A DNA stretch of 37,225 nt from a virus. The translations under genes were made by a program, and so were the position numbers. Within the stretch, counting starts at the first letter, position 1; each line of letters begins with the position of its first letter. The DNA lies in the IMG/VR virus record IMGVR_UViG_3300028027_000125, positions 1 to 37,225 of that record. The stretch is one strand, 5' to 3'. The notes beneath the pieces were generated by a model. It did not search any database and had not been told where the DNA came from. It saw only the letters and a program-made list of their open reading frames with translations. Below, piece after piece: positions 1 to 37,225 of this stretch.

Positions 1-14
1 TTTATCGATAGGGG

Positions 15-74
15 GGGTAAACCCTTACTGGTAAACACTACCCTTACGTAGAAACCCTTAAGGGTAAACCCTAC
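15..74. repeat. Four iterated GGTAAACCCTTAC-like repeats
   Basis: Units are at 15-28 (GGGTAAACCCTTAC), 30-47 (GGTAAACACTACCCTTAC), 48-60 (GTAGAAACCCTTA) and 61-74 (AGGGTAAACCCTAC). The last contains the dyad AGGGTAAACCCT, which recurs inverted at 2417-2428. Related dyads lie at 346-361 and 10365-10380. Tandem sites at a divergent control region suggest a regulator array or origin iterons; the sequence does not decide between them. Confidence 0.6.
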
Positions 75-106
75 TGTGGATCCATCCAGTACACCATCTA
101 AATCTA

Positions 107-125
107 AATGAGAATGATTCGCATT
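107..125. promoter_or_regulatory. Fur-box-like palindrome
   Basis: AATGAGAATGATTCGCATT is a 9-1-9 inverted repeat with a single mismatch. It closely fits the 7-1-7 Fur model TGAKAATNATTMKCA. Fur is the host iron repressor, so binding would couple this region to host iron status. Short palindromes arise by chance in 37 kb; the resemblance to the Fur consensus, not the symmetry alone, is the reason for listing it. Confidence 0.4.
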
Positions 126-195
126 CGCATCTTGTCTCACTAGCGCATTGGGTTTGTGTTTGTTGGTGCTCGAAAGGTTTCTCTCACTAGGTTTT

Positions 196-272
196 GTCTA
201 TCGGTCTATCAATGCTTACCTTATCCCTTCCCCTTATGTTCCCTTATGTATTCCCCTTGTCTATCCCTTACA
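196..272 (+). repeat. Pyrimidine-rich short direct repeats
   Basis: GTCTATC occurs at 196-202, 204-210 and 259-265. CCCTTATGTT (231-240) is followed directly by CCCTTATGTA (241-250), with further CCCTT units at 225, 254 and 265. On the other strand the units read ATAAGGG, resembling half of the operator dyads nearby. It may be part of an origin or a regulator array. Confidence 0.4.
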
Positions 273-345
273 TGAAGTGAAGCCCTAGTGCTGGGTTATC
301 CCTTTGTTCTTTTTTCTAATTGTGGCTACAAAATCAAACACAATC

Positions 346-389
346 TAAGGGTTTGTCCCTATGTTTTTTTTACTTTTCATTGCTATACT
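346..389 (+). promoter_or_regulatory. Operator dyad plus extended -10 promoter for the rightward early operon
   Basis: The dyad TAAGGGTTTGTCCCTA (346-361) is followed by an extended -10, TGC-TATACT (381-389; hexamer 384-389). There is no good -35 hexamer. The dyad centre lies 30.5 bp before the -10, about -42 from the expected start, which is where class II activators bind. The spacing matches the leftward promoter at 10330. The first gene starts at 434. Confidence 0.55.
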
Positions 390-433
390 TTCCCTACATT
401 CAATCGGAATGCATCAACTTAAAAGGCGTGAAT

Positions 434-622
434 ATGACGATACAAATTGAAATAAAACGGGTTTACGGCAATGTCGTTGCATACCCTTTATGCGATCAAG
501 CGAAGCTCTTTGCTTCTATTGCTGGGACATCTACTCTCACATCGGCAAATCTCAAACGTATTCAAGCTCTGGGTTATTCCTTTGTTTGCAAAACCTATGA
601 CATTCAAGAGGTGATGGCATGA
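434..622 (+). CDS. Small conserved phage early protein, unknown function
   Basis: This 62-residue protein is the first gene of the rightward early operon. It resembles small early proteins found in many environmental phages (a conserved block IKRVYGN near the start, later IAGTSTLT and LGY), but no function is known to me. There is no signal peptide or membrane segment. The start at 434 was chosen because AAAGGCGTG lies just upstream; a longer reading from 320 would place the promoter and operator inside the gene. The end overlaps the next start (ATGA-type, 619-622). First place behind an operator-bearing promoter suggests an early role, which is inference. Confidence 0.75.
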   Translation: MTIQIEIKRVYGNVVAYPLCDQAKLFASIAGTSTLTSANLKRIQALGYSFVCKTYDIQEVMA

Positions 623-714
623 AAACTGTATTCTTTGAAGCTCTGTTTGGTATTGTGCTGTTTTGTGGTGCTTTGGCTCTCATGCTTGCATACTTTGACG
701 TTTTGCTGCCCTGA
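619..714 (+). CDS. 31-residue single-span membrane protein
   Basis: A tiny ORF starts inside the stop of the preceding gene and encodes 31 residues. After MKTVFFEAL it is almost entirely hydrophobic (FGIVLFCGALALMLAYF), so it should be one transmembrane helix. Only the tight overlap and membrane-like composition support it; no family is recognised. As an early membrane peptide it could act in host takeover or superinfection exclusion, which is speculation. It is followed by a T-rich gap before the clamp-like gene. Confidence 0.6.
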   Translation: MKTVFFEALFGIVLFCGALALMLAYFDVLLP

Positions 715-750
715 TTCTCTTTTCTTTTCTTTTTTTAATAGGTGTACACA

Positions 751-1380
751 ATGAAATTCTCAATTAAACGCAAAGACATCCGTGCAATGTTGCATTTAAC
801 GGCAAAAAAAGACATTCGCTACTATTTGCAAGGCATCAATGTCGTTCGTGACTTTAGAGGCACTTACATCGAAGCAACAAACGGGCACATCATGGGGCGT
901 TTGTTTATCGTTAACACAAGGTCAGACACAAAGCAAAGCGTCATTTTGCCATCTGAGGCACTTCTAAAGCTCAAAGGAACAAAGAAACAATCAGAAGACT
1001 TGCTTTTCTTTTCCGTTGAAGGCTTAGCAGTAGAGTGTATTGACAATGAGTCAACCACCAGATTCTCAGCATGTGACGCAAAGTTTCCTGATACTGATCG
1101 AATCATTCCAATGGATGTAAAGGAAGAGGACATTAAACCTTCTACTTTTAACCCTGATCTTGTTTCTGTTTTTGTAGATGCATCAGAGGAAATCTACGGC
1201 AAACGTCAAATTCCTCAAATTTTGCAAAGGGGAAGTCAGTCAGCACTTGTTGGTTTTCCTCAGATGGACGATCACTTTGTGGGTGTTCTTATGCCTTGCC
1301 GTGAATATGGCAAGCCTGAAGTGCCTTTATGGTGCTTATTGCCCTCTACAAAACCTGTAGAAACCCCTGAAACAGTTTAA
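751..1380 (+). CDS. DNA sliding clamp-like protein (DnaN/beta-clamp-like)
   Basis: This 209-residue protein resembles part of the bacterial beta clamp. KKDIRYYLQGI (about 19-29) matches the DnaN signature in which the conserved text is like QDVRYYLNG, ATNGHIMG (42-49) corresponds to ATDGHRL, and SVILPSEAL follows in the expected place. The beta clamp is about 370 residues with three domains, so this is a shorter form with perhaps two. Clamps tether replicative polymerase; with no polymerase gene in the window it may recruit or compete for host Pol III. The start at 751 has AGGTG six bases upstream; the GTG at 742 overlaps that ribosome site and was rejected. Confidence 0.7.
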   Translation: MKFSIKRKDIRAMLHLTAKKDIRYYLQGINVVRDFRGTYIEATNGHIMGRLFIVNTRSDTKQSVILPSEALLKLKGTKKQSEDLLFFSVEGLAVECIDNESTTRFSACDAKFPDTDRIIPMDVKEEDIKPSTFNPDLVSVFVDASEEIYGKRQIPQILQRGSQSALVGFPQMDDHFVGVLMPCREYGKPEVPLWCLLPSTKPVETPETV

Positions 1381-1395
1381 TTTAAAGGTGTAAAC

Positions 1396-1725
1396 ATGAA
1401 ACGTAACGATAAAACTTCACTTTTTGAGAAATTTCAAGGCGCAGATCTTGAGCGTTTGGCTGATTGTATTACCGCCATTCATAAAGCTGGATTGTCAACT
1501 TCACCTTACACGCAAGCGGGACTGAATGAAAATTCAGGGAATGTCTGGGTTTGGGACGAAGACTGGGTTGGATGTATAGCTTGCTCCATTGGGTTTGACG
1601 TGTTTTGGGTTTACTCATGCCCTGAGTGCGGTGAAGAGTGGGAGTTTAAAGAGTATGCAATGATGGAAAAATATGCATCTCAGTTTAAGAGTCAATGCGG
1701 TCAATGTGAAGAGGTGACGGCATGA
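1396..1725 (+). CDS. Zinc-ribbon-like phage protein, unknown function
   Basis: This 109-residue protein has a helical N-terminal part, a Trp-rich centre (NVWVWDEDWVGC) and a C-terminal pair of cysteine knuckles, CPECGEEW (about 75-82) and CGQC (about 101-104), typical of a zinc ribbon. The spacing suggests one structural zinc site. It belongs to the rightward early operon and its last codons overlap the next start (ATGA at 1722-1725). No function is recognised; nucleic-acid or protein binding is the usual role of such ribbons. Confidence 0.7.
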   Translation: MKRNDKTSLFEKFQGADLERLADCITAIHKAGLSTSPYTQAGLNENSGNVWVWDEDWVGCIACSIGFDVFWVYSCPECGEEWEFKEYAMMEKYASQFKSQCGQCEEVTA

Positions 1726-1964
1726 TAAAGGCAAAAACAAAAGACAAAAGACACCCAAAGATCATTAATGAATGGATGGTTTATGAGGGTTTGAATGATA
1801 TTAATTCAGTTTTTGGTGCTTTAACCACGTTTGAAGCATACTTAAAAAGCCCTGAATTCAATACTTATCATGCTCAAATGGCTCTTGATTGTCTGCGCTC
1901 TACTTTATGCACGGGCACAATGGCAATTGAAAACTGGTGTGAATTAGAGGATGTAAAACCATGA
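1722..1964 (+). CDS. Small early protein, unknown function
   Basis: An 80-residue protein, basic at the start (MIKAKTKDKRHPK) and mainly helical afterwards, with no signal or membrane segment. I do not recognise the family. It is coupled to both neighbours by ATGA overlaps (1722-1725 and 1961-1964), which is the main evidence that it is translated. Confidence 0.65.
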   Translation: MIKAKTKDKRHPKIINEWMVYEGLNDINSVFGALTTFEAYLKSPEFNTYHAQMALDCLRSTLCTGTMAIENWCELEDVKP

Positions 1965-2137
1965 AAATCGGCAGCATCATTGCTTATGATTGTGACCCAG
2001 CCAAATTAGGCGAAGTTATCAAAATTTCAGTTTGCACAATAAACTGTAAAACCTTTTTGACAATCAAACCATTTGATAACTCTGAATGGGTTTACAAATA
2101 TAAATGCGAGGTTTGGCTGCTAGCAGATAACCTTTAA
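1961..2137 (+). CDS. 58-residue small early protein, unknown function
   Basis: A short ORF starts inside the stop of the preceding gene (ATGA). Alternating hydrophobic residues and a Trp/Tyr-rich end (SEWVYKYKCEVWLL) suggest a small beta-barrel like those of SH3-like or KOW folds, though this is only by eye. It is the last gene of the early operon: a rho-independent terminator begins 16 bases after its stop. Confidence 0.65.
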   Translation: MKIGSIIAYDCDPAKLGEVIKISVCTINCKTFLTIKPFDNSEWVYKYKCEVWLLADNL

Positions 2138-2153
2138 AGCACTTCTAAAAATT

Positions 2154-2180
2154 CCCTGACGTAAAAATCAGGGTTTTTTT
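2154..2180 (+). terminator. Rho-independent terminator of the rightward early operon
   Basis: CCCTGA (2154-2159) pairs with TCAGGG (2168-2173) around an eight-base loop, followed by seven T (2174-2180). It sits directly after the last early gene. Confidence 0.85.
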
Positions 2181-2193
2181 GAAAGTGTTTGCG

Positions 2194-2209
2194 AAGTGAG
2201 CGCTCACTT
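2194..2209. promoter_or_regulatory. Operator-like palindrome 1 (perfect)
   Basis: AAGTGAGCGCTCACTT is a perfect 16-bp inverted repeat. Two diverged copies follow at 2362-2377 and 2391-2406, giving the shared form AAGTGAGYRCTMACT. No further copy was noticed elsewhere in the window. Confidence 0.55.
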
Positions 2210-2361
2210 TCCCAAGATCGATTTAAAAGCCCTAGAATCGGTTTTTGTGGTTTTAAGCATAGTAGATATACCCTAGGCAAAAAAAAGGCTCTAAGCGGGT
2301 TTTAATGGCCTTCTAGGTGTATTCTGGAATTGTGTCTCATGCGCTGTTTTATCTTCTAGCG

Positions 2362-2406
2362 AAGTGAGTACTAACTGACATAATTTTGGGAAGTGAGTGC
2401 TAACTT
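2362..2406. promoter_or_regulatory. Operator-like palindromes 2 and 3
   Basis: AAGTGAGTACTAACTG (2362-2377) and AAGTGAGTGCTAACTT (2391-2406) are imperfect copies of the palindrome at 2194-2209. Their starts are 29 bp apart, close to three helical turns, which would allow cooperative binding of dimers on one DNA face. Confidence 0.55.
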
Positions 2407-2414
2407 ACAAAAAC

Positions 2415-2430
2415 TAAGGGTTTACCCTAA
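2415..2430. promoter_or_regulatory. AGGGTTTACCCT dyad
   Basis: TAAGGGTTTACCCTAA is nearly symmetric and contains the inverse complement of the dyad at 61-72. Unlike the copies at 346 and 10365, no -10 hexamer was found about 30 bp away on either strand. Confidence 0.45.
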
Positions 2431-2521
2431 TAAATGATGTTTTACAAAAAAGTGCCATTTACTATTTACAAACTCAAGTTAACCAATTTTTAGAAACTCA
2501 AAGTTTTTGAAACTTTTGAAA

Positions 2522-2806
2522 TTAGAAATCATTTTCATTTTGAGATTGATTTTCAAATAATCTTTTAATGGTAATATTTAGAGCCTCGATTTCGTCCATT
2601 TTCTTAATATGCCACATTCTCTTTTGACCATGCCATCCTAATATGGAATTGGTATGGCAGTCTGGACATAATGCTATACAGGTATATTGAAGACCTTGCT
2701 TGTAATGATGGGCTTCAGATGGTCCTGATTTATCACATACTGAACAAGGAAGCATCTTTACTCTAGCAAGATGTAATCTTTCCTTGGCGTTCAGTTTGTT
2801 GTTCAT
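2522..2806 (-). CDS. Small HNH-type / Cys-His zinc protein
   Basis: This 94-residue protein has CSVCDKSGPSEAHH (C21, C24, H33, H34) followed by C43, C47, CPDCH (C47-C50-H51) and a conserved-looking GWHGQKRMW block. This is the layout of small phage HNH nucleases of the Ref/YbcO/NinG kind, which fold around a Cys4 zinc site with a His-metal catalytic centre. It is the last gene of the leftward operon and its start overlaps the stop of the upstream HNH-like gene (ATGA, 2803-2806). A recombination-associated nuclease is the best guess; the exact subfamily is not certain. Confidence 0.7.
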   Translation of the reverse strand: MNNKLNAKERLHLARVKMLPCSVCDKSGPSEAHHYKQGLQYTCIALCPDCHTNSILGWHGQKRMWHIKKMDEIEALNITIKRLFENQSQNENDF

Positions 2807-3264
2807 TGGGTTGCCCTGACTTTATTGTTTGGCCTTGGATCTAAACCAAGTGCTTGCCGATCAGTCCATCCATGTTTTTTAACTCTAGCCCAAATAGTCT
2901 GCATCTTTATTGGGTAACGTCTTGCAGCTTCAGCTAAATGTATTTTTTCATTGCCAATATCCAAAACCATGTTATTAGTTTTGTTTGCGGCCTGTTCCAT
3001 TGTAGTAGCCCATCTACAGTTTGACTTTTCATAGTCCCCATTTGTGTCAATTCTGTCTAAACTCGTTCCGTCTGGAACATCCCCCATGTCTCTATAGAAG
3101 TTTTCGAATGATTGCCATTCATCACATACTTTCACGCCTTTACCGCCATAATATTTGTATCTAGAAGCTTTTGTATTAACGCATCTATCTTTCATATTTG
3201 CCCATGCTTTATAAGCTTTTGTTCTTATTTGTGGTTTACCACTTTGTCCATGAGTTTTTTTCAT
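2803..3264 (-). CDS. HNH-like endonuclease of phage type with C-terminal helix-turn-helix
   Basis: This 153-residue protein contains AYKAWANMKDRC, KYYGGKGVKVCDEW and SLDRIDTNGDYEKSNCRWAT (68-87), a signature seen in many phage proteins related to HNH homing nucleases. The C-terminal part (LAEAARRYPIKMQTIWARV) looks like a NUMOD1-like helix-turn-helix that would bind DNA. GAGGTG lies six bases before the ATG. It could be a selfish homing enzyme or a packaging/recombination nuclease. A palindromic element (3299-3356) lies just upstream in its probable leader. Confidence 0.65.
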   Translation of the reverse strand: MKKTHGQSGKPQIRTKAYKAWANMKDRCVNTKASRYKYYGGKGVKVCDEWQSFENFYRDMGDVPDGTSLDRIDTNGDYEKSNCRWATTMEQAANKTNNMVLDIGNEKIHLAEAARRYPIKMQTIWARVKKHGWTDRQALGLDPRPNNKVRATQ

Positions 3265-3298
3265 ATCGCACCTCGTTATTGGTGGAAGCGTTACAGGA

Positions 3299-3356
3299 AG
3301 ATACTGACAGGGCGGTAACGAATCGCCTTTTCCTCCGCTAAGAGTAGTCAGTATCT
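3299..3356 (-). ncRNA. Candidate structured RNA or DNA element with a perfect 10-bp outer stem
   Basis: AGATACTGAC (3299-3308) pairs perfectly with GTCAGTATCT (3347-3356) across a 38-base loop. Inside, GGCG (3311-3314) can pair with CGCC (3324-3327), and GCGG (3312-3315) alternatively with CCGC (3335-3338). The element fills most of the gap between two leftward genes, starting a few bases after one stop. There is no T-run, so it is not a simple terminator. It could be a leader structure of the HNH gene, an RNA processing signal or a homing target. No known RNA family is recognised. Confidence 0.4.
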
Positions 3357-3360
3357 AATT

Positions 3361-3693
3361 TTAACTTAAATTTCTAATTTCAGCTCGTTTTGTGTATTCG
3401 TTAACTTTCCACACTTCTACCCTTGCTTGGGCAGCAGTCATCAACCAACGATACTTCTCTTCTTTCTCCACGGCAGCTCTGATACCTTCTAGGATTTCTA
3501 TGTACTCTTCGTGGGCATAAGCAAAGGTTTCCTGCTTTCCAAGAACTTCAGTCCCTGCCTGGCTCATCAGGTGAGCCTTCTTTGACTTGCGGAACTCCTC
3601 CAAGTACAGGCGATCCGCTTTCGCTTTTGCGTACAAGGGTGCGGTATCGATCAAATACTGAATTGCTTTGCTTGGGTCTATCTGGCTCTCCAT
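3361..3693 (-). CDS. Conserved phage protein, unknown function
   Basis: A 110-residue, strongly helical and charged protein. The text YAKAKADRLYLEEFRKSKKA (about 21-40) and later YAHEEYIEILEGIRAAVE belong to a common family in phages of Gram-negative hosts, without an assigned role as far as I know. GGAG lies eight bases before the ATG at 3693, supporting this start. Its first 146 bases overlap the end of the upstream DNA-binding gene in another frame. Confidence 0.75.
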   Translation of the reverse strand: MESQIDPSKAIQYLIDTAPLYAKAKADRLYLEEFRKSKKAHLMSQAGTEVLGKQETFAYAHEEYIEILEGIRAAVEKEEKYRWLMTAAQARVEVWKVNEYTKRAEIRNLS

Positions 3694-3868
3694 GTATCAA
3701 TCTCCAATGTTTTTCTGCTAAACGTCTGATACCTTCGGACAAAGAACCATTCCCTGCCAAGGTCAATGCCTGTTCATGGATAGGCGCTACCCTTGCTCGG
3801 ATAGTCCTACCCTCTTCGCTGATCTTCTTTCGACCAGCGCCCTTTCTGGAGCCGCCACGTTGTTTCAT
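3548..3868 (-). CDS. Small basic DNA-binding-like protein (KGAGRKK motif)
   Basis: The 106-residue protein opens with MKQRGGSRKGAGRKK, a motif found in many small phage and mobile-element proteins and resembling an AT-hook arm. ISEEGRTIRARVAPIHEQAL and LSEGIRRLAEKHW then suggest a short ribbon-helix-helix-like or helical DNA-binding unit. The C-terminal third overlaps the next gene and is low in predicted structure. No ribosome site precedes the ATG; a TATAAT hexamer ends seven bases upstream, so the mRNA may be leaderless. A regulator is a reasonable guess. Confidence 0.65.
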   Translation of the reverse strand: MKQRGGSRKGAGRKKISEEGRTIRARVAPIHEQALTLAGNGSLSEGIRRLAEKHWRLIHGEPDRPKQSNSVFDRYRTLVRKSESGSPVLGGVPQVKEGSPDEPGRD

Positions 3869-3875
3869 GGCTTGA

Positions 3876-3923
3876 ATTATATGCTACAGAATCAAATTCT
3901 TTGTAGTACAAACCTTATGGTTT
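3876..3923 (-). promoter_or_regulatory. Leftward promoter with perfect -10 and partial operator
   Basis: On the minus strand TATAAT occupies 3881-3876, seven bases before the ATG at 3868; the -35 is poor. GGTTTGTAC (3914-3906), part of the recurrent dyad, lies about 29.5 bp further upstream, and AAACCTTATGGTTT (3910-3923) is a perfect arm-loop-arm dyad over it. The site lies inside the end of the methyltransferase gene. Confidence 0.5.
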
Positions 3924-4401
3924 CGCCATCATCCTCTTGGAAAACAACCTCAAAGTCTGCTTTGTAGATGTTCCTGAAGTCGGACATTGGGGTCTTACCT
4001 ACTTGTTTTTTATACTCATTCTGGGATAGAAACACCAATTGCTCCAGTTGGATAATCCTTGTGTGGCTTGGATCACCATAAGCCCAGACTGAGTTTCTGG
4101 ATGGACAAGTCGCAAAAAAGTATCCATTAGGTTTAAGTAGTCTCCAGAACTCTGAAAACTGAGCAAAGAATAGTTTGTAGTCACCCTGTTGACCAAGATG
4201 CTCTAGCACCTCATAAGCATGGATTTCGTCAAACTCTTGGTCTGGGAATGGCAGCGGAAGCTCCATCAGATCCCACACAACATCAGGTTTATGGTCCTCG
4301 TTGTAGTCCAAAGTGGTCAGGTTTGACCAATCTTTAGTGCCATCAGAGGCCAATCTTTTGTTGTGATTTGAACCACAACCAATTAAAAGTTCTTTTTTCA
4401 T
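3892..4401 (-). CDS. Class I SAM-dependent methyltransferase
   Basis: The 169-residue protein shows the Rossmann methyltransferase signatures: LLIGCGSNHNKR (5-16, the glycine loop), VVWDLMELPLPF, then FDEIHAYEVLEHL (about 57-69, the motif IV region) and LLKPNGYFFATCP (post-motif). It looks like the Methyltransf_11 type. The substrate cannot be told: there is no DPPY or other DNA-methylase motif, so a small molecule, lipid or protein is as likely as DNA. The start overlaps the upstream stop (ATGA, 4398-4401). Confidence 0.8.
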   Translation of the reverse strand: MKKELLIGCGSNHNKRLASDGTKDWSNLTTLDYNEDHKPDVVWDLMELPLPFPDQEFDEIHAYEVLEHLGQQGDYKLFFAQFSEFWRLLKPNGYFFATCPSRNSVWAYGDPSHTRIIQLEQLVFLSQNEYKKQVGKTPMSDFRNIYKADFEVVFQEDDGETIRFVLQRI

Positions 4402-4853
4402 TCTATTTCTACTACCTTATCGCCATTAGATTTAATGTAATTCTTTGTTTTCTGGATGTATTTCTCAAACTCAGACCTGGAAATACTTCCTTGTTGCAGA
4501 TCTGCATACTCAATCAGATCCCTAATGGACTTGATGCCTTGTCCATCCAAACCCATTTGCTTTGTATCTTGGAAGCGTACAGCGGCTTTGTGGAGGCTTT
4601 CTTGTGCTTTCTCACAGATAGGTAGCACTTCAGGACCCACCCCACTTTTTCCCATCATTTCACTGAGATTAAGCACATCAACCAAAACTCTCCAATCATG
4701 GATAGTGCCTTGGCCTTTGGTCATAGCTTCTAGTGCGGAGTACTCAAGGAGTCTGAGTTTGTCTAGCTTGTCCCTCTGGGTTACTGATGCTCCGATTATC
4801 CCGTGCTGAATGGGATTGATCAGATTCCACATCTTGCGCTTCGTTCTTTTTCT
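4398..4853 (-). CDS. Conserved phage protein, unknown function
   Basis: With the start taken at 4853 the product is 151 residues, opening MRKRTKRKMWNLINPIQHG, a pattern I associate with a common family of small phage early proteins with a basic start and a NP-I-x-H/Y motif. The rest is helical. A longer reading from 4877 adds eight residues but has no ribosome site. The 5' end overlaps the preceding gene by 110 bases in a different frame. No function is known. Confidence 0.65.
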   Translation of the reverse strand, partial: RKRTKRKMWNLINPIQHGIIGASVTQRDKLDKLRLLEYSALEAMTKGQGTIHDWRVLVDVLNLSEMMGKSGVGPEVLPICEKAQESLHKAAVRFQDTKQMGLDGQGIKSIRDLIEYADLQQGSISRSEFEKYIQKTKNYIKSNGDKVVEIE

Positions 4854-4941
4854 CATTGTCTCTGCCGAAAATGGCATCCCATCTGTTTGCGTATTCTTGA
4901 TTACTTACTGAAAACGGCCTTTGAGTTGACCCTTTGCTCAT
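4744..4941 (-). CDS. Small phage protein (MSKGSTQRPFSV type)
   Basis: A 65-residue protein whose first part, MSKGSTQRPFSVSNQEYANR followed by WDAIFGRD, resembles a short conserved phage protein often near 30 residues. Here the frame continues for another 38 hydrophilic residues that overlap the next gene in another frame, so the C-terminal half may be a recent extension. The start overlaps the upstream stop (ATGA, 4938-4941), which supports translation. Confidence 0.6.
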   Translation of the reverse strand: MSKGSTQRPFSVSNQEYANRWDAIFGRDNEKKNEAQDVESDQSHSARDNRSISNPEGQARQTQTP

Positions 4942-5189
4942 TTTTTCATACCCCTTACGAAAGCAGCAAAACTCTGTGCAGTATCACCAAATGACTTCAT
5001 TAAAGTGAACTCATGGGCTACCTCATCTAGAGTCTGGTTGCGTACAGGACAGTTCCTTCCTTGGGTACAGTCATAAGTGCAACAGTCCATTCCACTAGAT
5101 TTGTTTGCTCTCAATATCTGCTTTCCAAGGTTACTGTTTTGTTCAACCATGTTGAAGGCTTCATCTTCCTCTTTTGTCCATTCAGTCAT
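4938..5189 (-). CDS. Small cysteine-containing phage protein, unknown function
   Basis: This 83-residue protein has an acidic start and a central cluster of cysteines, MDCCTYDCTQGRNCPVR (about 34-50), that could hold a zinc ion or form disulfides. The flanks are helical. It overlaps its upstream neighbour by eight bases and its downstream neighbour by four, the pattern of translational coupling. The family is not recognised. Confidence 0.65.
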   Translation of the reverse strand: MTEWTKEEDEAFNMVEQNSNLGKQILRANKSSGMDCCTYDCTQGRNCPVRNQTLDEVAHEFTLMKSFGDTAQSFAAFVRGMKK

Positions 5190-5562
5190 TCTTGCTCCTT
5201 AGTTTGGCTTCAATGGCTCGGGTTATGTTTACTGTCCTCAAACCTGCAACCATGTACGCATTGCCGTTGTCCACCGCTACGCTGTTTGCAATAAATATTT
5301 GGTGAATCTCCTCATCCGTCAGCGGCTTGCGCTGTGGTGGGGTGGTGTAGACGGGTTCATAGCCATCGTCAGGCTCACTTAGCAAGTCATAGATGTTTCC
5401 TTTGGCGCTTCGTTTTATCCACGCCACAGGCTCATCCTTCGCTTCTAGTGCGGCTTTAATTCCGTTGATGGCTCGTTTTCTGGTGCATTTGCAATCGTCA
5501 GCGCAGATGTCTGACATTTCCAACGCCTCCAATGCAAGGCGTAATGCTTCTGTTTGTGTCAT
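5182..5562 (-). CDS. Phage early protein with MTQTEALRLALEALE start
   Basis: This 126-residue protein begins with MTQTEALRLALEALE, a recurring N-terminal helix in phage early proteins, followed by a Cys pair region (ICADDCKCTRKR) and a segment EPVAWIKR...YTTPPQR commonly seen in tailed-phage hypothetical proteins. No enzymatic motif is visible. The DNA for its first codons is duplicated at the start of the upstream lipoprotein gene (5699-5732). Its start overlaps that gene's stop (ATGA, 5559-5562). Confidence 0.7.
   Translation of the reverse strand: MTQTEALRLALEALEMSDICADDCKCTRKRAINGIKAALEAKDEPVAWIKRSAKGNIYDLLSEPDDGYEPVYTTPPQRKPLTDEEIHQIFIANSVAVDNGNAYMVAGLRTVNITRAIEAKLRSKND
5529..5562 (-). 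repeat. Gene-start repeat, copy 1
   Basis: These 34 bases are the first codons of the 5182-5562 gene. They match 5699-5732 at 31 of 34 positions by eye, including 22 identical bases in a row (5529-5550 and 5699-5720). Confidence 0.85.
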
Positions 5563-5732
5563 TTAGTCACCTCTGTAACACATGTAGTGTGTTTCCAAAT
5601 ACCAGACTCAGCCCAAACGTTTTTGTCCAGTTGGTGGTAAACCTTTCCATTAACACATTTGTAGTCTGAACATCCAGTCAAAAACAACAAACTGAAAGCC
5701 AATGCAAGGCGTAATGCTTCAGTCTGAGTCAT
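5559..5732 (-). CDS. Small lipoprotein with chimeric N-terminus
   Basis: A 57-residue ORF starts after an AAGGGGAC ribosome-site-like stretch. MTQTEALRLA leads into a hydrophobic run and a lipobox (LFLTGC, Cys21), so the mature protein of about 37 residues (CSDYKCVNGKVYHQ...) would be lipid-anchored. Two further cysteines (26 and 51) could form a disulfide. The first eleven residues are shared with the next gene through a DNA duplication. Phage lipoproteins often act in superinfection exclusion or lysis; here the role is unknown. The stop overlaps the next start. Confidence 0.65.
   Translation of the reverse strand: MTQTEALRLALAFSLLFLTGCSDYKCVNGKVYHQLDKNVWAESGIWKHTTCVTEVTK
5699..5732 (-). 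repeat. Gene-start repeat, copy 2
   Basis: This is the second copy of the 34-base repeat at 5529-5562. Here it encodes the first residues of the small lipoprotein, in the same frame as in copy 1. Confidence 0.85.
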
Positions 5733-5743
5733 GCTTGTCCCCT

Positions 5744-5950
5744 TTAATAGAAATAGTACAATGTTTCTCGGCTAATCTCAGACCACCATGCCTGATTCCC
5801 ACCAGCAGAAATAAAATATTTTTCAGTTATTTGATAAGTTTCAAGCCAAACAAAGTAGTCACCAACTTTTGTTTTTTTCCAAGCAAATACTCGTCTAGTC
5901 CTAGTGTCGCCATTCTTAGGTAGCTTGGGTTCTTGGACTTTCCATTTCAT
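5744..5950 (-). CDS. Small aromatic-rich protein, unknown function
   Basis: Starting at 5950 the product has 68 residues (MKWKVQEPKLPKNGDTRTRR...). It is basic and rich in Trp and Tyr, with beta-like alternation (FAWKKTKVGDYFVWLETY). An earlier in-frame ATG at 5983 was rejected because AAGGGG lies suitably before 5950 and that ATG overlaps the upstream stop (ATGA, 5947-5950). Similar short proteins occur in phage early regions; the function is unknown. Confidence 0.65.
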   Translation of the reverse strand: MKWKVQEPKLPKNGDTRTRRVFAWKKTKVGDYFVWLETYQITEKYFISAGGNQAWWSEISRETLYYFY

Positions 5951-6156
5951 GCTTGTCCCCTTGCTCGGATAGCTTCGGCACATTCATATGCAGTACCGTC
6001 ATCTTCCCAAAGATCATCACACACTACTGCACACGCCTCACGCTCATTCTGTGCCACAAGAAAAGCAAAGCGTTCAAACATCAATTGACATTTATCAATT
6101 TCCTCATCAGAAAATCCAACTTTTTTAGCTATCTTAGTAATTTCGTTTTGCGTCAT
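5947..6156 (-). CDS. Small helical phage protein, unknown function
   Basis: A 69-residue protein from the ATG at 6156: MTQNEITKIAKKVGFSDEEI, then FAFLVAQNEREACAVVCDD. This matches a widespread phage family with a two-helix start and an EREACA segment; no function is known to me. The longer frame from 6192 was rejected because 6156 overlaps the stop of the upstream small gene (ATGA). Confidence 0.7.
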   Translation of the reverse strand: MTQNEITKIAKKVGFSDEEIDKCQLMFERFAFLVAQNEREACAVVCDDLWEDDGTAYECAEAIRARGQA

Positions 6157-6302
6157 GTCTTCACCTGTAAAGATATAGGTATATAGATGCAAGCCTTGTC
6201 TTTACTGTTAATGACATGAACTGTCGTTTTATGCTCAGACAATGGCCTTTTGCAGTTTGCACACTTTGTATCTGGATGAGATGGTTTGCAATTTAGCATC
6301 AT
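6153..6302 (-). CDS. 49-residue cysteine-containing small protein
   Basis: A short ORF between two accepted genes, starting at 6302 with its start overlapping the upstream stop and its stop overlapping the next start (6153-6156). CKPSHPDTKCANCKRPLSEH (residues 5-24) has the CxxC-x6-H look of a small zinc knuckle. The function is unknown; position and overlaps are the main evidence. Confidence 0.6.
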   Translation of the reverse strand: MMLNCKPSHPDTKCANCKRPLSEHKTTVHVINSKDKACIYIPISLQVKT

Positions 6303-6538
6303 GGCTCGTAGGTTTGTTTGTAGTTACTCTTGTGTTCATGGAAACGCATTGCAGCTTCCATTTCAAGCTCTTTAAATTGTTCGTCAGAGAATAGCCCTAC
6401 GACATTGCGACCCTCAAACCAAACTTCTTTGATTGACTCGTTATAGGTTGTCTCACCATCGTTCTCATACTCGTAAACTACTGTGACGATCTCACTACCT
6501 TCGCCTGTGGTTGTGTCAAATTCCCAAGTTTTTTCCAT
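6299..6538 (-). CDS. Small acidic early protein, unknown function
   Basis: A 79-residue acidic protein starting MEKTWEFDTTTGEGSE, with beta-like N-terminal text and a helical end (DEQFKELEMEAAMRFHEH). AGGAG lies six bases before the ATG at 6538; the ATG at 6541 is too close to it. A gap of about 60 bases upstream holds a candidate promoter, so this may be the first gene of a transcript. The family is not recognised. Confidence 0.65.
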   Translation of the reverse strand: MEKTWEFDTTTGEGSEIVTVVYEYENDGETTYNESIKEVWFEGRNVVGLFSDEQFKELEMEAAMRFHEHKSNYKQTYEP

Positions 6539-6561
6539 CATTCACTCCTGTTAAAAATTAA

Positions 6562-6606
6562 ATGTTAGTCTTGTTTTGCAAGGTTTTGTATTGGGACTTA
6601 CCCTAA
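6562..6606 (-). promoter_or_regulatory. Leftward promoter with TTAGGGTAAGTCCCAA dyad
   Basis: On the minus strand TTAGGGTAAGTCCCAA (6606-6591) matches 12 of 16 bases of the site at 10365-10380. A TAACAT -10 candidate lies at 6567-6562, 31.5 bp from the dyad centre, nearly the same spacing as at the other sites. The dyad overlaps the rusA stop, and the gene starting at 6538 would be served. Confidence 0.45.
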
Positions 6607-7031
6607 TCCAAGCATTCTTTTATGCAAACATCTATTCCTGAAACACTTGAATAAACCTTTGAAACATGGATATTCACGATCTGAGAATCATCCTTGTAAA
6701 CAACTCCATTCATAGCGTCTTCCACACTTTTAAGCACATTGGATGCATCAGGCTTCTTAATTGGCTTCTCTAAGCCTTTTAAACAGGCTTCTATGCGCTT
6801 TTTGGGCAAAGACTTAGGGATTGGCGCTCTGATGTACAAATACAGCGTTACAGGGGTTTCCAATGGTTCGCTAGTTCCCATTGCTTCTATTGCGGCTTCT
6901 TTGATTAAAGACTCATAGTTTCTTGTTTTGTCAGGGGTGTAAGTTTGGACAAAGTTTCCACGTTTGGCATACCTTGCTCTTTGTTTGCCAACAGGGTCAG
7001 CGTCTACTTTAAAAGTTATCATCATTGTCAT
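6603..7031 (-). CDS. rusA: RusA-family Holliday junction resolvase
   Basis: This 142-residue protein carries the RusA signature: KPDASNVLKSVEDAMNG (93-109) and KDDSQIV (113-119), supplying the Asp residues that bind magnesium (D95, D105, D114, D115 are candidates). GKQRAR near the start is also typical. RusA cuts four-way junctions made during recombination or replication and can trim branched DNA before packaging. The length is near the family's usual 120-140. The start overlaps the upstream stop (ATGA, 7028-7031). Confidence 0.92.
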   Translation of the reverse strand: MTMMITFKVDADPVGKQRARYAKRGNFVQTYTPDKTRNYESLIKEAAIEAMGTSEPLETPVTLYLYIRAPIPKSLPKKRIEACLKGLEKPIKKPDASNVLKSVEDAMNGVVYKDDSQIVNIHVSKVYSSVSGIDVCIKECLD

Positions 7032-7240
7032 TCAAGTGTCCCATCTCTCATTTGTGCCATATAAAAACGGATCCTGTCTCTAGCGCCAGCACCATAAATA
7101 CGCTCTGCTCTCTCAAGCCTGGCACGAATGAGATCACGATTCTTAGATGATTCCCAATTGCGATAGAGTTCCCTTGCTTCTGCTTGCTCAAGGATTACCC
7201 TATCGCTTGGGCTTTGTATGTTACGTCTGCTCCAGGTCAC
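7028..7240 (-). CDS. Small basic phage protein, unknown function (GTG start)
   Basis: A 70-residue, Arg-rich helical protein (MTWSRRNIQSPSDR..., later LIRARLERAERIYG) that probably starts at the GTG at 7240, with GGAG seven bases upstream. The stop overlaps the rusA start. It overlaps the small upstream gene by 20 bases. I do not recognise a characterised family; the charge pattern suggests nucleic-acid or protein binding. Confidence 0.65.
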   Translation of the reverse strand: MTWSRRNIQSPSDRVILEQAEARELYRNWESSKNRDLIRARLERAERIYGAGARDRIRFYMAQMRDGTLE

Positions 7241-7334
7241 CAGTAAGCTCCAGTGCTTTGTTTATCAGATGGAGAGGATAAGGAACACCCTCCTTAACCT
7301 TGTCCAACAGTTTCATTGCTTCAAAGTGGGACAT
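7221..7334 (-). CDS. 37-residue small protein, unknown function
   Basis: A tiny ORF fills the gap between the transporter gene and the GTG-start gene, overlapping both (14 and 20 bases). The product, opening MSHFEAMKLLDKVKEGVPYP and ending LINKALELTGDLEQT, would be a two-helix peptide. Overlap with both neighbours and amphipathic sequence are the only evidence. Confidence 0.5.
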   Translation of the reverse strand: MSHFEAMKLLDKVKEGVPYPLHLINKALELTGDLEQT

Positions 7335-7803
7335 TTTTTAGTTTTTTCTCTAAAACATAAGACCAAATAGCACCGCCAGAAACCTTGGCTACAAACTGAA
7401 GTGCAACAATTTCAGGCATCAAAACGCCAAACGCAATAGTTGGGAAAAGCAAAGAGTCAACGGCAGCGCCAGCAGTATTTGAAACATTGGCTCGTTTGAT
7501 CCATGAGCCTGTGGTTTTTACAAAAACTGCCCAATCTACCAAAGCCGCCACTAAGAACGATACCGCAGAAGCTACTGCAATCATTCCTGCCGCAGGGTTT
7601 AACAAATAGGTTAAAGCACCTGTTCCCAATATCAAGCCTCCCATTTGCCATGTTTTAAGTCGAACATGAAGCCAATCACGCAATGTAAGGTCTAATCCAA
7701 TCAGTAAAAAAGCGTTTATTGGGCTGATTGCTGGCCCAAATGTAGCCACCAAAAGGTTTGCGGCAATCATTGCCACGGCATATGTAATTAAAGCAAAAAT
7801 CAT
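7321..7803 (-). CDS. yhhQ: YhhQ/VUT-family queuosine-precursor transporter
   Basis: From the ATG at 7803 the product has 160 residues, nearly all membrane helices (about five or six). AANLLVATFGP and NAFLLIGLDLTLRDWLHVR match the VUT_1/YhhQ family; bacterial YhhQ imports the 7-deazaguanine precursors preQ0 and preQ1. It is somewhat shorter than E. coli YhhQ (about 220). The start overlaps the DpdA-like stop (ATGA, 7800-7803); the ATG at 7842 would add 13 hydrophilic residues and was not preferred. Pairing with DpdA makes a precursor importer for DNA modification the natural role. The exact substrate is unknown. Confidence 0.82.
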   Translation of the reverse strand: MIFALITYAVAMIAANLLVATFGPAISPINAFLLIGLDLTLRDWLHVRLKTWQMGGLILGTGALTYLLNPAAGMIAVASAVSFLVAALVDWAVFVKTTGSWIKRANVSNTAGAAVDSLLFPTIAFGVLMPEIVALQFVAKVSGGAIWSYVLEKKLKNVPL

Positions 7804-8540
7804 AAAAGTGTTTCCTGTTCCATTGGTTGATAAAAATTCCATTGAGAAGGGGCATTAAATGCCTCGATCCTAGAACGCATGACTTGCGCTCTTGCTTCCT
7901 TAGTTGGTGGCAAATAATTTCCATGCTTCCAATGCACATCAATACCAACATTTCTGCCAATATTTGTGCTGTCAGCTGATGAAAATGGTAATTTGGTGAA
8001 AATTGCAGGGTCTAGCATTCTTAAACCATGCAGTTTGCAAGCAGGTCTTCCCATGTCATCACAAATGACTCTCATGGCTTGACTCATCTTGACCCACCAG
8101 TTTGATGTTCCTACTGTAGAAAACTCCCCAGAGCTACCAATACAGACTCGCAAATAAGTGTTTGCAAGTTGTTCAAGTCTCTCAAGGGATTCATGCATAT
8201 GCCAAACTGGTGCGCCAAACCATGTCGGCAGCGGGCAGTCTTTTAGCAAGGCATCGTTGTCTGCTTCAGTTCCATCAATAACGTCAGGAATCACCGCAAA
8301 GTCGCAAGAAGGGACTTTTTTGAGATTTAGTGACCAATCGTAGAAAGGTTGCCAATCTTGGATTGGATTCCCAGATCGCCAGGCAGAGAATGCTCCGTTG
8401 TCTATCGCAAAGGACTGACACACCTCAATTGCTGTTGAAAGCTGGTCAGAATGAGCAAACGACACAAACGCATGACCATTTTCAATTGCTTTGACAGAGG
8501 CTGTTAATGGGGTAATTGGCAAGCCGTGATAGTGGATCAT
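7800..8540 (-). CDS. dpdA: DpdA-like 7-deazaguanine DNA transglycosylase
   Basis: This 246-residue protein resembles the DpdA branch of tRNA-guanine transglycosylase (TGT) enzymes, which swap guanine in DNA for a 7-deazaguanine. Visible marks are AIDNGAFS (45-52, cf. TGT DSGGF), CDFAVIPDVIDG (79-90), KLHGLRML (169-176) and FSSADSTNIGRN (186-197), where D190 aligns with the TGT nucleophile region. It is smaller than bacterial DpdA but similar in size to some phage forms. The neighbouring YhhQ-type transporter supports the call; no queC, queD, queE or folE gene is present. The start overlaps the replication gene's stop (ATGA). The base inserted is not known. Confidence 0.78.
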   Translation of the reverse strand: MIHYHGLPITPLTASVKAIENGHAFVSFAHSDQLSTAIEVCQSFAIDNGAFSAWRSGNPIQDWQPFYDWSLNLKKVPSCDFAVIPDVIDGTEADNDALLKDCPLPTWFGAPVWHMHESLERLEQLANTYLRVCIGSSGEFSTVGTSNWWVKMSQAMRVICDDMGRPACKLHGLRMLDPAIFTKLPFSSADSTNIGRNVGIDVHWKHGNYLPPTKEARAQVMRSRIEAFNAPSQWNFYQPMEQETLL

Positions 8541-9328
8541 GCCTTTCTCCTTAACTCAGCCATTTTTGCCAAAACTTCTAGTGGAATAGGTGCAGCCTTC
8601 AAAGCATCAGCTTTAATCTTTTCCAATGCAGGGTCAGGCTCATTCTTTGATGGAACTGTGAGCCTTATGTTGTCAGCAGGGTTTCCCTTAATTTCAAAAA
8701 CATCTTGCCAACTAGAAGTAATTGACTTTTCCAGTACAGCTTTAATATCTTGATTATTAGCCTTAAATCGTTCTAGCTTGGCAACAATTAACTTCTTGGC
8801 ATAGTCAGTAGGAGGCTTACCAATACGCTTCCGCATTTGTACAAAAGCATCCCAAGTTTCTTTTTCAATCCAATCTGGCAAAACAAAAGCAACGCTAGTT
8901 GCATCATCTTTCTTTTTAGAAGGTGAAGATGTAGATGAAGATGAAGGGGTTGGTTTTTGTTTAACCTCATGGTTAACCTTAAGATTAGGGTTTCCACCAA
9001 GTTTTCCACCTTCTGCACGCTTTTGTCTTAATTCCTCATCACGAATCATGCGTCTTGAAAAAATCGCACCATTGTCAACGTCATAAACACCAGCTTCTTG
9101 TAATTCAAGCAACCAATCAGCAACAACCTCTACAGACTCTCCAACCATACGAGCAAGGTTTGATGGAAGGATAACCTTATCTGCAACCTTTAGATAACCA
9201 TAAGGAGTTCCTTCGTGCATGAAACAAATCATGTCAATCCATAATCCTCTTGCACCAGTTGAGCATGAACGCAATGCTGTATCACGCAACCAATCGCTTG
9301 GGTAAAATTGAAAAGATGGGCGTTTCAT
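8537..9328 (-). CDS. Replication initiator-like protein (phage O-type)
   Basis: A 263-residue protein with an N-terminal winged-helix-like domain (FQFYPSDWLRDTALRSCSTG, then LWIDMICFMHEG) as in phage replisome-organiser and DUF1376-like proteins, a Ser/Pro/Lys linker (about 125-143) and a C-terminal helical domain (WDAFVQMRKRIGKPPTDYA, later SITSSWQDVFEI). Lambda O-type initiators have this architecture: the front binds the origin and the back recruits helicase. No helicase or loader is visible nearby, so it may load host DnaB. The start overlaps the HNH gene's stop (ATGA). No Walker motif is seen. Confidence 0.65.
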   Translation of the reverse strand: MKRPSFQFYPSDWLRDTALRSCSTGARGLWIDMICFMHEGTPYGYLKVADKVILPSNLARMVGESVEVVADWLLELQEAGVYDVDNGAIFSRRMIRDEELRQKRAEGGKLGGNPNLKVNHEVKQKPTPSSSSTSSPSKKKDDATSVAFVLPDWIEKETWDAFVQMRKRIGKPPTDYAKKLIVAKLERFKANNQDIKAVLEKSITSSWQDVFEIKGNPADNIRLTVPSKNEPDPALEKIKADALKAAPIPLEVLAKMAELRRKA

Positions 9329-9663
9329 GGTTTGCCATCCGTTTCAATTAGTGTTGTAAAACAATCAAAATCATATGCAGTTACATAACCTTTTTTAGTC
9401 AATGCAATGATTAAATTGGCTTTAGCAGAATCCAAGTCCATATGCTCATCTGCATGACAATCTGAACACAAAGTTATGATTGATTCAATATCGTAATCCC
9501 ACGGGCCTTCAGCAAATGGATGATATTGAACATGATGAGCATTTAGTGTTTTATTTTCTTTTTTACAAGCATGACACTTCCAGCCATCTCTCTCAAAAAC
9601 GCGCAAGCGTAATTGTTGCCAACGAGGGTCTAATAGCCTTTCGGCATAAGTTTTTGTACGCAT
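9325..9663 (-). CDS. HNH endonuclease
   Basis: A classic small HNH protein of 112 residues: RVFERDGWKCHACKKEN (21-37; C30 and C33), NAHHVQYHP (H43, H44) and TLCSDCHADEH (C66, C69, H70). The Cys pairs form the zinc site and the His residues the metal-dependent catalytic centre. Members act as homing nucleases or packaging-associated nickases. Here it is the first gene after a promoter and leader hairpin, ahead of the replication gene, rather than beside terminase. GGAG lies upstream of the ATG. Confidence 0.85.
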   Translation of the reverse strand: MRTKTYAERLLDPRWQQLRLRVFERDGWKCHACKKENKTLNAHHVQYHPFAEGPWDYDIESIITLCSDCHADEHMDLDSAKANLIIALTKKGYVTAYDFDCFTTLIETDGKP

Positions 9664-9791
9664 TTAAGCATCTCCGCAAATCTCCCAGAAAGAAACTGCG
9701 GCAGGAGGGGAGTTCTCTTTTCGATGGGGTAGCTACCCCCCATCTAGCCGTGTTTCAAAACATTGTAAACTTAAAAAAGCCTACTGTAAAC
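9664..9791 (-). promoter_or_regulatory. Leftward promoter and structured leader of the HNH/replication/dpdA operon
   Basis: The minus strand carries TTTACA (9790-9785), a 17-base spacer and TACAAT (9767-9762), both five of six to sigma-70 consensus; the -35 begins just after the wHTH stop. A leader of about 90 bases follows with a strong hairpin: GATGGGG and CCCCATC pair over 9723-9744 around GGTAGCTA. CTCCCCTCC lies downstream of the hairpin and could pair with its G-run instead, so attenuation is possible. No gene is seen in this gap. Confidence 0.65.
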
Positions 9792-10154
9792 TTAAATAAA
9801 TTGATTGTTGGTAATTTCTTTTTTGACTGGTCTGCCAAGCAATCGTTTAGCCTGTGCATTCATCACCGCATACTCTGATTTACTAAAGATGCCCTTGGCG
9901 TTACGAATGTCGAAAGGATTCAGTAAGCAGCGAGTTTCGTCTTTTGGCTTGCTCTCAATCAGGTGATCTGCAAGGGTGTACCTGGCAACTCTATATCGGC
10001 CTACCTTGACCTCTTCTGTAGTTAGCTCACCTTTGTATCTCAACTTCTTAGCTGTGGACAATACAGATGATTTAGGCATTCCTGTTAAATCACATACTTC
10101 TTGTGAAGTAAGTGGCCCATTCTGTAGAGCTTTAATGATCATGGCTTGAGTCAT
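9792..10154 (-). CDS. Winged-helix DNA-binding protein, probable regulator
   Basis: A 120-residue protein with a clear N-terminal helix-turn-helix/winged domain: NGPLTSQEVCDLTGMPKSSV (12-31) then STAKKLRYKGELTTEEVKVG, as in MarR/IclR-like or phage replication-regulator wings. The C-terminal part is basic with AKRLLGRPVKK. It follows the 59-residue gene with an ATGA overlap (10151-10154) and shares its promoter. It is a candidate for the factor binding the GGGTTTGTCC dyads, though nothing in the sequence proves this. Confidence 0.7.
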   Translation of the reverse strand: MTQAMIIKALQNGPLTSQEVCDLTGMPKSSVLSTAKKLRYKGELTTEEVKVGRYRVARYTLADHLIESKPKDETRCLLNPFDIRNAKGIFSKSEYAVMNAQAKRLLGRPVKKEITNNQFI

Positions 10155-10330
10155 TGGTACATTTCCTGAATATTAATTGGGCGGTTTAGATGATTCTCTA
10201 AAGCCCTGGCTAAAAGAGCGACTACAGCGGCATTAAAGTCCTCTGGTTCGTCCACGTATGCACTGCACATTGTGATTGCGTAATCAAGCAATGTTTCAGC
10301 ACATTTTTGTTCAATTTGTTCGATGTTCAT
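10151..10330 (-). CDS. 59-residue acidic protein, first leftward gene
   Basis: A small ORF of 59 residues (MNIEQIEQKCAETLLDYAIT...) predicted to be a helical, acidic bundle. It is coupled to the winged-helix gene by ATGA overlap. No Shine-Dalgarno sequence is present; the -10 hexamer ends only six bases before the ATG, so the message may be leaderless. The family is unknown; it could be a co-regulator or an anti-host peptide. Confidence 0.6.
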   Translation of the reverse strand: MNIEQIEQKCAETLLDYAITMCSAYVDEPEDFNAAVVALLARALENHLNRPINIQEMYQ

Positions 10331-10440
10331 GCGGTAAATATAAGAGTTTTAATGGCCCTGTCTATTAGGGTTTGTCCTAGTATTTTTATTGAAAAAAGTA
10401 GTTTACAGTCCATACACCTTAACAAAACAGGAGAAGGTTA
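10331..10440. promoter_or_regulatory. Divergent promoter region with central dyad
   Basis: Leftward: TAGACA (10364-10359), 16 bases, TATATT (10342-10337), ATG at 10330. Rightward: TTGAAA (10389-10394), 16 bases, CATACA (10411-10416), then AGGAGAAGG before the ATG at 10441. The dyad TTAGGGTTTGTCCTAG (10365-10380) lies exactly between the two -35 elements. Its centre is 30.5 bp from the leftward -10, identical to the spacing at 346-389. A regulator here could control both operons together. Confidence 0.65.
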
Positions 10441-10596
10441 ATGAATGTTCAAGTACTCCGTCATGTGCGTCAATTGTTTCAAGGATATAGCGTTGACAAG
10501 CAGACAAAGAGATCATACGAGCGCCAATGGGTTCGTTCAGTACGTCACTTAGGTGACAAGTATTTGTTAGCAAAAAAGGTAGAGCGTATCCAATGA
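10441..10596 (+). CDS. 51-residue basic protein, first gene of the recombination operon
   Basis: A short Arg/Lys-rich ORF (MNVQVLRHVRQLFQGYSVDK...) with a strong GGAGAAGG ribosome site. Its tail overlaps the next start (ATGA, 10593-10596). The basic, helical character suggests nucleic-acid binding; no family is recognised. Confidence 0.65.
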   Translation: MNVQVLRHVRQLFQGYSVDKQTKRSYERQWVRSVRHLGDKYLLAKKVERIQ

Positions 10597-10775
10597 AAAG
10601 CTTGTTTGAACAATATAGAGAGCAATTTTCTGATATTCAGTATTGCTGTTACTGCATGGAGCCAAAAGGCGACAAATGGCACTGCTGCCAAGAGAATCAC
10701 TGGGTAGAGTTTAAAGATCTAGACATTGAAGATCAAAAAGCAATCATTGATGAAGAGTTAGACAATAATTTTTAA
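10593..10775 (+). CDS. Small cysteine-rich zinc-binding-like protein
   Basis: This 60-residue protein has YCCYCMEPKGDKWHCCQENH at 17-36: paired cysteines and a His that could hold one zinc ion. The C-terminal half is acidic (DLDIEDQKAIIDEELDNNF). Similar small zinc proteins occur near phage recombination genes. It lies four bases before the ribosome site of the annealing protein gene. The function is not known. Confidence 0.7.
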   Translation: MKSLFEQYREQFSDIQYCCYCMEPKGDKWHCCQENHWVEFKDLDIEDQKAIIDEELDNNF

Positions 10776-10785
10776 AGGAGTGAAT

Positions 10786-11403
10786 ATGTCAATAGAGGCG
10801 TTACTTAAAAAAGATGTTAATTCTCATACAGAGAAGAAAAACAACCTTACCTACTTGTCATGGGCTTGGGCATGGGCAGAGGCTCTCAAAGCTGATCCTA
10901 CAGCGTCCTACAAGGTAGAAATGTTTGGTGACAAGTGTTTCATGGACATCAATGGTACGGCAATGGTATTTGTTACTGCCACCATGTTTGGCAAACCAAT
11001 GACCTGCCAACTTCCTGTGATGGACTATCGGAATAAAGCCATACCCAATCCTGATGCTTTCCAAGTCAATACAGCCATCATGCGTTGTATGACAAAAGCA
11101 CTTAGCTTGCATGGACTCGGTTTATACATCTATGCAGGTGAGGACCTTCCAGAAGAGGGTGGACGACCAGATAAAGTGGTCATCACACCAACACAAGGTG
11201 CAACAGACAATATTCCTCCAGAGGAATTACAGTACTTGCAAGAGTTAGCAGTTGAACTGATTGCTACTTGTGAGCAAGGTGATCCCAAGGCAGCTTGGGT
11301 TAAGTTGGAAGGAGAAAACTTGGATGATCAACAAAAGATTGCCCTGTGGACACTCCTCCCCAGTAAAGTGCGTTCATCATTAAAGAAAGCTAAGGAAATT
11401 TAA
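10786..11403 (+). CDS. Single-strand annealing protein, Sak3/DUF1071 type
   Basis: The 205-residue protein has the DUF1071/Sak3 marks: LTYLSWAWAWAEAL (21-34), a central VEMFGDKCFMDINGTAMVF region, and NTAIMRCMTKALSLHGLGLY (95-114) followed by IYAGEDLP. Such proteins pair complementary single strands in phage recombination, like Erf or Red-beta in role. A C-terminal helical tail may contact SSB. The start at 10786 has AGGAG five bases upstream; the GTG at 10780 overlaps that site and was rejected. The stop overlaps the next start (TAATG). No partner exonuclease is seen. Confidence 0.8.
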   Translation: MSIEALLKKDVNSHTEKKNNLTYLSWAWAWAEALKADPTASYKVEMFGDKCFMDINGTAMVFVTATMFGKPMTCQLPVMDYRNKAIPNPDAFQVNTAIMRCMTKALSLHGLGLYIYAGEDLPEEGGRPDKVVITPTQGATDNIPPEELQYLQELAVELIATCEQGDPKAAWVKLEGENLDDQQKIALWTLLPSKVRSSLKKAKEI

Positions 11404-11642
11404 TGGACAAGAGAGATAACAGTGGCGTTCTTTTTAAGAACGATAAAAAAGAGACAGGTAACCACCCTGACTACAAAGGAAATATTACAGTAAATGGTCA
11501 AGATTTTTGGCTATCTGCATGGATTAAAGAAGGTAAGGGCGGTAAGTTCATGGGACTAGCACTCTCACCTAAAGAACAACAAGAGAAGCCATCAGCAAGG
11601 TCTAAATCAACAGGCTTTGATGATTCGGACGTACCCTTTTAA
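11403..11642 (+). CDS. SSB-like single-stranded DNA-binding protein (small form)
   Basis: A 79-residue protein: SGVLFKNDKKETGNHPDYKG, then ITVNGQDFWLSAWIKEGKGG and a disordered tail ending FDDSDVPF. The acidic, Phe-ended tail imitates the SSB C-terminal tip (DDDIPF) that binds recombination partners; the core looks like a short OB-type strand set. Its position directly after the annealing protein (TAATG overlap) supports a joint role. It is far shorter than a normal SSB, and homology to SSB is by tail and context only. Confidence 0.6.
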   Translation: MDKRDNSGVLFKNDKKETGNHPDYKGNITVNGQDFWLSAWIKEGKGGKFMGLALSPKEQQEKPSARSKSTGFDDSDVPF

Positions 11643-11745
11643 AGTTTACGAGGCGAAAGCGGATGCTGTGCCAGTTGCGATCAAAAGCCTCTGATTACGC
11701 ACAGACGCAGCGAGTAGCCTCACCACAATTCAACAGGAGTTAATG
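11643..11745 (+). other. Intergenic element with crossing complementary segments and a possible 26-codon ORF
   Basis: GAGGC (11650-11654) can pair with GCCTC (11687-11691), and CTGTGC (11666-11671) with GCACAG (11699-11704). The two pairings cross, as in a pseudoknot. A 26-codon frame runs from an ATG at 11663 to TAA at 11741-11743, with GAGG nine bases before it, and ends next to the following gene. It may be a leader peptide or only spacer; chance pairing cannot be excluded. Confidence 0.35.
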
Positions 11746-12060
11746 ATGGACTATAAGAAAATGTTTAAGACGATGTTCCCAATTGGTGAGTTTCCACGAG
11801 TAAGAAGCTCAGATCCAGTGACATCTTTTGAGGCGGCAGACCAGATTAAAGAGTCTGCTAAACAACATCACCAGGTCATTCTAGAGTGCCTAAGAACACA
11901 TGGTGCGCTTGGCAAAGATGGCATAGCTGCATTGACAGACCTAGATGGTAATCAAGTCGCTAGACGCTTAAGCGAAATGAAAGTCTTAGGGCTTATCCAA
12001 TTAACTGGCAAAACAGTTAAATCAAACTCAGGTAGAAATGAGAGAGAGTGGTCAGCATGA
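11746..12060 (+). CDS. Winged-helix DNA-binding protein
   Basis: A 104-residue protein. After MDYKKMFKTMFPIGEFPRVR, the region SDPVTSFEAADQI, HQVILECLRTHGALGKDGIA, ALTDLDGNQVARRLSEMKVL and a GLIQLTGKTVKSNSGR wing form a winged helix of the kind common in phage early operons, perhaps a transcription regulator or replication accessory. AGGAG lies six bases before the ATG at 11746; the ATG at 11743 is too close. The stop overlaps the next start (ATGA, 12057-12060). Confidence 0.72.
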   Translation: MDYKKMFKTMFPIGEFPRVRSSDPVTSFEAADQIKESAKQHHQVILECLRTHGALGKDGIAALTDLDGNQVARRLSEMKVLGLIQLTGKTVKSNSGRNEREWSA

Positions 12061-12278
12061 GTGAAGAAATAAGTCCCTTTGCATACATAAATTCTGAAAA
12101 AACATATTCATTTCATATTCCAGAAAGGTCTGTCTGGAAATGTTATATGTTTGGCAATAAACCAGAATTAAATGATGGAATTGTTTATCACCCAAGAAAA
12201 GATTGTGAGCCTAACTGGTTTGTTAGATGGATGATGAAAGTTTGTTTTGATTGCATATGGATTAAGGAGAAAAAATGA
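12057..12278 (+). CDS. 73-residue protein, unknown function
   Basis: A small, aromatic- and Cys-containing protein starting MSEEISPFAYINSEKTYSFH and ending with WMMKVCFDCIWIKEKK. GAGAGAG lies upstream of the ATG at 12057; the GTG at 12048 was not preferred. It overlaps both neighbours by four bases. No family is recognised. Confidence 0.6.
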   Translation: MSEEISPFAYINSEKTYSFHIPERSVWKCYMFGNKPELNDGIVYHPRKDCEPNWFVRWMMKVCFDCIWIKEKK

Positions 12279-12589
12279 GTTATGCAGATGTAGAAATTGA
12301 TGTAATTAGATGGGGTGAGGCTCGTGGCATCGTCCAGAACAGCACAGCATTTGCTCAAGCACTCAAAACTAAAGAAGAGTTAGATGAATTGTTTGACGCT
12401 ATCAACAATGAAGATAGAGAGGCCATCAAGGATGCCTATGGAGACATCTTGGTGACACTTATCTTGGGTTGTGCTTGTATTGACCTTGATCTTGTAAGTT
12501 GCTTAAAAGGTGCTTATTTAGAAATCAAGGACCGCAAAGGATATCTCAATGAATATGGGATATTTGTTAAGCAGTCAGAACCTGCATAG
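12275..12589 (+). CDS. MazG-like nucleotide pyrophosphohydrolase
   Basis: A 104-residue all-helical protein with the MazG metal signature: EELDE (34-38) and EAIKDAYGD (49-57), giving the EExxE...ExxxD pattern. MazG-like enzymes hydrolyse NTPs or (p)ppGpp-like nucleotides; in phages they may shift host nucleotide pools or delay starvation responses. It ends the rightward operon and its last 23 bases overlap the convergent endolysin gene. No terminator is visible between them. Confidence 0.82.
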   Translation: MSYADVEIDVIRWGEARGIVQNSTAFAQALKTKEELDELFDAINNEDREAIKDAYGDILVTLILGCACIDLDLVSCLKGAYLEIKDRKGYLNEYGIFVKQSEPA

Positions 12590-13163
12590 CGTGATTTATG
12601 TGTTTAATCCTGTCGTCTAGGCCAATAAAACCACCATTGATTTTCTTGGTCATGGTTTTGTAGTCTCGAACATCTGCAAATTGGTTGAGTTTCTGGGTAT
12701 TCCAGAACCAACCAGCAGTGAGAGCCGCATACATTGGAGTGGCAACCAAATCAGGCTCCATCACAAAATCCACACCTAAAGCTTGCCCTGCATGATAGTA
12801 ATTAGCATGGCCTGTCAACTGAATACAACCCCTGCCTCTGAAACGATATCCATCACCAGAGGCTTCATCCCTGTTTCCCATACGTGAGCTGTAAACAGTA
12901 TTGGCAATAGCTTTTGGGTTACGAGCGCACATCTGTGCTTTGGTAGCATCAAAGCGTTTAGGCCATAACTTCTGTAGAGCCTCTGCACGATAGTTCAAGT
13001 TCTCTTCTAAGATTTTAAAATTACCGCACTCATGGCTACATTGACCAATAAATGATGCTTGGCGTACTGGAGTGCTGATATCAAAACGCTCAAAAGTTGC
13101 GTTCAAAGCATCAACCCATTGCTCACCAATGTGTAGCTTTGCAAGTTGTTCTTTATTTACCAT
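12567..13163 (-). CDS. GH19-family endolysin
   Basis: A 198-residue chitinase-class-I-like (GH19) enzyme. ASFIGQCSHECGNF (36-49) holds the probable catalytic Glu45, and GDGYRFRGRGCIQLTGHANY (103-122) is the GH19 substrate-site signature, used by many phage lysins to cut peptidoglycan sugars. No signal peptide is present, so export needs a holin. AAGGA lies upstream of the ATG; the start overlaps the Rz-like gene by 11 bases. The length is normal for GH19 lysins. Confidence 0.9.
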   Translation of the reverse strand: MVNKEQLAKLHIGEQWVDALNATFERFDISTPVRQASFIGQCSHECGNFKILEENLNYRAEALQKLWPKRFDATKAQMCARNPKAIANTVYSSRMGNRDEASGDGYRFRGRGCIQLTGHANYYHAGQALGVDFVMEPDLVATPMYAALTAGWFWNTQKLNQFADVRDYKTMTKKINGGFIGLDDRIKHINHAMQVLTA

Positions 13164-13647
13164 TTAACAAATTCCTTACATTATCGTAAGCCTCAATACA
13201 GGCATTTAGTTGGGCAGTGTTTCTATCACCCTGGGCAACTATTTCTGCGATGGCTTGGAGGGTTGCTCGCTCGGCATCAGAAGCTTGGTCAACCTGTCTG
13301 TCAGGTTCACTTCTTGTTTCTGGATTTGTGGGGGCAGCGGGGGTACTTGCGGGGGCTTGTACACAACTGGCGGTGGGGAGGCGCACCCTACCAGCACGAA
13401 TGGCAGCATCCAAAGCACTTTGTTTTTGATTGACAACATTTGTAGTCTCCTGAAGTTTGGTAGCAGTAGAATTAATTTGCTCAGTAAGTTTCAGTTCAGT
13501 CTGACGAGATTCCTCATTTTTGCGAGCAATCTCAATCTGCATTTCAGCATCACGATCTGACCAACCGAAATGGTATCCACCACGATATGTACCAAATAAG
13601 ATCACGAATGACCCAACCAGTAGCCAAGGAAGTGGTATGCCAAACAT
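13153..13647 (-). CDS. Rz: Rz-like inner-membrane spanin
   Basis: A 164-residue protein with one N-terminal membrane anchor (PWLLVGSFVILFGTY, 7-21), then a long, charged coiled-coil region and a Pro/Ala-rich stretch. This is the topology of i-spanins, which span the periplasm and pair with Rz1 to fuse the inner and outer membranes in lysis. The Rz1 gene is embedded in another frame. GAGGTTGACTA precedes the ATG, which overlaps the upstream stop (TAATG). Confidence 0.85.
   Translation of the reverse strand: MFGIPLPWLLVGSFVILFGTYRGGYHFGWSDRDAEMQIEIARKNEESRQTELKLTEQINSTATKLQETTNVVNQKQSALDAAIRAGRVRLPTASCVQAPASTPAAPTNPETRSEPDRQVDQASDAERATLQAIAEIVAQGDRNTAQLNACIEAYDNVRNLLNGK
13239..13439 (-). CDS. 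Rz1: Rz1-like outer-membrane lipoprotein spanin, embedded in Rz
   Basis: A 66-residue ORF lies wholly inside the Rz gene in another frame. It has a signal peptide with lipobox LVGC (Cys19), then ASPPPVVYKPPQVPPLPPQ, the Pro-rich tether typical of o-spanins. AGGAG lies seven bases before the ATG, so it is independently translated. The embedded arrangement is known for Rz/Rz1. Start, lipobox and tether agree, so this is a real gene rather than a shadow. Confidence 0.88.
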   Translation of the reverse strand: MLSIKNKVLWMLPFVLVGCASPPPVVYKPPQVPPLPPQIQKQEVNLTDRLTKLLMPSEQPSKPSQK

Positions 13648-14153
13648 TAGTCAACCTCTTTTCTTGCCATAGCTAAATGCTCACGATATTCATTGTCTTC
13701 CATGTGGTCTGGAGGAGTGCTTGGCGGTGGTGGTGGAGTCCAAGATTCATCCAACTCAGGATTAACCCACTTAGGAAGGTCACTGGAAGGCGCTGTCCAT
13801 GTATAAGTTGGTTGTTGACCAGAAACGCTTGTAACGCTCGTTTGTGGTGGGCAGGTAGGTTGTGTTGTACTAGGTGGATTTGAAGGCTTGATGGCGTTAT
13901 TAACCGCTCCTACAGCCCTTTTGGACATAACTCCACCAATTCCACCAACAATCAGCAGAACAATGTCGTTCAACATCTTGGTATATGCTTGGTCAATAGG
14001 AGCCATTGACTTAATTGGTTGTGTCACAAAGGTGACAGAGTACAAAAGTGCAATAACAATAAAACACAAGATCAGGGTGACTATGACAACCACAAAGCCC
14101 CAAACTCGTACTTCAATGTCTTCAGGGGTTAGGTTTTTCTGATTGGACATCAT
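13647..14153 (-). CDS. Two-span membrane protein, holin candidate
   Basis: A 168-residue protein with two membrane segments, VWGFVVVIVTLILCFIVIAL (17-36) and a second about 63-77 (IVLLIVGGIGGVMSK), then a long Pro/Ser/Thr-rich hydrophilic tail (about 90-168). It sits directly upstream of the spanins and endolysin, where holins lie, and has holin-like topology, but the tail is unusually long. GGAG is ten bases before the ATG at 14153; 14150 is an alternative start. The end overlaps the Rz start. Confidence 0.6.
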   Translation of the reverse strand: MMSNQKNLTPEDIEVRVWGFVVVIVTLILCFIVIALLYSVTFVTQPIKSMAPIDQAYTKMLNDIVLLIVGGIGGVMSKRAVGAVNNAIKPSNPPSTTQPTCPPQTSVTSVSGQQPTYTWTAPSSDLPKWVNPELDESWTPPPPPSTPPDHMEDNEYREHLAMARKEVD

Positions 14154-14322
14154 TAACTTTTTTCTCCAAGATTGGTGCTACCAGATATTCTGGACACATT
14201 TGAGTAAATAGACACTTAGGCTTCTGACATTGCTCTAAATGGAAGTTGTCTGGGTTCTGGCATGGATATCGATAAACATCTTTGCATCCAGTTAAAAGTA
14301 ACACTAAGAACAAATATCTCAT
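14122..14322 (-). CDS. Small cysteine-rich lipoprotein
   Basis: A 66-residue protein with a short signal and lipobox (LLLTGC, Cys13), giving a mature lipid-anchored peptide that contains four further cysteines (YRYPCQ, EQCQKPKC, QMCPEYL). It may be disulfide-bonded in the periplasm or face outside. It is distinct from Rz1 because it lacks a Pro tether. Superinfection exclusion or lysis aid is possible. The start overlaps the preceding stop (ATGA) and the end overlaps the holin candidate by 32 bases. Confidence 0.68.
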   Translation of the reverse strand: MRYLFLVLLLTGCKDVYRYPCQNPDNFHLEQCQKPKCLFTQMCPEYLVAPILEKKVNDVQSEKPNP

Positions 14323-14495
14323 GCCATTACATCCACTTGAGAAGCCTTAACCCATTGAGTCTTAATCTCTTGGGCTTTTTGTTGGTGTTGGACTTGATGA
14401 TTCAACTCTGCCAACCTTTGCATATTTTGTTGGTGGATCACCCTATGAGCCTCCCATAGCATACGAGCATTCTCTTGATAAGTGGTAATTTTCAT
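14319..14495 (-). CDS. 58-residue Gln/His-rich helical protein, unknown function
   Basis: An ORF coupled to both neighbours by ATGA overlaps. The product (MKITTYQENARMLWEAHRVI, then HQQNMQRLAELNHQVQHQQK) is one long amphipathic helix, probably a coiled coil. No family is recognised. Confidence 0.6.
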   Translation of the reverse strand: MKITTYQENARMLWEAHRVIHQQNMQRLAELNHQVQHQQKAQEIKTQWVKASQVDVMA

Positions 14496-14641
14496 AACCC
14501 AATCTTTCCAAGTAAAAGGTTAACAATCTTGTCTGACAAATCATCAGGCAAGAACCTCAAGAATCCTAGAAACCACCAAGCAGCGCACCCGTAGCAGAAC
14601 ACCCTGCAAAACAAGTCGAATTGCTTCTGGTACTCGTTCAT
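14492..14641 (-). CDS. 49-residue membrane-associated small protein
   Basis: An ATGA-coupled ORF of 49 residues with a hydrophobic, aromatic middle (FCYGCAAWWFLGFLRFL) that could be a short membrane segment, flanked by MNEYQKQFDLFCRV and a hydrophilic end. Evidence is limited to overlap with both neighbours and composition. A virion-exit or lysis helper is possible but unproved. Confidence 0.58.
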   Translation of the reverse strand: MNEYQKQFDLFCRVFCYGCAAWWFLGFLRFLPDDLSDKIVNLLLGKIGL

Positions 14642-15132
14642 CTACCACAACCGCCCTTCGGACATAGGCTCATCAACTCGTTGATACCAATAAAGACCAG
14701 TAGTAGAACAAAAGCAATACCGCCAATAATCATGGCTATTTCTTGCATTTCCTCTTCTTTGGCCTTGGCCTTCTTTTCCTCGGCTCTCAACGCTGCCATC
14801 TCTTTGGCATCATCCCTGTCCATCTCAGCTTGTCTAGCCTTGATCTTGTTCCAGACATCAATCTTGCCTGTCTGCATGAACAACATCTTTAACTCTTCTT
14901 CAAAGGCTCTGGCTTGCTCTAGTGCCATCTCAATCTGGAGAGCGGCTCCCATGTTCGAGCCTTTCTTCTCCCTCTTTGCTTGAAGCATAGCCTTGGTTGC
15001 TTGACTTTTAGCGTCAAACATCTTGCCAATCATCGGGGCAAGACCGCCTAAATCATTGGCTACCTTACTAGCCTTCTTAACCATTGAAATGGCACTCTGT
15101 AGGCCATTTAGAGCTGTGATTGGATCAATCAT
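14638..15132 (-). CDS. Coiled-coil membrane protein, conserved in environmental phages
   Basis: With the start at 15132 the product has 164 residues, opening MIDPITALNGLQSAISMVKK, a type often found near phage lysis or ejection genes. The centre is long, charged coiled coil (about 55-125), ending in a single membrane span (IAMIIGGIAFVLLLVFIGI). The ATG overlaps the stop of the 39-residue gene, so the ATG at 15153 was rejected. Function is unknown; a structural or membrane-anchoring role fits. Confidence 0.7.
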   Translation of the reverse strand: MIDPITALNGLQSAISMVKKASKVANDLGGLAPMIGKMFDAKSQATKAMLQAKREKKGSNMGAALQIEMALEQARAFEEELKMLFMQTGKIDVWNKIKARQAEMDRDDAKEMAALRAEEKKAKAKEEEMQEIAMIIGGIAFVLLLVFIGINELMSLCPKGGCGR

Positions 15133-15248
15133 TTCTTCTCTACCTTTTTCCATTCAATACAGTAGACCCTGCGGTTGTAAACATCTCCAACCCAAGTCCA
15201 CTTAACACACCTGTATTCAATAGATACAGCCAGTAAAAAACTAATCAT
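15129..15248 (-). CDS. 39-residue small protein, unknown function
   Basis: A short ORF with ATGA overlaps at both ends. MISFLLAVSIEYRCVKWTWV is followed by a GDVYNRRVYCIEWKKV segment: a hydrophobic beginning and a Cys-containing beta-like core. Similar tiny proteins with a final RRVYC-W pattern occur in phages as hypothetical proteins. The double coupling supports translation. Confidence 0.6.
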   Translation of the reverse strand: MISFLLAVSIEYRCVKWTWVGDVYNRRVYCIEWKKVEKK

Positions 15249-15337
15249 ATCCAAGCCCAAATTATTATGGATAAACTCCAAATGACAAGGGCAACCATAC
15301 TGACTGCCGCAATGAATGCAAGCAGCCAGTCTTTCAT
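15245..15337 (-). CDS. 30-residue single-span membrane peptide
   Basis: An ORF between the SLT-domain protein and the 39-residue gene. It reads MKDWLLAFIAAVSMVALVIW followed by SLSIIIWAWI: nearly all hydrophobic, so one membrane helix. The start is two bases from the upstream stop and the stop overlaps the next start (ATGA). It is too short for family recognition. Confidence 0.55.
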   Translation of the reverse strand: MKDWLLAFIAAVSMVALVIWSLSIIIWAWI

Positions 15338-15338
15338 G

Positions 15339-17492
15339 TTATCTGTTTAACAAGAAACGCTCAGTACCATACTCTGGCAACTGGCCTAAACCATAGCTAG
15401 TCATAGGATTAGAAGTGATCCTGTTGAGTAAACCAGGTGTTTGAGGCTGAGTGTTTGGTAGCATATTGCGTTGGTACATACCGCTTGTAATACCTGCTCT
15501 TGCTACTGGTCTGCCAAATACAGTGCCTAGCAATGTAGGATTGCTTGCAGATGCAGCGGCAACACCTGCGGCTCCCACATCTAATGGACTAATGCCAGGA
15601 ACACTACCAATCCGAGCAGTATTTTGGAAAGCAGTCGGATAGGCAGCAGCGGCATTTGCTAAAGCCTGAAGTTCGCTAGGAACAATTTTTCCTGCGGCAG
15701 CTCTTTGGCCTAATGCAGAACCAGAGACATCTCCTGTTGCGGCATTCAATGACTTCTCAATTGTGTAGCTTTTAGCAATATCTTGACGAGCTTGCTTAAA
15801 GTTTTTCATCACATCAGGTTGCTTGAAGTTTTGCAAATTACGCTCTGCAAGATCTTCCAATTGTCTAGCGGCAAACTTTTGTTGTTGTCCAAGACTTCTC
15901 TTGGCAGGATCCAAAGACATTGAATTTGCTTCGCCATCAAACTTCAAACGCTTCATTTGCTCAACAAGTCCAACACCATCAAAACTCATTTGCTTCAAGC
16001 CATTTAAAACATTGAGTTCAGCAGAAACATCTGTTGTATTCGCTAACTTTTGCAAATCATTTGTGCGCTTGTTTACATCTGTAATAAATTGTTTATCAGT
16101 GTAGTAAGCATTGTTTGACTTTAATGCCTCATAAGCTTGACCTTTAACATCTCTATAGTCTTGCAAAACTTTCGGGGTAATTACAGTGTCTTCAGGCAAG
16201 TTCAATGCTTTACGAGCTTGAGTATTAATAACTTCTTGATTTTTAATTGATGCAACTTGACCAGTTTGTTGTTTTCCAGAAAAGCCTTCTAACATTCTGT
16301 TTAAGAAAGTTGGATTGACTTGTGTTGGAGGTAATGTTGCACCTTGATTGATAGCCTCTTGTGCAATCTGTTGTCTTTGTGTCAAATTAGCAGGTGCTCT
16401 AGGTGTTGTTATAGCACCTGTCAAAGCAGTAGGAGTAGTCAATAAACCACCAACTGCCGCTTCATTAAACACTTGAGCAGGATTAATAGTTCCTGTAGTA
16501 GCTTGTTGTTGTGCGGCAGAAGTTAAACCTGCAGTACCTGTACCTGCGGCAACATTCTGAGCCAATGCAACAGTTCTAGGTGCGGCTTGAGCAATTGCAG
16601 TAGGCGTTGAAGCAACAATAGATTTCTGCATAGCACCAGGCAAAACCAAGTTTGCAGGGTCTAGTAAACCTGTAGCCATACCACCAACAAGAAGACCTGG
16701 ACGTTGTGTGGCAACTTGATATGTACCTTTTAGAATGTCACCGATAGACTGAGTAGGTTGTGGTGCAGGTTGTTGTTTTGTGCGATCAATGCCAAGGTAT
16801 TCATCAGAAAAACCAAGCTTACTGAGGCCACCAGTTATGCCACTAGCCATTAAACCAGCAGTGCCTCTGATTAATTGTCCAGTAGTAGTCTTGCCACGCA
16901 AAACATCCATTGGGTTAAAACTAGCTTGTACATCTTGTAAAAATTGGCTTTGACCAGTTTGTTGAGGTGGAGGTGCTGTAGTAGTGGTTACACCAGTTAC
17001 AGGCTTCCAATCTTCATTAGCCAATGATTGTTGAGTAGTTGCTGTATTTGCTACTGGTTGTTGATTGATGCCAGATACAGGCTTCCAATCTTCGTCATCT
17101 TTATTTGCCATACCAACCACCTTCTTTACGTAGTTTTGTGTTTCTTTAAATGGAGGAACACCACCATACTTCTCAACATTGCCAGGACCTGCGTTATAAG
17201 CGGCAGCAACCAATGTAGGATCTTGAAATCTTTGTGATAGTTGACCAAGATATTTAACACCACCTCGGATGTTATCTTTCCAATCCATTCGGTTGACACC
17301 AAGATCTTTAGCAGTTGCACTCATCAACTGCATAGGTCCATAAGCACGATCATTAAATCTTGTTTTAGGACCAATAGCGTTAAACGCACCACCAGACTCA
17401 GCCTCAATAACATTTTGCACCAGTGAAACGGGTACGCCTTGACGCTCCGCTTCCTGAGTAGCAAATGCAAAGATTTCGTCTTTAGTTGCCAT
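15339..17492 (-). CDS. Ejection/internal virion protein with N-terminal lytic transglycosylase
   Basis: A 717-residue protein. The first about 120 residues are a soluble lytic transglycosylase domain: IEAESGG (29-35) with catalytic Glu32, YGPMQLM (51-57) and AAYNAGPGN (97-105). The remainder is Ala/Gln/Thr-rich and mainly helical, as in podovirus ejection proteins such as T7 gp16 (SLT at its start). It would be packaged in the head, ejected first and cut the cell wall to let DNA cross. Two neighbours upstream also look like ejection proteins. The start lies just after the upstream stop. Confidence 0.85.
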   Translation of the reverse strand: MATKDEIFAFATQEAERQGVPVSLVQNVIEAESGGAFNAIGPKTRFNDRAYGPMQLMSATAKDLGVNRMDWKDNIRGGVKYLGQLSQRFQDPTLVAAAYNAGPGNVEKYGGVPPFKETQNYVKKVVGMANKDDEDWKPVSGINQQPVANTATTQQSLANEDWKPVTGVTTTTAPPPQQTGQSQFLQDVQASFNPMDVLRGKTTTGQLIRGTAGLMASGITGGLSKLGFSDEYLGIDRTKQQPAPQPTQSIGDILKGTYQVATQRPGLLVGGMATGLLDPANLVLPGAMQKSIVASTPTAIAQAAPRTVALAQNVAAGTGTAGLTSAAQQQATTGTINPAQVFNEAAVGGLLTTPTALTGAITTPRAPANLTQRQQIAQEAINQGATLPPTQVNPTFLNRMLEGFSGKQQTGQVASIKNQEVINTQARKALNLPEDTVITPKVLQDYRDVKGQAYEALKSNNAYYTDKQFITDVNKRTNDLQKLANTTDVSAELNVLNGLKQMSFDGVGLVEQMKRLKFDGEANSMSLDPAKRSLGQQQKFAARQLEDLAERNLQNFKQPDVMKNFKQARQDIAKSYTIEKSLNAATGDVSGSALGQRAAAGKIVPSELQALANAAAAYPTAFQNTARIGSVPGISPLDVGAAGVAAASASNPTLLGTVFGRPVARAGITSGMYQRNMLPNTQPQTPGLLNRITSNPMTSYGLGQLPEYGTERFLLNR

Positions 17493-17493
17493 C

Positions 17494-19023
17494 TTATTGA
17501 CCCACTGGCATTACAGAACCATCTGGCTTTTTAATTCCATATCTACCAGATTTACCTTGTACAAGTTGGAAACCTGCGGGTAAAACTGGTTTGGTTGGAT
17601 TGGCGGCAATTTGCTCATTAAGGAATTGGTTAACCTTTGGATGGTTATACAAACGAGGATTGTCAGGAGAGTTAGCCCATGCCGTATAAACATTCTTTGG
17701 ATCACCATTGTAGGCATCAATAAATCTTTGACGAGCATCATCTTTATCTGCTGCAGCAATTTCAAGAGCAGACACATACTTGGTTACAAACTTAGGATCG
17801 GTTACACCAGTAGTTGCTTTGTCAACAATACCACCTTCAAATGCGTTAGCATTGCCTTTAATGTTGCTCAAACCCTTCAGAACACCTTCAGAACGTGTCT
17901 TGTTCAGCAAGTTAACATTACCTACCAAAGAGTCAAATTTATCGCCAACACCAGGTATAGCCCTTATGTAAGCTCCACCTGTTGCAAAAAACTCTGTCAG
18001 TTTATTGGGGTCAAGTTGTTCTGCAGCGTTGTATAAATACTCAGCAGAAACCTTTCGATCACCAACAGTTAATGCCGCATCAAGAGCAGTTTTTGTAAAC
18101 TCATTGTACCGATTTGATGTTGCTAGATTTACTGCTTCTTGAGCAGGAGAAATCTTGGCTACTGCGCCTGCAGGAGCTGCGGTTGCTGGAGTAGTTCCAG
18201 CAGTACCAGTACTAGGAGGCTGAGTAAGAAGAGAAGATCTGGGAACAAAATATGTTTTGCCATCACGACCAATGACTTGCTCAACTTGACCTGCGGCTTG
18301 ACCAACAGCTTCAGCAGCCTTAATAGTTTGAACAGCATTTGCAGCGCCTGGAATAGCTTGCTGAACAAAACCGCCACCTTGAACTGGAGCTAGGAACGTA
18401 TTAGGAGATACTTCTGGAGGCGTTGATTGGATCTTAGATTGCATATAATTCTGCACAGGAGCCGCAGAATAACCACCTGTCAATGGATTAAATTGAGAAG
18501 TAATGCCATCTTTTTGTGACGGCAGTCCACGCAATATTTCCATATTTGGGTTTAGCAATAAATCACCTTGCACTCTAGGTTGCAAAGCAGAAATAGTCTC
18601 TCGCATTGCGCCTTGGCTTGCAGTAGGAAGGCTCAATACATCTTGTAAAGCGCTTTGGATGTTAAATGGCAAACCTCTTGCTCTTGCACTCTTTAAATCT
18701 TCTTGTTGTTGCAAAACATCAGGCGTAACAGGGCCCATGTACTGTGGACTGTTTTCATTAAACTGAGTAGGCATATACTTAGTTTGGAAATTGCTCACAG
18801 CGGCACGATCAGCCGCTCTCTGTTGCATCTCATTAATAGACTTCTGACCACTCAAATACTGTTCTGGAACAGACAAAGCAGACCTTAAACCCATTGAAGC
18901 ATCATTGCTTAACAAAGAACCTAGCAAGAACTGAGTTGTTGCTTGCTTTTGCAAACTTTCTTTCTCAGTATCACTAAGACCAGTAAGTGCCGCATCAGAC
19001 AGCAAACCAAAATTGAAAGCCAT
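17494..19023 (-). CDS. Probable internal virion (ejection) protein
   Basis: A 509-residue protein between two ejection-like proteins. The start (MAFNFGLLSDAALTGLSDTE) and helical, Ala/Gln-rich sequence with a Pro/Thr/Ala linker (about 270-290) and a globular helical C-terminus resemble P22 gp16/gp20-type or T7 gp15-type proteins in style, not clearly in sequence. No enzyme motif is visible. It ends one base before the SLT gene starts. Confidence 0.6.
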   Translation of the reverse strand: MAFNFGLLSDAALTGLSDTEKESLQKQATTQFLLGSLLSNDASMGLRSALSVPEQYLSGQKSINEMQQRAADRAAVSNFQTKYMPTQFNENSPQYMGPVTPDVLQQQEDLKSARARGLPFNIQSALQDVLSLPTASQGAMRETISALQPRVQGDLLLNPNMEILRGLPSQKDGITSQFNPLTGGYSAAPVQNYMQSKIQSTPPEVSPNTFLAPVQGGGFVQQAIPGAANAVQTIKAAEAVGQAAGQVEQVIGRDGKTYFVPRSSLLTQPPSTGTAGTTPATAAPAGAVAKISPAQEAVNLATSNRYNEFTKTALDAALTVGDRKVSAEYLYNAAEQLDPNKLTEFFATGGAYIRAIPGVGDKFDSLVGNVNLLNKTRSEGVLKGLSNIKGNANAFEGGIVDKATTGVTDPKFVTKYVSALEIAAADKDDARQRFIDAYNGDPKNVYTAWANSPDNPRLYNHPKVNQFLNEQIAANPTKPVLPAGFQLVQGKSGRYGIKKPDGSVMPVGQ

Positions 19024-19032
19024 ATAAACTCC

Positions 19033-20907
19033 TTAAATACCAAGCGCACCAAGCAAACCTTGGCGTGAACCAGAAGTTGTTTGCATTCCAGATCCACCAC
19101 CAATGTTGAGTCCCAACGCCTGATTGATAATCTGTTGTTGTTCCAAAGGCAGATTGCGGATTGCATCCAATTGCTGTTGTGTGTACTGCTGTTGGAATTG
19201 ACCTTGAGCCGCCAAGTTCTGAGCGCCTTGGAAGCCCATCTGTTGAGCATTCTGAGCAATACCTGCCATTTGACCTGCGGCAGCTAAGTTCTGCTGATTA
19301 CCCGCTAAACCTGCTTGTTGGTTAGCCAAGTTTGCTTGCAAGAAGTTTTGCTGATTAGCTAAACCTGCTTGTTGTGTCAAACCTGCTTGTTGAGCATTAG
19401 CCGCATTGATTGCCGCTTGGTTAGCCAAACCTGCCTGATTAAATGCAGAAGCACCAAACTGACCTGCTTGATTCAAAGCACCCATGTTTGCCAAGTTGGT
19501 TGCTTGTTGATTGCCCGCATTGAACTGAGCCATCTGGTTCTGAGCAGCAGCGTTCTGTGCGGCAATAGTGTTTTGAGCGCCAGCACCAAACTGAGCGGCT
19601 TGATTGGCAGCGGCTTGAGTTGACAAACCTGCTTGCTGAAGCTGTTGGGCATTAAATTGAGCCATTTGGTTTTGTGCCGCTTGGTTTGACAAGTCTGCAA
19701 CATTACCTGCTTGAGCGCCAAACTGAGCCGCCTGATTAGCCGCAGCTTGAGAGGCCAATCCTGCTTGTTGGAGGTTACCAACATTGAATTGTGCCATCTG
19801 ATTTTGAGCCGCTTGGTTAGCCAGATTAGCTTGCTGTTGAGCTTGCATATTAGCCTGACCAGTACTGACATCAACACCTTGATTAGCCAATGCCGCACGT
19901 AGACTTGCATCTTGGTTAGCCAAACCAAACTGACCAGACAGAGCCAAAGCCTGTTGGGTAGTGGCGGCATCTTGTGCTTGATTAAGTTGTTGAGCTTGCA
20001 TAGCTCTAGACAAATCAGCCTCAGAAGCTTGTTGAGCGGCTTGGTAAGCGGCAGCGTTCTGTTGGGCAACCAAACGAGCGGCATTCTCACCAAAGGCTCG
20101 ATTAGTCTCTGCTTCAGCAACACCTTGGCGTGAACCACCAAAGGCTTTAGCCGCAGTAGCACTAGCAGCAGTCTGTTGTTGTTGCAATTGTCTAGAACGC
20201 TCTAGATCTCTCAAAGATTGATTTGTGACTTCTTCAGTATAAGGATTCATGTACTGCTGAACATTCTGGTTTAAGAATGAACCTGCCTGTACATCACGAA
20301 TATTCTGACGAGCTTGTGGAGCAATCTGACCCAGAGCAGTAGAGGCTACTTGTTGACCAGAAACACCTGCCGCACCAACTTCACGAACAGTATCTCTATT
20401 CATTTGAGCGGCAAGAGCCTGTGCTGAAGGACCTGCTTGTTGTCCAGTAAATCCTAATGAGGTATAGCCTTGACCCCTAGCGGTAGCGGCAGGACCTGCC
20501 TGTTGACCAGTAAAACCAAGAGACTGATAACCAGTGGCTTGTGCTTGTGTAGCAGGACCAGCAGAAGCTGATTGAGCCGTAGCAGGGTTATAGCCTGTCT
20601 GAGCCGCCATAGCAGATGGAGCTACTTGAGCGCCACCAAATTGTTGTGCTTGAACATTTTGAGGCTGATAGTTTGCCGCTCTGTTGGCGACATCAAATGA
20701 AGCACCAATACCTTGGAATATGGCATTGTTTGGATTAGCAAAATCTCTGGTTAACTGAGTTGCACGTGCTTGATCTTGGTTGTATCCCGCAAACTGGCGA
20801 GGAGCTAATTCTCCTGCAACATCTCTGGATGTTTGCACATTTTGCAAGTAAGCATCACGCAATGCAGGATCAAGCTGCGCTGTTTGTTGACTAGAACCAC
20901 CAGACAT
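19033..20907 (-). CDS. Ala/Gln-rich repetitive internal virion protein
   Basis: A 624-residue protein, strikingly rich in Ala, Gln and Asn. It has an internal duplication of LGFTGQQAGP (two copies spaced about 20 residues near 136-166) and three long repeats containing NQMAQFN and AANQAAQFGA (about 46 residues each). It should form extended helices. Its place among ejection proteins suggests it is packed in the head. The start is set at 20907 because GGAGGTG lies just upstream, itself inside the last codons of the previous gene; the ATG at 20931 precedes that site. Confidence 0.65.
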   Translation of the reverse strand: MSGGSSQQTAQLDPALRDAYLQNVQTSRDVAGELAPRQFAGYNQDQARATQLTRDFANPNNAIFQGIGASFDVANRAANYQPQNVQAQQFGGAQVAPSAMAAQTGYNPATAQSASAGPATQAQATGYQSLGFTGQQAGPAATARGQGYTSLGFTGQQAGPSAQALAAQMNRDTVREVGAAGVSGQQVASTALGQIAPQARQNIRDVQAGSFLNQNVQQYMNPYTEEVTNQSLRDLERSRQLQQQQTAASATAAKAFGGSRQGVAEAETNRAFGENAARLVAQQNAAAYQAAQQASEADLSRAMQAQQLNQAQDAATTQQALALSGQFGLANQDASLRAALANQGVDVSTGQANMQAQQQANLANQAAQNQMAQFNVGNLQQAGLASQAAANQAAQFGAQAGNVADLSNQAAQNQMAQFNAQQLQQAGLSTQAAANQAAQFGAGAQNTIAAQNAAAQNQMAQFNAGNQQATNLANMGALNQAGQFGASAFNQAGLANQAAINAANAQQAGLTQQAGLANQQNFLQANLANQQAGLAGNQQNLAAAGQMAGIAQNAQQMGFQGAQNLAAQGQFQQQYTQQQLDAIRNLPLEQQQIINQALGLNIGGGSGMQTTSGSRQGLLGALGI

Positions 20908-20909
20908 AA

Positions 20910-21314
20910 TTACACCTCCGTAGAAAGCCAATAATGTGTTGGCTTCATGTTAAATTTAGATACAAAAGTTCTTGACCAACCCCTACGTCCTGTCAGGGTG
21001 ATTTTTTGGCATCCCATGTCTTCAGCGAACTTCTGAATACGGGGGGTGATAGTTTCTAGATCTGCTAGATCACCTGCCGCTAAAAATATGTGCAATACCC
21101 TCATTCTTGGGAATATCTGCACTTGAGTGACTACTGCGCTGTTATCACTTGTCCATAATTGCATCGTACTACTGTCAATACAGTCGGCTACATCTTGCAT
21201 ATTATGCGTATTATCGTATTCTAAAGCAGGTTCTAAAATTTTCTCTACTTTTTTAAAATATACAGCCCATAGTGGTAGTTCACCATCTACTTTATATTTC
21301 TCGTAGTCAATCAT
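20910..21314 (-). CDS. GNAT-fold-like structural-module protein
   Basis: A 134-residue protein with an alternating strand/helix pattern. VTQVQIFPRMRVLHIFLAAG followed by a helix (TPRIQKFAEDMGCQKITLTG) and RRGWSRTF resembles the GNAT acyltransferase core and a podovirus protein family annotated that way. Acetyl-CoA-binding residues are not clearly complete. It lies between the tail factor and ejection proteins, so it may be structural rather than catalytic. The start overlaps the upstream gene by four bases. Confidence 0.55.
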   Translation of the reverse strand: MIDYEKYKVDGELPLWAVYFKKVEKILEPALEYDNTHNMQDVADCIDSSTMQLWTSDNSAVVTQVQIFPRMRVLHIFLAAGDLADLETITPRIQKFAEDMGCQKITLTGRRGWSRTFVSKFNMKPTHYWLSTEV

Positions 21315-22786
21315 CTCAAACTGCCAGGTTTCCCATCAAATCTGATAACACCAACTCGCCAATCAGTTAAAGCAACACCTTCAATCTTTACTGCAATCTG
21401 TCTACCAGTTAAACGAACTGATGTAGGAGAAGACAAGGTATATGGACCATGCGTGTATTTAGTGGTATTTGGGTAGAACTTAGTACTAAAACTAGCCCTA
21501 ACATCACCTGCAGTCTTCTCATCAGGAACTAATCCTGTAAGACTCATTACCCTGTCGCCATTACCTAATTCAATTGGTCCTGACTCAGCAAACAATGTCT
21601 GTGAGTCGTAGTTGTTGCCAACCTCATGCTCATAAACATACCCATCTGAGGAAACCAGAATAGGGTTGCTGAAAATACCTTTGTCTGTACCGCAAGTACG
21701 ATCTAAAGTGCCAATAGACCAATGATTCTCACGATAGTTATAGGTCACATAGGAATCTACCTCATTGGTAGACACACTTGGGTAATACCACCAAATCTCA
21801 CCAAATGTTGAGTTATGGACGCAATAAACCTTAGAGGCTTGGGTAGTGTTCAGATTGCCAAAAACAAAATCAGAGACATCTGATGGCAAAGGTTTAACAA
21901 AACCATCGTATATCCAGAATCCTGATCCAGACATCCAAATACAAGCATTGTCAGTAGCCGCTACTGATTGTTTAGAGATAACTCCACAACCCGTACCAAC
22001 ACGCTCAAAACTGTAAATAAAGGGTGGGCCAATGTAAGTAGCAGTATGGACATCCACATCTGTAAACAAGATGGTAGTACCACGAATCCGCTTAGAACAC
22101 TGCAAAGAGCCAATAGTTGTTAGCTCAAAATCACCCGCTTGGTTGGTGGCGGCAGGAGTCCATACAGTATTGTTTTCTTGGTCACACCATTGAACTTTAC
22201 GAGGATTACCACCCGCACCCAGAGCAAATAAGAAACGCTCTTGAGTGACAACCAAACCAGTGCAACCAGTTGGAGCATTTGTGATGGCGGCAGCATCTGT
22301 ACCAGTATCTAACTGCCATTCAAGGAGCTTTCCATCCTTAGATGAGCAAGCAACTAAATACTCACCCCATGTATCCATAGACCATGTAGTGGCGGGTGTT
22401 ACAGATCCTAAGTCAGGTCTAGCAACACCATAGGCAAAACTTCCATAAGTACCATAGCCATAACCAATCTTTTGAACAGCATCTGCATCACCAACAGTAA
22501 ATCCTGTAGGAGTAATGTCTGTTAAAGTATTGCTTTCACTCAAAACATAAAACTTTGAGTGTGTGCCAATGGCAATTCTTCGGTTATTAGAGTTGTCACG
22601 CCAGTTAAGAAGACCTCTAGCCTTACCAGTTAATTGAGTGGCTGTGCGCTTTCTCCATCCACCAACAGGGCGAATAGTGCCTTCAAACCAACGAACTAGG
22701 TTAGAACTATTCCAACGTCCTTTAGCCTGATACTCTGTACCATTCTTGAATACACCTGGAGGAATTTGGAGCGGGATGTAGGCCAT
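21311..22786 (-). CDS. P22 gp10-like packaged-DNA stabilisation / tail accessory protein
   Basis: A 491-residue beta-rich protein. IPPGVFKNGTEYQAKGRW near the start (about 8-25), NLVRWFEGTIRPVGGWRK, TWSMDTWGEYLVACSSKDGK and IYDGFVKPLPSDVSDFVF are typical of phage stabilisation proteins of the P22 gp10 class, which close the portal and connect it to the tail tip. The repeated W-containing strands suggest a beta-propeller-like core. Its length is similar to P22 gp10 (472). Confidence 0.75.
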   Translation of the reverse strand: MAYIPLQIPPGVFKNGTEYQAKGRWNSSNLVRWFEGTIRPVGGWRKRTATQLTGKARGLLNWRDNSNNRRIAIGTHSKFYVLSESNTLTDITPTGFTVGDADAVQKIGYGYGTYGSFAYGVARPDLGSVTPATTWSMDTWGEYLVACSSKDGKLLEWQLDTGTDAAAITNAPTGCTGLVVTQERFLFALGAGGNPRKVQWCDQENNTVWTPAATNQAGDFELTTIGSLQCSKRIRGTTILFTDVDVHTATYIGPPFIYSFERVGTGCGVISKQSVAATDNACIWMSGSGFWIYDGFVKPLPSDVSDFVFGNLNTTQASKVYCVHNSTFGEIWWYYPSVSTNEVDSYVTYNYRENHWSIGTLDRTCGTDKGIFSNPILVSSDGYVYEHEVGNNYDSQTLFAESGPIELGNGDRVMSLTGLVPDEKTAGDVRASFSTKFYPNTTKYTHGPYTLSSPTSVRLTGRQIAVKIEGVALTDWRVGVIRFDGKPGSLR

Positions 22787-22792
22787 ACTTTG

Positions 22793-23443
22793 TCAATCAG
22801 GTAGGTTAGAAACAAAGCTCATTGTAGCAATAACGCTAGGAACTGCGGGTCTAGTTGGGCTTGTGCTAGTCCCAAAAGCTTCAATAGATACACCAACGTC
22901 AGCAGTTCTCCACACAATCTCAACGTAATCATTAGCAGCCATGTCAACAAAGAAATTCAATGCAGCAATCATATGACTAGGATCACCTGAACTTTTCCTT
23001 GGTGGAGGGTGAAATCTGCTGTTTGAGTTGTCAATGTTTGTCCCATTCTTGCGAAACCATACATCCACATCCTGACCATCATTTGTGGTGTTTTTAAACT
23101 GAATGGAAAACTGTAAATTGTAAAGACCTGGGTTACTTACGTTTAATCTTGAAGAATTAGATAAAGTTACACCATTAGAGAAATCTGTTGTGTTAAATGT
23201 AATCGCATAGGCAACAGTTGTACTAGCGGCAGTTTGGTCTGTAGAGTCTTGAAACGCACCATAAGGAAAGTTGATGTACTTGCCACCAACTCTAGCAGTT
23301 AAGGCTTGAACAGCGTTAAGTAGTTTAATGAAAAACAACCTCAATGTGCCATTATTCTGGTTCTGTACTTCTTGAGAGTAAGAAACACCAGAAGTTCCCA
23401 AATTAGGAACTGGTGGTACATCTAGTTGTTTCTGACTAGACAT
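22793..23443 (-). CDS. Probable tail or adhesin protein with jelly-roll-like domain
   Basis: A 216-residue protein. The N-terminal about 65 residues look like an attachment helix (YSQEVQNQNNGTLRLFFIKL); the rest is beta-rich with a C1q/TNF-like pattern (SRLNVSNPGLYNLQFSIQFK, DVDVWFRKNGTNID and NDYVEIVWRT). Such modules occur at phage tail tips and baseplates. It overlaps the upstream stop by one base (TAATG). Function is inferred from fold style and position only. Confidence 0.55.
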   Translation of the reverse strand: MSSQKQLDVPPVPNLGTSGVSYSQEVQNQNNGTLRLFFIKLLNAVQALTARVGGKYINFPYGAFQDSTDQTAASTTVAYAITFNTTDFSNGVTLSNSSRLNVSNPGLYNLQFSIQFKNTTNDGQDVDVWFRKNGTNIDNSNSRFHPPPRKSSGDPSHMIAALNFFVDMAANDYVEIVWRTADVGVSIEAFGTSTSPTRPAVPSVIATMSFVSNLPD

Positions 23444-23667
23444 TACTTTTTAATCCAAGTTTGCCAAATAGCGCCAGCCGCCACGATCAAACCACCAACC
23501 CATAGAACTGGTTGAGCAATAGAGGCTATCCAGTTAAGAACCTTTACAGCACCTTTAGCCGCTTCAATAGCGCCTACTAGATCACTGGTATTTTTATCAA
23601 TGGTATCTACTTTGGCTTCAACTGCAAGCAGTCTTTCGTAGATTTGTGAATGGGTAACTTCTTGCAT
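23443..23667 (-). CDS. XhlA-like coiled-coil membrane protein
   Basis: A 74-residue protein: charged N-terminal coiled coil (YERLLAVEAKVDTIDKN), then a C-terminal membrane segment (PVLWVGGLIVAAGAIW, about 53-68) and a short basic tail (KK). This resembles XhlA/haemolysin-like phage proteins associated with holins. It lies in the tail gene area rather than the lysis cluster, so it may be an accessory holin. Confidence 0.6.
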   Translation of the reverse strand: MQEVTHSQIYERLLAVEAKVDTIDKNTSDLVGAIEAAKGAVKVLNWIASIAQPVLWVGGLIVAAGAIWQTWIKK

Positions 23668-23670
23668 TAT

Positions 23671-23814
23671 TCACTCCGATGGCTCTTTAGGAAGTTGTGC
23701 TTCAGCCTGTTCTTTGATCTTGACAATCAGAGGCCATACACCAGACTTAGCTGGCATCTCACCCAATACATTCAAGATGAATTGGACTTCGTTTGTTTCC
23801 AACTCTAATTTCAT
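23671..23814 (-). CDS. 47-residue small protein, unknown function
   Basis: The start at 23814 overlaps the stop of the DUF7936-like gene (ATGA); a longer frame from 23922 merely runs through that gene. The product opens MKLELETNEVQFILNVLGEM and continues as a short helical pair. Related tiny proteins with an EVQ/NFIL pattern are common in phages near tail genes. Confidence 0.6.
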   Translation of the reverse strand: MKLELETNEVQFILNVLGEMPAKSGVWPLIVKIKEQAEAQLPKEPSE

Positions 23815-24107
23815 GCTTGACTCCAAGGAGTTCCAGACGCTTTTACAGGGTTCTTCAGCAAAGCAATCTGAGCCGCCAAAGATGCCTCTGTCGCTGCTTT
23901 GTCGACAGATTCCCACACCCAATTAAGGACTGTGGCTTCTGTGAGGTTTTCGTACGCAATAACTGGCGTACCGCTTTCCCACGATACTGTTGCATAAACT
24001 GATGCTGTGTGATCGCCATCAGTAGCAGTTGCTTGCCAATGTGCAGTTGTTACAAAATTGTTTGATGTATCTCTGTCGAGATTACTGATTGTCCAGACTA
24101 TGCTCAT
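23811..24107 (-). CDS. DUF7936-like phage protein
   Basis: A 98-residue protein beginning MSIVWTISNLDRDTSNNFVT, then a beta-rich DGDHTASVYATVSWES region, and a C-terminal helix (NLTEATVLNWVWESVDKAAT) ending in PWSQA. This pattern fits the DUF7936-type small tail-region proteins, which have no established function. It is coupled to the following 47-residue gene and follows the HNH/AP2 gene. Confidence 0.65.
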   Translation of the reverse strand: MSIVWTISNLDRDTSNNFVTTAHWQATATDGDHTASVYATVSWESGTPVIAYENLTEATVLNWVWESVDKAATEASLAAQIALLKNPVKASGTPWSQA

Positions 24108-24118
24108 GTTAATTCTCC

Positions 24119-24643
24119 TTAAAAACCATGATTTGCAAAAACGCCATGCAACTCTTCTCTAGCCAATTGCACAAATTCTCCAGCATCTTCTTTTGATTTA
24201 AAAGTTCCAAGATGCTTACACTTACCATTTACTTTAATTCTACCTATCCATTTGTTACTTCTTTTGTCCCATATAACACCTTTAATTCCAGAAGTGTTGT
24301 GAGCATACATACCAGCATTGCGCTGATTGTCTGCTTTAGTTGCTGCCCTAAGATTGCCAATGTCGTTATTCATTGGGTTGCAATCAGCATGGTCAACGAT
24401 TTCGGGAAGATAGCCATAGTGCATTAAGAAAATAATTCTTGCTAATGGATGTTGTATTCTGTTGATGCCAACGCTCACATGGTGACCAGACCAACACCCC
24501 GCTTTTTTCCCCGCGTGTTTTGGATTCCATTGTTTAAACGACAGATCAGTTTTGAAATCAGACCTAGGGCGCTCTTTCCAATATAAAGCACCATCCTTGT
24601 ACTCAAACAAGCGGTGTGCTTCTTCTTGTGTCAGGATGGTCAT
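24119..24643 (-). CDS. HNH homing endonuclease with AP2 DNA-binding domain
   Basis: A 174-residue protein. HPLARIIFLMHYG (65-77) and VDHADCNPMNNDIGNLRAAT (83-102) form an HNH_3 catalytic domain, and SGIKGVIWDKRSNKWIGRI (118-136) with LGTFKSKEDA is an AP2 domain. This pairing is typical of freestanding phage homing endonucleases that spread by cutting alleles without the gene. It sits between the tail fibre and DUF7936-like genes and has its own AAGGA site. Confidence 0.85.
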   Translation of the reverse strand: MTILTQEEAHRLFEYKDGALYWKERPRSDFKTDLSFKQWNPKHAGKKAGCWSGHHVSVGINRIQHPLARIIFLMHYGYLPEIVDHADCNPMNNDIGNLRAATKADNQRNAGMYAHNTSGIKGVIWDKRSNKWIGRIKVNGKCKHLGTFKSKEDAGEFVQLAREELHGVFANHGF

Positions 24644-24651
24644 GTCAGTCC

Positions 24652-26598
24652 TTACAGATTTGCGGCATCCAAACGTGCCTTGAGTGATTCAATGATTGCT
24701 TGTTGTTCTTGAATGGCGGCTGTTAATGTAGCCACCAAGAATGATGTGTCGATGCCTTGAGGCTTAATTGAGCCATCTTCATTTACTGCGTCTTTTTCAC
24801 CTACTACGCACTCTGGCACAACAGCCTGAAGTTCGTGAGCAATAAAGCCCTCACCATCAGAGCCATCAGCATTCCATTTGTAAGTGATGGGCTTAAGTTG
24901 AGCAACCTTAGCCAATGCACCCGTCATTGGGGCAATTGAATTCTTTAGGCGGTAGTCAGAGGATGTACTGTATGTAGTGTTTGAACCATTTGTATTTATA
25001 GAACCAACGGGAGATAAACCAGTTCCATAAGTAAAGTACAAGAAATTACCAGTTGAAGCAGTTCTGTTTATATGGAAACAAGTACCACCTCCGCCCCCTG
25101 AGGTAGTACGATAAAAAGAAGTATCACCATCGCTAACAACAGTTAGTTTTTCACTTACGTTTCCAATGGTTGTTGTTGCGTTAATTCTCAAACCACCGTC
25201 TGCGGTTATACGAATACGTTCGCCCCATGTAACATTATTTTGTGTCCAAAAAGCCAAAGCACCAGAGCCGCTTGCATACGCAGGAGCAATAATTGAAGAA
25301 GTGTCTGCGTTGTTGTAGCCTAACAAAATTCCTTTTTCGGCTGATGTAGCGGCGTTACGAAATTGAGCAGTAAGGTAAAAATTGCCGTCATATGCAAAAC
25401 CGCCAATTACATCTAACTTTGCCACAGGGCTCGTATTTCCAATACCAAGATCGCCATCGGCATCCAGAGTCATTGCCTGAGTAAAGGTAATGGCGTTTCC
25501 TGCTGTGCCTGATGGGGCGTTGTACCATTGGTGAGCACCGCTTTGTTGTTGGTAAAGCGTTGAGACGGCTGTACTTTTATAAATCCAAGAAGTTCCGTTG
25601 TAATACGCATTTGATGCAATAGCAAAAGTGCCACCATTGGAAATTGCGGCATTGCTACCTATGTCAAAGCCTTTAAATACACCCCAAGCACTAGGAGTAA
25701 CTCCCAAGCCTAGATTGCCTGAGGAGTCGAGGGTGGCGTTGACTGTGTTGTTAGTGCCAAGTGTTAAAGTGTTTGTAGACAATGAGCGCAAGAACAAAGA
25801 ATTGGCAGGGCTATTTGCTGAACTCGTCAAAGAAATAGCGCCTAAGTCTCCACCATTGTTGGTGAATAAAACACCAGCCGCTGCACCAGAACCAGTATTG
25901 GTGTTGGCTACTTTTATCCAAGTAGATGAATTTGCATTGTTTTCAACATGAAGTTTCTGAGCAGGACTACTTGTACCAATACCCAGACCTGTGCTGGTTA
26001 GGCGCATTTGTTCTGTGCCAGCAGGTGACCAAATACAGTTTTGGCTTGAATCCAAAACCATGCCGATAGTTGCAGAAGACCCAGAACCAAATGACATACC
26101 GCCACTTGAGTTACCTTCAATGTAGCCTCTGAAAGTATTTCCACTTCGGATAGTAATGTTTGGTGAACCTGAAGTTGGGTTTATATCAAGACTTCCAGCA
26201 GCCCCTGTGACTGCAAAAGTAGTACCACTAAAACTCAGCGCAGAACCGCTTGTAACAACCTTAGAGCCGTTTAAATACGCCACTCCGTTAGCAGTACCTC
26301 CAGAGAGGGTTACAGCACCAGAAGCCGATAAAGTAGTAAACGCACCAGTATCTGCTGTTGTAGCGCCAATGGCAGTCGCATCAATAGTGCTAGATGCACC
26401 AGTAACAACCAGTGTTCCTGCTACTGATAATGTCTTACCAGAACCAACATTTAGACCAACACTAGTACCAGTGCCATCACCCTTAAATACAGCATCTACT
26501 GTATCTAAGTCAGTATTAATCTTAGTACCCCATGTGTCGGTAGAAGCACCAACTTCTGGTTTGGTAAGTCCTAGGTTGGTCGTTGTGGAATCTGCCAT
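24652..26598 (-). CDS. Tail fibre with C-terminal S74 intramolecular chaperone
   Basis: A 648-residue, Thr/Ser/Gly-rich protein whose body looks like an extended beta-structured fibre. The last about 100 residues are a peptidase S74 (ICA) domain: [12 protein letters not shown] (547-558), [21 protein letters not shown] and a final coiled coil ([20 protein letters not shown]). The S74 domain trimerises the fibre and then cuts itself off before Ser547. It is likely to be the host-receptor fibre. The start [20 protein letters not shown] is a typical fibre head that attaches to the tail. Confidence 0.85.
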
Positions 26599-26608
26599 TT
26601 TTTCACCT

Positions 26609-27370
26609 CTATGCGGCTATTTGCCAAGTTTCGCTATTATCTGCCACTGCAGTCCAAGATTTACTTGAATCATCAATTGCAGTCCATGTTTCAGATCCAT
26701 CTGTAATCGGAGTCCAAGTCTCGTCTATATCGCTAATTGCAGTCCAACTCTCAGATACATCATTCTCTGGCAACCATTTTAAGTTACCAGAAACACTCAT
26801 GCTTGAAATGCAAGAAATACTTAAAGAAGCACTCTGTCTTCTTTGTCCATTAATAACCAGACTGCTAGAAGCAACTATCGGGAACTGAGCGTTAGCTACT
26901 ACCTGAGAGCCAACAACCATTGTTGAAGCATCAGCAACAGTCATTGCCGCAAATGCAACTCTGACCCCGTTGACTACCAATGTACTGGCATCGTTTGCCG
27001 CTAATGCTCCAATGGCAACACGTCTAGCCGCAACAGACATACTGCTTGCGCTAGAAATACTTGCCGCACCAATTCCAACTCTAATTGCAGAAGCAGACAT
27101 GGAGCTAGAGCTAGATATAGCTTCAGCCCCAATAGCCACCCGTCTTGCAGATACACTTACAGAACTAGAAGAGCTAATTGCAAAACTAGCAGTCTTTACA
27201 GTATTCGCAGTTATTGCTACTGTTGATGTATCAGAAACAGAAAACGCACCTATACAGATGCGTCTTGCCGCCAGTGTCATGGTACTGGTATCACTGATGG
27301 ATGCGGCTCCAAGGCTTACGCCATAGGAGTAATTGCCTCCACCATAATAGCCAGAACCATAGGCAGCCAT
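26609..27370 (-). CDS. Repeat protein with two distinct repeat types, tail-associated
   Basis: A 253-residue protein. Residues about 20-205 form nine ~20-residue repeats with the pattern [16 protein letters not shown], likely a beta-solenoid. The end holds ten-residue Trp repeats: [40 protein letters not shown] and ETWQIAA. The front is Gly/Tyr-rich. It sits between the fibre and the Gp80-like gene, so a fibre or adhesin role is likely. I know no characterised protein with both repeats. Confidence 0.6.
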
Positions 27371-27371
27371 G

Positions 27372-27767
27372 TTATGTCAAAGTGATAGTCAGGCTAGTTG
27401 CGGGAATGCGGAACACATCGCCATCGTTAATTACTCGTGATGTGGTCAAAGGAGCCCAAGCAAGCAGGTTTCCACCAGTACTGGCATCAAAGATACCTGC
27501 CCAACCAATTGTTCCCCAATTGCCACCAGAAGCGGCAGCAAACTCAATTGCGGCAGCGTTACTGAAAGTAGTGGCTGTACCAGAACCTGAGATAGTTCCT
27601 GTCGCTACCCTAGCGTAAGCATTACCAGAAACTTCAGTACCACCACCTGTATCACTAGGTGCGGCAGTAAACAAACCAACATACCAAGCAGTTGGGCGAG
27701 TTGCTGAACTACCTGTAAACAACCAGGTAAGTACTAGATTTTCGGTGTAATCGCTAAAAGATGACAT
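27372..27767 (-). CDS. Gp80-like tail-associated protein
   Basis: A 131-residue beta-rich protein: RPTAWYVGLFTAAPSDTGGG (24-43), GNAYARVAT and NWGTIGWAGIFDA, the pattern of a phage family named after mycobacteriophage Gp80 and often called a tail fibre or minor tail protein. It is a likely component of the tail tip or head decoration; the role is not established here. Confidence 0.6.
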   Translation of the reverse strand: MSSFSDYTENLVLTWLFTGSSATRPTAWYVGLFTAAPSDTGGGTEVSGNAYARVATGTISGSGTATTFSNAAAIEFAAASGGNWGTIGWAGIFDASTGGNLLAWAPLTTSRVINDGDVFRIPATSLTITLT

Positions 27768-27770
27768 TTT

Positions 27771-28391
27771 TTATCCCAAAGAACGGGCTCGAACAAGAGG
27801 AGTTGAGGAAACAGATGCCCTTTGATCTGCAATCTCAATGTCGCTTAATGTGTTTGCGTACAGTTGACTCCATGTACCTAGACGCTCATCGTCTTTTAAG
27901 TATGGAGTTGCCTCTAATAAAGCACCATACAAGTACAAGTCTGGGGCGTATGCCAATAGCCAGTTGCTTGTGTTTGAATCACTTAGCGCAGCAATCTTAG
28001 CATAATATGTCAGTTCACCAGTGTATGTTCCATCTGGTGTTGGGATTACCTCTATCTGAGTACCAGTTATTGTGTAATATGCTGGTTTTCCAGAGGCAAC
28101 ATAGTTATTTGCTTTTAAATTATCACCATAAGCTTCAGTTACAAACTCAAGTCTGACAATGGGATTTGTATTTAGTTGGAATTCTTTGGCCTGTAACCAA
28201 TCTGCAGGATATGCAAAATATTGCGTATCAATGCTTGCAGTAGCCCTTTTAATCATTTGGCGGGTACGCAACTTACGATTAAATTTAGCCTCTGCAAGAG
28301 TAATAAAACTAGGAACAATAGAAGTCAGATCATCCCTGTTCAGATAATCTGCTATCGTTGTCTTTAGCCCTGCAAAAGTGTCAAGTGCCAT
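27771..28391 (-). CDS. Head-tail adaptor protein (SU10 adaptor-like)
   Basis: A 206-residue protein: FAGLKTTIADYLNRDDLTSI, then FITLAEAKFNRKLRTRQMIK, and later a WLLAYAPDLYLYGALLEATP helix. This is the style of the SU10/gp6-like adaptor that joins the portal to the tail. Its place near the capsid and tail genes agrees. It overlaps the glycosyltransferase gene by 11 bases. Confidence 0.75.
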   Translation of the reverse strand: MALDTFAGLKTTIADYLNRDDLTSIVPSFITLAEAKFNRKLRTRQMIKRATASIDTQYFAYPADWLQAKEFQLNTNPIVRLEFVTEAYGDNLKANNYVASGKPAYYTITGTQIEVIPTPDGTYTGELTYYAKIAALSDSNTSNWLLAYAPDLYLYGALLEATPYLKDDERLGTWSQLYANTLSDIEIADQRASVSSTPLVRARSLG

Positions 28392-29046
28392 TTTCTACAT
28401 CCCTACACGCTAGTGTATGCTCATGTTTGTATTCAAACGTCCCGATATGGAAGATCTGCTTTGATAGATCTTGATCCACATATGTTTTATGCCCATTTTG
28501 GGCGGCTCTACGGCAAAACCATACATCTTCACCAATGTAGTCTTCCGCAGCGGGAACCCAAGGGATAGCAAACCAAGGATATTCCATAGATTTATAGACT
28601 TCGGATTTAACGAGCATTACACCCATTCCGCAGTAGTCTACTTCAACAAGCCCTGTTGAATTATCTTCAGTATATACCCGATTGACAAATGTTGCATCCA
28701 TATCTGGGGTATTTTTTTTCACCGCAATTGGCTCAGTAGGAAATCTACGTTTTGCATAGTTTCCACAGACAATTCCAGTATCGTGCTTCAAAAGACGCAA
28801 GATAGTATCTTTGGGGAATCTCATGTCGCTATCTAGCCATAGCGTATGTGTGCATTCAGCGGCAACGGCATCCCTAGCAAGGTCCTGACGCTGTGCTGAC
28901 AATAATGTGCCAGAGCTAGTGTAGATCACTACTTTGTGGTGAGATGTACCTACTGTAAATCCAACCAATCTGGCTAAATCAAAAGCAAATCCAGAGTTAA
29001 CAAAATCCCGTGTTGGAACCAAAATTCCAATGGTCTTACTATCCAT
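28381..29046 (-). CDS. Glycosyltransferase-like (GT-A fold) protein
   Basis: A 221-residue protein beginning TIGILVPTRDFVNSGFAFDL, with THTLWLDSDMRFP (87-99), whose DSD triplet is the DxD metal/nucleotide-sugar site of GT-A enzymes. It lies inside the head module, between the capsid-downstream gene and the adaptor, so it may glycosylate virion proteins or a receptor decoy. DNA is a less likely target. It overlaps the upstream stop by one base (TAATG). The acceptor cannot be deduced. Confidence 0.7.
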   Translation of the reverse strand: MDSKTIGILVPTRDFVNSGFAFDLARLVGFTVGTSHHKVVIYTSSGTLLSAQRQDLARDAVAAECTHTLWLDSDMRFPKDTILRLLKHDTGIVCGNYAKRRFPTEPIAVKKNTPDMDATFVNRVYTEDNSTGLVEVDYCGMGVMLVKSEVYKSMEYPWFAIPWVPAAEDYIGEDVWFCRRAAQNGHKTYVDQDLSKQIFHIGTFEYKHEHTLACRDVENGT

Positions 29047-29360
29047 TAAACTTCTCCAGGTCTTGTGCGAAATGCACGATTATCAGGGTCATTGAGCCAA
29101 CGCTTCATATAAGCTTGGTCATCAAGTTTACCTTCGGCTTTCATTTGATAATACAAAGCCATTGGGATAGATGCCACATGGTGCATATCTCCATTCCAAT
29201 TAGCCCGTTCATCAAAAGAATTAAATCTCTCTTTATTGGCTTCTACTACTTGTGTAGCATCAATAATTGTTTCAATGGTTGCCTCATCTTTTTCAGCATC
29301 GTAATGCCAAAGCTTTTTGGTTCCCATTTCTGAGTTAATGTCAAAGATTTTTGTAGTCAT
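29046..29360 (-). CDS. Small head-module protein, unknown function
   Basis: A 104-residue acidic protein (MTTKIFDINSEMGTKKLWHY...), with a conserved-looking NWNGDMHHVASIPMALYYQM stretch and a Pro/Arg end. It lies between the capsid and glycosyltransferase genes. The ATG abuts the T-run of the capsid terminator and has no ribosome site, so initiation is unusual; an internal ATG at codon 12 also lacks one. The protein is probably real, since related proteins follow capsid genes in other phages. Confidence 0.65.
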   Translation of the reverse strand: MTTKIFDINSEMGTKKLWHYDAEKDEATIETIIDATQVVEANKERFNSFDERANWNGDMHHVASIPMALYYQMKAEGKLDDQAYMKRWLNDPDNRAFRTRPGEV

Positions 29361-29389
29361 AAAAAAAAGGGTGGGTTATTAGCCCACCC
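29361..29389 (-). terminator. Rho-independent terminator after the major capsid gene
   Basis: On the minus strand GGGTGGG (29389-29383), loop CTAATAA, CCCACCC (29375-29369), then eight T (29368-29361). The T-run touches the next ATG. The loop equals that of the terminator after terL. Confidence 0.85.
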
Positions 29390-29402
29390 CTTGTATTTCA
29401 GA

Positions 29403-30383
29403 TTAGCTCTGAATTGTTGAGTTCAAGTCATAGACAGCGCCATGAGCCTTCTCGTTCTTGATCTTCAAGCCCCACTCGCACAAGAGCATACGCTTCTCAG
29501 CATCACCAGTCTTAGCCAGTTCAACTGTCTGGAAGGGACGCAGGAAAGCAACGCTTGCGTACTCAGGATCAAGCACGAAAACATCACGCTCACGTTGGAA
29601 GCGGTTGGCAACAATACTCACGTTACCGAAGTCGGAAACATAAATATCTGCGGCTCCGATGATGGTGGAAGGCTTAGGACCAGTAACGTTGAAACGCTGA
29701 CCAGCAATACCAGCCATCTTAGACAAGTTCTGCTTGTTAACAGGACCAGCCATAACGATAGATGGTGAGCCACCTTCTGTCCACACCTTCTGAATTACGT
29801 CTTTCAGCAATGTCTCGCTGAATGAACGCAAGTTAGTGGTTGTAGCATCAGTACGAGCTGCATCAGGAATGGTTGTGTATGAAGGATCACCACCACCAGA
29901 ACCTTCGTTTGTATTGGTCTTCAAGAAGGCCAACAAAGCGCCTGTTTTACGGGCAGATGACGTAGAACCAGCGGCAGCGGCTTGGTTAGCCAACATTGTG
30001 GCCTCCATGTCACGCTTAATTTCCGCAGATTTTTTAGCCATTTGGTAGCTCAACTCAGAGCGCCTTCCTGCCTTGTCAACAGCTTCCAATGTACCAGCAA
30101 TGATTACATCCTTACGGCTAATCTGGGTGTAGTTGCCCAAACGAACTGTAGCTGTAACTGCTGTGAAAGAGGTGATGTCATCGCCCTCGATCTGTGCATT
30201 GGTTGTGACCGCAGCGGCCAAATCATCTGTTTGCCATTCAAAGAAAGTGTTGGTGACGTTCTCACGACCAACATTGCTCATAAATGGAGTCTCTTCTGGA
30301 GAGATCTGATAAATAACGTTGGAAAGGTCCTCCCGAACGCCTTTAGCGTCAAATCGGGTATAGGTATTGGTAATAGCAGCCAT
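29403..30383 (-). CDS. Major capsid protein (SU10/DUF5309-like)
   Basis: A 326-residue protein. TNTYTRFDAKGVREDLSNVI, ISPEETPFMSNVGRENV (27-43) and FEWQTDDLAAAVTTNAQIEG match the SU10-type (DUF5309) capsid family, an HK97-fold protein that forms the icosahedral shell. It follows the scaffold gene, as expected. AAGGA lies six bases before the ATG. A strong terminator follows it, suggesting a capsid-rich transcript. Confidence 0.85.
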   Translation of the reverse strand: MAAITNTYTRFDAKGVREDLSNVIYQISPEETPFMSNVGRENVTNTFFEWQTDDLAAAVTTNAQIEGDDITSFTAVTATVRLGNYTQISRKDVIIAGTLEAVDKAGRRSELSYQMAKKSAEIKRDMEATMLANQAAAAGSTSSARKTGALLAFLKTNTNEGSGGGDPSYTTIPDAARTDATTTNLRSFSETLLKDVIQKVWTEGGSPSIVMAGPVNKQNLSKMAGIAGQRFNVTGPKPSTIIGAADIYVSDFGNVSIVANRFQRERDVFVLDPEYASVAFLRPFQTVELAKTGDAEKRMLLCEWGLKIKNEKAHGAVYDLNSTIQS

Positions 30384-30392
30384 GATAAATCC

Positions 30393-31379
30393 TTAAATAA
30401 ATTTCTCGAAAAGGGATGCGGCATCTCTGACGCTTCCTGTTTGTGCAAGACGCTTTTTTGCGTTATTTATATCACTAGACTTAGAACTTACGCTACCTGT
30501 TGAACCTGGAGTTGCCATCTTTGGTGCTTTTTTAATCTTCGCTTGGAATTCTGGACGTTTACTCATCATCTGGTCATACTTCCACGCTTTGTGAAGCGCC
30601 AGTAATGCCCGTGAATCTGTAATTGTGTTCAGTTCCTGCTCTGAAAAGCCCAACTGCTGCCCGTACTCCAATAAAGCTTTTCCTTCTGCTTTGGCTTTCT
30701 CTGGAGAAGTCCACTCTGGAATTTTCTCTTTCAAAATTGCAGTTTCCTGTGCCAAAACAGTATTGATCTGCTTTTGCATTTCAACTTCTCGCAATTGATT
30801 AAGTCGCATCTGCTCTGCTTGAACTGCGAATTTCTGTTGCTGTCTGCGCTGATGTGATGTCCATTGACGGGCATATTCAGTCGGGTCTTCAACTTCTAAA
30901 CGATTCCAATCAGGCTCTTGCGGCTCAAACTCTTGCAGTTTTTGCTGTAATTGTCCTAATACCTGTGCGTATGTTTCACGCTCTGCACGTACTTGCTGAA
31001 ACTCAGACTCGACTAATTTGCGCTCTTCTGCCAGTTTCTGCGTTTTCCGTGTGTAGTCAGCTTCTCGTTGGTAACCTCGGATAAGTTCTTCCTTCGGGAC
31101 TTCGATTTCTTTACCATCAACTTTGACGATAAACTTCTCATCCCTTGGAGCTTCTTCCTCGGATTCCTCCTCGTTAGCCTCTACTTCCTCAGAAGATTCC
31201 AATGCTTCGTCTTGCGGCTCCGCACCTTCCACCTCCTCAGACTCAGATTCGGATTGCTCCTCCTCTGGTTGCGCCTCTGCACCAGTGTCAACACCCTCTT
31301 GAGCGTCTAGCATGGAAGCAAAGCTTTGCGCTGCTTGATTTACTGTAATCGAACCGACTGCTTGTGCGTTATCGGACAT
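30393..31379 (-). CDS. Scaffolding protein
   Basis: A 328-residue protein with a very acidic first about 85 residues (TGAEAQPEEEQSESESEEVE...), followed by a long helical, Gln/Glu-rich middle (LAEERKLVESEFQQVRAERE) and a basic C-terminus. This acidic front, coiled centre and basic tail are typical of scaffolds that guide capsid assembly and leave before DNA enters. It lies directly before the capsid gene with AGAGGT upstream of its ATG. Confidence 0.85.
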   Translation of the reverse strand: MSDNAQAVGSITVNQAAQSFASMLDAQEGVDTGAEAQPEEEQSESESEEVEGAEPQDEALESSEEVEANEEESEEEAPRDEKFIVKVDGKEIEVPKEELIRGYQREADYTRKTQKLAEERKLVESEFQQVRAERETYAQVLGQLQQKLQEFEPQEPDWNRLEVEDPTEYARQWTSHQRRQQQKFAVQAEQMRLNQLREVEMQKQINTVLAQETAILKEKIPEWTSPEKAKAEGKALLEYGQQLGFSEQELNTITDSRALLALHKAWKYDQMMSKRPEFQAKIKKAPKMATPGSTGSVSSKSSDINNAKKRLAQTGSVRDAASLFEKFI

Positions 31380-31400
31380 ATTTACCTCTTAGTTTAACAA

Positions 31401-31676
31401 TCATTCTGCTTTCGGGGGTCTTCCCCGTCTGCGAACAAGGGCAACTTCTGCCATCTTGCCTGTATCCATGACAGAGCGTAACTTAGATCTCAAAATGTCT
31501 ATCGTGGTCAAAAGCAAATAAGCTTGCTCTCTGATAGGACCTTCCATCAATTTGGAAGACCTGATTTCACGATAACAGTCATCTTCAATTCGCTTTAACA
31601 TCTCATTGAGGAGTTCATCCTCAAGAAGTAGTCTGGCTCTGTCTCCTCTTGCGAGGTTAATTTCTAGATCGTCCAT
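31401..31676 (-). CDS. Small head-module protein with AT-hook-like end
   Basis: A 91-residue helical protein between portal and scaffold genes. It starts MDDLEINLARGDRARLLLED and ends RRRGRPPKAE, which has the AT-hook core RGRP. An AT-hook would let it bind the minor groove of DNA during packaging. The rest has no recognised domain. The ATG lies directly after the portal stop. Confidence 0.6.
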   Translation of the reverse strand: MDDLEINLARGDRARLLLEDELLNEMLKRIEDDCYREIRSSKLMEGPIREQAYLLLTTIDILRSKLRSVMDTGKMAEVALVRRRGRPPKAE

Positions 31677-33827
31677 TTACATCATTGGTTGGGGCTGTTG
31701 AGGGACTTGCGTCTGGCTCATTGCAGCTTGTTGGCGAATTAATTCTCGGTCACGATTCATTGCGGCATCTATTTCCGCACTTTGAATTTGTACACCATAT
31801 TTCAATTCTAGCTCATATCTACGCAAAATACCATCTTGCTCAATACGATCTCTTTCACGATCATCAGCCATGAGCATTCTTTCACGATCTAACTGTAATT
31901 CAGCGGCTTTCTTTTGAATATCAGCTTGAATAGATTGTGCCTGTACTTGAGCCAATATCTCCTCTGGAGTTGGCTTTGGTGCAGGTGGTTCTGGCAACTG
32001 GAAATCATTAGGTAGTTGATTAAAGTAATTAGCCGAATCTTTAATTCCTGCCAACTGCAACATCTTAGTTAATGTGTTGGTGTACTGTGGTATTGATACA
32101 ACAGGATTATTAGGACCAGTCTTTTCAATCAACATTTCCTGACGGGCGGCTACCTGATTAAGAATATTAATTCTGTCTTCAATAGTGCCATCACCAACAC
32201 CAACATTAACGATTACATCCATCTTTGCATCCCATGATCTTGGGTCAATAGGAACAAAGGTGTTACGCAAACGCACCATACGGGCACGATCTTGGTTCTC
32301 AACAACCAACTTTAGGATGCCAGTAAATAGCTTACGCAAACCAGTTTCAGCAAAGATACGAGCAATCATCTCAATGTGCTGATGAGCGGCATTGACAGTC
32401 GCTGATACAGCGGCTTTGGTGGTGCTTTGGAGAGCATCTGCATCTAACCCTGCGGCAGCTTTAGAAATGCCTGTACGGGTCTGTTTAATGTCATCCAAGT
32501 AGTCCAACATCGGGAATGCGGCTTGACCAACAAATGGAGTGGTGAAAGGCTGAACCATGCCTGGCGCTCTCATCCGAATAACCGCACCAACTTCGGTGTT
32601 CAGCACATCCTCCATGTTGGCTTGCCCCTCAACAATCGCTGTTCGGGGGTGTATAGATTGAGCCAAAGAGTCTAGGATGCCACGCTGAACATTGGACTTA
32701 ATTCTCTGAATGTCCATAACAACATCGGCAGGACACATACCAAAGAATGTATGTGGCTCTGGATCTGGACAGAAATCAGCAAACTGTCGCTCAGAAACGA
32801 TCTCATTGCGGATAACTTTGTTGCCTGTACCAATGGTACAAATCCTACGCATTTCAGCAATGCCATCGCCATCAAAGTCTACCTTCAAGTAGCCCTCAAT
32901 GTACATCACACTCTTGCTTGATGGATCACCATTGTTTGCAGTACTGATTACCGCAAATGGGTTGCGAGAAGTGTATTCTTGGTTGTTGTCAAAGTCATTG
33001 CCATTACCAGACTGCTCAACCATTTCTTCATAGTCATAACCCATAGCGACTAGATCGGAAACAGTCTTCATGGTTCTGTGACCAACAAAAGTAGCGTCCT
33101 CAATGGATTTAGCTCTGCGGTCAATCAAGAACTCTTCTGGTGGCAAAGCCTCAATCTTGACCTTACCAGATTTAATTCTGCGCTTGATCTCCACATCGTA
33201 CATCATGGGTGGTGGAGTCATAATGCCTTGAGCTTCATTCATTGGCTCAGTACCAGGCACTGGATACTCACGCACCGCAGAGATCTCTACATTGGGATCA
33301 CTGGTCAACATCATCATGCTTTGTTCATCAAGCATAGAGAATGACTCTGCACGAACTTCAACAGACTCATCCCACCAGTACTTCACAATACCGCACTTAC
33401 GTACCAAAGCATCTTTAAATGCTGAGTGGAGAATCTTAAAGCCAGGATTATCTCGCTTGAAGATGAAGTCAACATAGTCTGTAGCTTGTTCAGCATTCTG
33501 AACATCTTCAGGTCCTTGAGGTGCAAACTCAACCACACGCTCTGGGCCAAAGAAAATACGCATCAGGCTTGGCAAAATGCCTTGTACTGTATCTCGTACA
33601 TCCATTGAAACTACTTGTGAACGACCATCTTCTTCGTCACCAAAGAGATCTCCATAGTAGTACTCAGTTGCTAATGCTCGATTGCCACCAATGTCATCAT
33701 CAATAAAGGATATTGCATCAGTAATTTCGGCAGAGATAACGCCCTGAAGTTGCTCTTCAGACATTACCTCATCTTCCTCCATTTGGCCTTGGAGGGTTTC
33801 TGCCATCAACATTGGGTTTTCTTGCAT
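31677..33827 (-). CDS. Portal protein
   Basis: A 716-residue protein with the podovirus portal style: VQGILPSLMRIFFGPERVVE (about 86-105), DNPGFKILHSAFKDALVRKC and IVKYWWDESVEV, followed by a crown with long C-terminal helices (PKPTPEEILAQVQAQSIQAD, later RERDRIEQDGILRRYELELK). Twelve copies would form the DNA gate at one capsid vertex. Its length matches the P22/SU10 type (about 700-750). AAGGA is placed before the ATG. Confidence 0.9.
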   Translation of the reverse strand: MQENPMLMAETLQGQMEEDEVMSEEQLQGVISAEITDAISFIDDDIGGNRALATEYYYGDLFGDEEDGRSQVVSMDVRDTVQGILPSLMRIFFGPERVVEFAPQGPEDVQNAEQATDYVDFIFKRDNPGFKILHSAFKDALVRKCGIVKYWWDESVEVRAESFSMLDEQSMMMLTSDPNVEISAVREYPVPGTEPMNEAQGIMTPPPMMYDVEIKRRIKSGKVKIEALPPEEFLIDRRAKSIEDATFVGHRTMKTVSDLVAMGYDYEEMVEQSGNGNDFDNNQEYTSRNPFAVISTANNGDPSSKSVMYIEGYLKVDFDGDGIAEMRRICTIGTGNKVIRNEIVSERQFADFCPDPEPHTFFGMCPADVVMDIQRIKSNVQRGILDSLAQSIHPRTAIVEGQANMEDVLNTEVGAVIRMRAPGMVQPFTTPFVGQAAFPMLDYLDDIKQTRTGISKAAAGLDADALQSTTKAAVSATVNAAHQHIEMIARIFAETGLRKLFTGILKLVVENQDRARMVRLRNTFVPIDPRSWDAKMDVIVNVGVGDGTIEDRINILNQVAARQEMLIEKTGPNNPVVSIPQYTNTLTKMLQLAGIKDSANYFNQLPNDFQLPEPPAPKPTPEEILAQVQAQSIQADIQKKAAELQLDRERMLMADDRERDRIEQDGILRRYELELKYGVQIQSAEIDAAMNRDRELIRQQAAMSQTQVPQQPQPMM

Positions 33828-33836
33828 ATTATTTCC

Positions 33837-34217
33837 TTATCGTGAGCCGATATAAGGGAGGATTCCAGAGCCAGTATTCTGTAGTAAAGAAGGGATGCCA
33901 CCAACGTAATTGTTAGCCATACCACCATATGCCATACCTGCTTGCGGGAGCATGAGAGATTTCTCATCTTCTTTAGGATTAAAAGAGTATTTAAATGCAG
34001 AGTTAGCCATATCGCCCATTGTGGCGTTTGGATCTGTGATGCCTTTAAAGGCTTCTACTGTTGGGGCAATTTGTTGGTTAACCATATTGCCAATACTAGA
34101 ACCAATAGATGCTGGCGCTCCACCGCCCATTACCGCCTGTGCTCCAAGCTCGGTTGCCGCAGCAGTTCCCGCTTCAGTTCCAAAAGAACCTAGTAAAGAT
34201 AATAACCATGCTGGCAT
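33837..34217 (-). CDS. Small Ala/Gly-rich head-module protein, unknown function
   Basis: A 126-residue protein: MPAWLLSLLGSFGTEAGTAA, then a Gly/Ala-rich stretch and a Met/Gly-rich end (YGGMANNYVGGIPSLLQNTG). A weak hydrophobic start could touch membrane. It lies between the Cys-rich protein and the portal, so a structural or ejected peptide is possible. No family is recognised. Confidence 0.6.
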   Translation of the reverse strand: MPAWLLSLLGSFGTEAGTAAATELGAQAVMGGGAPASIGSSIGNMVNQQIAPTVEAFKGITDPNATMGDMANSAFKYSFNPKEDEKSLMLPQAGMAYGGMANNYVGGIPSLLQNTGSGILPYIGSR

Positions 34218-34655
34218 TTAGTCCTCATCTTTCATTTCGTATTCTGTTTTAGCCATCATCAACATATTCTGCTGATTCTTGGTCATTTTCTTGGTGATAG
34301 GTCCACCAGATAACCATGCGGCACAGGTACGCTCACCTGCACATTTAAAGTCAAATAGCTCGCAATAACCGAGATTAGCCGCACCTTGGACATCTTTGGC
34401 ATAGCCATCAGTCTCTTCATCAATACCTTTTAGGATACAGTCTAGCATCTCAGGGGTTTGAATGAAGGCAGCGCAGTTACCGCATCGCATCTCTTGAACA
34501 TCATCTAGAGATACATCCCACATATCAGCAAGGTTCTGCCAGTACTCTTCGTTTTCCTCTTCAGGATTAGCAGGACCATAGTCAACATTCTTGATAGCCC
34601 AATTTCGGTTCTTTAAGTTGAACTCAATGTCATAGGTTGCGGTTGGGCATTTCAT
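34218..34655 (-). CDS. Cysteine-rich phage protein, possible Fe-S or zinc site
   Basis: A 145-residue acidic protein with cysteines at 3, 58, 61, 73, 98, 105 and 111: MRCGNCAAF, LDCILKG, LGYCELFDFKCAGERTCAAW. The CxxC and later spaced cysteines near aromatic residues recall high-potential iron-sulfur or zinc domains. Similar proteins occur near terminase/portal in environmental phages. Metal binding is likely; the identity is not clear. The start overlaps the upstream stop. Confidence 0.65.
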   Translation of the reverse strand: MKCPTATYDIEFNLKNRNWAIKNVDYGPANPEEENEEYWQNLADMWDVSLDDVQEMRCGNCAAFIQTPEMLDCILKGIDEETDGYAKDVQGAANLGYCELFDFKCAGERTCAAWLSGGPITKKMTKNQQNMLMMAKTEYEMKDED

Positions 34656-34948
34656 TTCTTATTCCTAGCAGATATTGCTTTAGCCTTTGCCTTTGCATCA
34701 GCCTTTGAACTTGCTCCCCAAGCTTGTAGGCTTTGCAACAAACGAGTAGGGCTTCCATCGGGTTTTCTCTCAGGTCCTGGCATATTACCCATCCGAGCAA
34801 GAAAAGAAGCTCTTCTTGGATTGTCACCAGACTTTACTGGTGCTTTTAGATTACTGCCTGGATTCTCTCGCTCATAGGACTTACGGCCTTTTTCATTAAG
34901 ACCACCCTTAGAGTTCTTACCCTCTTTGCGAGTCCAAGCCGCACTCAT
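34652..34948 (-). CDS. DUF6321-like small basic protein
   Basis: A 98-residue, basic, Gly/Lys-rich protein: AWTRKEGKNSKGGLNEKGRK (4-23), SYERENPGSNLKAPVKSGDN and RRASFLARMGNMPGP. This is a well-spread phage pattern I associate with DUF6321; no function is established. Together with the next two genes it forms a run of small basic proteins between terminase and portal, coupled by ATGA overlaps. Confidence 0.7.
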   Translation of the reverse strand: MSAAWTRKEGKNSKGGLNEKGRKSYERENPGSNLKAPVKSGDNPRRASFLARMGNMPGPERKPDGSPTRLLQSLQAWGASSKADAKAKAKAISARNKK

Positions 34949-35091
34949 TTTTTCTTAGCAGTCTTAGCCGCTTGTTTAAAATCTTTGGCAGTAGGAGCGC
35001 CCTTAGTGCCAGGCTTACGCATCTTTTCCTTGGAGCCAGCCTTTATGCGCTCACGTTTAGCTGCGATGTTGGCATAGAGACCTTGTTTCAT
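34945..35091 (-). CDS. 48-residue basic phage protein
   Basis: An ORF with ATGA overlaps at both ends. MKQGLYANIAAKRERIKAGS, then KEKMRKPGTKGAPTAKDFKQ, is a common short, Lys/Arg-rich sequence in phages near terminase and portal. It may bind DNA or RNA; function is unknown. The double overlap fixes its coordinates. Confidence 0.72.
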   Translation of the reverse strand: MKQGLYANIAAKRERIKAGSKEKMRKPGTKGAPTAKDFKQAAKTAKKK

Positions 35092-35273
35092 TTCTTGCTC
35101 CGATTGGTAGCGGTTCTAGATCCACGCTTGGGCATAGCACGGGCTTCGCTCATTGCGATAGCGACAGCTTGGTCACGGGATTTAACCTTTTGACCAGAAG
35201 AAGACTTGAGCTTCTTGTCTTTGTATTCTTTCATTACCATGCCAATTTTTTTAGCAGCATCGTCCATTTTCAT
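35088..35273 (-). CDS. DUF6496-like small basic protein
   Basis: A 61-residue protein: MKMDDAAKKIGMVMKEYKDK, then a KSSSGQKVKSRDQAVAIAMS helix and a basic end. The SGxKVKxRxQAIAIA motif fits DUF6496, common in phages and without known function. TGGAG lies six bases upstream of the ATG. It is the first gene after the terL terminator and a new promoter. Confidence 0.75.
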   Translation of the reverse strand: MKMDDAAKKIGMVMKEYKDKKLKSSSGQKVKSRDQAVAIAMSEARAMPKRGSRTATNRSKK

Positions 35274-35297
35274 AGAAATCTCCAGAAAGGTTGCTCA

Positions 35298-35306
35298 ATA
35301 GTAACA
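35298..35306 (-). promoter_or_regulatory. Extended -10 promoter for the head operon
   Basis: On the minus strand TGT-TACTAT (35306-35298) lies between the terL terminator and the DUF6496-like gene. The -35 region is only T-rich, but an extended -10 can work without it. It would restart transcription for the portal, scaffold and capsid genes. Confidence 0.5.
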
Positions 35307-35319
35307 TATTGTGTTAAAC

Positions 35320-35347
35320 AAAAAAAGAGCTACTTATTAGGTAGCTC
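35320..35347 (-). terminator. Rho-independent terminator after terL
   Basis: On the minus strand GAGCTAC (35347-35341), loop CTAATAA, GTAGCTC (35333-35327) and seven T (35326-35320). The loop is identical to that of the terminator after the capsid gene. Confidence 0.88.
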
Positions 35348-35363
35348 AAAGTGGCAACGGCAA

Positions 35364-36758
35364 TCAGACAAGTCCTCGGATTAACCTTTTAATGGGTTTA
35401 CCCCAAGAATTGTTTGATCCCCATGAGATGGTGGCGGCATCGGAGGCAAATGTCAACACAAAAGCATCAGCCATGTCAGGAGATTTAAGTCCTCTCCTGC
35501 GAATATCATCCTTGGACTCAATCTTAATCTTGCCGTTAGAGGTAAAGGTGTACCTTACAGTTGCAAGTTCTCCGATTAAATCTTCGTTATTAGGGATCTT
35601 GCAGTCTCTTTTCTCTAGCCAAGCCTTGGCTTTGTGCCATAACTCTGCTCTTAGATTCAAATAAGTCCCACCCATGGCAGGACTTTCGGACACGTTAATT
35701 CCCCTAGCGGGAAGTTTTAATTCTCTTAGTCTGTCAACAACACCCGCTCCCAGACCGATAGAGTCAACCAGAATCTCAGCAGGTCTATTCTTATGGTCAC
35801 AAGCTTCATACTGAGCCACCACAGCACCTGTTAACTGCATCAAGTCTAGATTCCTCCACCGCTCAAGAGTCTGGACTACGTTAGATTGACGCTTACACAA
35901 AACTGACGAGTCTGAACCAAACCTAGCTACGTCTAGTCCCCAAACTATAGGAGCATCTTCATACGCTCTGGTATCTCGATGTTTGGCAGATTCAAGTAGT
36001 TCCATTGGAATGATGGTGTCATCATCACTACGTGGGAACTCTCCTAGAACACGAATCCGATAAGCGTTACTTTCCTCGCCATAGCGGGATTTCATGTCCT
36101 GAACATACTCGCTACTGACACGGGTAGAGTCCAGACAGGATACTCGTCTAGTCCACCACTCGTCTTTTAATCTATTATGTGTGTCAAAAAAGAACCCAGA
36201 AGACCGAACAGGGTTACCCAGAAGGATGGTCAGAGCGTTATGTCCTGACATAGAGCCAGCAGCGGCCTCAAACACTGCTTCAGGAACGCCAGAAGCCTCA
36301 TCTGCTACCAACATGACGTTATCAGAGTGAACGCCTTGTAGAGCCTCTGGTTGTTCAGCACGAGATGTTCTAGCAGAGATAAACGCCTCAGTAGCGGAAG
36401 CTTTCAGCTCTATCCTCTCTTGTTTGACATCAAGTAGCTCTTGGATAGGTTGGGGTAGTTCTTTCACCCATCTCTTCAGTTCGGCAAACAAAGCATCATA
36501 AAGTTGGGCAGAAGTAGGGGCAGTCACCACTACTTTAACGGGATATCTGGTTAAAAGAAACCACAACATAGCCCAAGAAGCAGTGGTTGACTTACCAACC
36601 CCGTGACCAGAACGAATCGAGATCTTTCGCTCACCAGAGGCTACAGCGTTCAAGAAGTCTTGCTGCCACTCATCAGGCTCTACTCCAAGTACTTCTTTAA
36701 CAAAAAGAACAGGATCAGCCCTATAAAGGGTGATGAACTGGATAAATGGGTTATTCAT
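35364..36758 (-). CDS. terL: Terminase large subunit
   Basis: A 464-residue DNA-packaging motor. SGHGVGKST (50-58) is Walker A, VMLVADEAS (148-156) Walker B with catalytic Glu154, and LLGNP (179-183) the coupling motif. The nuclease domain opens with VWGLDVARFGSDSSV (272-286, metal Asp277), followed by ILVDSIGLGAGVVDRL and SPDMADAFVL. It cuts and pumps DNA into the head through the portal. The length is typical. The start overlaps terS by eight bases. Headful or cos packaging cannot be told from it. Confidence 0.95.
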   Translation of the reverse strand: MNNPFIQFITLYRADPVLFVKEVLGVEPDEWQQDFLNAVASGERKISIRSGHGVGKSTTASWAMLWFLLTRYPVKVVVTAPTSAQLYDALFAELKRWVKELPQPIQELLDVKQERIELKASATEAFISARTSRAEQPEALQGVHSDNVMLVADEASGVPEAVFEAAAGSMSGHNALTILLGNPVRSSGFFFDTHNRLKDEWWTRRVSCLDSTRVSSEYVQDMKSRYGEESNAYRIRVLGEFPRSDDDTIIPMELLESAKHRDTRAYEDAPIVWGLDVARFGSDSSVLCKRQSNVVQTLERWRNLDLMQLTGAVVAQYEACDHKNRPAEILVDSIGLGAGVVDRLRELKLPARGINVSESPAMGGTYLNLRAELWHKAKAWLEKRDCKIPNNEDLIGELATVRYTFTSNGKIKIESKDDIRRRGLKSPDMADAFVLTFASDAATISWGSNNSWGKPIKRLIRGLV

Positions 36759-37197
36759 TGTTTTCCAATGTTATGGGTTCTACCTTACCCATGTGCTTTA
36801 AAGCTTGGAGGTGGAGGTCACCCAAACTGATATTCACTTGGGTCTTAGCAGTGTCTCCATAGTTCTCAGGGTCAAGCTTAGAGGCCATCCACTTACGGGT
36901 ATCAACCTGGAGTCTAGCTTTGTTAACACCACTGTTACTTGTCTCATCAGCCTCATCCGCAATCTCTAGAGCCTCTTCAGCCAGTTTCTCAGCCTTTAGC
37001 TTTCTCGCCTTCAGGACCGCATCTCTACGCTCATCAGTATGGTTTATCCAGAAAGACAACATAGGTCTAGAACACTCTATGAACTCAGCCAAGCGTCCAA
37101 TTGTCATTCCTTGAGAGATATGTGCGGTAACGAACTCTATCCCTCCCAGACTCTCTATCTTCTTCTCCAACGCTCTCCTCATAGGAAATCCCGCCAT
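36751..37197 (-). CDS. terS: Terminase small subunit
   Basis: A 148-residue protein with an N-terminal helix-turn-helix (HISQGMTIGRLAEFIECSRP, 26-45) that would recognise the packaging site, then a charged helical oligomerisation region (LKARKLKAEKLAEEALEIAD) and the segment TRKWMASKLDPENYGD, a familiar TerS ending. It overlaps terL. AAGGAG lies upstream of the ATG. It is the first late gene; its promoter probably lies beyond the window's end, or at 1-74 if the genome is circular. Confidence 0.88.
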   Translation of the reverse strand: MAGFPMRRALEKKIESLGGIEFVTAHISQGMTIGRLAEFIECSRPMLSFWINHTDERRDAVLKARKLKAEKLAEEALEIADEADETSNSGVNKARLQVDTRKWMASKLDPENYGDTAKTQVNISLGDLHLQALKHMGKVEPITLENNE

Positions 37198-37225
37198 ATC
37201 TTCTCCTTGATTTAATGTCTACAAA

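What the first reader, a model, noticed from the sequence alone, without database searches (positions are those of the whole stretch)
5529..5732. Lipoprotein gene that borrowed its start from a neighbour
34 bases covering the start of the 5182-5562 gene recur in frame at the start of the adjacent lipoprotein gene (31/34, with 22 identical in a row). MTQTEALRLA thus became the front of a signal peptide. This captures gene-end exchange in action.
Basis: seen in the sequence. Interest (0 to 1): 0.62.

Follow-up and report, generated by a model that had tools for sequence, protein, structure and literature searches.

The report
Shared gene-start joint shuffles phage genes
The repeated 34 letters are one copy of a short, in-frame gene-start sequence found in at least 119 environmental phage contigs, where unrelated genes (two lipoproteins, a DNA-binding protein and a patchwork gene) have been swapped in and out, so the lipoprotein's start comes from a shared splice point and was not newly copied from its neighbour.

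Summary
The reading 'borrowed from the neighbour, caught in the act' is half right. The 19-nt core (GCATTACGCCTTGCATTGG, encoding ALRLAL) occurs in at least 119 viral contigs from 83 metagenomes, but only once, at chance level, in 84,980 prokaryote species genomes. All seven homologous lipoprotein loci carry ALRLAL, so that part is not recent; only the first five codons vary locally. The same start sits on unrelated genes: a patchwork 'ALEALE' gene, this lipoprotein, a second unrelated lipoprotein and an HTH_3 protein; the last two also exist without it. Identity is at background up to the ATG, high for 45 nt, then background again, and the two flanks are almost unlinked. Filled and empty sites were found (L196/L129, L004/L145, window/L117). 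The ALEALE gene has further constant linkers between variable modules: 42 genes, 42 combinations. Best explanation: homologous recombination at short shared gene-end sequences, probably helped by phage annealing proteins (Sak in this window). The principle is known; this form, within coding sequence and very widespread, is a new variant. The ALEALE protein's function is unknown.

The parts
5699..5732 (-). Start block, copy 1: ATGACTCAGACTGAAGCATTACGCCTTGCATTGG, first 11 codons of the lipoprotein gene
   Evidence: 31/34 to copy 2; 34/34 to the start of the ALEALE gene in L008
5559..5732 (-). Lipoprotein I gene, 57 aa, lipobox LTGC; no family in PHROGs or Pfam above cut-off
   Evidence: Translation; seven homologous loci in IMG/VR; purifying selection on the mature part
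5529..5562 (-). Start block, copy 2: ATGACACAAACAGAAGCATTACGCCTTGCATTGG, first 11 codons of the ALEALE gene
5182..5562 (-). ALEALE patchwork gene, 126 aa: start block, variable module, linker, variable module, linker, variable module
   Evidence: relatives share single modules in different combinations
5427..5473 (-). Internal linker 1 of the ALEALE gene (IKAALEAKDEPVAW region)
   Evidence: Conserved DNA word in 67 of 102 distinct ALEALE genes; matches many unrelated relatives at this place only
5305..5349 (-). Internal linker 2 of the ALEALE gene (TPPQRKPLTDEEI region)
5729..5744 (-). AAGGGGACAAGCATGA: ribosome-binding region and start of the lipoprotein gene, second kind of shared joint, also at 5947-5962
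   Evidence: Direct repeat; precedes 26 distinct gene starts in the fetched loci
5563..6156 (-). 594 nt (MTQNEITK gene, MKWKVQ gene, lipoprotein) absent from L117, whose flanks match on both sides at 87-90%
10780..11403 (+). Sak-type single-strand annealing protein, candidate catalyst of the exchanges
   Evidence: Pfam PF06378, E 1e-39

Best explanation
The repeated 34 nt are two copies of a shared gene-start joint. A block of about 45 nt, starting at the ATG (MTKDE or MTQTE, then ALRLAL, then EALE in the commonest gene), is carried by many phages. Genes are gained, lost or replaced by homologous recombination inside this block, and at further short shared sequences at gene ends and inside the ALEALE gene. 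Because every joint keeps the same reading frame, any gene body that joins at the core receives a working start; in this lipoprotein the block became the front of the signal peptide. In the window, a cassette (core, lipoprotein body, next start block) sits in front of the ALEALE gene, which leaves the block present twice, 170 nt apart. Shown by sequence: the shared block on unrelated genes, its sharp edges, near-absence of linkage across it, filled and empty sites. Inferred: that homologous recombination did it, that the first five codons came from the recipient site, that Sak/Erf-type annealing proteins help, and that the lipoprotein is lipidated.
For: Core in at least 119 viral contigs from 83 metagenomes, one chance-level match in 257 Gb of prokaryote genomes. 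In frame near an ATG in nearly all viral instances. Four unrelated gene kinds carry it. HTH relatives L180-L184 and most lipoprotein II relatives lack it. Identity falls to background on both sides. Contigs alike downstream are alike upstream in 4% of pairs, against 36-81% for control segments on one side. Filled/empty pairs L196/L129, L004/L145, window/L117. Module combinations in ALEALE genes. Annealing proteins Sak, Erf or a Sak4-like AAA_24 protein in 16 of 26 long records, Sak in the window.
Against: No exchange was observed directly; all is comparative. Ten of 26 long records have none of the annealing families tested. The core is fixed by the way the instances were collected, so its conservation is overstated in that set. 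Lipoprotein I has no relative without the core, so its capture of the core is not shown for this family itself. L008, the relative with the same 34-nt start, shares little of the window's left flank.
Confidence: 0.82

Rival explanations
1. Recent local duplication: the start of the ALEALE gene was copied onto the adjacent lipoprotein in this genome or its close ancestors.
For: The two copies are adjacent and 91% identical.
Against: All homologous lipoproteins carry the core, in other contigs and with other neighbours; copy 1 is identical to the start in L008 and differs from its own neighbour at three sites.
Confidence: 0.06
2. Functional constraint without exchange: the block is a translation-start, regulatory or protein-binding element that stays identical while the flanks diverge.
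For: Always at a start codon; the commonest form contains an inverted repeat ACGCCTT-GCATTG-GAGGCGT; no synonymous change in core codons among most lipoprotein pairs.
Against: Lipoprotein and HTH copies break the inverted repeat, and the lipoprotein copy does not fold better than shuffles (z -0.8); diverged forms exist (GCATTGAATTTGGCATTGG and others); unrelated downstream genes and filled/empty sites need exchange in any case.
Confidence: 0.05
3. Assembly chimeras: short shared words in mixed viromes made assemblers join unrelated phages at the block.
For: Nearly all data are metagenomic contigs, and some contigs end in or near the block (L004, L005).
Against: The same junctions recur in different metagenomes, for example HTH with the GCTPM upstream end in L011, L052, L073 and L115; pairs such as L084/L137 and L074/L141 keep coherent 80-90% identity on both sides of the swapped gene, which random joins would not give.
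Confidence: 0.04
4. A dedicated site-specific recombinase acts on the block, in the manner of an integron or phase-variation system.
For: Cassette-like insertion that leaves the block duplicated.
Against: Other linkers of unlike sequence behave the same way; the inverted repeat is not conserved. Integrases linked to the block were not searched for.
Confidence: 0.03

Closest known systems
Short conserved boundary sequences ('linkers') in lambdoid phages (Susskind and Botstein 1978; Clark et al. 2001; both as cited in PMC3029335)
   Same: Short conserved sequences at gene boundaries are proposed as sites where homologous recombination swaps modules
   Different: Here the joint lies inside coding sequence at the start codon, is shared by at least four unrelated gene kinds, and similar joints lie inside one gene. 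The original papers were not read here
Mycobacteriophage Island3 genes 67/68 against Brujita (PMC3029335)
   Same: About 60 bp repeated at the ends of two neighbouring unrelated genes, single copy in the relative: a filled and an empty site
   Different: 3' end and not start codon; a single case, not a family-wide joint
PeSL promoter/stem-loop cassettes of T4-type phages (Arbiol 2010, Comeau 2014, as cited in PMC4503421)
   Same: Repeated short sequences between genes mediate gene shuffling
   Different: PeSLs are non-coding promoter and stem-loop motifs; this block is coding. Original papers not held
Relaxed recombination by Rad52-like phage proteins (PMC2327257, PMC3945230)
   Same: Phage annealing proteins drive exchanges over short and diverged sequences; the window encodes Sak
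   Different: Those are laboratory assays and E. coli phage comparisons; no fixed in-frame joint is described in the parts read

Membership tests
Boundary-sequence (linker) mosaicism of phages | Short sequence conserved between otherwise unrelated flanks | tested here: met
   Position profile over 115 instances
Boundary-sequence (linker) mosaicism of phages | Exchange breakpoints of related genomes fall at that sequence | tested here: met
   L196/L129, L004/L145, L047/L199, L084/L137, L074/L141, window/L117
Boundary-sequence (linker) mosaicism of phages | Exchange made by homologous recombination enzymes | not testable with these tools
   Annealing proteins present in 16 of 26 long records, which is only suggestive
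T4-type PeSL cassettes | Promoter plus stem-loop between genes | tested here: not met
   The block is coding, begins at the ATG, and the lipoprotein copy has no significant fold
Bacterial lipoprotein (lipoprotein I) | Signal peptide with lipobox ending in Cys | tested here: met
   LTGC at residues 18-21, invariant in the seven aligned sequences, six homologues and the window; only one basic residue before the hydrophobic part
Bacterial lipoprotein (lipoprotein I) | Lipidation and export | not tested
   Needs palmitate labelling
Integron-type cassette | Conserved folded recombination site next to the cassette, and a tyrosine integrase | tested here: inconclusive
   Hairpin only in the ALEALE form; an integrase was not searched for

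The most novel reading that the evidence does not exclude
A maintained combinatorial gene-building system: a set of fixed in-frame DNA joints (gene start, two internal linkers, gene end with the next ribosome-binding site) kept because they let phages reassemble a fast-changing gene and swap neighbouring genes, so that a start peptide can also serve as part of a transferable signal peptide.
Probability: 0.2. Interest if true: 0.8.

Novelty: new variant of a known kind. Interest (0 to 1): 0.6.

Why it matters
[quoted passage not shown] Here the boundary sequence is plainly visible, sits in frame at start codons, and has filled and empty sites in several independent pairs. That makes the question testable in a laboratory phage. 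It also shows how a protein can gain a new N-terminus, here part of a signal peptide, from a recombination joint.

Tried and rejected
Named phages: no match for the locus DNA, lipoprotein I, the ALEALE protein, a second ALEALE protein or the HTH protein; the record with the nearest terminase (MW202879, 72%) was listed but its annotation names no counterpart. Bacterial genomes: one core match, in a planctomycete MAG, where no start codon precedes it; about two are expected by chance in 257 Gb (the expectation is my arithmetic). The weak Pfam match of the lipoprotein (E217_gp28, E 0.08) and the weak PHROG and Pfam matches of ALEALE proteins were not used. L194 was a false partial match to lipoprotein I. 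No Rfam family in the window. A hairpin as the reason for conservation is not supported in the lipoprotein copy. The 2014 PeSL paper is not held.

Full report
What was checked. The two 34-nt stretches are at the stated coordinates, on the minus strand, 31/34 identical with 22 in a row, each beginning at an ATG and in frame. The lipoprotein is 57 aa with lipobox LTGC; its TGA overlaps the ATG of the next gene. Chance is excluded.

The lipoprotein's relatives. Searches of IMG/VR with the whole protein, and with the mature part alone, gave the same seven homologous loci. All read ALRLALA[FL]S before the lipobox; six have the core DNA GCATTACGCCTTGCATTGG exactly, and L001 has a single change. The first codons differ: MTQTE, MTKDE, MIKDE, MDKDI, MKDT. 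So the core was joined to this lipoprotein before these relatives parted, or has spread among them since, and only the very first codons are local. The mature part is under purifying selection (dN/dS 0.04-0.55) with many synonymous changes (pS 0.22-0.53), while core codons 6-11 show none in most pairs. With only about five synonymous sites in the core this contrast is suggestive, not strong; it fits homogenisation by exchange or constraint.

The core is a common gene start. In 84,980 prokaryote species genomes it occurs once, away from any start. Nearly every viral instance lies in frame 4-15 codons after an ATG; the exceptions are contig edges or a TTG start. Most instances belong to a gene family I call ALEALE (MTKDEALRLALEALE...), which includes the window's 5182-5562 gene. 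Others are lipoprotein I, an unrelated lipoprotein II (CNKHTDANG..., L196 and L197), and an HTH_3 protein (DEKVTLGEYLRGLRL...; Pfam E 2.8e-10).

The block was added to other genes. Lipoprotein II belongs to a wider family (phrog_10627, motif KYNDWDEVV) found in many phages with ordinary signal peptides such as MKKLLIVMFVLALTAC and MSKPIILLVLAIALTGC; only L209 and L210 (the same contigs as L196 and L197) have the ALRLAL start. HTH relatives L180-L184 lack the block and begin at or near TLGEYLRGL. Two forms of the signal-peptide DNA (AGCCTATTG and AGCATATTG) each occur on both lipoproteins, which points to exchange at the border between signal peptide and mature part as well.

Sharp edges and little linkage. 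Over 115 distinct instances, mean identity per position is 0.25-0.3 upstream, rising slightly in the ribosome-binding region; it is about 0.4-1.0 for the 45 nt from the ATG (the core itself is fixed by the search), and background after that. Clustering gives 83 upstream and 66 downstream types in 111 combinations. Two contigs alike downstream are alike upstream in 4% of cases, while segments on one side of the block go together in 36-81%. The remaining association is still slightly above random (3 pairs against 0.5 expected, P 0.02), as it should be if exchange is frequent but not instant.

Filled and empty sites. L196 and L129 share about 2.3 kb at 90-94% up to the core; L129 then has ALEALE, while L196 has lipoprotein II, a second start block and ALEALE. 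L004 and L145 share 1.55 kb at 87% up to the core, then lipoprotein I or ALEALE. For the window, L117 matches 6607-6142 at 87%, goes straight into its own ALEALE gene, and matches again from 5214 to 4121 at 89-90%; the window has 594 nt more (6156-5563: the MTQNEITK gene, the MKWKVQ gene and the lipoprotein). L008 has the window lipoprotein's exact 34-nt start on its ALEALE gene, and only these two of 121 distinct start sites have that 15-nt beginning. L008 resembles the window's ALEALE gene and downstream genes over 1.1 kb (84%), but its left flank is mostly different, so I call it a probable, not proven, picture of the site before insertion. The window's second copy (ATGACACAAACAGAA) is one base from the start that follows lipoprotein I in L002 and L006 (ATGACACAGACAGAA), as expected if it came with the lipoprotein cassette. 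That step is inference.

The ALEALE gene is itself a patchwork. Words shared by many of 102 distinct genes form the start block, an internal linker (AITAIKAALEAKDEPVA, 67 genes), a second internal linker (YTTPPQRTWVGLTDE or TPPQRKPLTDEEI) and an end (AIEAKLKEKNT* or ARAIEAAHGIKGEA*). In 42 genes with all joints, 33 first, 35 second and 35 third modules gave 42 different combinations. L084/L137 and L074/L141 show replacement of the gene or its modules in collinear backbones. The end linker AAGGAGAAGAACACATGA, which holds a ribosome-binding site and the next ATG, precedes 54 distinct gene starts, and AAGGGGACAAGCATGA precedes 26; the window has the latter twice, around the MKWKVQ gene.

Mechanism. 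Homologous recombination at short shared sequence is the simplest account. The window encodes a Sak annealing protein and a RusA resolvase. Of 26 long records that carry the block (window included), 7 have Sak, 6 Erf, 3 a Sak4-like AAA_24 protein above cut-off, and none RecT, so no single recombinase is tied to it. Published laboratory work shows that such phage proteins recombine short and diverged sequences (PMC2327257, PMC3945230). Whether the joints are kept because they allow exchange, or are only a by-product, cannot be told here. An inverted repeat in the ALEALE form of the block is absent from the lipoprotein and HTH copies.

What is known. Boundary sequences were proposed for lambdoid phages, and Island3 genes 67/68 with Brujita are a close precedent: about 60 bp repeated at the ends of two neighbouring unrelated genes, single in the relative. 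The present case differs in lying at the start codon in coding sequence, in its breadth, and in the joints inside one gene. I file it as a new variant of a known kind. My literature search covered only open-licence PMC papers, so an earlier description could have been missed.

Limits. Collection by exact core match fixes identity within the core. Nearly all relatives are metagenomic contigs; chimeras are unlikely for recurring junctions, but single cases could be.

Noticed in passing
window 5747-5953 (minus strand), with 5729-5744 and 5947-5962: A small gene (MKWKVQEPKL..., weak phrog_11031 match) is bracketed by a 16-nt direct repeat AAGGGGACAAGCATGA; an 80% identical stretch lies elsewhere in L008 (139-337), so the gene seems to have moved between such repeats.
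   Followed up: partly
fetched loci; not in the window as an exact copy: AAGGAGAAGAACACATGA, the end of many ALEALE genes plus the next ribosome-binding site and ATG, stands before 54 distinct gene starts.
   Followed up: partly
L209-L233: Lipoprotein II (KYNDWDEVV motif, phrog_10627) is a widespread small phage lipoprotein of unknown function, also in 172-177 kb contigs and with distant matches in named Erwinia, Cronobacter, Pseudomonas and Xanthomonas phages.
   Followed up: partly
L169-L177: HTH relatives carry other start peptides of the same style (MTDKEAMAMAL, MTHIEAMKHAL), which suggests a second, diverged start block.
   Followed up: no
window 5521-5547 (minus strand): The ALEALE form of the block contains an inverted repeat ACGCCTT-GCATTG-GAGGCGT; the region folds somewhat better than shuffles (z -2.3) in the window's ALEALE copy.
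   Followed up: partly
window 2778-2803 (minus strand) against 5683-5708: A 26-nt, 88% match between the start of the 2522-2806 gene and the complementary strand of the lipoprotein gene; probably chance.
   Followed up: no
window 19311-19950: Degenerate repeats in steps of 66 and 132 nt inside the 19033-20931 gene.
   Followed up: no
window 24652-26598 (minus strand): 648-aa protein with a repetitive body and a C-terminal [13 protein letters not shown] stretch that recalls an intramolecular chaperone end of phage tail fibres (from memory, not tested).
   Followed up: no
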